A stretch of 64,000 bases of DNA from Terriglobia bacterium (GTDB lineage: Bacteria; Acidobacteriota; Terriglobia; Bryobacterales; Bryobacteraceae): the NCBI GenBank assembly GCA_021325235.1, contig JAJPHN010000057.1:62001-126000 (forward strand), written 5' to 3'. Under the pieces are notes generated by a model. That model made no database searches, was not told the DNA's origin, and saw nothing but the letters and a program-made list of their open reading frames with translations. The translations under genes and the position numbers were made by a program. Positions within the stretch are counted from its first letter, which is position 1. Each line of letters begins with the position of its first letter. Of the stretch, positions 1-64,000 are shown one piece after another.

Positions 1-1821
1 CGGCCACCACTCGCCTTTGCGAATGGAGAGACCTTCGGGAAGAGAGCGCGCGGTAGTGATGCGAATGGCCTGTAGATTTTCGCGGCGCTCTTTCTTGAGA
101 TCGAGCTGCTCGGGCGGTTTGCCGTTGTTCGAGAGCATGCGGGCGACGATGTAGCCGACCAGTTGGACGTTACCTTTGACACCGGTTTCATGGGAAAGAA
201 GCTGGCTGATGCCGGAGGTATCGCGGACGTCCAGCAGGAAGAGGTTACCCTGGCGGCCGGGGCCTTCGGCGCGAACTTCGCGCAGCACGGTGCTTTGCAG
301 GAGATAGGTGGTGAGCGTGAACATGACGCCGATGCCGAGCGCAACGAGGACGGAGCGGGCCTGGTTGCCGGGGCGATAGAGATTGGCGAAGCCATGGCGG
401 AAAGAGGTCGGGAGACGGCGGCCAGCGATTTTCACGATGCGGCGCATGAGCCAGAGCAGAAGAGCGGCGATGGCGGCGAGGATGAGCACGCTCGCGATGA
501 GTCCAGCGATGAAGTAGAGGCCCATGCGGGCGGAGCCGCCGAGCCAGACCGCGATGCCGTAGAAGCCGGCGAGGATGGCAGCAGCGCCGAGCCAGGCGGG
601 GAGTTTTTCGCGCCAGTGTTTACGCGATTGCTGCGCGGCATCGGCCATATCGCGGCGGAAGACGAGGCTCGGGCGCACGTTGCGGATGCTGAGCAGCGGC
701 GGAAGTGTGAAGAGAAGTGTGGCGAGGACACCTAAGCTGAGGCCCTGCAGACTGAACGACCAATCCCAGGGGACTTCGGGCAGTAACGAGAAGACGCGCT
801 GGATGAGGATGGGGAAGGATTTTTGCACGAGCGCGCCGACCGCGATGCCGATCAGGCCGCCGGCGAGGCCGAGCCAGAGCGTTTCGAGCAGATAGATGCG
901 CAGGATCTGGTTCGAGCGCGCGCCGAGCGCTTTCATGACGGCAATGGTGTCCATGTGTTGCTGCAGGTGTGAGTACATGGCCATGGCGACGCCGAGCGAG
1001 CCGACGATGAGGGCGATGAGCGAGATGAGCGAGAGGAAGGTAGTGGTGTTATCGAGCGCTTTGCCGACGACGGGGCTGCCTTCGCGATAGTCGCTCAGGA
1101 AGACGCGGTGAATGGTATTTTTGATCTCGTTTTTGATCCGGTCGAGATCGACGCCGGGGTTGAGTTTGAAGAGGAAGCGCTGGGCGGCGCGGCTGCCGAA
1201 CTGCACGAGACCGCTGCGAGTGAGGCCTTGGCGGGTGATGAGCGCGCGCATGCCGGGGCCGAAGCCTGAGGCGAGACGGTCGGGTTCGCTGGTTATGGTG
1301 CCGGTGATGGTGTACTCTTTGCCGCCGAGGCGGATGGCGTCGCCGGGCTGCACTTTGAGGCGCAGTTCGAGCTCGGGCGTGACGACGGCGGAGTGATCGT
1401 CGCAGAGGAGCTGCGCGAGAGATTTGTGCGGTTCGAGTTTGATCTGGCCGTAGTAAGGATAGGCGCGGGGCTCGATGGCCTTGACCGAAATCATCTGCGG
1501 GATGCGCTCGTGGGAGGAGCCGGCCATCGAGATGGTTTCGGTGACGCGCGTCATCTGGCCGTAGCGTGCCGCGATGGATTCGAGTTTTTCGATTTGATCG
1601 GGCGAGAGATTCTCCCAGGTCTGAGCCTGCAGATCAGCGGCGATGAGCTGCTTGGCGTTGCGCAGGAGCATGCCGCGAAAGGCGTAACCGAACCCTTTGA
1701 CACCGCTCAGCGCAGCGACGCCGACCGCGACGGCGAGGATGACGAAGAGGAATTTGGCAGGTGTGGCGCGGAGTTCGCGGAAACCAATTCTGGAGGCGGT
1801 GCGGAGAGTGAAGCGGGTCAT
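1..1821 (-). CDS. ABC transporter permease, YbbP/FtsX-like (partial, C-terminus outside window)
   Basis: The frame is open from the ATG at 1821 to the window edge, giving at least 607 codons without a stop. The N-terminus has one hydrophobic segment (around residues 17-38), then a periplasmic-type region. A cluster of membrane segments follows with the FtsX-like pattern LGVAMAMYSHLQQHMDTIAVMK-ALGAR, then a second repeat of membrane segments, the layout of the large YbbP-type permeases rather than the short LolC/MacB type. Its start overlaps the stop of the ATPase gene by 4 bases (ATGA). With the divergent TesA-like gene it reproduces the known ybbA-ybbP/tesA neighbourhood. The substrate is unknown; export or extraction of a lipid or lipoprotein is an inference from the family. 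Confidence 0.88.
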   Translation of the reverse strand, partial: MTRFTLRTASRIGFRELRATPAKFLFVILAVAVGVAALSGVKGFGYAFRGMLLRNAKQLIAADLQAQTWENLSPDQIEKLESIAARYGQMTRVTETISMAGSSHERIPQMISVKAIEPRAYPYYGQIKLEPHKSLAQLLCDDHSAVVTPELELRLKVQPGDAIRLGGKEYTITGTITSEPDRLASGFGPGMRALITRQGLTRSGLVQFGSRAAQRFLFKLNPGVDLDRIKNEIKNTIHRVFLSDYREGSPVVGKALDNTTTFLSLISLIALIVGSLGVAMAMYSHLQQHMDTIAVMKALGARSNQILRIYLLETLWLGLAGGLIGIAVGALVQKSFPILIQRVFSLLPEVPWDWSFSLQGLSLGVLATLLFTLPPLLSIRNVRPSLVFRRDMADAAQQSRKHWREKLPAWLGAAAILAGFYGIAVWLGGSARMGLYFIAGLIASVLILAAIAALLLWLMRRIVKIAGRRLPTSFRHGFANLYRPGNQARSVLVALGIGVMFTLTTYLLQSTVLREVRAEGPGRQGNLFLLDVRDTSGISQLLSHETGVKGNVQLVGYIVARMLSNNGKPPEQLDLKKERRENLQAIRITTARSLPEGLSIRKGEWWP

Positions 1822-2534
1822 GAGCGAGCGTTCAGCGCGGGCGTGGAGAGAACGTCGGAGAGGAGCTGGCCGTCGCGGAGAGTGATGATGCGGTCGGCGT
1901 TTTCGGCGAGCTGCGGGTCGTGGGTGACGAGCACGAGGGTAGTGTTTTCCTCGCGGTTGAGGGTGAGCAGCAGGTCGAGAATCTGTTTGCCGTTGGCGGA
2001 ATCGAGATTGCCGGTGGGCTCGTCGGCCATCAGGATCGGCGGACGCGTGATGAAGGCGCGGGCGAGGGCGACGCGCTGCTGTTCGCCGCCGGAGAGCTGA
2101 ACGGGGTAGTGGTGCCTGCGGCGTTTGAGGCCGACGCGTGCGAGGAGGTCGCGAGCGCGGGACACGGCATCGCCTTCGAAGCCCGCGAGTTCGGCGGGAA
2201 GGAGCACGTTTTCTTCGGCGGTGAGCGTGGGCACGAGCTGGTAGCTCTGAAAGACGAAGCCGATTTTACGTCCGCGCAGACGCGCGAGATCGTCTTCGCG
2301 CATGTTCTGAATTTCGGTGCCGTCGAGCGTGATGCGGCCGCTGGTGACGGTGTCGAGGCCGGCGAGGAGGCCAAGAAGCGTGCTCTTACCGCTGCCGGAG
2401 GCGCCCATGATGGCGACGAACTGACCGCGCGGAATGGCGAAGCTAAGATCGCGCAGAATTTCGACGCGATTGGCACCGTTGTCGATGGTTTTCGAGAGGC
2501 GGTCGACCTGGATGACGTCGGCGGGGGAATGCAT
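1818..2534 (-). CDS. ABC transporter ATP-binding protein, YbbA/LolD-like
   Basis: This 238-residue ATPase has all the nucleotide-binding motifs: Walker A (GASGSGKST, about residues 44-52), Q-loop (FVFQSYQLVP), the signature LSGGEQQRVALARA, Walker B (ILMADEPTGNLD) and the switch histidine (LVTHD). The motif set and length are those of the MacB/LolD/YbbA group. It is translationally coupled to the permease by an ATGA overlap, so the two form one transporter. The ATG at 2534 lies only 14 bases from the divergent TesA-like start, so the promoter or the ribosome-binding site must overlap the neighbouring coding sequence. Confidence 0.95.
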   Translation of the reverse strand: MHSPADVIQVDRLSKTIDNGANRVEILRDLSFAIPRGQFVAIMGASGSGKSTLLGLLAGLDTVTSGRITLDGTEIQNMREDDLARLRGRKIGFVFQSYQLVPTLTAEENVLLPAELAGFEGDAVSRARDLLARVGLKRRRHHYPVQLSGGEQQRVALARAFITRPPILMADEPTGNLDSANGKQILDLLLTLNREENTTLVLVTHDPQLAENADRIITLRDGQLLSDVLSTPALNARS

Positions 2535-2548
2535 GGCAAGCTTAGGTT

Positions 2549-3268
2549 GTGAAGAAGCGGAGGACTGCTTTCATTGTCGCAGCGGGGCTGGTTTTGCTGG
2601 CGATATTGGCGGCGTGCGGCTCGCGCGAAAAAGCGCCCACAACTACAGAACGCACCGCAGCGGTGCCGAGTTCCGAAACAGGCGCAACGAAGCGCGAAGA
2701 GCCGAAAGCGAATGACACGCGGCCGGTGATCGTGGCGTTCGGCGACAGCTTGACGGCGGGCGTGGCGGGGCGCAGTTATCCGGAGCAGCTGCAGGATGTG
2801 CTGGATGAGAATCATTTGACTTATCGCGTGGAGAACCAGGGCGTGAGCGGCGACACGTCGACGGATGGGCTGGCGCGGATTGATAACGTAATCGCGGCGA
2901 AACCGGTCCTGGTGCTGTTGGAGTTTGGCGGGAATGACGGGCTCCGCGGCATTCCGGTGGAGGCGACGAAGAAGAATTTGGCGGAGATGATCGAGCGATT
3001 GCAGGCGGCGAAGATTCGCGTGGTGCTGCTGGGGATTACGCTGCCGCCGAATTATGGGCCGGATTATGTGGAGCCGTTCACGAAGATGTTTCCGGAGCTG
3101 GCGAAGAAGTACCATCTGGCGTACATGCCGTTTCTGCTGGCGCATGTGTATGAGCATCCGGAGATGATGCAGCCGGATGGCATTCATCCGAACGGGGCGG
3201 GGAATCAGGTTGTGGCGCGGGATGTGTTCGAGCTGATCCGGCCGCTGTTGAGCAGGACGCATTCGTGA
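2549..3268 (+). CDS. tesA: GDSL/SGNH-family lipase or thioesterase I, lipoprotein (TesA-like)
   Basis: This 239-residue protein starts at GTG. The N-terminus (KKRR, hydrophobic stretch, then LAAC at residues 20-23) is a lipoprotein signal with a lipobox cysteine. The catalytic blocks of the SGNH family are present: block I GDSLTAG, the glycine of block II (NQGVSGDTS), block III GGNDGL, and the C-terminal D-x-x-H as PDGIHPN. The family hydrolyses acyl esters and thioesters in the envelope. It is divergent from the YbbA/YbbP genes, a conserved pairing, and its stop overlaps the folC start (GTGA). A C-terminal domain beyond the hydrolase fold is not seen. Confidence 0.93.
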   Translation: MKKRRTAFIVAAGLVLLAILAACGSREKAPTTTERTAAVPSSETGATKREEPKANDTRPVIVAFGDSLTAGVAGRSYPEQLQDVLDENHLTYRVENQGVSGDTSTDGLARIDNVIAAKPVLVLLEFGGNDGLRGIPVEATKKNLAEMIERLQAAKIRVVLLGITLPPNYGPDYVEPFTKMFPELAKKYHLAYMPFLLAHVYEHPEMMQPDGIHPNGAGNQVVARDVFELIRPLLSRTHS

Positions 3269-4524
3269 GTTATCCGGAATCGGTGCGGTATTTGTACGGG
3301 CTCGGCAATGAGCTGCGGCCGGGGGCGAAGTTCGGGTTGGAGCGGATGCGTGCGCTGCTCGGGGCCCTGGGTAATCCGGAGTGCGGGCAGCAGTTTGTGC
3401 ATGTAGCGGGCACGAACGGGAAGGGATCGACATGCGCGATGATTGCGAGCGTGTTGCGATGCGCAGGCATGCGTACCGGGTTATATACGTCGCCGCACCT
3501 GATCGAGCCGACCGAGCGCATCGAGATCGATGGAGAGCCGATCAGCGCGGAGGATTTTGCGCGTGTGTTCGAAGTGGTGCACCGGGCGGCGGAGGAACTG
3601 CTGCGTGAGGGCGACATCGATGCGCATCCATCGTATTTTGAGACGGTGACGGCGATGGGTTTGCTGCGCTTTCGCGACAAGGCTCAGATCAGCGTGATCG
3701 AAGTGGGGCTGGGCGGGCGGCTGGATGCGACGAATGTGATCACGCCGCTGGTTTCGGTGATCACGCCCATTTCGTACGATCACGAGGCGTATCTGGGCAA
3801 CACGCTGGAGGCGATTGCGGGGGAGAAGGCGGGGATTATCAAGGCGGGTGTGCCGGTGGTGATGGCGACACAGGAGAGTGTGGCCAGCTGCGTAATCGAA
3901 GAGCGTGCGCGTGAGTTGGCTTCGCCGGCGATTCGTGTGGACATGTCGCGAGTCGAGGTAATGGAGGCGTGCGCGGACGGCTCGCGGTTTCGATTGGATG
4001 AAAACGAGTATGAATGTGCGCTGCCGGGGCGGCATCAGGTGGTGAATGCGGTTACGGCGATTCTGGCGTGTCGCGCACTCGGACTCCATAGCGAGAAAAT
4101 TCGCCTGGGTCTGAAGAGGGTCGTCTGGCCGGGGCGGCTCGAGTACGTTTCGAGGAAGCCCGATTTTGTGCTGGATGGCGCGCATAATCCGGCGGGGGCG
4201 GCGGCGCTGGCGGCCTATATACGGGAATTCTGCGCAGGACGGACGGTGTGGCTGGTGTATGGAGCGATGCGCGATAAGGCGATCGAGGAAGTGACCGAGC
4301 AGCTGTTTCCGCTAGCGGAAAAGCTGATTGTGACGGCGCCCGATTTTCCCCGCGCGCTGCGGCCGGAGGCGATTTTGGAAGCGGCGCCACATCCGAATGC
4401 CGTGATTGCGGAGAATGTGACGCGGGCGATCGAAATGGCGCGCAAGGCGCCACGGGATTGTGTAGTATTCTTCACAGGATCGCTGTATCTGGTGGGCGAA
4501 GCGCGGCGGTTACTGACGCAATGA
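3265..4524 (+). CDS. folC: Bifunctional dihydrofolate synthase / folylpolyglutamate synthase
   Basis: This 419-residue cytoplasmic ligase of the Mur-ligase superfamily adds glutamate to dihydropteroate and to tetrahydrofolate. Visible motifs are the P-loop HVAGTNGKGST (about residues 47-57), TSPHL, the omega-loop and central block EVGLGGRLDATN, GEKAGI, and the C-terminal domain motif LDGAHNP. The length is typical. It starts at GTG inside the tesA stop codon (GTGA) and ends inside the plsC start (ATGA), so tesA-folC-plsC is a tightly coupled transcription unit. Confidence 0.97.
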   Translation: MSYPESVRYLYGLGNELRPGAKFGLERMRALLGALGNPECGQQFVHVAGTNGKGSTCAMIASVLRCAGMRTGLYTSPHLIEPTERIEIDGEPISAEDFARVFEVVHRAAEELLREGDIDAHPSYFETVTAMGLLRFRDKAQISVIEVGLGGRLDATNVITPLVSVITPISYDHEAYLGNTLEAIAGEKAGIIKAGVPVVMATQESVASCVIEERARELASPAIRVDMSRVEVMEACADGSRFRLDENEYECALPGRHQVVNAVTAILACRALGLHSEKIRLGLKRVVWPGRLEYVSRKPDFVLDGAHNPAGAAALAAYIREFCAGRTVWLVYGAMRDKAIEEVTEQLFPLAEKLIVTAPDFPRALRPEAILEAAPHPNAVIAENVTRAIEMARKAPRDCVVFFTGSLYLVGEARRLLTQ

Positions 4525-5261
4525 AAAAGCTGCGCGGGGTTTTGTTTGCCGACCCGGCGATTGTGCTGGCGACGATTGTCTACGGGACGATCAGCCTGAT
4601 TGTTTCGTTTTTCGACAGCACCGGGCGGATGCAGATTCGGGTGGCGCGGGCGTGGGCGCGAATGCTGCTGCGGGTGAGCGGCGTGCGCGTGCGCGTGGAG
4701 GGACTGGAGCAGATCGATCCGGCGGGCAGCTATGTGTTTATCGCGAATCATCTGAGCTATATGGACACGCCGGTGGCGCTGGCGAATGTGCCGGTGCAGT
4801 TTCGGTTTCTGGCGAAGCGCGGCTTGTTTCAGATACCCTTTCTCGGCACGCATTTGAGCCGCGCGGGGCATATTCCGGTGCCGCGAGAAGATCCGCGCGC
4901 GTCGGTGAAGACGATGCAGGTGGCGGCGGAGAAAATTCAGCAGAAGAACATATCGCTGCTGATTTTTCCCGAGGGCGGGCGTTCGCATGATGGCGTGACG
5001 CGGCCTTTTAAGGAAGGCGGCGCGTATATTGCGATTCGGGCCGGCGTGCCGGTGGTTCCGCTGGTGATGATCGGTACGCGCGAGGTGCTGCCGTTTGGGA
5101 GCGGTGTCGTTCAAGCCGGCGAGGTGACGTTGCGGGTGCTGGAGCCGATTGCGACGGACGGGCTGACGTTGAAGGATCGGGGTGCGCTTACTGAACGGGT
5201 GCGGGGGTTGATTGCGGGCGAACTGGAGCGGAGTGCGGCGCATACGCCCGTGGGGGGCTAA
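4521..5261 (+). CDS. plsC: 1-acyl-sn-glycerol-3-phosphate acyltransferase
   Basis: This 246-residue membrane-associated acyltransferase makes phosphatidic acid in phospholipid synthesis. The N-terminal hydrophobic segment (about residues 11-33) precedes the acyltransferase motifs NHLSYMD (the HX4D catalytic box), FLAKRGLFQIPFLG, FPEGGRS (EGxRS, phosphate binding) and VPVVPLVM. I chose the ATG at 4521 that overlaps the folC stop (ATGA). An upstream in-frame start at 4458 would place 21 extra non-homologous residues inside folC. Together with tesA it gives the operon a lipid theme. Confidence 0.95.
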   Translation: MKKLRGVLFADPAIVLATIVYGTISLIVSFFDSTGRMQIRVARAWARMLLRVSGVRVRVEGLEQIDPAGSYVFIANHLSYMDTPVALANVPVQFRFLAKRGLFQIPFLGTHLSRAGHIPVPREDPRASVKTMQVAAEKIQQKNISLLIFPEGGRSHDGVTRPFKEGGAYIAIRAGVPVVPLVMIGTREVLPFGSGVVQAGEVTLRVLEPIATDGLTLKDRGALTERVRGLIAGELERSAAHTPVGG

Positions 5262-5291
5262 AAAAGCGGTCCTTTCGAGGTACAGGGGCTC

Positions 5292-5309
5292 GCGATCAGC
5301 TTTGATCGC
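5292..5309. terminator. Hairpin between convergent genes, possible bidirectional terminator
   Basis: There is a perfect 7-bp stem (GCGATCA/TGATCGC) with a 4-base loop in the 124-bp gap between plsC and the convergent membrane-protein gene. No T-run follows on either strand, so a terminator role is suggested only by its position. Confidence 0.3.
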
Positions 5310-5385
5310 CGTGGCTTTCGAGCGCCATTTTCGGTGAAAGAGTTGAGCGTATAGTTCTTGGGTTGCTCACGCTCCCATGCCTTGT

Positions 5386-5946
5386 TTACTTGATCTGGAT
5401 GAGTGGATCGGGTTTCGGACTGGTCGCGCTGAAGCCGGAGTGATCACGGAGGCGCACGGCGGTGTGTTTGATGAGAAGAACGGCGATTGCCAGAAGCACT
5501 GCCATGGCCCATGCTTCTGTTCCAGAAGTGTGTCGCAGAAGCTCGATGGCAGCAATACAGGCGGCGAGTGTAAACAGAATGATGGAAAAGCCGATTTGAA
5601 ATTTGACGGAGCCGGAGACGAGCATGGGGTCCATGGAAACCGGAATTTCGCGGCCTCGATCGGAGTGCGTACAGCGGGATTTAATCGCGCAGTTATTGCA
5701 GGCGTGGGCGGGTGCGCGATAACGAACGATTCGCTGTTCGTAATTCACTTCGGTGCGGACCAGCGCCATGCCGGTTGGGCACTCCCAGACATCCCGGTTG
5801 GGATCGAAGCGGAAGCCGCCGGTATGGAAACGCTCGGCGCGATTTTGCGTGTGGCGCGCCATGCATTCGAGCGCGAAGGCGATCAGCATCAGCAGGATGA
5901 TATATGCGCCCGCGAGCAGCGTTTCCAGACGGAAAGCAGCGATCAT
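5386..5946 (-). CDS. Membrane protein with a transposase-type cysteine ribbon, coupled to NO reductase
   Basis: This 186-residue protein has an N-terminal membrane helix (about residues 8-29), then a soluble cysteine-rich segment (50-105) and two further hydrophobic segments (about 116-136 and 146-160). The soluble segment reads WECPTG, then Y-R-A-P-A-H-ACNNC, then SRCT and GREI. That is the spacing of the cysteine-rich ribbon in IS1182/DDE_Tnp_1_6-type transposases, yet no DDE catalytic domain and no inverted repeats are present. The ATG overlaps the NO reductase stop (ATGA), so the two are translationally coupled. The function is unknown. A metal-binding or redox accessory role for NO reductase is an inference from linkage alone. 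Confidence 0.82.
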   Translation of the reverse strand: MIAAFRLETLLAGAYIILLMLIAFALECMARHTQNRAERFHTGGFRFDPNRDVWECPTGMALVRTEVNYEQRIVRYRAPAHACNNCAIKSRCTHSDRGREIPVSMDPMLVSGSVKFQIGFSIILFTLAACIAAIELLRHTSGTEAWAMAVLLAIAVLLIKHTAVRLRDHSGFSATSPKPDPLIQIK

Positions 5947-8267
5947 CGGCCGGCGGTGGATTCGGTGACTTCCGCGAACAAAATCGTCTTCGGTTCTTGG
6001 AGCGTGGTTTCTCGGCGAACGCTGTGGCGCACCGCGAGCCAGCAGAGATACAGCAAAGGCAGCACGCCGCCAAAAATGAAGACTGCATCGCCGGGGAAGC
6101 GCAGCCATTCGATGAGCGCGTTGACAGGATTGCCGATGAACTTGAGCGAGCGCGCTTCGAAGTAGCCGTGGTTGACTGACTCGTAGAGTTGCAGGATGCC
6201 GAGGGGGAAAAGAGTCGCAAAGACCATCCAGGCGAGGCCGCCATTGAGGCACCAGAAGCTGATCTTGGCGGCGCGTTCGGACCAGCGCTCTTCGGGCACG
6301 ATGTAGCGGATGCAGAACAGCGCGAGACCGACGGCGAGCATTCCGTACACGCCCATCATGGCGGCGTGGCCGTGATTCGTGGTGAGGGCGGTTCCGATCT
6401 CGTAATAAGAGACAACCGGGAGATTGATCAGGAAGCCGAACACCCCGGCGCCGAGGAAATTCCAGAAACCCACTGAGACGAGAAACATGACGGCCCAGTA
6501 GTGAGGAAAGGCAGTGCGCGAACGGGCCTCCTGGCGCGAGCCGAGTTGCAGAAAGCTCCATGCCTCCACGGTGAGGAAGGTGAGCGGAATCACTTCGGCG
6601 GCGGAGAAAAATGCACCGAGGGCCATGTGCTCCGCGGGAGTGCCGGAGAAGTAGACGTGATGCATGGTTCCGATGACGCCGCCTGCCGAGTAGAGCACGA
6701 TATCGAGATAAACGACAGTAAGCGCGACGCGCTCGGCGACGACTCCGAGCAGGACGAAAATGCAGGCCACCATGATGGTCGTGAACAACTCGAGAAAATC
6801 TTCGACCCAGAGGTGAACGACCCAAAAGCGCCAGAAATCGGTGGTGGTGAAATGCGCTTCGGGACGCGCCAGCAGGCCGACGCCGTAGAAGGCGGGGATC
6901 GACAAAGCCGAGAAGAAGAACAGCCAGGGCATGTTGCCCTTGTGCTCGTTACGAAGACGCCCGCGCAAGCCGAGATACAGCATGAGCACCCAGAAGCAGA
7001 GGCCGATGGTGAGCAGGATTTGCCAGAAGCGGCCGAGATCGAGATATTCAAAGCCCTGGTTGCCGAACCAGCTCCAGCCTCTTTGAATCCAGCCGTGGAT
7101 ACCGGCGAACTCGCCAAAGAGGCTACCAAAAACGACCAGCGTCAGAGCACCGAGCAGCGCCACGGCGAGCCATTTCTGAATCTTTGGTTCGCGGCCGCTG
7201 AGCATGGGAGTGAGGAAGATGCCGGCGGCAAGATACGACGTCGCAACCCAGAAGATAGCGAGCTGGAGATGCCAGGTGCGGGCAATATTGAACGGAAGAA
7301 GACGAGCGAGGTCGATGCCGAAGAAATTTGAGATATCGGCGCGATAGTGCTGCGAGGCGCCGCCGACCAGAGTCTGTATCAGAAACAGCAGGACCATGAC
7401 GAAGAAGAACCAGGCAGTGACGCGCTGCGCAGGAGTGAGCAGCACGGTATTCGGGGCGCGGAAGGTGAGTGTGTTCTGTTCGCGGCCGTGCCAGCCGAGC
7501 ACATTCCAGCGGCCGAACACGGTGAAGAGTGCACCGATGCCGCCCAGCAAAGCGATGAGCGAAAGCACGCTCCAGACGACGTTATCGGCCGTGACGGTGT
7601 TGTGCACGAGCGGCTCGGGAGGCCAGTTGTTGGTGTAGGAGTAATCGTGTCCGGGCCGGAGCGCGGCGGCAGCCCAGGCGGACCAGGCGAAGAAGGCGGT
7701 GAGATCGCTCGCCTGCCGCGGGTCCGAAATGGCCGCAGGTCGCAGGCCGAAACGGGTGCTGGGCTCAGCAAAAAATTTCGAGTAATATGCGATGAGATCG
7801 CGGTGCGCTGCGGCTTGCTGGGTGGTGAAGGCGAGCGTGTCGGAGGCGGCGTCGTAGCGATTGGTTTTGAAGATCTGAACGGTGAGATCCTTGGCGCGCC
7901 CGGCATCCTTGGCGGCGAGGGAAGAAAGAACAGCGGTGGCCGAGCGCCGCAGATAGTCGGCCGTGTAATCGGGTCCGAGATAAGCGCCGTGACCGAACAC
8001 GGAGCCATACTCCATGAGGCCGTTTTTCAAAAAGACCTGCTGACCGTTGAGGATGTTTTGACGGGTGAACAGGACGGAGTTATCCGGGGCGACGACTCGG
8101 CCGGGTATGGGGGCTTCGCCGGTGTACGTGCGATAGGCGAGCAGACCTATGACAAAGAAGCCAAAGATAACGACGAGCGCGACGGCTTGCAGCCAGCCTT
8201 TGGAGACGAGTAGTTCCCGCCTGGCAGGCTGGCCGAAGGCGGGTTGATTGTTCTGGTTGGAGGGCAT
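5943..8267 (-). CDS. norZ: Quinol-dependent nitric oxide reductase (qNor), single-subunit
   Basis: This 774-residue membrane enzyme reduces NO to N2O using quinol. The N-terminus has the fused NorC-like extension of qNor: one membrane helix, then a periplasmic part with FLKNGLMEYGSVFGHGAYLGPD but no CxxCH haem motif. The NorB-like core follows with many membrane helices and conserved blocks such as HLQLAIFW, WVVHLWVED, TMHHVYFSGTP and TTNHGHAAMMG, which supply the haem and iron ligands. I prefer the ATG at 8267, preceded by AAGAG, over an in-frame ATG at 8303 that has no ribosome-binding site. It is divergent from a Crp/Fnr regulator with a shared operator. Confidence 0.96.
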   Translation of the reverse strand: MPSNQNNQPAFGQPARRELLVSKGWLQAVALVVIFGFFVIGLLAYRTYTGEAPIPGRVVAPDNSVLFTRQNILNGQQVFLKNGLMEYGSVFGHGAYLGPDYTADYLRRSATAVLSSLAAKDAGRAKDLTVQIFKTNRYDAASDTLAFTTQQAAAHRDLIAYYSKFFAEPSTRFGLRPAAISDPRQASDLTAFFAWSAWAAAALRPGHDYSYTNNWPPEPLVHNTVTADNVVWSVLSLIALLGGIGALFTVFGRWNVLGWHGREQNTLTFRAPNTVLLTPAQRVTAWFFFVMVLLFLIQTLVGGASQHYRADISNFFGIDLARLLPFNIARTWHLQLAIFWVATSYLAAGIFLTPMLSGREPKIQKWLAVALLGALTLVVFGSLFGEFAGIHGWIQRGWSWFGNQGFEYLDLGRFWQILLTIGLCFWVLMLYLGLRGRLRNEHKGNMPWLFFFSALSIPAFYGVGLLARPEAHFTTTDFWRFWVVHLWVEDFLELFTTIMVACIFVLLGVVAERVALTVVYLDIVLYSAGGVIGTMHHVYFSGTPAEHMALGAFFSAAEVIPLTFLTVEAWSFLQLGSRQEARSRTAFPHYWAVMFLVSVGFWNFLGAGVFGFLINLPVVSYYEIGTALTTNHGHAAMMGVYGMLAVGLALFCIRYIVPEERWSERAAKISFWCLNGGLAWMVFATLFPLGILQLYESVNHGYFEARSLKFIGNPVNALIEWLRFPGDAVFIFGGVLPLLYLCWLAVRHSVRRETTLQEPKTILFAEVTESTAGR

Positions 8268-8313
8268 GAGTCGACTCTTGTGAAGTAGTCTCCGAGACAG
8301 CATTGTGGGAGGC

Positions 8314-8329
8314 AGTGACTTTGGTCACC
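8314..8329. promoter_or_regulatory. Crp/Fnr-family operator between NO reductase and its divergent regulator
   Basis: The 16-base site is A-GTGA-CTTTGG-TCAC-C, a perfect match to the GTGA-N6-TCAC core bound by many Crp/Fnr-family proteins, and a longer palindrome GTGAC-N4-GTCAC. It lies 46 bases upstream of the chosen qNor start and 15 bases upstream of the regulator start, so it could serve both genes. Control by the adjacent regulator is inferred. Confidence 0.7.
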
Positions 8330-8344
8330 TAAACTGTGATTTAC

Positions 8345-9052
8345 ATGAACGCGGAGAAATTGCCGGTGGCGATTGCAACGCTCAAGGGATCGCCGCTCTT
8401 TTCGGAGCTGGATGCGGAAGAGCTGTCGGCGCTGGCCAATCGCGCGGTCGTGCGGCGCTTTGCGGGAGGCGAGATGTTGTTCTCCGAGGGCGATCCGTCG
8501 GAGGGCCTGTACATTGTGGCGGCGGGGCGCGTGCGGATCTTCAAACGCGCAGGCAGCGGACGGGAGCAGGTTCTGCTTGAAGAAGGCCCTGCCAATTCGG
8601 TGGCGGAACTGCCGGTGCTGGATGGCGGAGTGTATCCGGCGTCATGCTCGGCTGTCGCGGAGACGCAGGTGTTGTTTATCTCGCGCAGCGATTTTCGGGC
8701 GTGCTGCCTGGAAAATCCCGAGCTCGCGCTGAAAGTGCTGCAGGTGGTGGGCACCCGGTTGCGACGCCTGGTTGAAATCATTCACGAGCTCTCGTTTGCA
8801 ACCTTACGGCAACGGCTGATCTCGTGGATTCTGCGCGAGGCGGATCAGCGCGGGCGGGCGCTGCCGGAGGGCATTGTGCTCGATTTGGGGATGACGCATC
8901 AGGAACTGGCGGCGCATGTGGGAACAGTGCGCGAGCTGGTCTCGCGTAATCTGGCGCGGCTCGAAGCGGAAAATCTGCTGCGATCGGCGGGGCGCGAGGT
9001 TGTGATTCTGAATCGCAGGGCACTGGAGACGGAACTCGGAGTGATGGTGTAA
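8345..9052 (+). CDS. Crp/Fnr-family transcriptional regulator, probable NO or nitrosative-stress sensor
   Basis: This 235-residue protein has an N-terminal cyclic-nucleotide-binding-like beta-roll (about residues 5-120: GEMLFSEGDPSEGLYIVAAGRVRIFK), a long dimer helix, and a C-terminal winged helix with a HTH_Crp motif (TH-QELAAHVGTVRELVSRNLARLE). The cysteine cluster of Fnr that holds 4Fe-4S is absent; only isolated cysteines occur. An oxygen-sensing Fnr is therefore unlikely, and a DNR-like haem/NO sensor fits the divergent NO reductase. I chose the ATG at 8345; a GTG at 8336 in the same frame is possible. The palindrome just upstream suggests autoregulation. Confidence 0.92.
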   Translation: MNAEKLPVAIATLKGSPLFSELDAEELSALANRAVVRRFAGGEMLFSEGDPSEGLYIVAAGRVRIFKRAGSGREQVLLEEGPANSVAELPVLDGGVYPASCSAVAETQVLFISRSDFRACCLENPELALKVLQVVGTRLRRLVEIIHELSFATLRQRLISWILREADQRGRALPEGIVLDLGMTHQELAAHVGTVRELVSRNLARLEAENLLRSAGREVVILNRRALETELGVMV

Positions 9053-9082
9053 CGCGACTGCGCGGGAGGTGCTCTAAAGCGG

Positions 9083-9385
9083 GTGAAGTCCGCCGAACTC
9101 TCGAATTATGCGTCCAATTTCAGCCAGCTCGCCCGTACGACACAGTTGGTGCGCGAAGCTGGACTGCGCGCTTTTCTGTTGCATCTGCATGCGGGCGAAG
9201 AGATGCCCGAGCACAAAGTCAAAGGTCCGATTACGGTGCAATGCCTGCAGGGAAGCGTTTTGTTCAGCACGGCCGAGGAATCCATCGAATGGATTTCAGG
9301 TTCAATCATCAGCCTGCCCGGGGGCGTGCCGCACAGCCTCGTGGCGCGGGGGTCGAGTCTGATGGTCGTGACCGTCTGCGAATAA
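9083..9385 (+). CDS. Small cupin-fold protein downstream of the Crp/Fnr regulator
   Basis: This 100-residue protein starts at GTG, 30 bases after the regulator stop. The pattern LHLHAGEEMPEHKVKG-PITVQCLQG followed by a second beta block ending in PGGVPHSLVA is a single cupin domain. Motif 1 keeps EH and motif 2 keeps one histidine, so a metal site would be incomplete. Small cupins of this type are often found near NO and anaerobic-respiration regulators. Here the same-strand position suggests co-transcription with the regulator. The substrate is unknown. Confidence 0.8.
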   Translation: MKSAELSNYASNFSQLARTTQLVREAGLRAFLLHLHAGEEMPEHKVKGPITVQCLQGSVLFSTAEESIEWISGSIISLPGGVPHSLVARGSSLMVVTVCE

Positions 9386-9435
9386 TTTTTGACACGGCGC
9401 TAAAGTTCCGGGCATGGAACTGCCGATAGGAGGGC

Positions 9436-10872
9436 ATGGGCCACGACCATCCCAGGCTGACAACCAACCAAAAAGCACTCAAGATTAATCTGGATCCGGC
9501 GCGCTACGGCACGTTTGCCGAGATCGGCGCGGGACAGGAGGTCGCGCGCTGGTTCTTCAAAGTGGGCGGCGCGGCGGGCACGATTTCCAAGTCGATTTCC
9601 GCTTATGACATGACCGTCAGCGACGCGATCTATGGCAAGGCGAAGCGCTATGTGTCGCGCGAGCGGCTGGAAGGCATGCTCGAACACGAGCACAAGCTGA
9701 ATCTCGAACGGCTGAGCGCGGCGCGCGGTTCAACCACTCGATTTTTTACCTTTGCCGATACAGTTTCGGCGCGTAACTATCACGGCACGAATGAATGCCA
9801 CGGCTGGATGGGCGTACGGTTTCAGTCGTATCCGCAGGATGTGGATAACCAGATCATCATCCACGTGCGGATGCTCGACAACGAGAACAGCCTGCAGCAG
9901 GAGGCGCTCGGAATCGTCGGCGTGAATCTGCTGTACGGGGCGTTTTATCTGCATCAGACGCCGGAACTGCTGCTCGAATCGCTGCTCGATAATCTTTCGA
10001 CCGATCGCATCGAGATCGACATGGTGCATTTTTCCGGTATCGAGTTTCGGCGCGTGGATAACCGGGTGATGAGTCTGAAGCTGGTGCAGCTCGGCTTGAG
10101 CGGCGCGGCCATGTTTGGACCGAATGGGGAAGTGCTGCAGCCGTCGGAAGTGCTGCGCAAGAAGCCGGTGCTGGTGGAGCGCGGCAGCTTCCGTCCGGTG
10201 ACGAAGGTCAATGTGGACATGATGGACAGCGCCTCGAAGCAATTTGCGGGGGAGCCGGATGTGCAGGGCAAAGAGATTGTGGAAGTGATGGAGATCACGA
10301 TGAACAATCTGCGCGAGACGAGCGGTGTGGATGGGCAGGACTTTCTAGCGCGCGCCGATCTGCTGGCGACCACCGGCAAGATTGTGCTGATTTCCGACTA
10401 TCAGGAATACTATCGGCTGGCGGCGTATCTGACGCGCTACACCAATGAGCCGATTGCGCTGGTGATGGGCGCGAGCAGCGTACGCGATCTCTTCAACGAG
10501 AAATATTACACCGGCCTCGAAGGAGGCATCCTCGAAAGTTTCGGCAAGCTGTTTACCAAGAATCTGCGGATTTACGTGTACCCGCTGCTGGATCAGGCCA
10601 CAGGCAAGCTGACGACCGCGGACACGCTCGAAATGCACGGCGGATTGAATCATCTGTATCAGCATCTGCTGAGCCAAGGGAAACTGCGGGCGATGCAGTA
10701 CTTCGATTCGAGCGTGCTGCATATCTTCTCGCGGGACGTGCTGAAGCGGATCAAGGATTGTGATGAGAGCTGGCAGCAGATGGTGCCGGCGGCGATTGCG
10801 GACGTGATTCGGAAGAAGGGTCTGTTTGGCTACCGGTGTCCGGCCAAGCGAGAGACTCTGCTGGCGGCATAG
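9436..10872 (+). CDS. Conserved protein of unknown function (478 aa)
   Basis: The protein is soluble in appearance, with no signal peptide or membrane helix. Its N-terminal block RYGTFAEIGAGQEVARWFF and the following SAYDMTVSDAIYG are, from memory, highly conserved in an uncharacterised bacterial family of about this length, so I regard it as a real, full-length gene. I cannot assign a reaction. AGGAGG lies only 2 bases before the ATG, unusually close, but an in-frame TAG at 9427 prevents any earlier start and no better later start is visible. Members may carry misleading transferred labels in databases. Confidence 0.88.
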   Translation: MGHDHPRLTTNQKALKINLDPARYGTFAEIGAGQEVARWFFKVGGAAGTISKSISAYDMTVSDAIYGKAKRYVSRERLEGMLEHEHKLNLERLSAARGSTTRFFTFADTVSARNYHGTNECHGWMGVRFQSYPQDVDNQIIIHVRMLDNENSLQQEALGIVGVNLLYGAFYLHQTPELLLESLLDNLSTDRIEIDMVHFSGIEFRRVDNRVMSLKLVQLGLSGAAMFGPNGEVLQPSEVLRKKPVLVERGSFRPVTKVNVDMMDSASKQFAGEPDVQGKEIVEVMEITMNNLRETSGVDGQDFLARADLLATTGKIVLISDYQEYYRLAAYLTRYTNEPIALVMGASSVRDLFNEKYYTGLEGGILESFGKLFTKNLRIYVYPLLDQATGKLTTADTLEMHGGLNHLYQHLLSQGKLRAMQYFDSSVLHIFSRDVLKRIKDCDESWQQMVPAAIADVIRKKGLFGYRCPAKRETLLAA

Positions 10873-10940
10873 TTTGCGAGTGAGTTGCTGGGCGGAAGGA
10901 GAGGCCATCGGCTGCGTGCGGGCCTCTCTGTTGCGCCAGT

Positions 10941-11381
10941 TCAGCGATTAACAGCGGCCCATCTTTCGGAAGCGGGCGCCCCGGGTTCAGCACTTTGCGG
11001 TCCGAGGCGGCTCTGCACCAGTGCGGCAAAGGCTGCGCGGACGTTCCATATCGCGCCGATCCAGAGGACAGCCGCGACGATGGCAAGCGGCAGGCCGGCA
11101 GGCGCCATGAACAAGTGGAACAGCAGAATGTTCAGAATGATGCCCGCTAACGTCGCGAGCGCCACCGGTACATAGCGGTTCGCCAGGAGCAGGATACCGG
11201 CGACAAGCTCAAGAGCGAAAACAACGGTCATGTAATGAGACATGGCCAGCGCGCCGAGGTATTGTCCGGCGAGACCAGCGGGCAGCGGCCCCATCGGAAT
11301 GAAGTGGAGAAAACCATTGAGGCCGAAGACCGTGAACAAAATTCCGAGCAGGACTCGCGCTACGGTCGAGATGATTTTCAT
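10941..11381 (-). CDS. DoxX-family membrane protein
   Basis: This 146-residue protein has four predicted membrane helices (about residues 5-28, 48-68, 72-92 and 96-116) and the DoxX-family start RVLLGILFTVFGLNGF. AGGAG sits about 10 bases before the ATG. It lies 21 bases downstream of the azoreductase gene on the same strand, so the two are probably co-transcribed. DoxX proteins are often linked to quinone or thiol stress enzymes. The C-terminal 25 residues are hydrophilic and proline/alanine-rich. Confidence 0.88.
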   Translation of the reverse strand: MKIISTVARVLLGILFTVFGLNGFLHFIPMGPLPAGLAGQYLGALAMSHYMTVVFALELVAGILLLANRYVPVALATLAGIILNILLFHLFMAPAGLPLAIVAAVLWIGAIWNVRAAFAALVQSRLGPQSAEPGAPASERWAAVNR

Positions 11382-11402
11382 GGATGTTTCTCCTGTTCCG
11401 CT

Positions 11403-12032
11403 TCAGGCGGCCTGGAAGCTGGTGCGAACGGCATCTAAAGCGGGCTGAAGGATCGTCGGCCGATCGACTCCATACATCAGCTTGGCGGTGCCGCCGGCGT
11501 GAACAAAGCTGCAGTCGGTTACGCCGATAAAGCCGAAGACGTTTCGCAGGTACGGCTCGATCAGGTCGTAGGAGGCCAGCGGCGTGCCGGGATCGTAAAC
11601 GCCGCCCGAGGCGATCAGAAACGTTGCCTTCTTGTCGATCAGCAGACCTTCGGGAATACCGGTGCCGTAGCTGAAGGTTTTGTCGCGGCGCACGACCTGA
11701 TCGATCCAGAGTTTGAGCTTGGAGGGAACCGAGAAGTTGTGCATGGGGACGCCGATGACGTATTCGCCGGCTTCGTACAGGTCGGCGATGAATTCCTCGG
11801 AAATCTTGAGCAGCTTCTTCTGCGCCTCGGACTGTGCAGCTTCGTGCGTAAAGATGGCGGCTACCCATTCCGCGGTGGGCTCGGGTATCTCGAGACGGGC
11901 GAGATCGCGATAGATGACTTTCCCGCCGGGGTGAGTGTCGCGCCAGCGGGCGGCAAATTCCGCCGTGAGCTCGCGGGTGAACGACGTGCCCTGGCCGAGC
12001 GGGCTGGAATCGATGTGGAGAAGAGTGGGCAT
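11403..12032 (-). CDS. azoR: FMN-dependent NADH-azoreductase / quinone reductase
   Basis: This 209-residue flavodoxin-like enzyme reduces quinones and azo compounds with NADH and FMN. The FMN-binding start LHIDSSPLGQGTSFTRELT, the motif PMHNFSVPSKLKLWIDQVVR and the substrate loop VIASGGVYDPG-type segment (ATFLIASGGVYDPG) match the AzoR family, and the length is typical. AGGAG precedes the ATG by about 9 bases. It is divergent from a TetR regulator with palindromic sites between, and is followed by doxX, which suggests a quinone-stress operon. Confidence 0.95.
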   Translation of the reverse strand: MPTLLHIDSSPLGQGTSFTRELTAEFAARWRDTHPGGKVIYRDLARLEIPEPTAEWVAAIFTHEAAQSEAQKKLLKISEEFIADLYEAGEYVIGVPMHNFSVPSKLKLWIDQVVRRDKTFSYGTGIPEGLLIDKKATFLIASGGVYDPGTPLASYDLIEPYLRNVFGFIGVTDCSFVHAGGTAKLMYGVDRPTILQPALDAVRTSFQAA

Positions 12033-12045
12033 AATGAACGCTCCT

Positions 12046-12101
12046 GCAACATATGATGCTTAAGCAACATCTGTTGGATTCAGAAAAGCGACAACTGTTG
12101 T
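12046..12101. promoter_or_regulatory. Cluster of CAACA/TGTTG half-sites, probable TetR operator
   Basis: Inside the 111-bp divergent gap lie CAACA-TC-TGTTG (12065-12076), ACAAC-T-GTTGT (12091-12101), and a direct repeat GCAACAT at 12046-12052 and 12064-12070. All use the same half-site, as expected for a TetR dimer acting on both azoR and its own gene. Confidence 0.6.
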
Positions 12102-12143
12102 GAAGGCTCCCTGCCGAACTCCTGATACGCTGAAATCGCCCGT

Positions 12144-12755
12144 ATGAGCGCCCAGTTGAGCTGCGACATGCTGGATCCCCGAATCCGGCGCACTCGCGAA
12201 CTGCTGCAGCAGGCGCTCGAAAACCTGCTAAAAACGAAAGATTTCGACAGGATTTCGGTGCAGGAGATCGCGGACACGGCGACCGTTAACCGCGCCACGT
12301 TTTACGACCACTACACCGATAAGTTCGAACTGCTCGAGTGTCTGGTTGCAAGGCGGTTTTTTGAGCTGCTGGCGAAACGGAACGTTCGGTTCGACGGAAC
12401 GTGCGGTTCCGCAATGCAGGGACTGGTTCTGGCGGTTTGCGATTTCCTGGCGGCCGCGCCGGAGACGGAAGAGAGGCCGATGCGGCGGTTTGAACCGCAT
12501 ATGGAGTCGGCCATCATTGCTGTTTTACGCAGGAACATTCTCGAGGGCGCGCGGAACTATGCGGTGAAGGGCGGGATACCCCCGGAGATGATCGCGGCCG
12601 CGGCGAGCTGGGCGATTTACGGTGCCGCAAAAGAGTGGATTGAGAACCCGAACCGGAGGCCGGCGGAGGAGATCGTGGATACGGTCGCCGCGCTCGTAAC
12701 GCCGATTCTACACGCGGGCACGATCGCGCGAAACGAGCCGGGCCTGGTCGAGTAG
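12144..12755 (+). CDS. TetR/AcrR-family transcriptional repressor
   Basis: The protein has 203 residues. The N-terminal HTH (about residues 15-60: RTRELLQQALENLLKTKDFDRISVQEIADTATVNRATFYDHYTDKFELLE) is the classical TetR DNA-binding domain, followed by a helical ligand-binding domain without recognisable specificity. It is divergent from azoR-doxX with shared palindromes between, so it is probably their local repressor, released by a quinone or another electrophile. That ligand is an inference. A later ATG at 12168 would remove eight residues in front of the HTH. Confidence 0.93.
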   Translation: MSAQLSCDMLDPRIRRTRELLQQALENLLKTKDFDRISVQEIADTATVNRATFYDHYTDKFELLECLVARRFFELLAKRNVRFDGTCGSAMQGLVLAVCDFLAAAPETEERPMRRFEPHMESAIIAVLRRNILEGARNYAVKGGIPPEMIAAAASWAIYGAAKEWIENPNRRPAEEIVDTVAALVTPILHAGTIARNEPGLVE

Positions 12756-12814
12756 GCTCCGAGTGACGCACTCAGGCGGTGCGCTCCATGTATCGCATCT
12801 CTCCTCTTGCCAAA

Positions 12815-12851
12815 CTAGGAAAGGCGCGCTATTATCCTAGGCAGACTAGGA
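12815..12851. promoter_or_regulatory. Three CTAGGA repeats upstream of padR, probable PadR operator
   Basis: CTAGGA (12815-12820) and TCCTAG (12835-12840) form an inverted repeat with a 14-base spacer. A third CTAGGA follows at 12846-12851, just before the padR ribosome-binding site. PadR proteins commonly bind such palindromes in front of their own genes. Confidence 0.5.
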
Positions 12852-12863
12852 GCACGCACAGCT

Positions 12864-13208
12864 ATGGCCAAGCCGGCGGAAATTCTTCCGGGCACGCTGG
12901 ACATGTTGATCTTGAAAGCAGTATCCCTGGATCCGTTGCACGGATACGGGGTCTTGCTGCGCATACGCCAGATTTCCCGGGAGGCGATTGACATTCCGCA
13001 GGGATCGCTCTATCCGGCGCTATACCGTCTGGAGCATCAGGGGCTGATTGCCGCCGAGTGGGGACAGAGCGAAAACAATCGAAAAGCCAAATACTACAAG
13101 CTGACCGCGGCCGGACGGCGTCGGTTGCGCGAGGAGACAGCAGGCTGGAAGCGGCTGACGTCGGCGATCGATGCGGCACTGAATACGTCGTCGCTCGAGG
13201 AGAGTTAA
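12864..13208 (+). CDS. PadR-family transcriptional regulator (paired with ADOP permease)
   Basis: This 114-residue winged-helix protein has the hallmark GTLDMLILKAVSLDPLHGYGVLLRI, QGSLYPALYRLEHQGLI and YYKLTAAGRRRL segments. It lies 4 bases upstream of a large ADOP permease gene on the same strand, an arrangement that recurs at 35.3-38.3 kb in this window. The regulator presumably represses the two-gene unit. AGGAG lies 11 bases before the ATG. Confidence 0.95.
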   Translation: MAKPAEILPGTLDMLILKAVSLDPLHGYGVLLRIRQISREAIDIPQGSLYPALYRLEHQGLIAAEWGQSENNRKAKYYKLTAAGRRRLREETAGWKRLTSAIDAALNTSSLEES

Positions 13209-13212
13209 GGCA

Positions 13213-15882
13213 GTGCTGGCGCGAGTGCGTTCGTGGTGGCGGGCGGCGGCCGGACGGCGGGAATTCGAGAGCAGCATGTCGGCCGAACTCGAGTTTCACA
13301 TCGAGCAATACGCAGAAGACCTGATGAGGGCAGGCGCGGGGAAGCAGGAAGCCTACCGGCGCGCGCGCATGGAACTTGGCGGGCGGAACAGCGTGGAAGA
13401 AGATTGCCGCAAAGCGCGCGGGTTGCAGTGGCTGGATGAGGTCGGCCGGAATGCGCGGTTTTCGGCGCGGTTGCTGCGGAAGTCGCCGGCTTTCACGACG
13501 GCAGCGCTGCTGACGCTGGCTCTTTGTCTCGGCGCGAACCTGACGATTTTTGCGGTGGTGGACGCGATTCTGGTGCGGCCGCTGCCGTTTCCGGATGCGG
13601 GCCGGCTGGTGACCATCTTCAATACGTATCCGAAGGCGGGAGTGGAACGGGACGGCTCCTCGATCACGAATTATTACGAACGGCGCGGGAAGATTGCGGC
13701 ATTTCGCTCGGTGTCCATGTATGCGTTCGGGACGGCGGTGGTGGGTGGCGCAGGATCGACAGCGGTAACGGAGATCACGTGGGTGACCCCGGAATTTTTT
13801 GCGACGCTCGGCAGAGGTCCCGCGCGGGGACGCGAGTTCAGCGATGCGGAGATGAATCCCGAAGCCGATCGGGTGGTCATTTTGACAGATGAATATTGGC
13901 GCAGCCACTTCGCGAGCGATCCCAGCGTGCTGGGGAAGCAGATATGGGTCGATGGCTCACCGAGAACGGTGGTTGGCGTACTGCCGCGCGGCTTCCGCTT
14001 TCTTTCCTCGAAGGCAGAGGTCTACCTGCCGCTTTCCTCCAGCGCGGAACGGAGGACGCCGCAAGAGCGGCACTCGGGTGGAAATGTGATGCAGATGATT
14101 GCGCGATTACGTCCTGACGCGACGATCGAGCAGGCGCAGGCGGAGATCGATGCGCAGAACGCGGCGCTCGAGCGGGATGACCCGAAGGCGAAGATGATCG
14201 CCGACGCGGGGTTCCGATCGCTGGTCGTTTCGCTGCATGGCGATCAGGTGGCAACGGTGCGGCCGGTTCTGCTGCTGCTCGAGGCGGGAGTGCTGGTTTT
14301 GCTGCTGATTGGCGGCGTGAACCTGGCGAATCTGCTATTGATCCGTGCGAGCGGGCGGCTGAAGGAGATCGCAGTACGGCGAGCGCTGGGCGCCAGTGGC
14401 CGGCGCGTTGTGAGCGAAGTTCTGGTCGAAATATGTTTGCTGACGCTCGCGGGCGGGGTGCTCGCGATGCCGGTCGGAGTGGCGGGAGTGCGGCTAGTGA
14501 ATGCGTTGGGAGCCCAGCAATTGCCGCTGGGCGCTTACATCGTTTTCGACGCGCGGGTGGTACTGGCCGGCCTGGTGATGACGATTGTGTTAGGAGCCGC
14601 GCTGGCGGTTCCGGTCGCGTGGTTCAACCTGCGATCACTGCCGGCTGACGGGCTGCAGTCCGCATCGAGAACCGTAACGACGGGGCGCGCGGGGCAGGCA
14701 CTGCGGCATGCATTCATCGTGGCGCAGGTGGCGCTGGGACTGGTGCTGCTGACCGGAGCGGGACTGCTGGGGCTAAGTCTGAAACGCGCCATGGAGGTGT
14801 CTCCGGGTTTTCGGGCGGATCATGCGATTGCGGGGCGAGTTTCGCTGGTTGGAAATCGGTATCCTTCGCCCGAAGCGGGACGGGAGTTCACGGAGAGACT
14901 CGTAAAGGATTTGGAGCAGCGGCCGGGAGTGCGGTGGGCTGGAATCACGACCAACATCCCGTTCAGCGGCTACAACGGAATGAGCGCGGCGACGGTGAAG
15001 GGCGAAGTGCTCAGGCCGGGGCAAACAGTGCGGGGGAATTACTCGTATGGAGTGGCCGGCGACTATTTCGAGGCAATGGGAATGGTGCTGCGCGCGGGCC
15101 GCTTTCTGAACGCGGAAGACTCGCAAAGGAAAGAACGGATATGCGTCGTGGACGAGGACTTCGCGCGCTACCACTGGCCGCAGGGAAACGCGCTGGGGCA
15201 GAAGTTGTTTCAGGGTACCCGGCCGGGCAGTGATGCCGAAGCCTTTACGGTGGTCGGAGTGGTGGGAAGCGTCAAACAGGCGGGCCTTACGGATGAGGGG
15301 ACGCAGGGAGCTGTTTATTATCCGTACATCTATCGGCCGGACAGCAAGATCTTCATCGTGGTGCGCGGGAGTGTGCGGACGGAGCCGCTCAAAGCGGATT
15401 TGCAGAGCGCGCTGCGGCAGCTTGATCCGGCCCTGGCGCTGACGGGGACGGAGGCGATGAGCGACCGGATTGCAGAGAGTCTGCTGGTGCGGCGATCGCC
15501 AGCGCTGTTAGCAGCTTTGTTTTCGGGGATGGCAGTCCTGCTGATCGCGATCGGCGTGTACGGCGTATTGAGTTATTCGGTCGCGCAGCGGCAGCGGGAG
15601 ATCGGCATTCGGATCGCGCTCGGTGCGGGGCCGGTGGAGATACGGCGGCAGTTTCTCTCCATCGGCTTGCGGCTGCTGGCGGCCGGTGTCGCGATTGGAT
15701 TGGGCGGAGCGTGGATGATGGGGCGGGCGATCGAAGCGGTGCTGTTCCATGTTTCGGGGCACAGCGCGGCGGTGCTGGCGGAGGCGACAGGACTGATCGG
15801 CCTCGCGGCGCTGGTAGCGTGTTTCCTGCCGGCACAGAAGGCCGCAACGACTTCGCCGGTCCGTGCGCTGGCGGCGGAGTGA
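13213..15882 (+). CDS. ADOP-family (duplicated orphan) ABC-type permease, MacB/FtsX-like
   Basis: The 889-residue protein starts at GTG. An N-terminal soluble region (residues 1-80, with RREFESSMSAELEFHIEQYAEDLMRAG-type helices and LQWLDEVGRNARFSARLLRKSPAFT) precedes the first membrane helix and a periplasmic MacB_PCD domain (FxxLGRGPARGREFSDAEMNPEADRVVIL). Three FtsX helices follow, and the whole unit is then repeated, ending with RQREIGIRIALGA and LLAAGVAIGLGGAW. No ATPase gene is adjacent, which defines the Acidobacterial duplicated orphan permeases. The substrate is unknown. Its 3' end is overlapped by the convergent haemoglobin frame. Confidence 0.95.
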   Translation: MLARVRSWWRAAAGRREFESSMSAELEFHIEQYAEDLMRAGAGKQEAYRRARMELGGRNSVEEDCRKARGLQWLDEVGRNARFSARLLRKSPAFTTAALLTLALCLGANLTIFAVVDAILVRPLPFPDAGRLVTIFNTYPKAGVERDGSSITNYYERRGKIAAFRSVSMYAFGTAVVGGAGSTAVTEITWVTPEFFATLGRGPARGREFSDAEMNPEADRVVILTDEYWRSHFASDPSVLGKQIWVDGSPRTVVGVLPRGFRFLSSKAEVYLPLSSSAERRTPQERHSGGNVMQMIARLRPDATIEQAQAEIDAQNAALERDDPKAKMIADAGFRSLVVSLHGDQVATVRPVLLLLEAGVLVLLLIGGVNLANLLLIRASGRLKEIAVRRALGASGRRVVSEVLVEICLLTLAGGVLAMPVGVAGVRLVNALGAQQLPLGAYIVFDARVVLAGLVMTIVLGAALAVPVAWFNLRSLPADGLQSASRTVTTGRAGQALRHAFIVAQVALGLVLLTGAGLLGLSLKRAMEVSPGFRADHAIAGRVSLVGNRYPSPEAGREFTERLVKDLEQRPGVRWAGITTNIPFSGYNGMSAATVKGEVLRPGQTVRGNYSYGVAGDYFEAMGMVLRAGRFLNAEDSQRKERICVVDEDFARYHWPQGNALGQKLFQGTRPGSDAEAFTVVGVVGSVKQAGLTDEGTQGAVYYPYIYRPDSKIFIVVRGSVRTEPLKADLQSALRQLDPALALTGTEAMSDRIAESLLVRRSPALLAALFSGMAVLLIAIGVYGVLSYSVAQRQREIGIRIALGAGPVEIRRQFLSIGLRLLAAGVAIGLGGAWMMGRAIEAVLFHVSGHSAAVLAEATGLIGLAALVACFLPAQKAATTSPVRALAAE

Positions 15883-16320
15883 GCGGTTTCTTGTCGCCCT
15901 TCCGGATTCGGCTCGCTGTTGGGGCTCGAATTGGCCAGGCGGGGGAAGAGGCTCGACCGTGTTTACAATTTCGGCGGCAAGCGGGGCGATTGCGGAACAG
16001 ACATCCTCGATCATTTCCTGCTGGACGCCCAGCTCGCGAAGTGTTGCGACGAGATGCGTGGCGACCCGGTCGAAATGGCGCTGTGTGATGGCGAGCCTGG
16101 CGTGAGCCCTGGACATCGATGCGCCGCGATATTGACGAGGTCCGCCGAGGGCCTGCGACAAGAACGCGAACTGATGAGCGCGCAGCCGGCGCAAGTCCAC
16201 CGATTGAAAGAACGGCGCAAGTTCGGCATCGGAGAGGACGCGGCGATAGAAGACCTCTACTGCTGCGTTGACGGCGGGCTCTCCGCCCAGGCGCTCGTAT
16301 AGAGTACTGATCTGCTCCAT
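15508..16320 (-). CDS. Truncated haemoglobin (group I type) with an antisense-overlapping C-terminal tail
   Basis: Residues 1-125 are a truncated-haemoglobin domain: LYERLGGEPAVNAAVEVFYRRVL, APFFQSVDLRRLRAHQFAFL, and the proximal-histidine region MSRAHARLAITQRHFDRVATHL. Such globins bind O2 or NO. A group I globin needs about 125 residues, but this frame has no stop until 15508, giving 270 residues. The last ~125 residues are arginine-rich and lie antisense to the end of the ADOP permease. Either the tail is translated or a sequence error or frameshift hides a natural stop. No ribosome-binding site is evident. Confidence 0.82.
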   Translation of the reverse strand: MEQISTLYERLGGEPAVNAAVEVFYRRVLSDAELAPFFQSVDLRRLRAHQFAFLSQALGGPRQYRGASMSRAHARLAITQRHFDRVATHLVATLRELGVQQEMIEDVCSAIAPLAAEIVNTVEPLPPPGQFEPQQRAESGRATRNRSLRRQRTDRRSRCGLLCRQETRYQRREADQSCRLRQHRRAVPRNMEQHRFDRPPHHPRSAQSNRDTGRQQPQADGEKLPPYLHRPRTERDPNADLPLPLRDRITQYAVHADRDQQDCHPRKQSC

Positions 16321-16484
16321 GTTTTATGTCTGCGGCGGGGCGCAGTAAGCCTTTCTGGAATCTACGCGGACCGATTTTGACTTCGCAGGGAGGCCCTAAT
16401 GAATGGGCGTAGGCGGGGGCGGCTGGAAAGGCCGACTGCTCAATTGTACGAGGAATGGAGCCCAGGAGGCAAGCGCGGCTCATG

Positions 16485-16528
16485 AAGAGGAAGCGGTTCA
16501 GAGTGAACCGGACCGCTTCCTCTTTTTT
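16485..16528 (+). terminator. Strong hairpin with T-run beside TonB receptor 1
   Basis: There is a perfect 13-bp stem (AAGAGGAAGCGGT, 16485-16497, with its complement at 16512-16524) followed on the + strand by T6. It sits 13 bases past the receptor stop, so it may act for the minus-strand receptor as well, although the T-run favours + strand transcripts reading through from the ADOP gene. Confidence 0.6.
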
Positions 16529-16540
16529 CGTGAGGCCAGG

Positions 16541-19500
16541 TCAGAAGATCAGCTTCAGCGCGAGCTGGATATTGCGCGGCGCGCCGGTGCCGATGCCGGG
16601 CGCTCCGTTCCAGACGTCGAGCGTCTGCGTCACCTGGCCGATGCCGCCGCCGCTGACGGAGTTGTTAGGAGGAGCGAGATCGCGCGTGTTGAACAGGTTA
16701 AAGATTTCGAGGCGGAGCTGGGTATTGAAGCGCTCGGTGATGCGTGTGTTTTTGAAGACCGAGAAATCGACCTGGTAGGTAGGTGGTCCGGCGAATTCGT
16801 TGCGAGTCTGATTGGAGTACGTACCCGGCGCCGCCAAGCCAAAGGCATTCGGATTGAACCAGTACGCGTAACTGCCCTTTACGTCGGCCGGCACGTTTTT
16901 GAATGGGTTGCTGAGTACTTCGGCGCGGTCCTCATTCTCTTCCGTGCCGCTGGTATCGGTGCCCGCGTAGACGGTAAAGGGCGCACCCGAGTAGAACGTG
17001 AGCAGCGAGTTGAATTGCCAGCCGCCGAGGAGGAGCTTCAGGTGCGAAGGCGTGGGAGCTTCGTAGCTCAGGAATCCGGCGAACGAGTGGCGGATGTCGA
17101 AATCCGAGTTGCCGTAGTCACCGCGCAGATCGTAACTGTTCTGCGGAATCACGCCGCGTGTGGAAGAAAGATCGTCGCGCGAGTGGCCGTAGGTGTAGTT
17201 CAGCTTGGTGGTAAAGCGGTGCCAGCTCGAGGTGCGCAGCGAAGCGATCAGGCCGTTGTAGTAGCCGTTGCCGACCGACTGGACTTCGTTGATGGTCGCA
17301 AGATCGGGGAACTGGGCCGCGTAAGGCCGCGGTCCGCCGCCGAGCGGAATCTGGTTGATATCGAGCGTAACGGGCAAGTGGCGGCTCAAAGAACCGGTGT
17401 AGCCGACTTCGAGCACGGAGGCGTTGTTGAGCTGATATTGAAGGTTCAGGTTCGAGTTCTGGCTGTAGCCGGTGATGAAATTCTGGCTGACAGAAAAGGC
17501 TCCATAAGGAGGCGGCGGGAAATCGGCACTGCCGAAGACGGGCACGCCAGCCTGAATGGTGAAGGGCCGGTTGGTGTTGGAAAGCGTGTAGACAGGCGCG
17601 AGACCGCCGGGATTGGCCAGGATACCGGTGGCGCCGCCGTTGGGCGGACGATTGTCGCCGAAGTAGTTGACGTTCGGCACCTGGTAGTAGATGCCGTAAC
17701 CGCCGCGCACAACCAGCTTGCTCGAGAATTTCGGCGTGTAAGCGAAGCCGAAGCGCGGAGCGAAGTTCTTCCAGTCATGCGGCCAGAGCGTGCCGAGCTG
17801 ATTGACGCCGACGATTCCGCCCTGCGATGGAATGAAAGTTGAAATGCGCCCGGTCGGGTCGATGACGGGTGTCTGGAAGACCCAGTTCACGCCGTAGTTG
17901 AGAGTGAGATGCGGGGTTACTTTCCAGGTGTCCTGGATGAAGCTGCTGGCGCCGTTGAGATAGTAGTTGCGCTGCAGGTCTCCGTAGGTGATGGTGGCTT
18001 TGTTGGGACCGACATATCCGGCGAGAAAATCAGCCAGAGCGTTCAGTGATGCATTGCCCGTGTTCCAGCCGCCCTGCGAGCCATCGAAATCGAAGACGCC
18101 GCGCTTGTTGCGATCGTAGAAGACATCGAGACGGGCACGGCGGAATTCGAAGCCGAAGCGGATCTGATGCGTGCCGGTGGTGTACGTGAGCGTCTCGTCG
18201 ATGTGGCCGGTGGTATCGATGCGGCCGAGCGGCGGAGTGAGGCCGATCTCGTCGAAGCCGGCGATGGTGATATCGGGTGAGCCGAAGAGACTGGGATCGG
18301 TGACGCCGGTATTCAGGCCGAGAGCCGGGATGTTGAAGCCGGTGTTGGCGTCGTTGAAGACCTGCTTGAAGTAGTTGACGCCGGCGACGGTCTGCGAGAC
18401 GAGTTTGGGCGAGATGACGCCGTTGTAGACCAGCGAGAAATTGTGCATGCGGCTGGGCGCGACCTGGTAATAGTAAGGGACCGCGGAACCGACGGCTTCA
18501 GTCTGCGAGCCGGTGCCTCCGAAGTAGCGGAACGCAATGTTGTTTCGCTCGTTGAAGATGTGGTCGAGCTTGATGATGGCGTTGTAGCTGTCGGAGGTGT
18601 TGTTGGCGCTGCTGAAGTAGTTGTCCTGGGTGGCGGGACCGGTGAGCGCGTTGGCGGGCCAGAGAGCGTTGATGAGATTGAGCGAAACCGGATTGACGGG
18701 GACGCCCTTCTTGGCGAGCACCTGTTCACCGAGCGCAACCCAGGCCGCACTGGGAGTGGTGCCTTCGGCGGTATTGCCGGCGACGAAGTTCTGCTGCTCG
18801 TAGGTGACGAAGAAGAAGGTGTGGTTGCGCCAGATCGGGCCGCCGAGCGAGCCGCCTTCCTGATTGTTGCGCAGCTCCTGGGTGGGCGTGCCGGCCGGCG
18901 TGAACCAGTTGCGTGCGGCCAGGAACTCGTTCCGGTTGAAGTAGTAGAGCGAGCCGTGGAAATCGTTGGTGCCGGACTTGATGACGAGATTGAGCGTGCC
19001 GCCGCTGTTGCGCCCCTGCTCGGCATTGCCGTTGGTCTGGAGCGAGAACTCGTCGATGGCATCGATAGGCAGAAGCGTTCCGGCGATTCCGGAGACGCCG
19101 CCCTGGTTGACGGCGGCGCTGTTGTGCCATTGGTCGTTGTTGTCGGCGCCGTCGATCTGCCAATTGATGGCGTTCACGCGATTGCCGTTGACGGAGCCGG
19201 CGGCGTTGGTGCCGGGATTCAGCTTCAGAAGCTGGGTGAAATCGCGGCCATTGAGGGGCACGTCGAGAATCGCCTTGGTCGGGATGACGCTGGTGAGCGC
19301 CGAGGAACTGGTTTCAATGGCCACGGCGGAAGCAGAGACCTCGACCGTAGCGGCTTGCGTCGCAACCGTAAGGGTCGCTTGCAGGTTGAAGACCTTGCCG
19401 GCCTCGACGTTGATGTCCTTAATGCTCTGAGTTTCAAAGCCCGGCTGCGAGATCGTGAGCGAATATTTGCCGAGCGGCAGATCCTGAAAAGCAAACTCGC

Positions 19501-19690
19501 CTGCGCTTGCGCTCTGCGCCGTGCGGGTAAGTCCGGTATCGGTACCGATCAGCTTTATAGCTGCGCCGGTAATTGCGGCGCCGCTTTGATCGACGACCGT
19601 TCCGGCCACGCCGCCGCGAAAGGTTTGTGCCAGAGAAGCTGCCGCGAAGAGAACGGCAAGTGCAAAAACAGCAAAGCTGCGATGAGCCAT
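16541..19690 (-). CDS. TonB-dependent receptor, Oar-like with carboxypeptidase-regulatory-like domain (receptor 1)
   Basis: This 1049-residue outer-membrane protein starts with a signal peptide (hydrophobic core FAVFALAVLFAAASLAQ). Residues about 25-105 form a carboxypeptidase-regulatory-like beta-sandwich (GGVAGTVVDQSGAAITGAAIKLIG). A plug-like region follows with ILDVPLNGRDFTQLLKLNPG and WQIDGADNND, then a long beta-barrel with many aromatic strands ending in QLALKLIF. GGAGG lies 6 bases before the ATG. No partner binding protein or transporter is adjacent. The substrate is unknown; in acidobacteria such receptors are numerous and usually unassigned. Confidence 0.95.
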   Translation of the reverse strand: MAHRSFAVFALAVLFAAASLAQTFRGGVAGTVVDQSGAAITGAAIKLIGTDTGLTRTAQSASAGEFAFQDLPLGKYSLTISQPGFETQSIKDINVEAGKVFNLQATLTVATQAATVEVSASAVAIETSSSALTSVIPTKAILDVPLNGRDFTQLLKLNPGTNAAGSVNGNRVNAINWQIDGADNNDQWHNSAAVNQGGVSGIAGTLLPIDAIDEFSLQTNGNAEQGRNSGGTLNLVIKSGTNDFHGSLYYFNRNEFLAARNWFTPAGTPTQELRNNQEGGSLGGPIWRNHTFFFVTYEQQNFVAGNTAEGTTPSAAWVALGEQVLAKKGVPVNPVSLNLINALWPANALTGPATQDNYFSSANNTSDSYNAIIKLDHIFNERNNIAFRYFGGTGSQTEAVGSAVPYYYQVAPSRMHNFSLVYNGVISPKLVSQTVAGVNYFKQVFNDANTGFNIPALGLNTGVTDPSLFGSPDITIAGFDEIGLTPPLGRIDTTGHIDETLTYTTGTHQIRFGFEFRRARLDVFYDRNKRGVFDFDGSQGGWNTGNASLNALADFLAGYVGPNKATITYGDLQRNYYLNGASSFIQDTWKVTPHLTLNYGVNWVFQTPVIDPTGRISTFIPSQGGIVGVNQLGTLWPHDWKNFAPRFGFAYTPKFSSKLVVRGGYGIYYQVPNVNYFGDNRPPNGGATGILANPGGLAPVYTLSNTNRPFTIQAGVPVFGSADFPPPPYGAFSVSQNFITGYSQNSNLNLQYQLNNASVLEVGYTGSLSRHLPVTLDINQIPLGGGPRPYAAQFPDLATINEVQSVGNGYYNGLIASLRTSSWHRFTTKLNYTYGHSRDDLSSTRGVIPQNSYDLRGDYGNSDFDIRHSFAGFLSYEAPTPSHLKLLLGGWQFNSLLTFYSGAPFTVYAGTDTSGTEENEDRAEVLSNPFKNVPADVKGSYAYWFNPNAFGLAAPGTYSNQTRNEFAGPPTYQVDFSVFKNTRITERFNTQLRLEIFNLFNTRDLAPPNNSVSGGGIGQVTQTLDVWNGAPGIGTGAPRNIQLALKLIF

Positions 19691-19830
19691 TAACCACCTC
19701 CAAAAAGAAACAAAGTAGAGCGGACGTAGCTCAGCAGTTGTAGTCGAAACGCTTTACGTGAAGCTAAACAGATAGCGTACCAGCAGCCCGCGAGGGTCGG
19801 GTGGGTTTGACTTACTTTATGGTTCGAGAC

Positions 19831-21561
19831 TCAGGCGGCGGGTGCGTGAGCTTTGTGCTGCTGTTCGATCCAGGGCAGAGTATCGCTCGCCGGAAGCGGC
19901 TTCGAATAATAGAAGCCCTGCACTTCTTCGCAGCCGGAATCGCGAATAGCGCGGATTTGCGCCTCGGTTTCGACACCCTCGGCGATGACCGAGAGATTCA
20001 GAGCGTGGGCCATGTGCGTGATGCTGGCGAGTAATGGATGAGACTGAGTGGCGTCCACGATGTCCTTTACGAACATTCGATCCACTTTGAGCCGGTGGAC
20101 CGGCAGGGTACGCAGATAGGCGAGCGACGAGTGCCCGGTTCCGAAATCGTCGACGGCGAGCCGGATGCCGAGACTGCGGAGCGTTCTCATCTGGCGCAGA
20201 GCGTGCTCGAAATCGTTCATCACAGCGCCTTCGGTAATTTCGAGCTCGATCGAGGCGGGTTCCATATTGAAGCGGCGGAGCTTTTGAGCGACGGAAGAGG
20301 CGAAATTATGGCGTGAGAACTGGAGCGGCGAGACGTTAACGGACATGCGAACGTCGTCCAGGCCCTGCATCCGCCAGCGCTGTAACTGCAGGATGGCTTC
20401 TTCGAGTACCCAGTCGCCGATGTCTTCGATCAGGCCCATCTCTTCGGCCAGCGGTACAAAGGTGGCGGGCGAGATAAAGCCGAGCGAGGGATGGTTCCAG
20501 CGCAGCAGAGCCTCCAGGCCGGTTACCCGTCCGGTTTTGATCGCGATCTGCGGCTGATAATGGAGCACGAATTCCCGTTTCTGGAGCGCGAAACGCAGAT
20601 GCTGCTCCATGACGAGCCGTTCCGGGGGGATGCGGATCATCGAGGGCTGGAAGCTCGAGACGCGGCCGCGCGAGCGTGCCTTGGAGTGACGCAGCGCGAT
20701 GGAGGCCCAGCTCTCCAGATCGGCCGCACTGGTTTTGCCGGGAAGTCCGACGCTGCTGCCGGCAGTGGCGCGCACCACCAGTTCGTGATCGCCGATCTGA
20801 AACGGCGCGGAAAAGGTGGCAAGCAGCAATTGAGCGCGCGCCGCCGCCTCGTCGTGGCTCAGAAGCTGGGGGATGAGAATCATGAACTCGTCGCCACCGC
20901 TGCGCGCCAGGCAGTAACCTTCGCTTAGATTGTCGGCCAGGCGCACGGCAACCTGCCGGAGCAGCTCGTTTCCGACCTGATAGCCGAGTACATCGTTGAT
21001 AATGCGAAAACGATCGAGCGCGAGCAGGATCAAACCCACGGAGGAACTGCCAGTGGCCAGGGTCCGGTCGATTTCCTCTTCCATGCGGGTTCGATTCCAG
21101 AGATGAGTTAAGGGATCGTGGTGCGCGCGATAGACCAGGTCCTCCGATAAGTGCATCTGCTCGATGGCAAGCGTGGCCATCCAGGAGATTTCATCGAGTT
21201 GTTCATCGCTGATAGCGAGTGGAATGAAGACGTCCGGGGGAAAGAGCACCAATGCTCCCAGTGACTCGCCGACTTCGGTCAAAAGAGGACGGAGCCGCAG
21301 CCCGTGTGTTTTCCCCCAATGCAAGAGAGAGGTGGCGGTGACGCTCTCGCGCAGGCCGCGCAGCATCTCCTGGTCGGCGGGTTTGAGGCCGTGCTCGGCG
21401 GCGAGAATCAGGCAGTCGTTTTCCAGCAGGAGCAGCGCTACTCCGGCGCGGGGGTCGAGACGGGCCGCCATGCGCGAGACAGCGCGCAAGGTGCGGAGAG
21501 CCGCCGATTGCGGAGCAGGCGCGGATAAGGCCGAGTCAAATGGGATGGTCGTTGGAATCAC
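19831..21561 (-). CDS. GGDEF-EAL protein, c-di-GMP turnover
   Basis: This 576-residue protein starts at GTG directly after the upstream stop. Residues 1-140 look like a GAF-type sensory domain. The GGDEF domain (about 148-300) keeps the active-site SGGDEF at 221-226, but SEGY stands where the inhibitory RxxD motif is expected, so product inhibition is probably absent. The EAL domain (about 315-565) keeps EALLRW (350-355), the NEMELHP-like region as MSVNVSP, the E of ELEITEG and DDFGTGHSSLAYL, so phosphodiesterase activity is likely. Which activity dominates cannot be read from sequence. The upstream partner carries a degenerate GGDEF. Confidence 0.94.
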   Translation of the reverse strand: MIPTTIPFDSALSAPAPQSAALRTLRAVSRMAARLDPRAGVALLLLENDCLILAAEHGLKPADQEMLRGLRESVTATSLLHWGKTHGLRLRPLLTEVGESLGALVLFPPDVFIPLAISDEQLDEISWMATLAIEQMHLSEDLVYRAHHDPLTHLWNRTRMEEEIDRTLATGSSSVGLILLALDRFRIINDVLGYQVGNELLRQVAVRLADNLSEGYCLARSGGDEFMILIPQLLSHDEAAARAQLLLATFSAPFQIGDHELVVRATAGSSVGLPGKTSAADLESWASIALRHSKARSRGRVSSFQPSMIRIPPERLVMEQHLRFALQKREFVLHYQPQIAIKTGRVTGLEALLRWNHPSLGFISPATFVPLAEEMGLIEDIGDWVLEEAILQLQRWRMQGLDDVRMSVNVSPLQFSRHNFASSVAQKLRRFNMEPASIELEITEGAVMNDFEHALRQMRTLRSLGIRLAVDDFGTGHSSLAYLRTLPVHRLKVDRMFVKDIVDATQSHPLLASITHMAHALNLSVIAEGVETEAQIRAIRDSGCEEVQGFYYSKPLPASDTLPWIEQQHKAHAPAA

Positions 21562-22587
21562 CTACACGCCCCGCACAAATCGATCGAAGCTGAAGACGAT
21601 ATCTTCCGGGGAGCCCTGGACGGCGGTGACAACTGTGCGGAACGGGATGCTGAAAGATGCCACGCGCGTGCCGACAAAGGTGCGGAATTCGAAAGGATCT
21701 TTGGCTGAATTCGAGACGGCTACGACCTGATCGGGCAGTTCGCGCTCACTCTCCCACATGGCGACGATCGATTCCGGCGACCAGCGGAACATTTTGCTGC
21801 CGGGCAGAGTCTGTTGAACGCGCGTCCGGCTGAAATCATCGAGCAGAGCATTGGCAACGTCGCTGCCGTGACGGTTGCGGAGCGCCGTGAGCGCGTCGAG
21901 TGTGAACATCGCGGCAAACGGCTTCTGCGGGCCGGTACGGGTGCTCTTAATCTGTTTCTGTAGAAGCGCCAGCGCTTCTTCTTTTGTGGCGAAACTGGTA
22001 TTCAGTTTGGAAGCCGCCTGCTGGGCCCACTGCACGCGCGTGCCGAGAGCTTCGAGCGTCTCGGCTGCTTGCGCGGATTCCTGTTTGGACTCGCGATTTA
22101 CGTATTCGATCAGTTCCGAGAGCTGCTGCTTGAGGGTGCGCAGATCCTCCGAGCGCGAGGCCAGCTTGAGGGAAGACTCGAGTTGTTTCCAGGTTGTGTC
22201 GCGCCGGTCCGAACTAGAAGAGAGATGAAGGAAAGCGTCGTTCAGCGTTGCGAGAACTTTGCGGAAATCGTCCGCGCGCTCCTCGTCGGCTTTGCGGAGA
22301 CGCTCCTGGAACGAGACCAGCAGAGAGTCGAAACGCTGGGCGGACTGCGTCAGCTCCTGGGCGTTTTGCTGGTTCAGTACGTTGCGGCGCAGCGCCTCGA
22401 GTTCCTCGCAGAGGTCGTGGAGACCTTCTCCGGAGAAGATGGAACCGGCTACACTGCCCAGAACCGAATCGAGCAGGTTGACTTGTTCGCGAGCAGGCTC
22501 GGCCCCGACAGACTCCGCCTTTTCCCGCACAGCGGCGGACCGGGAGTGCGGCTTGCTCAGGTATTTTTCTAAGGTGAGGAAACTCAA
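21562..22587 (-). CDS. Coiled-coil protein with degenerate GGDEF domain
   Basis: This 341-residue protein has a charged, glutamate- and leucine-rich helical region (about residues 45-215, probably coiled coil). The C-terminal domain (about 220-340) has the GGDEF-fold landmarks FTLDALTALRNRHGSDVANALLDDF but reads RWSPESIVAMWE where the active-site loop should be, so it cannot make c-di-GMP. No signal peptide or membrane helix is seen. The gene ends at the base before the GGDEF-EAL gene begins, so the two are co-translated and may interact. A role as a scaffold or c-di-GMP receptor is an inference. Confidence 0.88.
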   Translation of the reverse strand: MSFLTLEKYLSKPHSRSAAVREKAESVGAEPAREQVNLLDSVLGSVAGSIFSGEGLHDLCEELEALRRNVLNQQNAQELTQSAQRFDSLLVSFQERLRKADEERADDFRKVLATLNDAFLHLSSSSDRRDTTWKQLESSLKLASRSEDLRTLKQQLSELIEYVNRESKQESAQAAETLEALGTRVQWAQQAASKLNTSFATKEEALALLQKQIKSTRTGPQKPFAAMFTLDALTALRNRHGSDVANALLDDFSRTRVQQTLPGSKMFRWSPESIVAMWESERELPDQVVAVSNSAKDPFEFRTFVGTRVASFSIPFRTVVTAVQGSPEDIVFSFDRFVRGV

Positions 22588-22671
22588 GACATCATTCCTT
22601 CTGGATTCTTATCGAATCCTTCAGGGAAAGACTTTAGAGGGGGTGATGTCAGAGTGCAGATATTTCGGCGC

Positions 22672-22803
22672 TTACGCTTTCGCGGCCATCACGAGAGGCT
22701 TGGTTTCCTCTTCCGGCTCGGCCACGATCAATGCTTCGAGGCTTTCAAACGCGGCGACGAACTCTTCGGCGATCATCCAGGCGAGCTTTTCGACTTCGTT
22801 CAT
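22672..22803 (-). CDS. Possible 43-residue acidic small protein
   Basis: The ATG at 22803 opens a 43-codon frame to a TAA at 22672. It encodes an acidic, helical-looking peptide (MNEVEKLAWMIAEEFVAAF, then E-rich EPEEETKPL) with normal high-GC codon use. GAGA lies about 5 bases upstream. It is on the same strand as, and 84 bases before, the degenerate-GGDEF gene. It is the only plausible coding content in the 416-bp gap between 22588 and 23003. I do not recognise the family; it may be spurious. Confidence 0.4.
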   Translation of the reverse strand: MNEVEKLAWMIAEEFVAAFESLEALIVAEPEEETKPLVMAAKA

Positions 22804-22871
22804 ATGGTTCTCGTGGAGAACCGGCGGAAGTTTTCGCAGAAAGAATGACTCGGATTAAACCGAACGCGGTG

Positions 22872-22895
22872 CCAGTACGGCTTAGCCCGTACTGG
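22872..22895. other. Perfect 9-bp inverted repeat in the 22.6-23.0 kb gap
   Basis: CCAGTACGG and CCGTACTGG flank a 6-base loop. It lies 108 bases beyond the rsmB stop and 69 bases upstream of the small frame ending at 22672. There is no T-run on either strand, so it may be an operator or a factor-dependent terminator hairpin. Confidence 0.4.
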
Positions 22896-23003
22896 TACTT
22901 TGTGCGACCTGACAAATAGAATTGGTCGCAGGCCGGGACCAGCTCCGGTTCAGTGCGCATGACAGCCGTTCTCGCGCGCCATCTGAATAGTATGCATTCA
23001 GAA

Positions 23004-24224
23004 TCAGAACGGGCGTGCAATCGCGCAAGCCTCGGCGTATCTTTCCAGCACCGCCGCGTAGAATCCGTCGCCTTCGTCGCGCCCGGGGAGGCGCCATTGC
23101 TCTTTCATCAATCGAAACTGCGGATGGGCGGCCAGAAACCAGCGGATCACATCCTCGTTCTCCTCGCGTTCGAGGGAGCAGGTGGCATAAAGAAGCCTGC
23201 CATTCTTGCCGAGCACCTCTGCGCCGCGGAGCAGGATCTGCTGCTGGCGTTCGGCAAAGCGGGTCAGATCGCCGGCTTCGAGACGCCATTTAATTTCGGG
23301 ATTTCGGGCCAGAGTTCCGGTTCCCGAACAGGGTGCGTCGATGAAGACGCGGTCGAAAGGGCCGGCGAACGGTAGCGGCTCGGTAGCGTCGAGCACAACG
23401 CGCGGGCACACGGGAGGCATTTCGCGCAAGCGCCGGAAGCTGATATCGCAGGCGACAGCCAGCTCGGGAGCGTACTCGAGCGCTTGCAGGGTTTTATTGC
23501 CGGGAGCGGCGCAGAGATCGAGATATCGATCTCCGGGACGGATTTCGAGCAGCGGGACGATCGATTGCGAGCCGATATCATGCAGCCGCAAGCCGTGGCC
23601 ACCGCCGGACAAGCGCCAGGCCCCGGGAACACTGGTTGGTGCGAGTTCCAGCTCTTCCGGTAGCGGGCTTCCCGGCGCAATGCGCAGGTAGGCCACGGGC
23701 TCCGCGAGAGCTGCCCGGGCGATGCCGCGAGCTGGGTCTTCTCCGAAATGCCCGGTCCAGCGCGCGAGGAGCCATTCGGGACAACTCAGCTCCACTTCCC
23801 GGCTCCGCCAGGCGACCGAATTACGGTTTACCTTGCGCAAGACGGCGTTGACGAAGCCGGCGGCCGAGCGGCAAGCAGTTTTCACGAACTCGACCGATTC
23901 GTTTACGGCGGCCCGCGCCGGAATACGCTCGAGATACCGGATCTGGAAAATCGCGAGCCGGAGCGCGAGGCGCACGGGCTCATCGAGTCTTGCAGCGGGT
24001 CTGCCCGAATAGTGAGAGATCAGGAAGTCGAGCTGATTCTGGTAGCGCAGGCAGCCAAAAACCAGCTGGGTGGCCAGGGCGGCGTCGCGTGGGTCGAGCG
24101 GATGGCTTCGTTCCTGCAATTCGTCGGCTGCATAGGCGCCCTGGGCGACGGCTGCGAGCACCTGAAGCGCTACTCGCCTTGGCGCGGAAATGGTGTGCGT
24201 CGCTTTGCCGGTCACGCGCATCAA
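23004..24224 (-). CDS. rsmB: 16S rRNA (cytosine-C5-)-methyltransferase RsmB
   Basis: This 406-residue enzyme would methylate C967 of 16S rRNA with S-adenosylmethionine. The N-terminal NusB-like helical domain (about residues 14-135: APRRVALQVLAAVAQGAYA, QLVFGCLRYQNQLDFLI) is followed by the SAM-dependent fold. It carries motif I LDLCAAPGNKTLQ, motif IV DAPCSGTGTLARNPEIKW (with one catalytic-region cysteine), and motif VI LLYATCSLEREENE (the second cysteine). The length fits the family. The upstream gap is shared with a divergent RRM protein gene. Confidence 0.95.
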   Translation of the reverse strand: MMRVTGKATHTISAPRRVALQVLAAVAQGAYAADELQERSHPLDPRDAALATQLVFGCLRYQNQLDFLISHYSGRPAARLDEPVRLALRLAIFQIRYLERIPARAAVNESVEFVKTACRSAAGFVNAVLRKVNRNSVAWRSREVELSCPEWLLARWTGHFGEDPARGIARAALAEPVAYLRIAPGSPLPEELELAPTSVPGAWRLSGGGHGLRLHDIGSQSIVPLLEIRPGDRYLDLCAAPGNKTLQALEYAPELAVACDISFRRLREMPPVCPRVVLDATEPLPFAGPFDRVFIDAPCSGTGTLARNPEIKWRLEAGDLTRFAERQQQILLRGAEVLGKNGRLLYATCSLEREENEDVIRWFLAAHPQFRLMKEQWRLPGRDEGDGFYAAVLERYAEACAIARPF

Positions 24225-24293
24225 AAGGACAGGCTACCCTTTACGGCACAAGGAATTGAAGCGATTTTTGGCTTTTCTCCTTACAGACGCTAT

Positions 24294-24345
24294 GCTAGGA
24301 TGCTAATAGCCTCCGGGATGTGCGATCCTAGCGAGGTACGCCTCG
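24294..24345 (+). promoter_or_regulatory. Structured leader or operator region upstream of the RRM protein gene
   Basis: Two inverted repeats occupy the leader: GCTAGGAT (24294-24301) pairing with ATCCTAGC (24325-24332), and a compact CGAGG-TACG-CCTCG hairpin (24332-24345). The latter ends 36 bases before the ATG. An A/T-rich stretch (24346-24381) follows and leads into the start codon. This could be a cold-responsive or autoregulated leader, as some bacterial RNA-binding protein genes have. Confidence 0.45.
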
Positions 24346-24381
24346 TTAACTTTTCCCTCGGAGCAAATACAACTTAACTAA

Positions 24382-24813
24382 ATGAGCTTTACCGTTTTTC
24401 TCGGAAACCTCCCTGTCTGGGTGACGGCCGACGATATCAAATCGTGGCTGACCTCAGAAAACCTGGTCGCTGACGCGGTCAAGGTTATACGCAATCCGGA
24501 AACGCAGGAATCGAAGGGCTTCGCTTTCATCGAATCTCCCAACCAGGAAGAGATGAACTCGATTATTCGCCGCTTCGACCGCGCTCCTCTCGAAGACCGA
24601 CTGTTACGCGCCAACCCGGCTCAGCCGCCCAAGACCGGCAAGGGTGCCCCGAAGGGTGCTTCTCCCGCCGATCGCAACCGCCGTTCCGCCGCCGCTGCTG
24701 CAGGCTCTTCCGCCGCCGGCAATGCCCAGCGCAAATCCGCCAATGGACGCCGCACGAATGGCGCTCCGGCCCGTCAAAGTGCTTTCGCCGAGGAACTCGC
24801 CAAGGCTCTTTAG
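24382..24813 (+). CDS. RRM-domain RNA-binding protein
   Basis: The protein has 143 residues. A single RNA-recognition motif fills residues 1-78, with RNP2 as VFLGNLP (residues 5-11) and RNP1 as KGFAFIES (45-52). The C-terminal third is a basic, low-complexity tail rich in Ala, Arg, Lys and Gly, likely disordered. Bacterial RRM proteins of this kind act as small RNA chaperones, often in cold response. The upstream leader carries hairpins. It is divergent from rsmB, another RNA-related gene. Confidence 0.93.
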   Translation: MSFTVFLGNLPVWVTADDIKSWLTSENLVADAVKVIRNPETQESKGFAFIESPNQEEMNSIIRRFDRAPLEDRLLRANPAQPPKTGKGAPKGASPADRNRRSAAAAAGSSAAGNAQRKSANGRRTNGAPARQSAFAEELAKAL

Positions 24814-25005
24814 CCTGAGCGCAGTTCCTTCCCCTCCTACCTTTTTCCACCTGCCGTCGTCCTATCTGTACTAGCGATATATCTGGTTTATATCTTCCGC
24901 GCCCTTATCTGAGTGATAATGTAAGGCGGAGGTGGTAGCCGTCGAAGTGTGTCCGGCGCCATACACGGAGGCCTCCTGATCTGGCTTACGCCGGAAGGCA
25001 ACAAC

Positions 25006-26073
25006 GTGAAACACATTAGCTGGGAAGCGATTATTATCCGCAGCCTGTTCATCGCCCTAATCGCCGTGTTGGCAGCGATAACACACCCGTTCCGGTTGTC
25101 CTCTCCCGCCGCTGCTCTGAGCGGCATTGTGGTAGCCGCCGGAGCTACCGTGGTCGAAATCCGGCTTCGGAGAGCCGACCTGAAAACGCTGTTTGGCGGC
25201 TCCTGCGGGGCACTGCTGGGGACTTGCATCGGGCTGCTGTTCGCCTCGGTCCTGAATCAGTCTGTTCTGCTGCAGGGGCCTACTCTGCAGTTCTTCCGGC
25301 TGGCAATTCCGCTGCTGGGCGGATTCCTTGGTTTGTGCGTCGGTATTGCCAAGTCCGACTTCATCAAAGCGGATCTGCTGCGCTCTTCGGGCAAGGGTGG
25401 CGGCAATGCATCCATCGAAAAAGTACTGGATACCAGCGTTCTGATCGATGGCCGGATCGCTGATATCGCGGAATCAGGGTTTCTGGACGGCCACGTAGTC
25501 GTGCCGGAATTCGTGCTCCACGAGCTGCAACTGGTCGCCGACTCGGCTGACTCGGCCAAACGAAATCGAGGCCGGCGCGGGCTGGACGTGGTGCAGCGCC
25601 TGCAGTCCATGGCACCGCTGAATGTGGAGGTTTCGGGCGAGGATTTCCCCGGCATCCGCGAAGTCGACTTGAAGCTGATCGAATACGGCAAGCAGCATAA
25701 AGCCAAGATTGTCACCAACGACTTCAATCTGAACAAGCTGGCGCAGGTGCAGGGTGTCCAGGTCCTCAATATCAATGAACTGGCCAACTCGCTGAAGCCG
25801 ATCGTGCTGCCGGGCGAGACGATGCGCGTCTTTATCTCCCGGGAAGGCAAGGAGTACAACCAGGGCGTCGCTTACCTGGACGACGGGACGATGGTGGTGG
25901 TAGACAATGCCCGCCGGCTGATTTCGAAAACGATCGATATCACTGTCACCAGCGTGCTCCAGACCACCGCGGGGAAGATGATCTTCGGCAAGCACGACGA
26001 GCGCCACACCACACCCGGGACGCCCGAGCAGCAGCGGGTGGTGAGTGCCTCAGCCGGATCAAACGCGGGTTAA
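25006..26073 (+). CDS. PIN-TRAM domain membrane protein (YacL-like putative nuclease)
   Basis: The chosen start (355 residues) begins with up to four membrane helices within residues 1-110, starting WEAIIIRSLFIALIAVLAAI. A PIN nuclease domain follows (about 145-260) with its acidic residues in EKVLDTSVLIDGRI, VLHELQ and TNDFNLNKLAQ. The C-terminus is a TRAM-type RNA-binding domain (PGETMRVFISREGKEYNQGVAYLDDGTMVVVDNA). I chose GTG at 25006 because GGAAGG lies 7 bases before it and the first helix begins there; GTG at 24949 would add 19 residues. The cellular RNA target is unknown. Confidence 0.92.
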   Translation: MKHISWEAIIIRSLFIALIAVLAAITHPFRLSSPAAALSGIVVAAGATVVEIRLRRADLKTLFGGSCGALLGTCIGLLFASVLNQSVLLQGPTLQFFRLAIPLLGGFLGLCVGIAKSDFIKADLLRSSGKGGGNASIEKVLDTSVLIDGRIADIAESGFLDGHVVVPEFVLHELQLVADSADSAKRNRGRRGLDVVQRLQSMAPLNVEVSGEDFPGIREVDLKLIEYGKQHKAKIVTNDFNLNKLAQVQGVQVLNINELANSLKPIVLPGETMRVFISREGKEYNQGVAYLDDGTMVVVDNARRLISKTIDITVTSVLQTTAGKMIFGKHDERHTTPGTPEQQRVVSASAGSNAG

Positions 26074-26203
26074 GCCCCGGTCCAGCGGCTAAACCGTTGA
26101 ACTTACCAGGATGATCTTTGGCAGCTCATTCCTGAAGTTTCAGGCCGGGATTGCCGATACATATCCTGTGTGGCCTCTGAAGAGTGTGACACAGTTGAAA
26201 GGA

Positions 26204-28399
26204 ATGTCTCGCCCGGGCTTGCTTTGTGCCGTGCTGGGGCTGTGCTGCGCTTCGGCTATCTGCCTGGCTGAGCAACAACTGCCAACCCTGACGACGGCCG
26301 CGGCGGTTCACGCTCTCTCGAAAGCTGAGGCCGAAGCGGGATATCCGGTACATCTGCGCGGGGTCGGTACCTATTTCGACCCGGGCACGGGCGATATTTT
26401 CGCGAACGACCCGGAAGGCGCGGGCGTCTGGATGCTCTGGAAGCCCGGACTACCGAGGCCGGTGGCGGGCGATCTGATTGAACTCACCGGGCGCACCAGC
26501 TTCACCTTCGCGCCTGATATTTCCGACCTGCAGTGGAAGATCATCGGCAAAGCGCCACTGCCCAAGGCCAAGCCGGTCACCTACGACGAGATGATGACCA
26601 CGCACGAGGACAGCCGCTGGGTGGAGGTTCGGGGCACCATACGCCAGATTGAGCGTCGTCACGGCTCCGGGACGAACGACGTGCTCGGGATGCGGCTGGA
26701 TCTTTCGGGCAACGTGGCCGACATCCAGATCCCGTTGCCGGCAGCTGCGAGCGTGCCGAGCGGGCTGGTGGATTCCGAAGTGGTTGTGCATGGAATCTGC
26801 GCGGCGGTCTTCAACAACAACCGTCAGATGGTGGCCATCATTCTGGATGTGCCGAACCTGGATCAGATCAAAATTGTGAAACCGGCTTCGGCGGCTGCGC
26901 TCTGGGGACCGCCCGCACCGATCGGGACGCTGCAGCGGTTCGGATTCAACTCGACCGCGGGCCATCGCGTGAAGATCACCGGCACCGTCACCCTGCCCAA
27001 ATCGGGCGGCTTTTACATCCAGGACCCCACGGGCGGGGTGTATGTGGAAACACATCAGAACATCAAGCTGGTACCCGGCGATGTAGTCGAGGCGCTGGCC
27101 TATATCGATATTCAGGACGCGCATGTTTACCTGGAAGATGCGCACCTCACCCTGCTGCGGCACGACCGGCCGCTCCAGCCCCGGCAGCTGAGCTTTGAAC
27201 AGGCCGCTACGGGCCATTTCGACGACATGCTGATCGCGCTCGAAGGACGCGTAGCCGGACGGTCGACCCTGCCGCATCACGAGATTCTCGACGTCAACAG
27301 CGGCCGCTCGGTTTTCCCTGTTTTTTACACATTGCACACGCCGGAAGATCAACTGCCGAATCCGGGAGTTGTGGTTCGGGTCAGCGGTATTTGTCACACG
27401 CTGCTCGACGATCAGAACCAGGCAGTGAATTTCCGCTTCTTCGTTGCCGATGCTTCCGGTGTCACGGTCCTTCAACAGGCGCCCTGGTGGACGATGCAGC
27501 GCGTTCTGCAGCTACTTTTTGCGCTGATCGGGGCGGTGACGCTGGCGCTCGTCTGGGTTGTACTGCTACGGCGACGAGTCACCGCACAGACGCGGCTGAT
27601 CAGCCAGAAGCTGGCCGAAGAAGAGGCGCTGAAGAAAGCCGCCGAAGCGGCGAGCAAAGCCAAGAGCGACTTCCTGGCCAACATGAGCCACGAGATACGC
27701 ACGCCGATGAACGCCATTATCGGGTTCGCCGATCTGTTGCTCGATACCCCGCTGACCGAGGAGCAACGCGAATATGTCGAGACGATGCAGTTCTCCTCGC
27801 ACGCGCTGACGCGCATTCTGAACGATGTGCTGGACTTCTCGAAGATCGAAGCGGGGCACCTGGTGTTTGAGTGTGTGCCGTTTTCCGTTTCCGATTGCGC
27901 CGGACGGGCGCTGCAACTCATCGCGTCCGAGGCGCAGAGGAAAGGCGTCCAGACCAAACTTGAGATCGCAGCCGGTACGACGGATGCGGTTGTGGGCGAT
28001 CCGTACCGGCTGCATCAGGTGCTGCTGAATCTGCTGAACAACGCGCTGAAGTTTACATCCCAAGGCTCGATCCGGCTGCTGATCGAGGATGTTTCGCGCG
28101 ACCAGAAACAGGTGGAGCTTAAATTCTCGGTGGTCGATACGGGTCTCGGGATTGCGGAAGCCGCTCAGAAGCGCATCTTCGAATCGTTTTCACAGGCGGA
28201 TAATTCGACCACGCGCAAATACGGCGGAACCGGGCTGGGGCTTGCAATCTGTACCCGGCTGGTGGCAATGTTCGGCGGACGGATCTGGCTCGAAAGCAAA
28301 CCGGGCGAAGGCAGCCGCTTCCATTTCACGGCACGCTTCGATCTGCCGGCCGGCGCTGAGCTGAGCGAGCCTAAGAAAGAGCTGCTGGCGAGCCGGTAA
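26204..28399 (+). CDS. Sensor histidine kinase with exported OB-fold-like region
   Basis: From the ATG at 26204 the protein has 731 residues: a signal peptide ([17 protein letters not shown]), a long exported region (to about residue 425) with repeats of the type [23 protein letters not shown] that look like bacterial OB folds, one membrane helix (about 430-455), HisKA ([15 protein letters not shown], His near residue 495), and HATPase_c with N-box [17 protein letters not shown] and GGTGLGLAI. There is no receiver domain, so it needs a separate response regulator; none is adjacent. An ATG at 26111 would put 31 residues before the signal peptide. Confidence 0.9.
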
Positions 28400-28625
28400 G
28401 GGGCTGATGTTCCCTTTCAACGATCGTGGCAAAGCACAGTCCATTCGCCTTCCGCCTGATAAGGCTGATCGCACCTAGCACACCATGCGTCAGGCCACGG
28501 GATTGGCTGGATTGGGATCCTCTGAAAACCACATCTGCTCAGGGTCTGCGCAGAGGTGCTCGCACATGTACGCAGCCTGGGTCGAATCTGTGAGGTTGAT
28601 TCGCTACAGTCATCGATAGCTGGCA
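28400..28625. other. 226-bp gap without a recognisable gene
   Basis: I see no convincing open frame or tRNA here. A segment GGGTCGAATCTG near 28590 recalls a T-loop, but no matching acceptor or anticodon arms can be drawn. It probably contains the promoter of the downstream reductase gene. Confidence 0.5.
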
Positions 28626-29672
28626 GTGAACTCACATACTACCTTTTCATTCCGACCCGCGGAGGACGGAGTCGATCCTCAAACGGTTCCATCGCGCACT
28701 CTCTACACCGGAGCTGAAATGCCCGCCATCGGTCTGGGCACGTTCGGCTCCGATCATGTATCGCCCGACGTCGTCGCCGAGGCGGTTTATGGCGCGGCCT
28801 GTGCCGGTTACCGCCATTTCGACTGCGCCGCTGTCTATCAGAACGAAGCCGCGATCGGCCAGGTCTTCGCCTCGCTCTTCTCGAGTGGGCTCGAGCGTGA
28901 GCAGGTCTGGATTACCTCGAAGCTCTGGAACGATAAGCACGCCGAAGCCGACGTGGTTCCTGCCTGCCGCCAGTCGATCGCCGATCTGCGGTGCGATTAC
29001 CTGGATCTCTATCTCGTGCACTGGCCGTTTCCGAATTACCATCCGCCGGGCTGCAGTGTGGATTCGCGCAGCCCGAATGCCCGGCCCTACATCCACGAAG
29101 ACTTCCTGCGGACCTGGCGCCAGATGGAGCGGCTGGTGGAACTGGGGCTGGTGAAGCACATCGGCACGTCGAATATGACAACGGCCAAGTTGCGTCTCCT
29201 GTTGCGCGACGCGCGGATCAAGCCGGCCGTGAACGAGATGGAACTGCATCCCCATTTTCAACAGCCGGAGCTGTTTGAGTATGTGCGCGCGCAGGACATG
29301 CAGCCGGTCGGCTTCTGCCCGCTTGGATCACCGCACCGCCCGGAGCGCGACCGTACACCGGAAGACACCTCGCCGCTGCAGGATCCGGTGATTCGCGGAA
29401 TCGCCGAAAGGCTCAACCTGCACCCGGCCGCGGTGTGTCTCAAATGGGCTGTCCAGCGAGGCCAGATTCCCATCCCGTTCTCCACGAACCGCCCGCATTA
29501 TCTCTCGAATTTGAAAGCGGTCACGGGCGCTCCGCTCAGCCAGGACGACATGAACGCAATCGCCAGAATCGATAAGGACTGCCGGCTAATCAAAGGGCAG
29601 GTCTTTCTCTGGAAGGAGAACCAGAGCTGGGCGGATCGCTGGGACATGCACGGCGAAATTACTTCGCCCTGA
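28626..29672 (+). CDS. Aldo/keto reductase
   Basis: This 348-residue NADPH-dependent oxidoreductase of the AKR superfamily has the barrel start MPAIGLGTFGSD and the full catalytic tetrad: Asp and Tyr in FDCAAVYQNE, Lys in WITSKLWND, and His in LYLVHWPFP. The cofactor-binding end is IPIPFSTNRPHYLSNL. The C-terminal loop sets specificity and is not diagnostic. It starts at GTG without a clear ribosome-binding site; an in-frame ATG at the barrel start (28719) is too late to be preferred. It stands alone between the histidine kinase and arginase. Confidence 0.93.
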   Translation: MNSHTTFSFRPAEDGVDPQTVPSRTLYTGAEMPAIGLGTFGSDHVSPDVVAEAVYGAACAGYRHFDCAAVYQNEAAIGQVFASLFSSGLEREQVWITSKLWNDKHAEADVVPACRQSIADLRCDYLDLYLVHWPFPNYHPPGCSVDSRSPNARPYIHEDFLRTWRQMERLVELGLVKHIGTSNMTTAKLRLLLRDARIKPAVNEMELHPHFQQPELFEYVRAQDMQPVGFCPLGSPHRPERDRTPEDTSPLQDPVIRGIAERLNLHPAAVCLKWAVQRGQIPIPFSTNRPHYLSNLKAVTGAPLSQDDMNAIARIDKDCRLIKGQVFLWKENQSWADRWDMHGEITSP

Positions 29673-29760
29673 ACGCAAAGCAGTGCAAGTGGCGAGGATG
29701 GTGGCGCGGCGAGCTCACGCGCAGGGTGCGGCTCGGTCACACTGAATACTGCAGCCACGT

Positions 29761-30675
29761 ATGCACCACTCCAGAATCAAAATTCTCGGCGCTCCGCTTG
29801 ACCTGGGCGCCAGCCGCCGGGGCGTCGATATGGGACCGTCGGCGCTGCGCCTGGCTTCACTGAATGCCAAGCTGGAAGCGCTCGGATATCAGGTTGAAGA
29901 TCTGGGCAACGTTGCCGTCGTGCAGCAGGAAAGCACGCCGACCGGACGCGAAAACGCCAAGTATCTGCCGCAGATTGCTCGCAGCTGCGACGCGCTGGCG
30001 CAGGCGGTGGACCGGATCGCAGAAGCGGGCGATTTCCCGCTCATTCTGGGCGGCGATCATTCGGTTGCGATCGGCACGGTAGCCGGACTCGCGCACACCT
30101 TCCGAAAGAAGGAGCAGCAGATCGGCGTGCTGTGGATCGATGCGCACTCCGATATGAACACGCCCGAGACGAGTCCGAGCGGCAACATTCACGGCATGCC
30201 GCTGGCCTGCTGCCTTGGAAGCGGCCCCAAAGAGCTGACCGGCATCTTCGGCTTCGCACCGAAAGTTGAGCCGCGCAACGTGGCGCTGATCGGCTTGCGC
30301 GACGTGGACAAAACGGAACGCGAGCTGGTGCGTGAGTCGGGCGTGACCGCCTTCACGATGCGCGATATCGATGAGCGCGGGTTGCGCAGCGTGATGCTCG
30401 AGGCGCTGGCCGTGGTGAACGACAACACCGCCGGGTTTCACCTTTCCTTCGACATGGACGTTCTGGATCCGGACGAAGCGCCCGGCGTGGGCACGCCGGT
30501 ACGCGGCGGTATCACGTACCGCGAAGCGCATCTGGCGATGGAGACGATCTGCGATTGCGACCGCATGGTCTCGATGGAAGTGGTGGAAGTGAATCCGGTG
30601 CTCGACATCTCGAACCGCACGGCGCTGCTCGCTGTCGAACTGATTACCTCCGCCATGGGCAAGAAGATTTTGTAG
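29761..30675 (+). CDS. rocF: Arginase
   Basis: This 304-residue Mn-dependent hydrolase would convert arginine to ornithine and urea. The metal-binding motifs are all present: LGGDHS (His), WIDAHSDMNTP (D-x-H-x-D) and SFDMDVLDPDEAPGVGTPVRGG (D-x-D). The N-terminal GAPLDLGASRRGVDMGPSALR and the substrate loop around SGNIHGMPLA agree with arginase rather than agmatinase. The length is typical. No other arginine-catabolic gene is adjacent, and no obvious terminator separates it from the convergent receiver-domain gene, whose stop is 6 bases away. Confidence 0.94.
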   Translation: MHHSRIKILGAPLDLGASRRGVDMGPSALRLASLNAKLEALGYQVEDLGNVAVVQQESTPTGRENAKYLPQIARSCDALAQAVDRIAEAGDFPLILGGDHSVAIGTVAGLAHTFRKKEQQIGVLWIDAHSDMNTPETSPSGNIHGMPLACCLGSGPKELTGIFGFAPKVEPRNVALIGLRDVDKTERELVRESGVTAFTMRDIDERGLRSVMLEALAVVNDNTAGFHLSFDMDVLDPDEAPGVGTPVRGGITYREAHLAMETICDCDRMVSMEVVEVNPVLDISNRTALLAVELITSAMGKKIL

Positions 30676-30681
30676 CGCAGC

Positions 30682-31089
30682 CTACGTCAGAAAGGCCGTG
30701 CAGAGATTTTTCACTTCCGCAATCAACAGCTCGAAGCTGGAGGGCTTGGTGACGAAGCCGTTCGCGCCCAGCTCCAGTGCACGCCGCCGATCTTCGGCGT
30801 TGGAGGAAGTGGTGAAGACAACAATCGGAACGGAGCGAATGCGCTCGTCGCGCTGCCAGGCAGCGAGCACCATCCAGCCGTCTACTTTCGGCAGGTTGGC
30901 ATCGAGCACAACCAGTTCGGGCGTGCGCGCTTCACGGTAAACTCCGTCCTTGCGCAGGAAGGCCAGAGCCTGCTCGCCATCGCAGACACGATACACGCTT
31001 ACCGTAATTCCAGCCGTGTCGAGGGCAGCGCGAAAGAGATAGGCCATCGCATCATCGTCTTCAACGTGAAGAAGAGCACATTGGTTCAT
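30682..31089 (-). CDS. Single-domain response regulator (CheY/Rcp1-like)
   Basis: The protein has 135 residues from the ATG at 31089 (a TTG at 31092 directly precedes it). It is one receiver domain: acidic pocket VEDDDA, phospho-acceptor Asp in VVLDANLPKVDGW, switch Thr in IVVFTTSS, and Lys in GFVTKPSS. There is no output domain. The insertion-rich helix 3-4 (FLRKDGVYREARTPEL) is typical of Rcp1-type regulators that partner phytochrome-like or hybrid kinases. The histidine kinase at 26.2 kb lacks a receiver, but pairing is not shown. Confidence 0.93.
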   Translation of the reverse strand: MNQCALLHVEDDDAMAYLFRAALDTAGITVSVYRVCDGEQALAFLRKDGVYREARTPELVVLDANLPKVDGWMVLAAWQRDERIRSVPIVVFTTSSNAEDRRRALELGANGFVTKPSSFELLIAEVKNLCTAFLT

Positions 31090-31188
31090 CAATCGAGCAT
31101 TTCCTCAGTTTCTGCGCGCAGAAGCTGCCCCTGACTTATGGGTTTCGCGGCAGAAGATATTGGACAATAGAACTACCCGAGTTATTAC

Positions 31189-32475
31189 ATGGACGAACAG
31201 AAGAGAATGGCGCGGCCGCTTGCTGAAAGCGATCCCGAAATCTTTGATGCAATTCAAAGCGAAATCGAACGGCAGGACCGGGGCATCGAGCTCATCGCAA
31301 GTGAAAATTTCACCTCGGAGGCGGTGCTCGAGGCTACGGGCAGTGTGTTTACGAACAAATACGCGGAAGGGTATCCGGGCAAGCGCTATTACGGCGGCTG
31401 CGAGTTTACCGACGTAGTCGAAAACCTGGCGCGCGAGCGTGCCAAAGCGCTGTTCCAGGCGGAGTTTGTCAATGTTCAGCCTCACTCGGGCTCGCAGGCC
31501 AACGAAGCCGCCTATGCGTCCGTGTTGCAGCCCGGCGACACGATTCTCGGGATGAATCTGTCGCATGGCGGACATCTCACGCACGGACATCCGCTCAATT
31601 TCTCCGGCAAGTTATACAAGGTTGTTGCGTATGGCGTCCGTCGCGAAGATGAGCTGATCGACTATGACGAAGTGGAGCGGCTGGCGGAACAGCACCGGCC
31701 GAAGCTGATCGTGGCGGGCGCGAGCGCATACTCGCGGGTGATCGATTTCGCGCGCTTCCGCCGCATTGCCGATGAAGTCGGGGCCGTTTTTCTGGTCGAC
31801 ATGGCGCATTACTCGGGGCTGATTGCGGCTGGGGTGTATCCCAATCCCTGTCAGCACGCCGATATCGTAACCTCAACGACACACAAGACACTGCGCGGGC
31901 CGCGCTCGGGCATCATTCTGGCGAAGGAGAAGTTCGGGCCGGCGATCGACAAAGCTGTTTTCCCGGGCGCGCAGGGTGGACCGCTGGTGCACGTCATAGC
32001 GGCCAAAGCGGTCTGCTTCAAGGAGGCGAGTACCGCTGAATTTCGCACCTACCAGCAGCAGATTCTGAACAACGCGCGCGCGCTCGCGAAAGCCCTGCAG
32101 GGCGACGGTTTCCGCGTGGTCAGCGGCGGTACGGATTCCCACATGTTCCTGATCGATGTCTTCAGTAAAGGCATTAAGGGCAAGGAAGCCGAAAAGGCGC
32201 TCGATGAAGCGCACATTACGGTGAACAAGAACGCGATTCCCTTCGACACAAATCCGCCATTGAACCCGAGCGGCATTCGGCTGGGCACACCGGCGGTCAC
32301 CACACGAGGCATGTGCGAACCCGAGATGGCCGAGATCAGTCATCTGCTGTCGCGCGTGCTTAACAACATCAAATCCGAAGACGCGATTTCGCAGGCCCGG
32401 CGGGGCGTTGAGGAGTTGACCAAGCGTTTTCCGCTGTATCACTGGAAACGCCAGGCGAGTGTGGTGGGCGGATAG
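31189..32475 (+). CDS. glyA: Serine hydroxymethyltransferase
   Basis: This 428-residue PLP enzyme interconverts serine and glycine and charges tetrahydrofolate. Visible family blocks are [50 protein letters not shown], the PLP-binding lysine in [14 protein letters not shown], and the C-terminal [20 protein letters not shown] (31160-31165), 17-bp spacer and TATTAC (31183-31188) abut the ATG, so if this is the promoter the transcript would begin within the first codons. A second in-frame ATG lies at 31207. FolC at 3.3 kb belongs to the same one-carbon pathway but is not linked. Confidence 0.96.
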
Positions 32476-32543
32476 CGGAGCGCGCTTAGCTAGCTAACCT
32501 TTGAAGCGGGATCCGGCGATTTGCTGCCAGACGAAACCGCTGT

Positions 32544-33353
32544 TTAACGGTGGCGCAGGCGCAGCGACTCCCAGCTGGCATCGGCGAACCAGCCGCCATC
32601 GACCGAGAGCGTATGGCCATTAATGAAGCCGCTCTGCTCGGGGTCGGCCAGGAAGGCGATGGCAGAGGCGATATCGCGCGGCGTGGCGAAGCGGCCCATC
32701 GGCACGCGTCCTTCAATATCGGCATCGCTGTATAGGCCCGCTGCCTGGGGCGCTACGTCCATCGGCGTCTTCACCCAGCCGGGGCAAACCGCATTCACGC
32801 GCACGCCGCGTCCGCCCCACTCTGCTGCCAGCGTGCGGGTGAGGCCGATCAGTCCGTGCTTGCTCGCGTTATAGGCGGAGCGATCCGCGATCCCGAGAAG
32901 TCCCGCAATGGAGGCAACGTTGACGATGCTGCCCCGCTTCTGCTCGAGCATGAGTTTGCCGATCTCGCGGCACAAGAGAAATGGGCCGAGTAGATTGACG
33001 TCGAGAACGCGACGCCAGTCGGAGGCCGTGGTCTGCTCGGCTGGGCAGATATGCGACATGCCGGCGTTGTTGACGAGAACATCCACGCGCCCGAAGCGCG
33101 ACTGCGCGGCTTCGCATATCCTGATCGCTATTTGCTCGTCGGAGATGTCGCCGTTTACTTCGAGGACGTTCACGCCGGTTTGCGCAAGAGCCGCAGCCGT
33201 CTCGTCGCACTTTGCCAGATCCGTCAGTACGAGTGCATAACCGCGCGCTCCGAGCAACTCCGCGGTTTCACGTCCGATGCCTTGCGCGGCACCAGTGACG
33301 ACGGCAACGCGTGAGTTTTTTCCGGCTGGCACAGCGAAATCGGCGTACGGCAC
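32544..33353 (-). CDS. Short-chain dehydrogenase/reductase
   Basis: This 269-residue classical SDR has the NAD(P)-binding motif VTGAAQGIGRETAELLG, the NNAG motif (VLVNNAGMSH), the catalytic Ser in VASIAGLLG, and the YNASK catalytic Tyr-Lys pair. The PG motif (VCPGWVKTPM) and the C-terminal GHTLSVDGGW complete the fold. An Asp after beta-2 (LVLTDLAK) favours NAD(H). I chose GTG at 33353 because the longer frame (to 33482) would extend into the divergent DUF1080 gene. The substrate is unknown. Confidence 0.92.
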   Translation of the reverse strand: MPYADFAVPAGKNSRVAVVTGAAQGIGRETAELLGARGYALVLTDLAKCDETAAALAQTGVNVLEVNGDISDEQIAIRICEAAQSRFGRVDVLVNNAGMSHICPAEQTTASDWRRVLDVNLLGPFLLCREIGKLMLEQKRGSIVNVASIAGLLGIADRSAYNASKHGLIGLTRTLAAEWGGRGVRVNAVCPGWVKTPMDVAPQAAGLYSDADIEGRVPMGRFATPRDIASAIAFLADPEQSGFINGHTLSVDGGWFADASWESLRLRHR

Positions 33354-33391
33354 CTTTTCTGGATAACACGCGTTCGATAGACTAATCGGCG

Positions 33392-34333
33392 ATGAAGCCT
33401 TACTTCGTTGCAGTCGTGCTTGCTGCTGCGGTGCTAGCAGCGACCGGTTTTCGACAGTCTCCCGAGAAGACGGCGCAAACAACCCGGCTCACCACATCGG
33501 AGCTCGAAGGCCGCTGGGATCTGACGCTACAGGCAAACGGAGAAACCTATCCGTCCTGGATAGAAATTTCCAATGCCGGCACACCGAGCGTGCGTATCGT
33601 CGACCGGACCGGCAGTGTTCATCCGGCCAGCGATGTAAAGATCGACGGTTCGCACGTCACCTTTTCGGAACGGAATGGGAAAGCCACCTGGGATTTGAGC
33701 GTTAGCGGCGGAAAGCTGAGCGGGACAGAAAACCTACCGAACGGAAAGGCCGAGGTGACCGGCGTGCGCGCGCCGGCACTTGATCGCAAAGCTCCTCAGT
33801 CGTGGTCCGCGCCCGAACCGCTGTTCAACGGCAAGAATCTGGATGGCTGGATTCCCGATAAGCCCGATAAGAATCACTGGAAAGTAGAGAACGGCGAGTT
33901 AGTGAACGAAGCGCCCGGCGCGAATATCCGCACCGAACGTAAGTTCGACGATTTCAAACTGCATATCGAATTCAACTGCCCGGTAGATGGCAACAGTGGA
34001 ATCTATCTGCGCGGCCGCTACGAAGTGCAGGTCGAATACGAGACCAGGAAAGAAGATCCGTTCCACCAGATCGGTTCGATTTACGGGTTTCTGGCGCCCT
34101 CCAAACAGCTTCCGGCGCGTCCCGGACAATGGGAGAGCTTCGACGTTACGCTGGTGGGCCGCACGGTGACGATCGTGCGCGACGGCGTTACCACCATCAA
34201 CGCTCAAAAAATTCCCGGCATTACGGGGGGCGCGCTCGACAGCCACGAAGGTGAGCCCGGGCCGATCTATCTGCAGGGCGATCACACCGGTGGAATGAAG
34301 TACCGCAACATTACCATCGCAACCGCTCAGTAG
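33392..34333 (+). CDS. Exported DUF1080 (3-keto-disaccharide hydrolase-like) protein
   Basis: This 313-residue protein has an N-terminal signal peptide (FVAVVLAAAVLAATG). A small beta-rich region (about residues 38-125, ELEGRWDLTLQANGETYPSW) precedes a DUF1080 domain (about 140-313) with FNGKNLDGWIP, HWKVENGELVNE, FKLHIEFNCPVDGNSGIYLRGRYEVQVEY and the final YRNITI. The domain has a concanavalin-like fold and is linked to cleavage of 3-keto glycosides in some bacteria. The divergent SDR could be an oxidoreductase partner, but that is only suggested by position (38-bp gap). Confidence 0.9.
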   Translation: MKPYFVAVVLAAAVLAATGFRQSPEKTAQTTRLTTSELEGRWDLTLQANGETYPSWIEISNAGTPSVRIVDRTGSVHPASDVKIDGSHVTFSERNGKATWDLSVSGGKLSGTENLPNGKAEVTGVRAPALDRKAPQSWSAPEPLFNGKNLDGWIPDKPDKNHWKVENGELVNEAPGANIRTERKFDDFKLHIEFNCPVDGNSGIYLRGRYEVQVEYETRKEDPFHQIGSIYGFLAPSKQLPARPGQWESFDVTLVGRTVTIVRDGVTTINAQKIPGITGGALDSHEGEPGPIYLQGDHTGGMKYRNITIATAQ

Positions 34334-34452
34334 TAAGTCGAATTGTACTTACATTTGCTAATTGAACTAAGTTACAGTTCACCTATTTGTTCTCGCTAAG
34401 TGTGCGCGCGGCGCTGTAAGTCGTTGAGTAAGTTTGTCTGGCTTTGCGGCAT

Positions 34453-34534
34453 CCCAAACGCATATCGTTTGGGCATCTCTCAAGGAAACGCGAGAGACGG
34501 AGATCCCAACGTTCTCCGATGTAAGCGAAGGAGA
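34453..34534 (+). promoter_or_regulatory. Structured 5' leader that can mask the ribosome-binding site
   Basis: Three hairpins stand in a row: CCCAAAC/GTTTGGG (34453-34473), TCTCTC/GAGAGA (34476-34497) and CGGAGA/TCTCCG (34498-34518). The TCTCC at 34513-34517 can alternatively pair with GGAGA (34530-34534), which includes the AAGGAG ribosome-binding site of the next gene. It does not match any riboswitch consensus I can recall. Confidence 0.5.
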
Positions 34535-34540
34535 CTCACA

Positions 34541-34957
34541 ATGACACGCTTTAGAACAATGCTGCTGGCTGCTGGGCTCTCGACTCTTCTTGCGAGCGCA
34601 GGCCTGCAGGCACAGACGAATCAACTGAACGCGGATATCCCGTTTGACTTCCATGCGGCCGGAAAAACACTGCCGGCCGGCACCTATGTACTCAACAAGA
34701 TGAACCAGAGCGGGATTTTCGAGATACGAAACGTCGAGGGTACAGGCACGGTGCTGGTGAACGCTCCGATCGGGGCGCATTACATGCCCAAGAAGTCGGA
34801 GCTGACCTTTGTGCACAGCGGCGACGATTACGTGCTGAGCGAAATCTCAGTCGCGGGCGCGACCCAGACGAACGCACTCACCCCGGGCGCGGTGGAAAAG
34901 AACCTGACGCGCAGGCTCGGTATTGCGAGCATGATCGCGGTTCCGCTGCATCGCTAA
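34541..34957 (+). CDS. Small exported protein of unknown function
   Basis: This 138-residue protein has a signal peptide (MTRFRTMLLAAGLSTLLASAGLQAQ). The mature part is beta-rich, beginning LNADIPFDFHAAGKTLPAGTYVLN. I recall this FxxGxxxLPAGxY pattern in many small exported proteins from acidobacteria, but know of no assigned function. AAGGAG lies 8 bases before the ATG, and the preceding leader is highly structured. A strong terminator begins 9 bases after the stop, so it is a single-gene transcript. Confidence 0.9.
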   Translation: MTRFRTMLLAAGLSTLLASAGLQAQTNQLNADIPFDFHAAGKTLPAGTYVLNKMNQSGIFEIRNVEGTGTVLVNAPIGAHYMPKKSELTFVHSGDDYVLSEISVAGATQTNALTPGAVEKNLTRRLGIASMIAVPLHR

Positions 34958-34966
34958 ATGAGCATT

Positions 34967-35012
34967 GTGGCCGGCGGCACGCAAAATCCGTGCGGCCGGC
35001 CACTTGCTTTTC
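34967..35012 (+). terminator. Rho-independent terminator after the small exported protein
   Basis: A 15-bp stem with one mismatch (34967-34981 with 34989-35003) and a 7-base loop is followed by TTGCTTTT. It shows that the next small gene starts beyond 35003 rather than at the ATG at 34958. Confidence 0.85.
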
Positions 35013-35032
35013 TGCAAGAAGGGTTAAAGGAA

Positions 35033-35245
35033 ATGCCGCCCCTGGTCGATATGCTTGATGGAGCCGTTTACTTGGAGACATTGAGCCTGTTCGGTGGTGA
35101 CAATCCGAAACCCGAAACACCCGAGGAGCAGCCGGCGCCCGTGCGCACGGAGCCGTTTCGGTATGCTTTTCTGGCGCTGCTGGCGCTGAACGTTTTTCTC
35201 ATTGCGGGCGGAGCGTCTTTCGCGCTGCTCTATTTCTCGCGATAG
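35033..35245 (+). CDS. Small single-pass membrane protein
   Basis: This 70-residue protein begins at ATG 35033 after AAAGG. The first half is acidic and soluble (MPPLVDMLDGAVYLETLSL, then proline/glutamate-rich). The end is one membrane helix (AFLALLALNVFLIAGGASFALLYF). An in-frame ATG at 34958 is rejected because a terminator lies between. I do not recognise the family. It ends 25 bases before the convergent ADOP permease gene. Confidence 0.6.
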   Translation: MPPLVDMLDGAVYLETLSLFGGDNPKPETPEEQPAPVRTEPFRYAFLALLALNVFLIAGGASFALLYFSR

Positions 35246-35269
35246 ACGGAAACGGGTCCGCTTCGCTGC

Positions 35270-38002
35270 TTACTCGTGGCGCAGAGCGACCATCGGATCG
35301 ATACGCGAAGCTCGCCAGGCCGGTGCCCATCCCGCAACGAGCGTGCACGCGATGAGAATGAACCCGGCGAGCGCGAACGTGAGCGGATCGTGAGGCGCTA
35401 AGCCCCAGAGAAACGATTTCAGGAACGTGGTGATCTGCCAGAGCCCGCCAAATCCGATGGCGAGCCCGGCGATGCCCAGCAGCAATACTTCGCTCAGGAC
35501 CATCCAGAGGATGCGGCGTTTCATCGCACCCAGCGCCATGCGGATGCCGATCTCGTTCGTGCGCCGGATGACGGCATAAGCGGTAGTGGCATAGAGCCCG
35601 ACACAGGCCATCACCAGAGCCAGAATGCCGAAAGCCGTGCAGAGTGCGGCAAAGGTCCGTTCCTCGGAGATGGTCTGGTTGATGATCTGCGTTTGCGTTC
35701 GCACATCGGCGATGGGCACGCGCGGGCTGACGCGATGGACGATTTCGCGAACGCTATTCACGAGAGCCAGCGGGTCGCCCGCTGTGCGCAGCTCGAAGAA
35801 CATCTGCTGCACCTGACCCTTGGCTGCACTCTGCAGATAAGACAGGTAGGTGACGGGAGGAATTTCGTCTTTAAGCGAGTTATACCGCGCCGCTTTAGCG
35901 ACACCGACAATCTGTACATCGGCACCATCCTTGCGGCCGCCTACGCGAAAATGCTGGCCAATGGGCCAGGCGCCTGGAAAATACTTCTTGGCGAAGATCT
36001 CATTGACAACCGCCACGGGAGCGGAACCGGCGCGATCGCGAGCGTCGATGCTTCGGCCGGCCACCAGCGGCATCTGCATCGTTTCGAAGAATTGCGGCCC
36101 AACTACGAGAACATCCGTGCTCTGATCTTTCTTGTTGGAGCCCGGGATCTTCGCATCCGTTGAGCTGACCCAGTTGGCGACCATGGGCATATCGGTCAAC
36201 GTGACATCGCGCACGCCGGGGATGCGGCGGAAGCGGTCCTGCAAATCCGAGTAAAGGTTGGCAAGTGCCTGGTTCTTATAGCCGGCCTGCGACGCGTCGA
36301 GACTAAAGAGCAGCAGATGATCGCGATTGAATCCGAGATCGACGGCATTCAAGTTCGCGAGCGTTCGTACAAACAGGCCGGCGCCGGCAACCAGCAGCAT
36401 CGAAATTGCAATCTGAGCCACGATGAGGACGTGGCGCAAGCCAAACGGGAGACCGAATCGACGGACTCTGCCGCGCGGCTCGCTCAGCCGAATTTCTTTG
36501 AGCGCGGGAGCGACATCGACGCGGGTTGCCTGGATCGCGGGCGCAATGCCGAACAACAAGCCAGTCGACAAGGCGATGACGACAGTGAACAGCAACACGC
36601 GCCAGTCGAGCTGAGCGTGCAGAGTGAAATCCTGGTCGCCGTTGCCGAGCAGCAACGTAAGAAGCCGAATGCCGGCGGCCGCGATGAGCACACCGCCCAG
36701 AGCGCCGCCGAGTGAGAGTAAGGCGCTTTCGGTGAGGAGTTGCCGGATGACGCGGAGGCGTCCGGCTCCCAGGCTGAGGCGAACGGCAATTTCGCGCCGG
36801 CGGCTGGCGGCTCGGGCGAGCAGCAGATTCGCGATGTTGGCGCAGGCGATCGTGAGGATCAGCGCGACCATGGCCATCAGAACGAAGAGCGGCTTCGAAT
36901 ATGTACGCCGCAGCGCATCCACGCCCGAGCCGCCCTCCTCGAGCCAGAGCGCCGGAAGAGTTTTGCGGTCGTGATCGTTGCGCGCCGTTTGGCTGACCCA
37001 GTTGCGGAAAAGTGCGCTCAACTCGCTCTGCGCCGTGGACAGCGATACGTCCGGCTTCAACCGGCCCATCATCTCGATCCAGTAGGTGTGGTCGTCGGCG
37101 AAAAAGGCCTTTTCGTCGCGATAGCGATCCTGATTGACGATCGGCAGATCACGAACCGGGATGTAGACATCGGGCACCTCGCCCGGGCGAACGCCAAAGA
37201 ACTCGGGAGGTGCGACACCGGCCACGACAAAAGGTTTGCCGTTGAGCAGAATCGAAGCCCCGACGGCATCGGAGCGGCCGCCGAACTGCCCTTGCCAGAG
37301 AGCGTACGAGATGACGACCACGGCGGGCGCGCCGGGCCGGTCGTCGGCGGCATCTACCAGCCGGCCAATCGCTGGTTTAACGCCCAGACCGGAGAAGTAT
37401 CCGCCGGAGACGTAAATGCCTTTTTCGAGCAGCGCCTGCCCGTGCACGACTGCATTCAGCCTTCCGGCTTCGGCAAATGCAAACAGGCTCGAGAGCACAT
37501 GATTGTGGTCGCGCAGCAACTCATACAGGTGGTAGGGGTAGTTGGGGCTTACAGTGTTTCCGCCGTCGCGATACGACGAGCCGGAGAGGCTGTTGATCAC
37601 ACCCGAGTCGCGCGGCGCCCGCCAGTTCAGCAGCACCAGCTGTTCGGGATGCTTCACGGGCAGCGCGCGAAGCAGGATCGCGTCCATGAAACTGTAAATG
37701 GCCGTATTGGCACCGATGCCGAGCGCCAGCGAAACCATCGCAAGAGCAGTGAACAGCTTGTTCGCCCGCATGGCGCGCAAAGCGTAGCGCAGATCCTGTC
37801 CGAGCTCTTCCAGAAACCAACCGGTCCACATGCGGCGGCTCCCTTCTTTCCAGAACGTCACGTTGCCGAATGGCGGGCGGGTCGAGTGAGCGCCCTCCTG
37901 CTCGGCTTTCATAGCGAGATGATGGGCGATTTCTTCGTCGAGCTCGCGGTCGAAATCCGCGCGATGCAAGAACCAATGCAAACGCCGCCAGAGTGCCTTC
38001 AT
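35270..38002 (-). CDS. ADOP-family (duplicated orphan) ABC-type permease, second copy
   Basis: The protein has 910 residues. The N-terminal soluble region (RRLHWFLHRADFDRELDEEIAHHLAMKAEQEG) is the ADOP-specific domain. It leads through LGQDLRYALRAMRANKLFTALAMVSLALGIGANTAIYSFMDAILLRALPV into the first membrane helix, a MacB_PCD domain, three FtsX helices (RRREIAVRLSLGAGRLRVIRQLLTESALL), and a second PCD plus FtsX set ending RRTNEIGIRMALGAMKRRI. No ATPase is adjacent. It follows its PadR regulator by 9 bases, the same design as 12.9-15.9 kb. The substrate is unknown. Confidence 0.95.
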   Translation of the reverse strand: MKALWRRLHWFLHRADFDRELDEEIAHHLAMKAEQEGAHSTRPPFGNVTFWKEGSRRMWTGWFLEELGQDLRYALRAMRANKLFTALAMVSLALGIGANTAIYSFMDAILLRALPVKHPEQLVLLNWRAPRDSGVINSLSGSSYRDGGNTVSPNYPYHLYELLRDHNHVLSSLFAFAEAGRLNAVVHGQALLEKGIYVSGGYFSGLGVKPAIGRLVDAADDRPGAPAVVVISYALWQGQFGGRSDAVGASILLNGKPFVVAGVAPPEFFGVRPGEVPDVYIPVRDLPIVNQDRYRDEKAFFADDHTYWIEMMGRLKPDVSLSTAQSELSALFRNWVSQTARNDHDRKTLPALWLEEGGSGVDALRRTYSKPLFVLMAMVALILTIACANIANLLLARAASRRREIAVRLSLGAGRLRVIRQLLTESALLSLGGALGGVLIAAAGIRLLTLLLGNGDQDFTLHAQLDWRVLLFTVVIALSTGLLFGIAPAIQATRVDVAPALKEIRLSEPRGRVRRFGLPFGLRHVLIVAQIAISMLLVAGAGLFVRTLANLNAVDLGFNRDHLLLFSLDASQAGYKNQALANLYSDLQDRFRRIPGVRDVTLTDMPMVANWVSSTDAKIPGSNKKDQSTDVLVVGPQFFETMQMPLVAGRSIDARDRAGSAPVAVVNEIFAKKYFPGAWPIGQHFRVGGRKDGADVQIVGVAKAARYNSLKDEIPPVTYLSYLQSAAKGQVQQMFFELRTAGDPLALVNSVREIVHRVSPRVPIADVRTQTQIINQTISEERTFAALCTAFGILALVMACVGLYATTAYAVIRRTNEIGIRMALGAMKRRILWMVLSEVLLLGIAGLAIGFGGLWQITTFLKSFLWGLAPHDPLTFALAGFILIACTLVAGWAPAWRASRIDPMVALRHE

Positions 38003-38011
38003 GACATTCCC

Positions 38012-38344
38012 TCAGGCCGGCTGAATCACTTTGCTAATGGCCGCAACGACGCGCTCAAATTCGCGCACCTCGCGGCCTAGCTGTTTTCTGCCTTCCGGAG
38101 TGAGCGTGTAGTAGCGCGCCCGCCGGTTGTTTTCCGATTGCCGCCATTCGGCGACGACCCAGCCCTTGATCAGCATGCGCTGCAAGGCTGGATAAAGCGA
38201 GCCTTCTTCCACTTCGAGCACTTCATCCGAGATCTGATGAATGTGCTGCGCGATCCCGTAGCCATGCATCGGCCCCAGCCGGCCCAGAGTTTTGAGGATC
38301 AGCATGTAGAGCGTGCCGGGTGGAATATCCGGCCGAGTTCCCAT
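38012..38344 (-). CDS. PadR-family transcriptional regulator (second ADOP pair)
   Basis: The 110-residue protein contains PPGTLYMLILKTLGRLGPMHGYGIAQHI, EEGSLYPALQRMLIKGWV and YYTLTPEGRKQLGREV, the PadR winged-helix signature. It lies 9 bases upstream of the ADOP gene. A nested palindrome spans its start codon, which points to tight autorepression or to a leaderless transcript. Confidence 0.95.
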   Translation of the reverse strand: MGTRPDIPPGTLYMLILKTLGRLGPMHGYGIAQHIHQISDEVLEVEEGSLYPALQRMLIKGWVVAEWRQSENNRRARYYTLTPEGRKQLGREVREFERVVAAISKVIQPA

Positions 38345-38374
38345 AGCAAGACTATAGGACAGTCTGGCTATGGG
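38340..38374. promoter_or_regulatory. Nested palindrome over the padR start codon, probable PadR operator
   Basis: The outer arms CCCATAGC (38340-38347) and GCTATGGG (38367-38374) are perfect complements. Nested inside is AGACT-N7-AGTCT (38349-38365). The left outer arm contains the start codon of padR. Confidence 0.65.
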
Positions 38375-38449
38375 TGCAAGCAGAATGTGCAGCGAGTCAG
38401 AGCACAGTGGCGCGGGCGCTGGCGGGCTGTCTCTTACTTTGGCTGCAAC

Positions 38450-39133
38450 TTATGGCCGCACACGGGAACGGCGCTTCCCGAGAAGAAGCACGGCTGAGGC
38501 GGCCAGCAGCAGACCGAGGCTTGCCGGTTCGGGCACTGCGCCAATCGGAACTACGCTGACGTCGTCGAAATCGAAGTAGCCGGCGTCATTCTGGAAATCG
38601 AACTGAAGCAGCGTGCTGGCGGCGACGAGCGGATCGCCGGACGTTGACACTACAAAGGTCTCCGGAACGTAGCCGCCGGTCTGGGGAACATCGATACCGT
38701 AAGCTCGCAGCGCGCCGCCGAAACGGAGATCGATGTAATTGAGATAGCCGGGCGTGGGCGGAGTATCCTGTGCGAAATAGAAGCTGACCTGGTAATACTC
38801 GGCCGGAAGCAGATGGAGCGTCTGGCTGAGCGCGAGAAACGGTCCGAACGTGCCGATGGCCGTTCCTCCGCCGCCCTGCACCGCGAAATACGCCGCGTAA
38901 CTCCCGCTGTTCGGATTCGTGTTATCGACGCCGTAATAGAAGTTCGGTGGGGCGCCACCCTGGAGATTTCCGCTGAGCGTCCAGCCGCTGAAATCGCCGG
39001 TTTCGAAGCCGCAGTTGGCGACCACGTTTCCGGCGATCGAGCCGCAGACATCCGCTTTCGCCGTGCCTGCCAGAGTCAGAAACAGAACAGCCAGACTACT
39101 CGCTGCGAGACGCATTCCGGGATGGGTTTTCAT
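38450..39133 (-). CDS. PEP-CTERM sorted exported protein
   Basis: The 227-residue protein has a signal peptide (residues about 8-27) and a beta-rich body with a carbohydrate-binding-like start (NVVANCGFETGDFSGWTLSG), a pattern common in PEP-CTERM proteins. The C-terminus is the full sorting signal: VPEPASLGLLLAASAVLLLG then KRRSRVRP. The exosortase that would process it is not in this window. The gene follows the S53 protease by 14 bases on the same strand and is probably co-transcribed with it. Confidence 0.9.
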   Translation of the reverse strand: MKTHPGMRLAASSLAVLFLTLAGTAKADVCGSIAGNVVANCGFETGDFSGWTLSGNLQGGAPPNFYYGVDNTNPNSGSYAAYFAVQGGGGTAIGTFGPFLALSQTLHLLPAEYYQVSFYFAQDTPPTPGYLNYIDLRFGGALRAYGIDVPQTGGYVPETFVVSTSGDPLVAASTLLQFDFQNDAGYFDFDDVSVVPIGAVPEPASLGLLLAASAVLLLGKRRSRVRP

Positions 39134-39147
39134 CGCTCTCCGCCTGA

Positions 39148-41331
39148 TTATTTTTGTTTGGCCGAGGATGCTGCGCTGGGCCAGTTTGCTACCAGATTAT
39201 ATGCGTTGACGGTGCCGATACCTGTAGCGAAATCCCAGCCGGATTTGGCGGGATAGGCCGGCTCGTAGCTGGTATCGGATACCGAGAGGACTCCGTTTGT
39301 GCCGGGATTGGTGGATGGATAGAAGCAGCTGAAGCGGCCAACGACGGCGCCGGTAGATGTAGTAAGCGGCTGGCAGTTGACGTCCATATCGCCGAGCGTG
39401 ACATCGTGGAAAATGCAGCTGGGATCGATGGCTGAGCCAAGGCTGGCATTGCAGGACGCCTTGCCGGTGGTTCCGAATTCACTGTGGGCAAGCGAGTAGT
39501 AGACGTAGTTGGGATTGCCCTGGCGCGCTCCGGCAGCTTCATTGGCGAGTGATTGAATTCCGGCCACGATGGGCGCGGCGAACGAGGTACCACCCCCGCC
39601 GGACCAGTTGACGGGCGGCAGATTGCAGGGTGTGCCGCCGTTCGTGGGATCGCTGAAACAGAAGAGATAGTAGTGACCCCATACGCCGTTGGCCGCCATG
39701 AGCGAAACATCGGGGAGGTCGCGCACGCCATCGTTCGGGTTGCCAAACAGCGAACGTTGCCAGGCGGGCTTGGCCCAGCCTTTGCAAGTGCCTCCCACCA
39801 CGCCGAAGATGTTGGGCGCGCCGGTAGCACAGGCGCTCGGGCCGCCGCTGCCGGCTCCCGTGGTCAGAAAATACTCTTCCCCGAGCGTGCTGTTACAGAA
39901 ACCATTTGCGCCGTAGCTTTGCGGATAGCCCTCGATGTTAGCGATCAGCGTGCTCGCGCAGGAATCGTTCCAGGGAATCTCGGGCACGTACGATTTGGCC
40001 GAGTTGTATGCGGGGCCGTTGGTGGCGCTCCAGTACTGGGCGTTATCGCCGAAATACGAATCGGCGAAATCGGTCCCGCCCACCGAGACATTGTTCGGTG
40101 TCGAGCCGAGGCCGTTGACGTTGATGCCGTGAGTGGCGATGGCCTGGTCGGCGTCCGAGCCGGCCGCGCCCTCGTCGCCGCTCGAGACGAAAATCGAAAC
40201 ACCCTCGAAGACCCCGAGCTGATACAGCGCATTGACATAGGCGTTCCCGTCGCTGCCTAACTCGGATTCCGGCGCGCCGTAGCTGATGCTGATGATGGCG
40301 GGCGGCTGGGTGCTCGCAGTGAGCAGATTCTGGAGCGCGATATAGACGCCGAAATTGGCATCCGTATCGGCGCAGGAGGCGAGCACGATGGCGGCGTTGG
40401 GTGCGGCGGCGCTGGCCCATTCGACATCGAGCGCGGCTTCATCGTCGTTGCCATTGAAACCGGGATCGGCGCATGCCCCGCCATTGCCGCCATTGGGATG
40501 CACGGTGGCAAACGTTCCGTAGGGGAACCGGCGCGCCAGGCCGAAGGTTTTGCGGAAAGCGTACCAGTCGCCATCACTGTAAAGATCCGTGTCTTCGAGC
40601 AGAACAATGGTCTGGCCGCGGCCGGTGACGCCCGCCTGGAACAGCGGATTCAGATTGTAGATCGTGTGCAGGTCGTAAGGAACAACGGGCAGGTAACCAT
40701 TGGGCGCTGTGTATTGCGAGCGCAGGCGGTGCTGCGGCTTCGGTTTGAAATTATGCAGTGCGACCGGCCCTACTACTGCGTCGGCGAAGGCGGCTGGAAT
40801 CTGCGGATCCGTCAGATTGGCGATGTGCGGGGTCCCGTTTACATCCAGCTTGTGAATCGTCGTATGGAAAGCGTCGCGAACCTGGGCGGCAGTGCCGGAA
40901 AAATCAATAACGAGATTGGCCGAGACGCCGTGGACCGTGAAGCCTTTCGACTCGAGCCATTCGCGAACCGCCGCGATATCGCTCTGGGCCATGCCGAAGC
41001 GTTCGCTGAACTCGGCGGCGGTGCCCCATTTATGAAAACTGGGCGAAGACGGATTGTGCAGATCTTCCAGATACTGATCGAGCGCGGCCTGCGCCGCGGC
41101 GGGGCGCTTCAACTGCAGATAAATATGCTGCAGGGGCAGCGAATCGGATACCGGCCCGAGATCGCGGGCCTGCCGGACGGCGGGATGAACATTGCCGTAG
41201 AGCGTAATGCGATCGCTCTCGCTGGCGCTGCGCGTGACAAGCGCAGGGGCGTGTCGGCTGACTTGCGGATAGGCTGCCCCGGCACAAAGCAAAAGGCTGG
41301 AGCAGACGAGGAGCGAAGACCTCCGATGCAT
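39148..41331 (-). CDS. S53 family (sedolisin/pro-kumamolisin) secreted peptidase
   Basis: The 727-residue protein has a signal peptide (LLVCSSLLLCAGAAYPQ) and a pro-kumamolisin activation domain (to about residue 215, QHIYLQLKRPAAAQAALDQYLEDLHNPSSPSFHKW, sedolisin-propeptide style). In the catalytic domain the Glu-Asp pair lies in NDDEAALDVEWAS (about residue 297), the oxyanion Asp in VSSGDEGA, and the Ser in GGGGTSFAAPIVAG (about 583). A C-terminal DVTLGD-type calcium-site segment is present. Sedolisins are acid-active endopeptidases, which fits an acidic soil habitat. Confidence 0.94.
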   Translation of the reverse strand: MHRRSSLLVCSSLLLCAGAAYPQVSRHAPALVTRSASESDRITLYGNVHPAVRQARDLGPVSDSLPLQHIYLQLKRPAAAQAALDQYLEDLHNPSSPSFHKWGTAAEFSERFGMAQSDIAAVREWLESKGFTVHGVSANLVIDFSGTAAQVRDAFHTTIHKLDVNGTPHIANLTDPQIPAAFADAVVGPVALHNFKPKPQHRLRSQYTAPNGYLPVVPYDLHTIYNLNPLFQAGVTGRGQTIVLLEDTDLYSDGDWYAFRKTFGLARRFPYGTFATVHPNGGNGGACADPGFNGNDDEAALDVEWASAAAPNAAIVLASCADTDANFGVYIALQNLLTASTQPPAIISISYGAPESELGSDGNAYVNALYQLGVFEGVSIFVSSGDEGAAGSDADQAIATHGINVNGLGSTPNNVSVGGTDFADSYFGDNAQYWSATNGPAYNSAKSYVPEIPWNDSCASTLIANIEGYPQSYGANGFCNSTLGEEYFLTTGAGSGGPSACATGAPNIFGVVGGTCKGWAKPAWQRSLFGNPNDGVRDLPDVSLMAANGVWGHYYLFCFSDPTNGGTPCNLPPVNWSGGGGTSFAAPIVAGIQSLANEAAGARQGNPNYVYYSLAHSEFGTTGKASCNASLGSAIDPSCIFHDVTLGDMDVNCQPLTTSTGAVVGRFSCFYPSTNPGTNGVLSVSDTSYEPAYPAKSGWDFATGIGTVNAYNLVANWPSAASSAKQK

Positions 41332-41454
41332 AACTCTCCTGATCAGCAGAACTCTTGTCTACGCTGACAATTTTGCTGAATGTGCAAACACTAACACACG
41401 TGCTACTCCCCGCGCAATCGTACCGGCAACATTTCGGGCATAGGATACTGGTGC

Positions 41455-42018
41455 GTGCGGCTTATTGTCGGAATCACGGGCGCATCCGGAGCGATTTTCG
41501 GGGTGCGGACGCTCGCGGCGCTGCGCGCGCTGGGAGTGGAGACACACCTGATTCTGAGCCGCTGGGCGCGGGTGACGATTGCGCAGGAGACAAACTACGC
41601 GATCGAGCAGGTGGAGCAGCTGGCCACGGTCGTCCACCGGCAGGAGAACCAGGCGGCGGCGGTTTCCAGCGGCTCGTTTCGCACCGACGGCATGATCGTC
41701 GCGCCGTGCAGTATGAAGACGCTCGCCGCCATTCGCGCGGGCTTCGGAGACACGCTCATCTGCCGTGCGGCGGATGTCATCTTGAAAGAGCGAAGAAGGC
41801 TGGTGCTGCTGGCGCGCGAGAGCCCGCTCAGCGAAATTCATCTCGAAAACATGCTCGCGCTGGCGCGCATCGGCGTGACGATCTTCCCGCCGGTGCCGGC
41901 CTTCTATAACAAGCCGCAGACGGTGGAGGCGCTGGTGGACTACGTCGTGGGGCGGGCGCTCGATCAGTTCGGGCTGGAGGTCAAAGAGATGCCGCGCTGG
42001 GGCGGGCTGGGCGGCTAG
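41455..42018 (+). CDS. ubiX: Flavin prenyltransferase UbiX
   Basis: This 187-residue enzyme prenylates FMN to make the cofactor of UbiD-type decarboxylases. It has the Rossmann-like start RLIVGITGASGAIFG, the SSGSFRTDGMIVAPCSMKTLAAI block and LLARESPLSEIHLENML. It starts at GTG with AGGA 8 bases upstream. UbiD is not in the window. It sits 7 bases before atpZ on the same strand, so it may be co-transcribed with the ATP synthase genes. Confidence 0.96.
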   Translation: MRLIVGITGASGAIFGVRTLAALRALGVETHLILSRWARVTIAQETNYAIEQVEQLATVVHRQENQAAAVSSGSFRTDGMIVAPCSMKTLAAIRAGFGDTLICRAADVILKERRRLVLLARESPLSEIHLENMLALARIGVTIFPPVPAFYNKPQTVEALVDYVVGRALDQFGLEVKEMPRWGGLGG

Positions 42019-42025
42019 AGGAGTG

Positions 42026-42253
42026 ATGAGCGTGGCGAAGCCGGACCGGGGCTTGACGTGGCTCGGGAAATATCTCTCGCTGGCGCTGACGTTGCCGGCG
42101 TCGGTGGTGGCGGGCTATATCGTGGGCACGGCGCTCGACGACTGGCTGCATGTGCCGCTGCTGCGAGCCGTCGGGATTGTGCTCGGTATGGCCGCGGGAC
42201 TGATCCAGATCTTCCGCGAACTCGGCCGCGACAGCAGGCGCGAAAACAAATGA
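42026..42253 (+). CDS. atpZ: AtpZ/AtpI-like small membrane protein of the ATP synthase cluster
   Basis: This 75-residue protein has two membrane helices (about residues 17-38 and 48-66) with the family glycine pattern SVVAGYIVGTALDDWL and GIVLGMAAGLIQIFRE. Such proteins assist assembly or Mg2+ supply of F-type ATP synthase. Three starts are possible: GTG 42023, ATG 42026 and GTG 42032. AGAGGAG at 42017-42023 fits the last best by spacing, but I keep the ATG. The stop overlaps the next start (ATGA). Confidence 0.88.
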   Translation: MSVAKPDRGLTWLGKYLSLALTLPASVVAGYIVGTALDDWLHVPLLRAVGIVLGMAAGLIQIFRELGRDSRRENK

Positions 42254-42633
42254 CCGATTCTGTGCGCCGCACGTACTGGCTCATCGGCTTCTTTGGTCTG
42301 GCCGGATTCGTAGTATACGTGGCTGCCACCGGGATTCGCGATGGCTTGGCGTTCGCGCTTGGCGCAGCCGGTTCGTTTGGCAATTTCTGGCTCTTCGACC
42401 GGCTGAGCAGGCGCATTGCACCGGGCGGCGCGACGGCTGGCAAACCGTGGGAAGCGGGCGCCTTCATCGGCCGCTACATCATCCTACTGGGAATCGGCTA
42501 TGCTATAGTCGAAACTTTGAACGTCAGCCCTTTGGCCGTTATTTTAGGGCTGTTTGCGAGCACGGCCGCGGTGCTGGCATCGTTCGCGATCGAGCTTTTC
42601 AACCATATAACGCGCAAGCGGATCACGCACTGA
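42250..42633 (+). CDS. ATP synthase subunit I-like membrane protein
   Basis: The 127-residue protein has four predicted membrane helices (residues about 10-28, 31-50, 70-88 and 92-115), the AtpI/small-conductance-like layout found between atpZ and atpB. It begins in the atpZ stop (ATGA overlap) and ends 5 bases before atpB. A chaperone role in assembling the c-ring is known for AtpI. Sequence similarity of this family is low, so the assignment rests mostly on topology and place. Confidence 0.82.
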   Translation: MTDSVRRTYWLIGFFGLAGFVVYVAATGIRDGLAFALGAAGSFGNFWLFDRLSRRIAPGGATAGKPWEAGAFIGRYIILLGIGYAIVETLNVSPLAVILGLFASTAAVLASFAIELFNHITRKRITH

Positions 42634-42638
42634 CCGAA

Positions 42639-43370
42639 ATGGTACACGAACTCTGGATCACTGCCCTCTTCAACCGCTTCCTGGCGGGGCCGGCCAATGC
42701 TGTGCTCGATGCGGTCCATTACCCGGCGCAGGATCCGGCGAATCCCTGGTCGGACTGGCTGGTCTGCGAGATTTTGGTTGTCCTGTTCATGGTGGTGCTG
42801 TTCAGCATTCTGCGCGCGCGGCTATCGGTGGATAAGCCGGGTAAGCTGCAGCATGTTTTTGAGGTGACGTACGACTTTGTACGGACCTCGGCGGAAGAAA
42901 TCGTCGGCCACGAGGGACCGCGTTATACCGCGTTCTTTGGCACAATCTTTCTGTTCATCCTGTTTATGAACCTGATCGGGCTCATACCGGGCTTCGATTC
43001 GCCGACCATGTTTGCCTCGGTGCCGTTCGGCCTCGCAATCGTGACGTTTCTCTTCTATCACGGAACAGGTCTGCGGGCGAATGGCGCGGGATACATCAAG
43101 CAGTTTCTCGGTCCGTTTCTGATCATGATTCCGCTGATGCTGCCGATCGAGATTCTGAGCCACTTTGCGCGACCGCTCTCGCTCACGGTTCGTCTTTACG
43201 CGAATATGTTTGCCGGCGAGCAGGTCTATCTGACATTCATAAACCTGACGAAACTGATCATTCCCGTTATTTTTATCGGCCTGCACTTATTTGTTTCGTT
43301 CCTGCAGGCCTATATTTTCATGCTGCTCGCGATGGTCTACGTAGGCGGGGCCGTTTCGCACGAGCATTAG
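42639..43370 (+). CDS. atpB: F-type ATP synthase subunit a
   Basis: This 243-residue membrane subunit forms the ion half-channels against the c-ring. The essential arginine is R185 in PLSLTVRLYANMFAGE. Other family segments are VGHEGPRYTAFFGTIFLFILFMNLIGLIPGF and the C-terminal helix FVSFLQAYIFMLLAMVYVG. The ATG at 42639 lies just after the preceding stop. The genes for subunits b, delta, alpha, gamma, beta and epsilon do not follow atpE here. Confidence 0.97.
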   Translation: MVHELWITALFNRFLAGPANAVLDAVHYPAQDPANPWSDWLVCEILVVLFMVVLFSILRARLSVDKPGKLQHVFEVTYDFVRTSAEEIVGHEGPRYTAFFGTIFLFILFMNLIGLIPGFDSPTMFASVPFGLAIVTFLFYHGTGLRANGAGYIKQFLGPFLIMIPLMLPIEILSHFARPLSLTVRLYANMFAGEQVYLTFINLTKLIIPVIFIGLHLFVSFLQAYIFMLLAMVYVGGAVSHEH

Positions 43371-43460
43371 GCTTTATCGGTTGCGAGCGTGAGCGCCCGG
43401 CGTCCCAACGTACGGTGTCGAACCACCTCCTCGCGGCCAACATTCATTAGGAGAAGACAC

Positions 43461-43763
43461 TTGAAAAACAAACTGTTTTTACTCGCCCTGACCATGCTGG
43501 CGCTGGCGAGTCCGATTTTTGCGCAGGGCACGGAGAATGCCGGCGGCGCTGAGTCGTATCACAAAGCCGCCGCGTATCTGGCGATGGGCATTGCATCCGG
43601 CCTTTGCGGACTGGGTCAGGGGCGCGCAACCGCTTCTGCCGCAGAAGCGATGGCGCGTAATCCGGGCGCGGTAGCCGCCATTCGCGTGGCGCTGATTCTG
43701 GGTCTCGTGCTGATCGAATCCCTCGCGCTCTACACGCTGGTTATCACGTTCATCGCGCGCTAG
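43461..43763 (+). CDS. atpE: F-type ATP synthase subunit c with an N-terminal signal-like extension
   Basis: The 100-residue protein starts at TTG 43461, with AGGAGA 6 bases upstream. Residues 1-21 (KNKLFLLALTMLALASPIFAQ) look like a cleavable signal peptide, so the mature subunit would be about 79 residues in two helices. The loop is ARNP and the ion-binding Glu is E86. Q53, E86, S87 and Y91 fall at the same spacing as the Na+ ligands of the Ilyobacter c-ring, but the Thr after the Ser is Leu here. A terminator follows. Confidence 0.94.
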   Translation: MKNKLFLLALTMLALASPIFAQGTENAGGAESYHKAAAYLAMGIASGLCGLGQGRATASAAEAMARNPGAVAAIRVALILGLVLIESLALYTLVITFIAR

Positions 43764-43788
43764 ACAAGCCATTTACAATTGACGAAGG

Positions 43789-43824
43789 GCCTGCTGCGCG
43801 GGAGCGTGCGGCAGGCTTTTTTCT
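43789..43824 (+). terminator. Rho-independent terminator after atpE
   Basis: GCCTGC (43789-43794) pairs with GCAGGC (43811-43816), with further G-C pairing inside the loop, and T6 follows directly. The T-run ends only a few bases before the ATG of the aldolase gene. Confidence 0.85.
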
Positions 43825-43830
43825 TATTGC

Positions 43831-44715
43831 ATGAAGCTGCAAGGCATTTTCCCCGCTCTGGCCACGCCTTTCGATTACCAGGGCAAACTGTACCGCACCA
43901 AAGTTTTCCATAACGTCGAGAAGCTGAACCAGGTCGGGCTGGCCGGTTACACGGTTTGCGGATCCACCGGCGAAACGCCGCTGCTCTCGAGCGACGAGCG
44001 GCTGGAACTGATGCGCTGGGTCAAAGAAGCGAGCGCGCCGGGCAAAATTCTGATCGCGGGCGTGGGCGCCGAGAGCGTGCATGAGACCGTCCGCATGGCC
44101 AAGTGTGCAGCCGAGATCGGCTACGATGCCGCGCTCGTGCTGACGCCGTTTTATTACCGCAACCAGATGTATCGGGCCGATACGCAGGCGCTATTTTTTC
44201 GCGCTGTTGCCGACCAGTCGCCGCTGCCCGTGCTGCTCTACAACATCCCGCAGGTGACCGGTTACGATCTGCCGGTGGAAACGATCGCGGCGCTTTCACA
44301 ACACCCGAATGTTGCCGGTATGAAAGACAGCTCGGGCAACATGCCGAAGCTGGACGAAACGCTGAAGGCGGTGAAGCCGGGATTTCAGGTGCTGACCGGC
44401 TCGAGCGCGAGTATTTACGAGGCGCTGAAGCTGGGCGCTGCGGGAGCCATTCTGGCGATTGCGAATGCGCTGCCCTATGCATGCGTGACGATCTGGGAGG
44501 CGTTTCGCACGCGCGAGCACGAGGCGGCGCAGGACTGGCAGCAGCGCATTACGCCGCTCTCGCGGCTGATGGCGGCGCAATACGGGATTCCGGCGCTGAA
44601 GTATGCGATGGACCTGAACGGATATTACGGGGGCCCGCCGCGATTGCCGTTTGTGCCGGTTTCCGCGGACGTCAGGCGAGAGATCGAGCGGGCACTGGAC
44701 GGATTGCGCGGGTAA
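43831..44715 (+). CDS. DapA-superfamily aldolase/synthase (not a typical DapA)
   Basis: This 294-residue Schiff-base lyase barrel has the GSTGE motif (CGSTGETP), the catalytic Tyr in LLYNIPQVTGYDLP and the Schiff-base Lys in GMKDSSGN. The arginine that DapA uses to hold substrate carboxylates (normally before TG) is replaced by Val. A 4-hydroxy-2-oxoglutarate or 2-keto-3-deoxy-sugar-acid aldolase is therefore more likely than lysine synthesis. The ATG has no ribosome-binding site and stands right after the atpE terminator, so the transcript may be leaderless. A xylonate-type dehydratase lies 8 kb away. Confidence 0.9.
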   Translation: MKLQGIFPALATPFDYQGKLYRTKVFHNVEKLNQVGLAGYTVCGSTGETPLLSSDERLELMRWVKEASAPGKILIAGVGAESVHETVRMAKCAAEIGYDAALVLTPFYYRNQMYRADTQALFFRAVADQSPLPVLLYNIPQVTGYDLPVETIAALSQHPNVAGMKDSSGNMPKLDETLKAVKPGFQVLTGSSASIYEALKLGAAGAILAIANALPYACVTIWEAFRTREHEAAQDWQQRITPLSRLMAAQYGIPALKYAMDLNGYYGGPPRLPFVPVSADVRREIERALDGLRG

Positions 44716-44802
44716 ACATTTTCCGGTGCAAAAATCGAAATCCCCGCTCGCTGAGGCGCGCTGACCGAGCCGAGACCGCCAGGGAGCGATCACCCGACCG
44801 GG

Positions 44803-45648
44803 CTAGCGGATGCGGCGTCGATTCCGTGCCGCCAGACCAAGCAAACCGATACCAATCAGCGCAAGAGTCGCCGGTTCGGGCGTGGCGAGCACATTTCCAT
44901 TGCGCACCTGGAAGTCGTAGCGCCCGGAGACGTTGGAATGTAAGCTGTGGCCAACGAGGCTGTCGGGACCGCCATCGAGCAGCGCGCCATTCACCAGCGA
45001 ACCGGGCAGCTGATAGTAGACGTCGAGCGTGCCCGAGAGGCCGTTGGAATAACCGGCAACTGCCGATGTTCCGCCCAGTCCGTTGTGGCCGCCGCTCGCG
45101 TCGCCCGTTTCCCACTGAATCTGGCCGTAGTTGAATTCGATATCGAAATTCCCGGCGCCGGTATCGGAGCGGTCGATGAGGATCAGTTGAAAATTGTTGA
45201 GCTTGTCAGTGTGGGCGTCGAAGTAGCCGACATTGGGCCAGTCGACGACAAACGCAGAGCGGCCCTTGTAGGTCGCAGTTCCGTACGCGACGACGCCGCT
45301 GCCGGTGCCGCGCGTATCGACATCGGCGAAGAATGGCGCGATGATCGGGTAGCCCACTCCCGTAGCCAGACCATTCGGAGTGAACTGGCTGAGCGGCGAG
45401 CCGAACGTCACGTTGCCGTTATTGTTCACGTACACATCGGTGAAGAGTCCGCCAAGGAAATTGATGCCAAAGGCTGTATCAATGCCGAGCGGCACGGCTG
45501 AACTGGAGCCGTCGTCGGTGGCGGGCAGAGTATTGGCGAGCGTGAAAGGCACGATGGCGGACGCCGAGGCCGATACCGGCACAAGCAACCACGATAAAAG
45601 TGCGACTGAAGAAATTCGGACGAGCAACGCGCCGAAATGAACCCGCAT
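44803..45648 (-). CDS. NIDO-domain PEP-CTERM exported protein
   Basis: The 281-residue protein has a signal peptide (SSVALLSWLLVPVSASASA). The body is a nidogen-type domain: VYVNNNGNVTFGSPLSQFTP, IIAPFFADVDTRGTGSGVVAYG, and FQLILIDRSDTGAGNFDIEFNYGQIQWETGDASGG. The C-terminus carries the PEP-CTERM signal TPEPATLALIGIGLLGLAA followed by RNRRRIR. It is on the same strand as, and 121 bases after, the TPR gene. The protein is probably surface-bound or processed by an exosortase encoded elsewhere. Confidence 0.92.
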   Translation of the reverse strand: MRVHFGALLVRISSVALLSWLLVPVSASASAIVPFTLANTLPATDDGSSSAVPLGIDTAFGINFLGGLFTDVYVNNNGNVTFGSPLSQFTPNGLATGVGYPIIAPFFADVDTRGTGSGVVAYGTATYKGRSAFVVDWPNVGYFDAHTDKLNNFQLILIDRSDTGAGNFDIEFNYGQIQWETGDASGGHNGLGGTSAVAGYSNGLSGTLDVYYQLPGSLVNGALLDGGPDSLVGHSLHSNVSGRYDFQVRNGNVLATPEPATLALIGIGLLGLAARNRRRIR

Positions 45649-45769
45649 GGAGCCTCCTCCCCGGATCGCTTTTATAATGCGCGTTTCGGGCTCTGCGGTA
45701 CAAGGCGCAGATTACGTGTTCGTCCTGGGCGAAAGAATGCTTCAGTACCAGCTTCTATGGCAGAGGCAC

Positions 45770-46717
45770 TCACTGCGGCTGCGCGTCGGGGTCCACCTGC
45801 TGCGGACCGAGCACACCGCGCTGAACATCATGGGTCATTTGCTGGGCGCGTTCCGAGGTTTGCTTGTAGACAGCGAATTCCTTGTCACCTTGCTCTTTCT
45901 TGCCGGCACGGCGCAGAGCGGTGGCGAGATGGAAATGCGCGGTTGGGTTCTGGGGCTGCAGACGCACGGCGTGTTCGAGCGGCGCGATGGCCTGCTCCGG
46001 CTTTCCGGCTGCAATCAGCGAACGGCCCAGACCGATGAGCGCATCCGCGAACCCGGTGTCGAGCTGGGCGGCTTTACCGAAGTGCTCGATCGCGTCCGGC
46101 CACTGCTCCTGCTGCCGGGCCATTTCGCCAAGCACGTATTCCGCGCCCGGATTTCTGGGGTCGATCGCGAGCTCGGCTTCGAATTCCTTCTTCGCGTCGG
46201 CGAAGGTGGTGGGGGTCTCGGGTTTCGAGAGAATCAATCGCCCGATGCGGTAGTGAATGCCGGGCAGAGTTGGATTCTTTTCGAGCACGAGCCGGTATTC
46301 GGACATAGCGTCGTCCCAGCGGCCCTGCGTTTCCAGTGATTCGGCGTTGAGCTGATGAACCTGGTAAGCGGAAGGATTGGTAAAGAGCAGTTCCTGTGAA
46401 GCGCGGATCGAGAGATCGCTGAAGACATGCACGCTCAAAAACTGGACCGCCGGATCACGCGGAAAGTCGTGCCGAAGCGCGCTTAGGAAATGCAGCGCGT
46501 CGTCGGTCTGGTTGAGCAGCATGGCGCAGCGCACGCCCCAGTTGCCGATTTGCATCTTGTCGTCGCTTGCAGTGGGATGCGCCTTGCGCAGATGCGGGAG
46601 AGCCTCGGCGCATTTGCCCGATTCGGCGAGTTTCAGGCCGAGCTGGGCTTCATTGGGAGCGGGCGTCTGAGCAAGAACAAAGGTGGGAACAAGCAGGCAG
46701 AGCGGGATGTACTTCAT
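45770..46717 (-). CDS. Exported TPR-repeat protein
   Basis: The 315-residue protein has a signal peptide (PLCLLVPTFVLAQ). Several tetratricopeptide repeats fill residues 24-300, for example WDDAMSEYRLVLEKNPTLPGIHYRIG, WPDAIEHFGKAAQLDTGFADALIGLG and PEQAIAPLEHAVRLQPQNPTAHFHLA. It follows TonB receptor 2 by 50 bases on the same strand. A periplasmic scaffold for that receptor is an inference, supported by a second TPR-receptor pair at 58-63 kb. Confidence 0.9.
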   Translation of the reverse strand: MKYIPLCLLVPTFVLAQTPAPNEAQLGLKLAESGKCAEALPHLRKAHPTASDDKMQIGNWGVRCAMLLNQTDDALHFLSALRHDFPRDPAVQFLSVHVFSDLSIRASQELLFTNPSAYQVHQLNAESLETQGRWDDAMSEYRLVLEKNPTLPGIHYRIGRLILSKPETPTTFADAKKEFEAELAIDPRNPGAEYVLGEMARQQEQWPDAIEHFGKAAQLDTGFADALIGLGRSLIAAGKPEQAIAPLEHAVRLQPQNPTAHFHLATALRRAGKKEQGDKEFAVYKQTSERAQQMTHDVQRGVLGPQQVDPDAQPQ

Positions 46718-46767
46718 TGGTAGACACGCGGGGCCAGCCGGAAGCCAGCCCCACGTTCAAGGCTACA

Positions 46768-49700
46768 TCAGAAGTGGAACTTGAGCGCGAATTGCAGGTT
46801 GCGCGCGCCTTGCGAGCTGTTCAGCAATCCGAGTGTACTGCCCAGGCCCGCATTCGGTGAATTGAGTATGGGCGTGTTGGTCAGGTTGATCGATTCGGCT
46901 CGGAATTCAAGCTTCTGTCTCTCGGTGAAGTTGAAGAATTTCGCGAGACTCAGATCGAGCGTATGTAAGCCCGGACCGCGCACGGTACCGACGCCGCAGG
47001 TGCCAAACGTGCCGGGAGCTGCGGGCGTAAACGCCGATGGATCAAACCATTGATACCCGCCGGCGGGCGAATTGTGCTCGCCGAGAATATCGACAGGCGC
47101 GATGCAGTTGGCGCGCGAACCGCGCGAGTTGGTGCCCGAAGCGTCGCTGGCGGAGATAGTGAGCGGGAACCCGGTATGCAGCTGGAGGATACCGTTGACT
47201 TGCCAGCCGCCCACAATGGCATCGGCGAAGCGGTTCATGTTGCTGCCGAATTTGCGGCCGCGGCCGACCGGAATGTCGTACGTGGCGTAGCTGGTGAGAA
47301 CATGCTCGGCGTCGTAGTAGCAGGGACCCCATTCGGCTTTTTTGTCGTAGAGGTTCTGCCAGTAGGGCGACGTAGGCGTGGTCTGTCCGCCCCAGGAGCC
47401 GTAATAGCCGCTCGAATCGGTCATGCATTTCGAATACGTGTAGGCGACCGAGGCATCGAGTCCGCCGCCGAGCCGTTTCTGCAGCACGGCCTGGAGCGCG
47501 TTGTAGCTCTGGTTCCCATTGGTAGCGGTACCCGAGATCTGTCCGATTTCGCTCTGCAGCGTGGGATTGCCTGCGAGATAAGGGCTGTTGACCACCGTGC
47601 CATTCGCGAGCATTTCCTTCTGCAGATACGGCATCGGCACGGCCAGATGAGTGGTCTTCTGGCCGACGTAGCCGACCTGCAGCGTGGTCGTGTTGCTCAA
47701 CTGCTGCTGTACCGTGAAGTTCCACTGATTAGAAACTGCCGGACGCACGTTCGGATCCCAGACGCGCAGCGTGGCGCCCGCGAATGGGTTGCTGGCTGTC
47801 GTGAAGGGCAGGAAGCCGTCGCTGAGGGTCGAGCCGGGTAACGAGTCGGAGGTGTAGTTGGCCTGATTCTCGTGTGCAAACGGAGGATTGATCGGCAGTC
47901 GAAGATTGGTGCCCGTGCCTTCGAGATAGCTCGAGAGGGTGTAGGCGGCGCGGATCACCGTATTCTGGCGCGGATTGTAGGCGATACCGATGCGCGGCTG
48001 ATAGTTGGTGATGCCGTTGTACTGGTTGTACAGCGCGCGGCTGTTACCGTTCTGGCCGGCGATTTCGACGTCTCCGCTAAAGAGACCGAAGTTGGCTTGG
48101 CGATTGTGCACTTCGATCCAGGGCGTGTGCAGTTCATAACGCAGGCCGAGGTTGAGGGTCAGATTGGAGGAGACGTGCCAGTCGTCCTGGAAGAAGGCGC
48201 CGAAGATATTCGCGCGCTGGCCCCAGGTGCCGCCGTTGACGCCGCCGCCGATCTGCGCGGGAAGACCGAGCATGAAGTCGGCTTCGGCCTGACCGCTGCC
48301 GCCGCCCGAAGTTGCCAGCGGATTCGGTCCGGCGGTGTAGCGGCCGTCGAAGGTGAACGTTCCGGCGAGACCGTTGTTGCCCGAGTAGAACGTGTTGATG
48401 CGGTCGCGCCACCCCTGGAATCCGACATGCATCGTATGCACGCCTTTGGTGATGACCATGGTGTCTTCGTACTGAATAACAGTATTCGCGAACAGCTGAT
48501 AGACGTCGGCGTTGCCTACCGTGGCGGCGTTACCGCCGGAGAAATCCATGGCCGGAAGAATCGTTGAGGGAATGCCGGGCAGCCCGACCTGCGCGGGGAA
48601 ATTGCTCAGGCTATTCGACGCCGCGCCGTTGTTCACCAGAACATAATTCACGCCCACGCGCGCATCGTTGACGATCGAAGGCGTGATCGTCGTGACGAGA
48701 TCGAGCACGCCGTTGTGCGTCGGATACGTCGCGAACGAGTTATAGAACAGCGGCATATTGTTGGTGCTCGGGTTGTCGATCATGCTCTGCGAATAGCGCC
48801 CGAACATGCGGTTCTTCTCCGAGATGTTCCAGTCGACGCGCGCATCGCCCTGATCGCCGTTGATGGCGCTGTGCGAAGTGTAGAGGTAATTGTTGATCAG
48901 GCCGGAGCTGGTGGGCTGCGGATAGTACTGCGAGTTCACAATCTTGAGCGCCACAGGATTGAGCAGATTGGTGGGAATGATATTGCCGGCAAAAACTGTG
49001 CGCTGCCCGTTGACAATGCTGAAGGGGTTGTAGAGCTGAACCGGTTTCGGCTGGCTCAGCAGCTGCGAGAAATTGCCGGCGCGCTCCTGGGCGGTGAAGA
49101 CGCTGGTCGCGCTCGTGCTGGTCGGGTTGTCGAAGCGCTGGCCCTGATAGTCGACGAAGAAGAAGAGCTTGTCCTTCTTGATCGGACCGCCTAGCGTGCC
49201 GCCGAACTCGTTCCAGCGCAGTTTCGCGCGCGGGGCGCCGCTGAAGTTGTTGGCCCAGTCGTTCGCATTCAAAACGTCGTTACGGAAGAACTCGAAGACG
49301 TCGCCGCTGAACCGATTGGCGCCCGATTTGATCTGCGTGCTGATGATGCCGCCCATAAAGTTGCCGAACTCGGCGGGGGCATTCTGGGTGATTTCGTTGA
49401 ATTCCTGAATGGCGTCGACGCTCGGTGCATAGCCGACCAGGTTGTCGGAGACCTGGTTGTTGTCCATGCCGTCGAGGATGAAGTTATTGGCCTGCTCGCG
49501 GTTGCCGTTCACATACGGGCGGCCGCTGCTCGCGGTTGTCTGGCCGTTGGTGAAGGTCGACGGATTCGGATGCACGCTGCCCGCGGTGAGCAGCGTCAAC
49601 TGCACGTAATTGCGCGTCGCCAGCGGCAGCGTGGTGTTGGTGCGGGCGTCGATCACCTGACCGAGCTGGGTCGATTCCGTCTGCAGCAGCGGCGCTTCGC

Positions 49701-50094
49701 TGGTCACCTCGACCTGAGTCGAAATGTTGCCGACCTGCAGCGGAAAATCGAGCTTGGCGGTCTGGTTCAGCTGCAACGTGATGGCCGAAACCGTAGCGGT
49801 TTGGAACCCCTTGGCCTCAGCCTTGACGTCATAGGTGCCGACCAGCAGATTCGAAATGCGATAGCGCCCATCGCTGTTGGTTTCGGCGCTGTACTGCGTG
49901 CCGCGCTGCGTATCGGTGGCGATGACTTTCACGCCCGCGATGGCTGCGCCGCTCGGATCCGTGACGACGCCGGTGATGTTGGCCGTGACTTCCTGCCCGA
50001 GCGCCGCGGTCACAGTGAGCAGCAGGCAAACGCAAGTCAAAAGTAAGAATTTCATGCGGCCGAGGTGGCGCGCAAGGACGGAAAACCCGTTCAT
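46768..50094 (-). CDS. TonB-dependent receptor, Oar-like (receptor 2)
   Basis: The 1108-residue protein has its ATG at 50094 preceded by GGGAGG at 5 bases. The signal peptide has a long n-region (FLLLTCVCLLLTVTAALG core). A carboxypeptidase-regulatory-like domain (NITGVVTDPSGAAIAGVKVIATDTQRG), a plug with LPLATRNYVQLTLLTAGSV and NFILDGMDNNQ, and a barrel ending NLQFALKFHF follow. It lies between a DeoR regulator and a TPR gene, downstream of a xylonate-type dehydratase, so import of a sugar or sugar acid is plausible. CGAAAG repeats stand in its upstream gap. Confidence 0.95.
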   Translation of the reverse strand: MNGFSVLARHLGRMKFLLLTCVCLLLTVTAALGQEVTANITGVVTDPSGAAIAGVKVIATDTQRGTQYSAETNSDGRYRISNLLVGTYDVKAEAKGFQTATVSAITLQLNQTAKLDFPLQVGNISTQVEVTSEAPLLQTESTQLGQVIDARTNTTLPLATRNYVQLTLLTAGSVHPNPSTFTNGQTTASSGRPYVNGNREQANNFILDGMDNNQVSDNLVGYAPSVDAIQEFNEITQNAPAEFGNFMGGIISTQIKSGANRFSGDVFEFFRNDVLNANDWANNFSGAPRAKLRWNEFGGTLGGPIKKDKLFFFVDYQGQRFDNPTSTSATSVFTAQERAGNFSQLLSQPKPVQLYNPFSIVNGQRTVFAGNIIPTNLLNPVALKIVNSQYYPQPTSSGLINNYLYTSHSAINGDQGDARVDWNISEKNRMFGRYSQSMIDNPSTNNMPLFYNSFATYPTHNGVLDLVTTITPSIVNDARVGVNYVLVNNGAASNSLSNFPAQVGLPGIPSTILPAMDFSGGNAATVGNADVYQLFANTVIQYEDTMVITKGVHTMHVGFQGWRDRINTFYSGNNGLAGTFTFDGRYTAGPNPLATSGGGSGQAEADFMLGLPAQIGGGVNGGTWGQRANIFGAFFQDDWHVSSNLTLNLGLRYELHTPWIEVHNRQANFGLFSGDVEIAGQNGNSRALYNQYNGITNYQPRIGIAYNPRQNTVIRAAYTLSSYLEGTGTNLRLPINPPFAHENQANYTSDSLPGSTLSDGFLPFTTASNPFAGATLRVWDPNVRPAVSNQWNFTVQQQLSNTTTLQVGYVGQKTTHLAVPMPYLQKEMLANGTVVNSPYLAGNPTLQSEIGQISGTATNGNQSYNALQAVLQKRLGGGLDASVAYTYSKCMTDSSGYYGSWGGQTTPTSPYWQNLYDKKAEWGPCYYDAEHVLTSYATYDIPVGRGRKFGSNMNRFADAIVGGWQVNGILQLHTGFPLTISASDASGTNSRGSRANCIAPVDILGEHNSPAGGYQWFDPSAFTPAAPGTFGTCGVGTVRGPGLHTLDLSLAKFFNFTERQKLEFRAESINLTNTPILNSPNAGLGSTLGLLNSSQGARNLQFALKFHF

Positions 50095-50178
50095 CCAGAC
50101 CTCCCTACCCTGAAGCGTGTAGAAATCAGGGGTTGACGCGATTGTAAACGTCTCGCTGGAAGCCTGTCAAGCAGAAAA

Positions 50179-50194
50179 CGAAAGAAATCGAAAG
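50179..50194. promoter_or_regulatory. Tandem CGAAAG repeats upstream of TonB receptor 2, probable DeoR operator
   Basis: CGAAAG occurs at 50179-50184 and 50189-50194, exactly 10 bases apart, one helical turn. DeoR-family regulators of sugar genes often bind short direct repeats of this kind. It lies about 85 bases upstream of the receptor start. Confidence 0.55.
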
Positions 50195-50208
50195 TTTATG
50201 ATAAGTGC

Positions 50209-51000
50209 TTAGGCGCAAACAACTTCGATTCCGCGCGTGCGCAGCTTCGCAATGTCTTCTTCGGGCGCCCCGGTATCGGTGATGACGCGGCGAATACCAT
50301 CCCAGCCGGTTATCCGGTTGGCGCTGCGACGGCCGAACTTACTCGAATCGGCCAGCACCGTGACCTGTGCCGAGGCGCTCATCATGCGGCGATTCAACTG
50401 CGCTTCCATGATGTCGAGCGTGGTCAGGCCGATATCGGCATCGAGGCCGACCGTGCTCAGAAAACAGTGGTCGGCGTGCAGAGAGTCCATCATCTGCTCG
50501 GCCTGCGGACCGACGAAAGCGCTCGAGACCGAGCGCAGGATGCCGCCGATCATCACCAGCGAGAGATCGGGCAGCTCCTGCAGAATCGACGCGACATTGA
50601 GCGCGTAGGTGATCACGGTGAGGTGCTCGGGACAGTTCCGGGCCAGTTGCGCTGCCAGTTCGGCCGAAGTCGAACCGGTGCAGAGAATCACCGTCTGCCA
50701 CGGCTCGATCAGCTGCAGCGCGGCATGCGCAATGCGCTGCTTTTCTTCGTGATGAATTCCTTCGCGCACACGGAGCGCGTGTTCGGGTTTGGCAGTGAGC
50801 GGACGGAGACCACCACCATGGGAGCGGACCAGAGCGCCCGCTTCCGAGAGCATGTCGAGATCGCCGCGCGCGGTGACCGAAGATACGCCGAAACGCTGGG
50901 CGATCTCCTCTACGGTGACGCGGCCATTCTGTCCGAGCACGCGGAGAATTTCGCGGCGCCGCTCCTCGGCCAGCATGCGATCAGGTTTTCGTTTTGACAT
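50209..51000 (-). CDS. DeoR/GlpR-family transcriptional regulator
   Basis: The protein has 263 residues. The N-terminal HTH (AEERRREILRVLGQNGRVTVEEIAQRFGVSSVTARGDLDML, about residues 10-52) is followed by SHGGGLRP and the DeoR sensor domain, with phosphosugar-binding style segments (ILCTGSTSAELA, LSTVGLDADIGLTT). GAGGA lies 6 bases before the ATG. Its place between a xylonate-type dehydratase and TonB receptor 2 suggests it senses a sugar phosphate or acid and controls the region. Confidence 0.94.
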   Translation of the reverse strand: MSKRKPDRMLAEERRREILRVLGQNGRVTVEEIAQRFGVSSVTARGDLDMLSEAGALVRSHGGGLRPLTAKPEHALRVREGIHHEEKQRIAHAALQLIEPWQTVILCTGSTSAELAAQLARNCPEHLTVITYALNVASILQELPDLSLVMIGGILRSVSSAFVGPQAEQMMDSLHADHCFLSTVGLDADIGLTTLDIMEAQLNRRMMSASAQVTVLADSSKFGRRSANRITGWDGIRRVITDTGAPEEDIAKLRTRGIEVVCA

Positions 51001-51088
51001 TCCAGATCCTCGTGGACCGTGCAGTGTATTAGTGCAGTTATCTTACAAGAACAAGGGATGTCAGCGCACTACCTTTTTTTTCGGAAGG

Positions 51089-53056
<1,968 letters not shown>

Positions 53057-53060
53057 TCTG

Positions 53061-53558
53061 ATGGCGAGCGAAGGCCGCGAGAGCATCGCGATTTATCCGG
53101 GATCGTTCGATCCGCTGACAAACGGCCATCTGGATCTGATCGCGCGCGGGGCGCGGCTCTTCCGTAACCTCATAGTAGCGGTATTGAAAAACACCCAGAA
53201 GCAGCCGTTGTTCTCGGTGGACGAGCGGCTGGGCATGATGCGCGAGGTGTGCTGCGCGTTCGGGAATGTCGAAGTGGATTCATTCGACGGGCTGCTGGTC
53301 GATTATGCCGCGCGGCGCGATGCAACGGCAATTCTGCGCGGCATTCGCGCGATATCCGATTATGAGATCGAGCTGCAGATGGCCCATGTGAACCGGCGTC
53401 TGCGCCCGGAGACGGAAACCATCTTTCTGCTGGCCAGCGAAGAGTATGCCTTCGTGAGCTCGCGCATGATCAAGGAGATCATCATGCTCGGCGGCGACGT
53501 TTCGCAGTTTGTGCCTGCGCCCGTGCTGGAGAGATTGCGCGCCAAGGTAACGCGCTGA
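53061..53558 (+). CDS. coaD: Phosphopantetheine adenylyltransferase
   Basis: This 165-residue enzyme makes dephospho-CoA from 4'-phosphopantetheine and ATP. The nucleotidyltransferase motif is [16 protein letters not shown] (T/HxGH), with [22 protein letters not shown] and the C-terminal ISSRMIKEI-type block ([20 protein letters not shown]). I chose the ATG at 53061, which gives the family length. No ribosome-binding site precedes it, and only 4 bases separate it from the divergent dehydratase start. Confidence 0.96.
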
Positions 53559-53560
53559 CG

Positions 53561-54001
53561 CTATTCGCCCATGAACTGTACGATCACGCGGCGGTGGTGC
53601 GGACGCGCGCGGTGCTCGAAGACGTATAAACCCTGCCAGGTGCCGAGCCCCATCTCGCGATTGATCACCGGGATCGTGATGCTGACGTGTGTAAGCGCCG
53701 AGCGAATGTGCGAAGTCATATCGTCCGGCCCCTCCGCTGTGTGGCGGAAGCCTTCACCGTGTTCCGGCACGAGCTTTTCGAAAAAATCGCGCATATCGAG
53801 CGTAACGTCCGGATCGGCGTTCTCCTGAATGACGAGCGAACACGAGGTGTGCTGGACAAAGAGCGTGAGCAGACCGTTGGCGGCGTCCTGCTTGCGGAGC
53901 CATGTTTCGACTTCGCGAGTGAACGGGTACAGGCCCTTGCCATGTGTCGCGACAGTCAACGTTGTATGTCGAATCACAACTGAAGTTTGACGTACCCGCA
54001 C
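53561..54001 (-). CDS. YjbQ/UPF0047 family protein
   Basis: The 146-residue protein starts at GTG. The family pattern is clear: GLLTLFVQHTSCSLVIQENADPDVTLDM, GEGFRHTAEGPDDMTSHIRSAL and the C-terminal LGTWQGLYVFEHRARPHHRRV. YjbQ proteins have weak thiamin-phosphate synthase activity in E. coli, but the physiological role is unsettled. It is convergent with coaD (stop codons 2 bases apart) and divergent from the nucleotidyltransferase gene. Confidence 0.93.
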   Translation of the reverse strand: MRVRQTSVVIRHTTLTVATHGKGLYPFTREVETWLRKQDAANGLLTLFVQHTSCSLVIQENADPDVTLDMRDFFEKLVPEHGEGFRHTAEGPDDMTSHIRSALTHVSITIPVINREMGLGTWQGLYVFEHRARPHHRRVIVQFMGE

Positions 54002-54023
54002 GCTAAAATCAGCCTTTGCGCCG

Positions 54024-54880
54024 ATGAAAATTCAGAAGGCCGTCATCACCGCGGGCGCCCGCTGGCAGCGCACGCTTCCGCTGCAGAGCCTGATCGATCG
54101 CGACGGGCAGGAACGCACCGTGCTGCGCATTCTGCTCGATGAAGTGCGACGCGCGGGTATCGACGAGATTGCGGTGGTGATTCCGGCCGGCGATGAAGCG
54201 GAGTTTGCGCGCGCTGCGGGCGATCGGAATGTGAAGTTCATCGAGCAGCGCGAACCGGCAGGATATGCGCATGCGATACATTGCGCCCGGGCGTTCACCG
54301 CAGGCCAGCCGTTTCTGCACCTGGTCGGCGATCATCTGTATGCGGGCGGCAATGGAGTGAGTCCGACCGAGCGCGTAGTCGAGATCGCCGAAGCCGAGGG
54401 TTGCACGGTCTCGGCAGTACAGGCCACTCGCGAGACACTTCTTTCGCACTACGGAGCGATCGGCGGACAGCGGGTGACCGGCAAGCCCGATTTGTACCGG
54501 GTCACAAAAGTGCTCGAAAAGCCAACGCCCACCGAAGCCGAACAGGAGCTGCCGATTTCCGGTCTGCGCGCCGGGCATTACCTCTGCTTTTTCGGCATGC
54601 ATGTTCTGACGCCTAGCGTGATGGAGATTTTGGAGCGTGGCCTGGCTGAGCCGGGCGAGAAAATTACGCTCTCGGCGGCGCTTTCCGAGCTGGCCGCGCG
54701 TGAACAGTACCTGGCCGTCGAGCAGACCGCGCGCCGCTACGACATTGGGGCGAAATACGGGCTGTTCTACGCGCAACTGGCGCTCGGGTTGAACGGGCGG
54801 GACCGCAATGCGCTCCTGGCTCAGCTTCTTGAACTGGTGGCGCTGCACAACACGGAGACGCACGAGATCGGGCAGGGTGC

Positions 54881-54884
<4 letters not shown>
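54024..54884 (+). CDS. Sugar-1-phosphate nucleotidyltransferase, GalU-like
   Basis: The 286-residue protein has the NTP_transferase fold: start KAVITAGARWQRTLPLQSLID, LDEVRRAGIDEIAVVIPAG, EPAGYAHAIHCAR, the metal-binding LVGDHLY and the KVLEKPTP region. The usual GxGTR loop is changed to TAGARWQRTLPL, so base specificity may differ from ordinary GalU. The stop overlaps the start of the kinase-pyrophosphorylase fusion (GTGA), so the two are made together. A TAAAAT at 54004-54009 would give a very short leader. Confidence 0.88.
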
Positions 54885-58207
<3,323 letters not shown>

Positions 58208-58213
58208 CTCGTT

Positions 58214-61200
58214 CTAAAAATTCAGCTTCATTGCAAATTGCAGAATTCGTGGATCGCCCGCCGTAGTAATACGTCCGAAGATACTCGAAGTTAGTCCCAG
58301 CGAAATTCCGCCTGTCGAAATACCGGGAATGCCAGTCCCGGTTGCGGGCGCGATGAAGTTTGTGTGATTGATCACGTTGAAAGCTTCCGCCCGCACCTCT
58401 AGCTGCAGCGACTCATGCAGCGCGAAAATCCGGCTGAGAGAAGCGTCAAACTCAAGCTGCCCTGGCCCGCGGAGTGAATCGCGTCCGAGGTTCCCGTAAG
58501 TACCCGGTGCGTTACGAACAAACGCAGCTGGATTCAGATACTGCAAATTCGGGCCCCAGTTGTTCGTGTATGGGTCTACTCCCGGCGCCAGGTTTGGCCG
58601 GTCCAGATTGATGCCCGTGAGTGACGCATCGACGCCGGTAGTAACGTTCAGCGGGACTCCACTTAGCGCACGCACCAGCGGTGCGATTTGCCAGTTGCTG
58701 AGAAGTGCCGACCAAATTCCGTGATTCCCGAAGGAGCTGGTCGCAACGATAGACGTATTGAAAATATGTCTTATATCGAAGTTACAATCGCCTCGATCTT
58801 CAGCTAAGTTGTAGGGATTCATGAAACCCGGTCCGGTAATATCGCCGCCGAAATCGGCCTCACTGATGCAGTGCGACCAGGTGTAATTACTCAGAAATGT
58901 AACTCCATTCGCCAGGCGGCGCTGAACCGAGACGAGCAGCGCATTGTAATTAGCATTGGCGCCATCGTCCAGGATGTCCAGGCCGCCGTAGTATTGTCCC
59001 TGGGCAGGGTTCAGCAAGTTCAGCACGCGCCGCTGATTGGTATTGGCGGTGGAGCAGCCCTTCTTGAAGCCGGCACAGACCGAGGGACTGTAAACGGCGG
59101 GATTCAGCTCCTGGCCAACCCAGATATGCGACGTCTTGTTTGCCAGATAACTCGCCGAAACAAGCCAGTTACTCTTGATCTGAATCTGATACGTCGCATT
59201 CCATTGGTAAAGAGTTGTCGGCTTCAGCTTATTCGGCAGAACGATCCACAATGCAGCTTGGGGAAAGTAGGCGCCGTTCGGGGGAAACGGATTCCCGCCT
59301 GGATAGTTATATCCAACGGTCCACGGATTGCTGAATCCGCCAGGGTTGCTTCCGGCCAGATCGATTTCATTGACAAACGGCGGATCCGATGCAAGCCGCT
59401 GCGCGGTGTACAGCATGCCCGGATCGTACATGATTCCGCCGCCGAGTCTAATCGTCTGTCGGCCGTTTCCCTGGGGGTCAAAGGCAACGCCAAAACGCGG
59501 CGAAAAGATCGCCTTCCGGTCATTTGTAAACGAAGCTGTAATGCCGGGATCGCCGTAGTAAAGCGCACCCGCCGGCGCATTCGGATATACCTTGCTATGC
59601 ACACCGCTGAGAAAGTTCGCCATCGAGAACGATGCGCCGCGATGAAAGTAATCCTGCGGCCAGAGCATCGGCTGCCAGCGCACCCCGGCGTTGAGCGTTA
59701 GCCGCGAACTCAGACGAATCGTGTCCTGGAAATAAAGCGCCGGAATCGTCATACGAATTGTCGGCTGCTGCGGAAGGCTCTGGCTGAAGCCGCTCAGAGT
59801 GCCGGTAAGATAGTCCAGGATTGGATCGCCGGTTGCGGAGCCGTTGAAGCTGAAGGAACCGTTCTGCAGATATCCGGTTAGCAAATTGTTTTGTGTGCGA
59901 ATGTATTCAGCGCCAAAGCCGATGCGGTGAATGCTGCGAATCACGTCCACATCGTCGGAAAACTGATACGTATTGACGTTCAGATGTGCCGGGGAGCAGG
60001 TTCCACACCCAACGCTGAAACCTCCGTTGCTGACTGCCAGCCGGAAGTCATCAGGCACGTTGACGAACATATTGATCCCGAGGTCGCGCGCATTGAAAAA
60101 TTGCGAATTCGGACCGCGAAAATCCGTCCGGCGCGTGAAGGTGGCGTGAAAAGAATTGAGAACGGTCGGGCTGAAGGTATACGTGTCGCCCAGGGTCGCC
60201 GACATGGAACTCTCCAGGTTCCCCGGATTCGTAGTTACAAGCACGTTGTGCGGATCGAAGAATGCCGGCGCGTCATAGCGAGTATAGAAGTATCGGCCAA
60301 AAAAGTTATGCTTAGCGCTCTGTGCCCAATCAATGCGGCCTACGTATTGGTCTTCGTCCTGTATGGAGGGAATGGAGTAAGTGATACGGCCGCAAGGGTC
60401 GGATGTGCTGGGCAGATACTTCGCCAGAGCAAGTGCGGCCGGATCGATAGTTACTCCGGGATTTGTAAAAACGTTTGTAAGATTGCGAATGGGTGTCTTG
60501 GTATTGGGAACGTAAATCGGACGCGCCGAGGTTCGGCCCGAGACGCAGGCGGGCGATTCCGCCGTTGTGAAGTTGCCAGCCAGTTCCGCGGCCGTCGGCA
60601 CGTACGCAACGGCGCTCGGCGAAACGTTGCGTATCCGCGTGCCCTGGTAGCCGCCAAAAAAGAACAGCCGGTCGCGAACAATCGGGCCGCCCAGTGTACC
60701 GCCGAACTGATTGCGCTTCAGCAGGTCGTGCGTGGTCCCAAAATAGTTTCGCGCGTTCAGGTCGCCATTCCGGATAAATTCAAAAACGCCGCCGTGGAAG
60801 GCATTCGTACCCGACTTAGTAACAATATTTACGACCCCGCCGGGCTGCTCGCCATTGCGTGCCGGCAGCGCATTGGAATCGACACTAAACTCCTGCAGTG
60901 CATCCGGAAACGGAAACGGCAGATTCACATCGGTCATCGTGTCGATGTTATTGCCGCCGTCTAACAGGTAGTTCGTCCCGTTCGCCTGGCCGCCGCCGAC
61001 CGATATCGTGGTCGAGCTCCAGTAATTCTTGCTGCCGGTCATGTCACCGCCGGGAGTCGCCACAGCCGCGCCCGAAATAAGTACAAGCTGGGTCGGCTGG
61101 CGTCCGTTCAGCGGGAGATCCACGATCTGTTTCTGGTTGATGACCTGCGACACCGAGACCTGATCCGTGCCGACCATGGAGGCGGCTGCCGAAACTTCGA

Positions 61201-61561
61201 TCGTCTGATTAACCGATCCGATCTGCAGCGGCACATTGATGACCGGTGTATCTCCAACCTGAAGAACAATACCGCTCTGCACGTAATTCTTGAAGCGCGG
61301 TGCAGTTACTGTCAGCCGGTACGGACCTACCGGCAAATTGGGCAGCGTATAAGCTCCGCTGGCATTGGTTGTTGCGCTGTGTGTAACATTGCGATCGGTT
61401 TCCGTGAGCGTAACCGTCGCGCCCGGAACCGGTGCGCCAGTCGGATCTGTCACGTGACCGGAAACTTGGGCATTCGCTACCGCCTGAGCCTCAACCGCCA
61501 TTGGCACAAGCAACAGAAAAGCCAGTACAATGCACGCGCCCGTGCAGCTTCGATGTAACAC
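58214..61561 (-). CDS. TonB-dependent receptor, Oar-like (receptor 3)
   Basis: The protein has 1115 residues from GTG 61561, preceded by GGTGGG at about 6 bases. An in-frame TTG at 61624 would overlap the upstream stop. A signal peptide (TGACIVLAFLLLVPMAVEAQA), a carboxypeptidase-regulatory-like domain (QVSGHVTDPTGAPVPGATVTL), a plug with VDLPLNGRQPTQLVLISGA and NYLLDGGNNID, and a barrel ending ILQFAMKLNF are present. It is downstream of a TPR gene on the same strand and convergent with the kinase-pyrophosphorylase fusion (stops 6 bases apart). Confidence 0.95.
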   Translation of the reverse strand: MLHRSCTGACIVLAFLLLVPMAVEAQAVANAQVSGHVTDPTGAPVPGATVTLTETDRNVTHSATTNASGAYTLPNLPVGPYRLTVTAPRFKNYVQSGIVLQVGDTPVINVPLQIGSVNQTIEVSAAASMVGTDQVSVSQVINQKQIVDLPLNGRQPTQLVLISGAAVATPGGDMTGSKNYWSSTTISVGGGQANGTNYLLDGGNNIDTMTDVNLPFPFPDALQEFSVDSNALPARNGEQPGGVVNIVTKSGTNAFHGGVFEFIRNGDLNARNYFGTTHDLLKRNQFGGTLGGPIVRDRLFFFGGYQGTRIRNVSPSAVAYVPTAAELAGNFTTAESPACVSGRTSARPIYVPNTKTPIRNLTNVFTNPGVTIDPAALALAKYLPSTSDPCGRITYSIPSIQDEDQYVGRIDWAQSAKHNFFGRYFYTRYDAPAFFDPHNVLVTTNPGNLESSMSATLGDTYTFSPTVLNSFHATFTRRTDFRGPNSQFFNARDLGINMFVNVPDDFRLAVSNGGFSVGCGTCSPAHLNVNTYQFSDDVDVIRSIHRIGFGAEYIRTQNNLLTGYLQNGSFSFNGSATGDPILDYLTGTLSGFSQSLPQQPTIRMTIPALYFQDTIRLSSRLTLNAGVRWQPMLWPQDYFHRGASFSMANFLSGVHSKVYPNAPAGALYYGDPGITASFTNDRKAIFSPRFGVAFDPQGNGRQTIRLGGGIMYDPGMLYTAQRLASDPPFVNEIDLAGSNPGGFSNPWTVGYNYPGGNPFPPNGAYFPQAALWIVLPNKLKPTTLYQWNATYQIQIKSNWLVSASYLANKTSHIWVGQELNPAVYSPSVCAGFKKGCSTANTNQRRVLNLLNPAQGQYYGGLDILDDGANANYNALLVSVQRRLANGVTFLSNYTWSHCISEADFGGDITGPGFMNPYNLAEDRGDCNFDIRHIFNTSIVATSSFGNHGIWSALLSNWQIAPLVRALSGVPLNVTTGVDASLTGINLDRPNLAPGVDPYTNNWGPNLQYLNPAAFVRNAPGTYGNLGRDSLRGPGQLEFDASLSRIFALHESLQLEVRAEAFNVINHTNFIAPATGTGIPGISTGGISLGLTSSIFGRITTAGDPRILQFAMKLNF

Positions 61562-61620
61562 GGCAATCCCACCTTCCAGCCCACTACTATATGACCGGGC
61601 GGCTTGAGATTTCCACTGAG

Positions 61621-62928
61621 TCAATCCGGTAGAACCAGCCGGAGTTGGGTGTGCGCCTGCTTCTTTTCCTCCTCGCTTAATTCGGCCGCAAGCGCACGCT
61701 CATGCGCCGCCTTCTGGTTCTCTCGCTCGCGTGCATAAATGGTCGCCAGCTTGTAATGCGCGGCGGAGAGTTTCGGATCGTTCGCAACCGCCTTTTCGAG
61801 CAGTTCCCGCGCGCGATCCAGTCGCCCGGCACGCAACTCGATATCGCCCAGCATCATATTGGCTTTGGCATGAGTCGGGCTTTCACGCAGCACCGCTTCA
61901 AGCAGGCTGCGCGCCTTGTCGAGATTGCCGTCGTCCAGTTCCAGCTGCGCCAGATCGCACCGGGCATCCGTCTGTTTGGGGTCGAGGGCAAGCGAATGTT
62001 CGAGTTCGCGGCGTGCATCGGAAACGCGGCCGAGTTTCAAATCGAGCCAGCCGAGCGCGTAAAAGGCCGGAGCGAATGGCGGACGCTTTTCAGAAAGCTG
62101 CTTAAAAAGATCCCGCGCGCGCTGCCAGTTTTGAACAGAGATGTTGGCCCGAGCCAGCAGATAGAGCGCTGAAAGATTTTCCGGCGCGAGCGAACGGGCG
62201 CGCTCGGCGGCTTCGATCGCGTCGGGGCCCAGATCGCGGCGAATGCAAACGGCCGCGAAATGCAGCAACGTTTCGACATCATCAGGCGCAGCTTTACGCG
62301 CACGAATCATATACGCGAGCGCCTTTTCCTCAAGCCCCTGCCGCTCGGCAGCAGCAGCGGCGCCGTTGAGAGCGACAATGCTTTCCGGACGCAGTTGCAG
62401 AGCGCGTTCGAAGCTGTTCTCGGCATCCGCAGGCAAGTGCGGCAGCTCGGCCCTGCCGCGCTCTTCCCAATAGTCGGAAACGTTTTGAAGAGCGGGTTCA
62501 AGCTCGCGTAGCTCCATCAAAGCTGCATCAACTTCGCCGGTGCGCAACTTTGAAGCAGCAAGGCTGAATCGGACGCCCGCACTCTTGCTGCCCAGCGCCA
62601 CCGCGTGTGCGAGCAGCTTTTTTGCCTCGGCATAGCGCCCCTCACGGAAATAGAGCAGCCCCGCATTTTCATTGAGCGAAATCGAATCCGGAGCAATCGA
62701 TAGCCCGCGCGCGAACGCCTGCTGCGCGTCGGCCATCCGGCCAAGCTCGCTGTCTGCGATACCCAGCAGATTCAGAAGTTCGGCATCGTGAGGCTGCTTC
62801 GCCAGATTCTGCTGGAGTAAGTTGACCGCGTCGGCGTACCGGCGCGCCTGAATTTCGGCCACTGCTTGCCGGGCGATGGGGTCGGCCTGCCAGCCGGCAA
62901 GAAGCGCAATCAGAACCTGGCTGAGCAA
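61621..62928 (-). CDS. TPR-repeat protein preceding TonB receptor 3
   Basis: The 435-residue protein starts at TTG with GAAGG 7-8 bases upstream. The N-terminus (LSQVLIALLAGWQADP) may be a short signal or membrane segment. About ten tetratricopeptide repeats follow, for example RYADAVNLLQQNLAKQPHDAELLNLLG, RMADAQQAFARGLSIAPDSISLNENAG and RLDRARELLEKAVANDPKLSAAHYKLA. It ends 59 bases before the receptor start, so the pair is probably one transcript. The family gives no enzymatic role. Confidence 0.92.
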   Translation of the reverse strand: MLSQVLIALLAGWQADPIARQAVAEIQARRYADAVNLLQQNLAKQPHDAELLNLLGIADSELGRMADAQQAFARGLSIAPDSISLNENAGLLYFREGRYAEAKKLLAHAVALGSKSAGVRFSLAASKLRTGEVDAALMELRELEPALQNVSDYWEERGRAELPHLPADAENSFERALQLRPESIVALNGAAAAAERQGLEEKALAYMIRARKAAPDDVETLLHFAAVCIRRDLGPDAIEAAERARSLAPENLSALYLLARANISVQNWQRARDLFKQLSEKRPPFAPAFYALGWLDLKLGRVSDARRELEHSLALDPKQTDARCDLAQLELDDGNLDKARSLLEAVLRESPTHAKANMMLGDIELRAGRLDRARELLEKAVANDPKLSAAHYKLATIYARERENQKAAHERALAAELSEEEKKQAHTQLRLVLPD

Positions 62929-63003
62929 ATTGACACCTTCAGAAGAAACAAGCCCGCACTTCCACGAGGAGAATAAAATCCCACTTTAGATGGATGGCCG
63001 ATA

Positions 63004-63009
63004 TATAAT
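63004..63009 (+). promoter_or_regulatory. Possible -10 element upstream of TonB receptor 4
   Basis: A perfect TATAAT stands 59 bases before the receptor ATG in an AT-rich island of otherwise GC-rich DNA. The -35 position (around 62981-62989) matches poorly, so this is a tentative promoter. Confidence 0.4.
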
Positions 63010-63067
63010 CTTGCCATTGGGTCTTTAGTAACTTCCATTTCGGGGTTGAATCGGGAGGTATTCGGTT

Positions 63068-64000
63068 ATGTTTTCGCGTTTCGTTGGACGAGCTTTCCTC
63101 GTCGCCTGCCTGCTTGTGCCGTTTGCGCTTTATGCGCAGACCAATGAAGGCATCCTGGCCGGGACGGTGCTGGATTCCTCAGGCGCCGCGATTGAAGGCG
63201 CGCAGGTTGTCATCAAAAACGAGGCCACGGCTCAGACGCTCACAAGTACAACGGGTCCGAGCGGCGCGTTCCGCTTCCCCTCGGTGCCGATCGGTCTCTA
63301 TGACGTGACCGCATCGCACGCCGGTTTCACTTCAGTTACGCAATCCGGCGTCAATGTGCAGATCAGCAGCACGGCTTCGATCACGATCACGCTGAATGTC
63401 GGCCAGACCGAGCAGACCGTCACCGTTCAGGCAGACGCTACCCGGATCGAGACCGAGAGCTCAGACATCGGAACCGTCATTACCTCGCGCCAGGTGGTTG
63501 AATTGCCGCTGGCGCTCGGCGGTGTGGGCGCCATGCGCTCGCCCGAAGCTTTCATGTTTCTCGCGCCTGGTACGGCCGGTCCCGGAACCGCGAACAGTAA
63601 CAACGGAATCTTCATTTCGAAAATAGGTGGCGGCCAGAACTTCGGCAACGAGATCTTACTCGACGGTACCAGCATGCTCCGCACCGAGAATGGTTCATCT
63701 TTCGATGAAGCAGCGCCGTCCGTAGAGGCTATCTCGGAATTCAAAGTTCTTACTTCCACGATTCCCGCCGAGTATGGACGCACCACAGGCGGTATCGAGA
63801 CGTTTACCACTAAGTCCGGCACGAACAGTTATCACGGAACCGCCTACGATATTCTGCAGAACGACGACTTAGACGCGAATTCCTGGTTCAATAACGGTTA
63901 CGCGGCGCGCTGCGCTCCGGGTGATACCGCCTGCCGCGATCAATATGCGCGACCCATCAACAAGAAGAACGATTACGGCGGGAACTTCTCGGGGCCGGTC
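63068..64000 (+). CDS. TonB-dependent receptor, Oar-like (receptor 4, partial, C-terminus outside window)
   Basis: The frame is open for 311 codons to the window end. GGGAGG lies 9 bases before the ATG. A signal peptide (VGRAFLVACLLVPFALYAQ), a carboxypeptidase-regulatory-like domain (ILAGTVLDSSGAAIEGAQVVIKNEATAQ) and the beginning of the plug (GNEILLDGTSMLR, TSTIPAEYGRTTGGIETFTTKSGTNSYHG) are visible. Two cysteines in RCAPGDTACRDQ may form a loop disulfide. It is divergent from the TPR-receptor 3 pair. Confidence 0.93.
   Translation, partial: MFSRFVGRAFLVACLLVPFALYAQTNEGILAGTVLDSSGAAIEGAQVVIKNEATAQTLTSTTGPSGAFRFPSVPIGLYDVTASHAGFTSVTQSGVNVQISSTASITITLNVGQTEQTVTVQADATRIETESSDIGTVITSRQVVELPLALGGVGAMRSPEAFMFLAPGTAGPGTANSNNGIFISKIGGGQNFGNEILLDGTSMLRTENGSSFDEAAPSVEAISEFKVLTSTIPAEYGRTTGGIETFTTKSGTNSYHGTAYDILQNDDLDANSWFNNGYAARCAPGDTACRDQYARPINKKNDYGGNFSGPV

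Follow-up and report, generated by a model that had tools for sequence, protein, structure and literature searches.

In the 64,000-nucleotide stretch of DNA analysed here (the window), the gene of the NO reductase qNor is followed by the gene of a small membrane protein that carries the cysteine ribbon of an IS1182-type transposase. We name this protein NRIB, and we find that, as far as sequence comparison can show, it is co-inherited with qNor and kept under purifying selection. It is very likely a dedicated and so far undescribed partner of one branch of the NO reductases. The NRIB gene occupies positions 5386-5946 on the minus strand, as an open frame of 186 amino acids plus stop that is supported by homologues and by a family alignment. 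The fuller reading, in which one Acidobacteriota qNor clade has in NRIB an accessory membrane protein of its own, with a ribbon of transposase ancestry that binds a metal in the cytoplasm and with a role as subunit or in assembly, is the one that we favour, with guarded confidence; complex formation, metal and function have not been shown.

The ribbon covers residues 43-106 (positions 5629-5820, minus strand), and the view taken in the preliminary description, that this segment is of the IS1182 type, that it sits between membrane helices and that the DDE catalytic core is missing, held up on all counts. NRIB matches the IS1182 transposase family NF033551 with E=9.3e-10 over residues 34-103, corresponding to positions 347-415 of the 488 in the profile. 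The search with DDE_Tnp_1_6 (PF13751), which had been put forward as a check, yields E=6.3e-4 and 20.5 bits, below the cut-off of 25.1; likewise, the score against NF033551 is 38 of the 270 bits required, so that its curated cut-off is not met. Scanned singly at E<=0.01, 22 of 23 NRIB members match NF033551 and all 23 match PF13751. Comparison of a profile of the 23 NRIBs with one of 15 Acidobacteriota transposases (seven redundant or fragmentary sequences of 22 having been left out) aligned 76 columns with a probability of 98.2% and E=3.3e-14. This comparison scored 102.9; none of 50 column shuffles exceeded 21.9 (or a probability of 1.4%), and the reversed profile gave 16.5. A real score so far above the shuffled and reversed ones indicates that the resemblance is homology and not an accident of motif.

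What the two proteins have in common is a co-linear ribbon of 76 columns with the elements F-x-Y/F, D-x-W/Y-x-C-P-x-G, Y, C-x2-C-x5-C and G-R. Its four cysteines in NRIB are Cys56, within the CPxG element (codon at 5779-5781), Cys83, the first of the CX2CX5C trio (5698-5700), Cys86 (5689-5691) and Cys92 (5671-5673), all on the minus strand. Spaced as CX26CX2CX5C, they are invariant in 22/22 sequences, a count that omits one member (L020) without the Cys56 region; the trio alone is present in 23/23 members and, if near-copies and pieces are counted, in 18 of the 22 transposase rows. Outside the ribbon the likeness ends. The match stops about where the second membrane helix of NRIB begins, and as the transposase profile is matched in the ribbon part only, NRIB has no DDE core. 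Complete-looking IS1182 transposases are 442-561 amino acids long, whereas NRIB has 186, and membrane helices flank its ribbon on both sides. IS1182 elements are mobile and occur at multiple sites, whereas NRIB is present in a single copy in its own genome, in a fixed position behind qNor. A search of that genome with PF13751 gave no match at E<=0.001, and the same search misses NRIB too. NRIB as a whole or nicked transposase is ruled out, since the DDE core is absent and the curated scores are not met.

Which of the two came first? In an unrooted tree of the ribbons, those of NRIB and those of the transposases fall on opposite sides of one branch (99/100); the bootstrap of this tree had not settled, and besides the truncated L020 two sequences without the motif (L035 and L042) were omitted. 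Because the tree is unrooted, a direction from transposase to membrane protein is inferred not from the tree but from distribution, IS1182 being widespread and NRIB narrow. As a separate observation, one member of the NRIB family alignment matches the family UPF0179 at E=0.0014 and the NRIB of the window matches it at 0.15; the cysteine module may have a further relative in UPF0179.

The hydrophobic stretches of NRIB place one predicted helix before the ribbon and two after it. Helix 1 covers residues 7-29 (5860-5928, minus strand) by hydropathy and lies within a longer helix, 7-42, in the AlphaFold2 model; helix 2 (residues 115-138, 5533-5604) and helix 3 (residues 144-164, 5455-5517), on the same strand, are predicted by both the model and hydropathy. 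The model, built from nine family sequences, has a mean pLDDT of 80.7 and a pTM of 0.65, and in it the strands and short helices of residues 46-104 form a small domain, followed by helices at 107-138 and 142-172. The ribbon alone (residues 40-108) was modelled at a pLDDT of 88.4. Neither the whole model nor the ribbon alone has a counterpart among solved structures at E<=0.001 in Foldseek searches. A second look at the ribbon fold gave a best Z of 4.4, for a lipocalin-like protein, and 2.7 for NrdR; the lipocalin- and avidin-like rows, with Z at most 4.4, were taken as chance. By sequence, a single NRIB has no relative of solved structure, and the NRIB profile has only chance-level ones (best E=0.31). 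The charge of the 22 members is unevenly distributed: the 14 residues after helix 1 hold on average 2.95 K+R and 0.86 D+E and the tail 2.36 and 1.68, the N-terminus is nearly without positive charge (0.27), and the short loop joining helices 2 and 3 holds 1.18 and 1.09. The concentration of positive charge behind the first helix and in the tail, and its near absence from the N-terminus, suggest a ribbon pointed to the cytoplasm, a topology that rests on charge alone. Histidines common in the family (HSH and FHRG) raised the idea of a heme protein, which was dropped as the NRIB of the window has neither motif and another member (L014) has no FHRG.

The strongest evidence for a partnership with qNor comes from gene order. 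It had been claimed that NRIB overlaps the qNor gene by ATGA and is a coupled partner and not a stray IS fragment; the ATG of NRIB at 5946-5944 indeed overlaps the qNor stop TGA at 5945-5943 on the minus strand (overlap 5943-5946), and an open frame of 479 amino acids with a TTG start is the NRIB frame extended upstream through the qNor gene. Across 22/22 loci the junction ranges from an overlap of 7 bases to a gap of 15 bases, and in 14 of them the genes overlap, when the NRIB start chosen by script is that nearest to the family start. The neighbourhood survey that had been called for covered 299 genomes of the class, 70 of which match the qNor of the window at E<=1e-100. Identity to the qNor of the window is 66-100% at 21 qNor loci, spread over 19 genomes, and at most 58% in the remaining matches; NRIB lies directly downstream of qNor in 19/19 of these close loci that could be tested. 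In the other two, the contig ends 45 bases past qNor (G459:C230) or qNor itself reaches the contig end (G509); in this latter genome NRIB is found on another contig (C322), behind a 59-residue 3' end of qNor. None of 12 more distant qNor loci examined (L071-L082) has NRIB, and a search at E<=1e-12 found NRIB in 0/51 genomes with only more distant qNors. Altogether 20 of the 299 genomes were positive in that search, namely the 19 with the 66-100% identical qNors and one more, G634. The whole proposal was to fail if homologues occurred mainly as decayed transposases at unrelated sites or if the cysteines were not conserved. Neither is the case: full-length homologues, wherever their upstream DNA is available, stand directly behind the qNor of one clade (a truncated qNor in one genome), and the four cysteines, as given above, do not vary.

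Surveys of other kinds lead to the same picture. A first search of 60 related genomes gave seven with a match, five of them NRIBs and two transposases. In a sample of 396 genomes of the phylum 17 had a match; three of these, the genome of the window included, hold NRIB, and the matches in the remaining 14 are transposases or, judged by eye, pieces of transposases. Scanning of a contig collection with one narrow pattern returned at least 9 loci, all of them NRIBs or cut NRIBs; this count is a lower bound, as a single narrow pattern was used, and a scan of the collection with a single NRIB protein as query found nothing. The titled records of the pattern scan are all metagenome bins, and for two of them, L018 (labelled Bacillota) and L022 (labelled Rubrobacteraceae), misbinning is a possibility. 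Surveys of genomes were confined to one phylum, and beyond it only this one-pattern scan was made. No relative of NRIB was seen in viral contigs, and while 36 plasmid records matched, none covers 80% of the NRIB query; the 20 listed among them cover 26-39% of it and are transposases where annotated. Every NRIB locus with upstream DNA lies directly behind qNor or, in G634, behind a qNor remnant.

The history of the two genes is in accordance with their linkage. In a tree of qNor, the presence of NRIB requires a single change, the NRIB-positive qNors forming one side of one branch (SH-aLRT 99). The tree has 39 rows, 35 of them different (25 with NRIB, 12 without and two unlabelled); it was built quickly, carries a long-branch warning (L077 among others) and includes four identical pairs whose rows come from two collections. 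Distances between NRIBs correlate with those between their qNors (Mantel r=0.84, 20 loci, L019 and L085 left out), and 0/5000 permutations gave a correlation as high. The dN/dS of NRIB is 0.07-0.30 in eight of ten pairs and could not be computed in two; since synonymous sites are near saturation, these values are rough.

Could NRIB nevertheless be a functionless remnant of a transposase that hitchhikes behind qNor? Its ribbon is homologous to part of a transposase, and in G634 it has outlived a truncated qNor, which would not be expected of a functional linkage. Against this stand a single origin followed by long retention, invariant cysteines, low dN/dS and tight junctions, and no full-length homologue turned up at a site without a qNor gene or what remains of one; we hardly credit the idea, and linkage, conservation and selection together rule out a stray IS fragment. 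The locus in G634 (L112, 7679-8653) bears on the dedicated partner as well. NRIB is intact there, with all four cysteines, while the sole qNor match of the genome consists of about the last 126 residues, directly before NRIB. Either qNor was lost recently or NRIB may persist or act without a full qNor; the case counts against a strict reading of NRIB as a subunit.

The qNor gene of the window (5943-8267, minus strand; the start at 8267 is proposed, the longest frame starting at 8303) encodes an enzyme that looks like an ordinary qNor (NorZ) in its domains and active-site positions. It contains the COX1 core PF00115 (4e-53) and the cytochrome-c-like N-terminal domain of NorB, PF22085 (1.5e-52), and aligns with solved qNORs over most of its length, with E down to 1e-159. 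The residues at the AxqNOR positions His486, Glu490, Glu494, His537, His538, Glu559 and Asn600 are identical in 18/18 loci of the NRIB-linked clade; the conserved histidines and glutamates include those that bind iron. Two other positions deviate: that of AxqNOR Arg255 is Gly in all 18 NRIB-linked qNors, and that of Glu572 is Ser in 18/18 of them, Gly in 4/4 qNors of the next clade and Asp or Glu in 8/8 more distant ones. Glu572 is described as a residue of a proposed proton channel (PMC6713497). This substitution, together with a site of redox-capable cysteines that would lie at the cytoplasmic face, is what speaks for a role of NRIB in supplying qNor with electrons or protons from the cytoplasm, either in place of quinol or in addition to it. 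The next clade, however, also lacks the Glu yet has no NRIB, on which grounds we rejected the loss of Glu572 as the reason for the partner, and no donor gene is kept beside the pair in the open reading frame lists of nine loci, compared by eye, with only eight neighbours scanned for families. We regard such a delivery role as very improbable.

The C-terminal tail of qNor is a candidate, by inference only, for the site at which NRIB docks. In the window it holds the element ILFAEV (5967-5984, minus strand), and the pattern [LA]Fx[ED][ILV] is present in 17/17 complete qNors of the NRIB-linked clade, tails being counted by eye here and below. Eight more distant qNors are without the motif, and in the next clade four (L071-L074) keep LF only and have no NRIB; thus the tail marks the NRIB clade only in part, and we did not retain it as an exclusive mark.

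How, then, might NRIB act? Most likely it serves qNor as a small membrane subunit or as a partner in assembly, a role that is inferred in the absence of physical, metal or activity data, as is any part in NO reduction. The ancestor of the NRIB-linked clade would have gained the gene once, when a transposase ribbon was inserted between membrane helices. The ribbon would face the cytoplasm, hold a single metal centre, either zinc or a cluster, and lie against the cytoplasmic side of qNor, possibly at the clade-typical C-terminal tail, and NRIB would act there as a small subunit for structure or assembly. This last step leans on an analogy: COX5B/Cox4 of mitochondrial cytochrome c oxidase is a zinc-binding small subunit on a heme-copper enzyme, although its origin is, as far as we know, other than that of NRIB. 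NRIB may instead be a biogenesis factor that helps qNor insert, load heme or non-heme iron, or dimerise and then leaves, never becoming a lasting subunit. The linkage of the two genes fits that account equally, and accessory genes are commonly found behind the genes of respiratory enzymes. On the other hand, distant qNors of the same class manage without NRIB, which was not found in 51/51 of their genomes, and the NRIB sequence bears no sign of a chaperone or a metal donor; a transient helper is unlikely but remains a serious contender.

A question remains, which metal, if any, does the ribbon hold? The four-cysteine module is probably metal-binding, in the absence of metal data. The CX2CX5C spacing may also occur in AddB, Cas4 and Dna2. 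It binds [4Fe-4S] in RseC, in a membrane-anchored cytoplasmic domain (PMC11729352), and NUBP1 binds [4Fe-4S] through CX13CX2CX5C (PMC10108433, PMC8007109); zinc is thus not to be assumed for NRIB. One and the same four-cysteine arrangement holds an iron-sulfur cluster in Cas4 and AddB and zinc in a crystal of DUF3799 (PMC3466216). A bolder and rather unlikely possibility is that the ribbon is a [4Fe-4S] site, a module in common with IS1182 transposases, and that it now forms the cytoplasmic half, responsive to NO and redox state, of an NO reductase with two components; were this true, IS1182 transposases would by homology be iron-sulfur enzymes too. A related account makes NRIB a sensor or regulator that would modulate qNor or a partner through a [4Fe-4S] cluster sensitive to NO or oxygen, on the model of RseC in the SoxR reducing system. 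For it speak the CX2CX5C trio, kept throughout the family, and the cluster that the same spacing binds in RseC and NUBP1. Yet spacing alone cannot fix the metal, as the Cas4 and DUF3799 case illustrates, and no link of sequence or fold was found between NRIB and RseC or NUBP1, so that we take a sensory function to be quite unlikely.

RseC/RnfF is a known system that invites comparison with the partner protein proposed here, each being a membrane protein with a CX2CX5C domain beside a membrane redox system, the domain being cytoplasmic in RseC (PMC11729352). In RseC the cysteine domain is N-terminal and there are two helices, whereas in NRIB the ribbon follows the first of three predicted helices; a family of the RseC type is absent among the eight families matched by any of the 23 NRIB members at E<=0.01. 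qNORs are described as single-subunit enzymes (PMC6713497), unlike the NRIB-linked clade with its extra co-encoded membrane protein. norZ has been reported in Acidobacteria, among them strains that lack dissimilatory reductases for nitrate or nitrite (PMC5900883). Among the literature matches listed, for which titles and abstract openings of mostly freely accessible papers were compared, no paper describes NRIB.

qNORs produce the greenhouse gas N2O. If the partnership is real, Acidobacteriota possess a two-component qNor, a clean system for asking what a second protein adds, and NRIB is a remarkable instance, in bacteria, of a transposase module retained in a respiratory protein. The spacing of its cysteines raises the question of zinc or iron-sulfur for NRIB and IS1182 transposases alike, and genes of this type are at risk of being annotated as transposase fragments.

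Beyond the pair itself, the neighbours vary across nine qNor-NRIB loci compared by eye. A regulator of the Crp/Fnr type (8336-9052, plus strand; PF00027, PF13545) is divergent from qNor-NRIB in the window, and such regulators are near the pair in the window and in L018; that it controls the operon is possible, by inference. The sole FNR-like site near it, at 8336-8349, lies at the start of the regulator itself and has 2 mismatches. FNR-type sites with at most 2 mismatches number 22 in the window against 15.4 expected, and as 10 of 100 shuffles had as many, this is no more than chance. The divergent segment 8336-9385 contains, besides the regulator, a protein with a weak cupin match below the cut-off. 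Genes of the NnrS family occur near the pair in two other loci (L014, 7051-7416; L015, 5528-6940). On the contig labelled Rubrobacteraceae a cut NRIB (L022, 2-400) is followed by cydDC-like transporter genes and the start of a cydA-like gene, the names being given by eye. Finally, G459:C150 carries a second, near-identical C-terminal piece of NRIB about 2 kb behind the first (L084, 4726-4875), which is a duplication or an effect of assembly.
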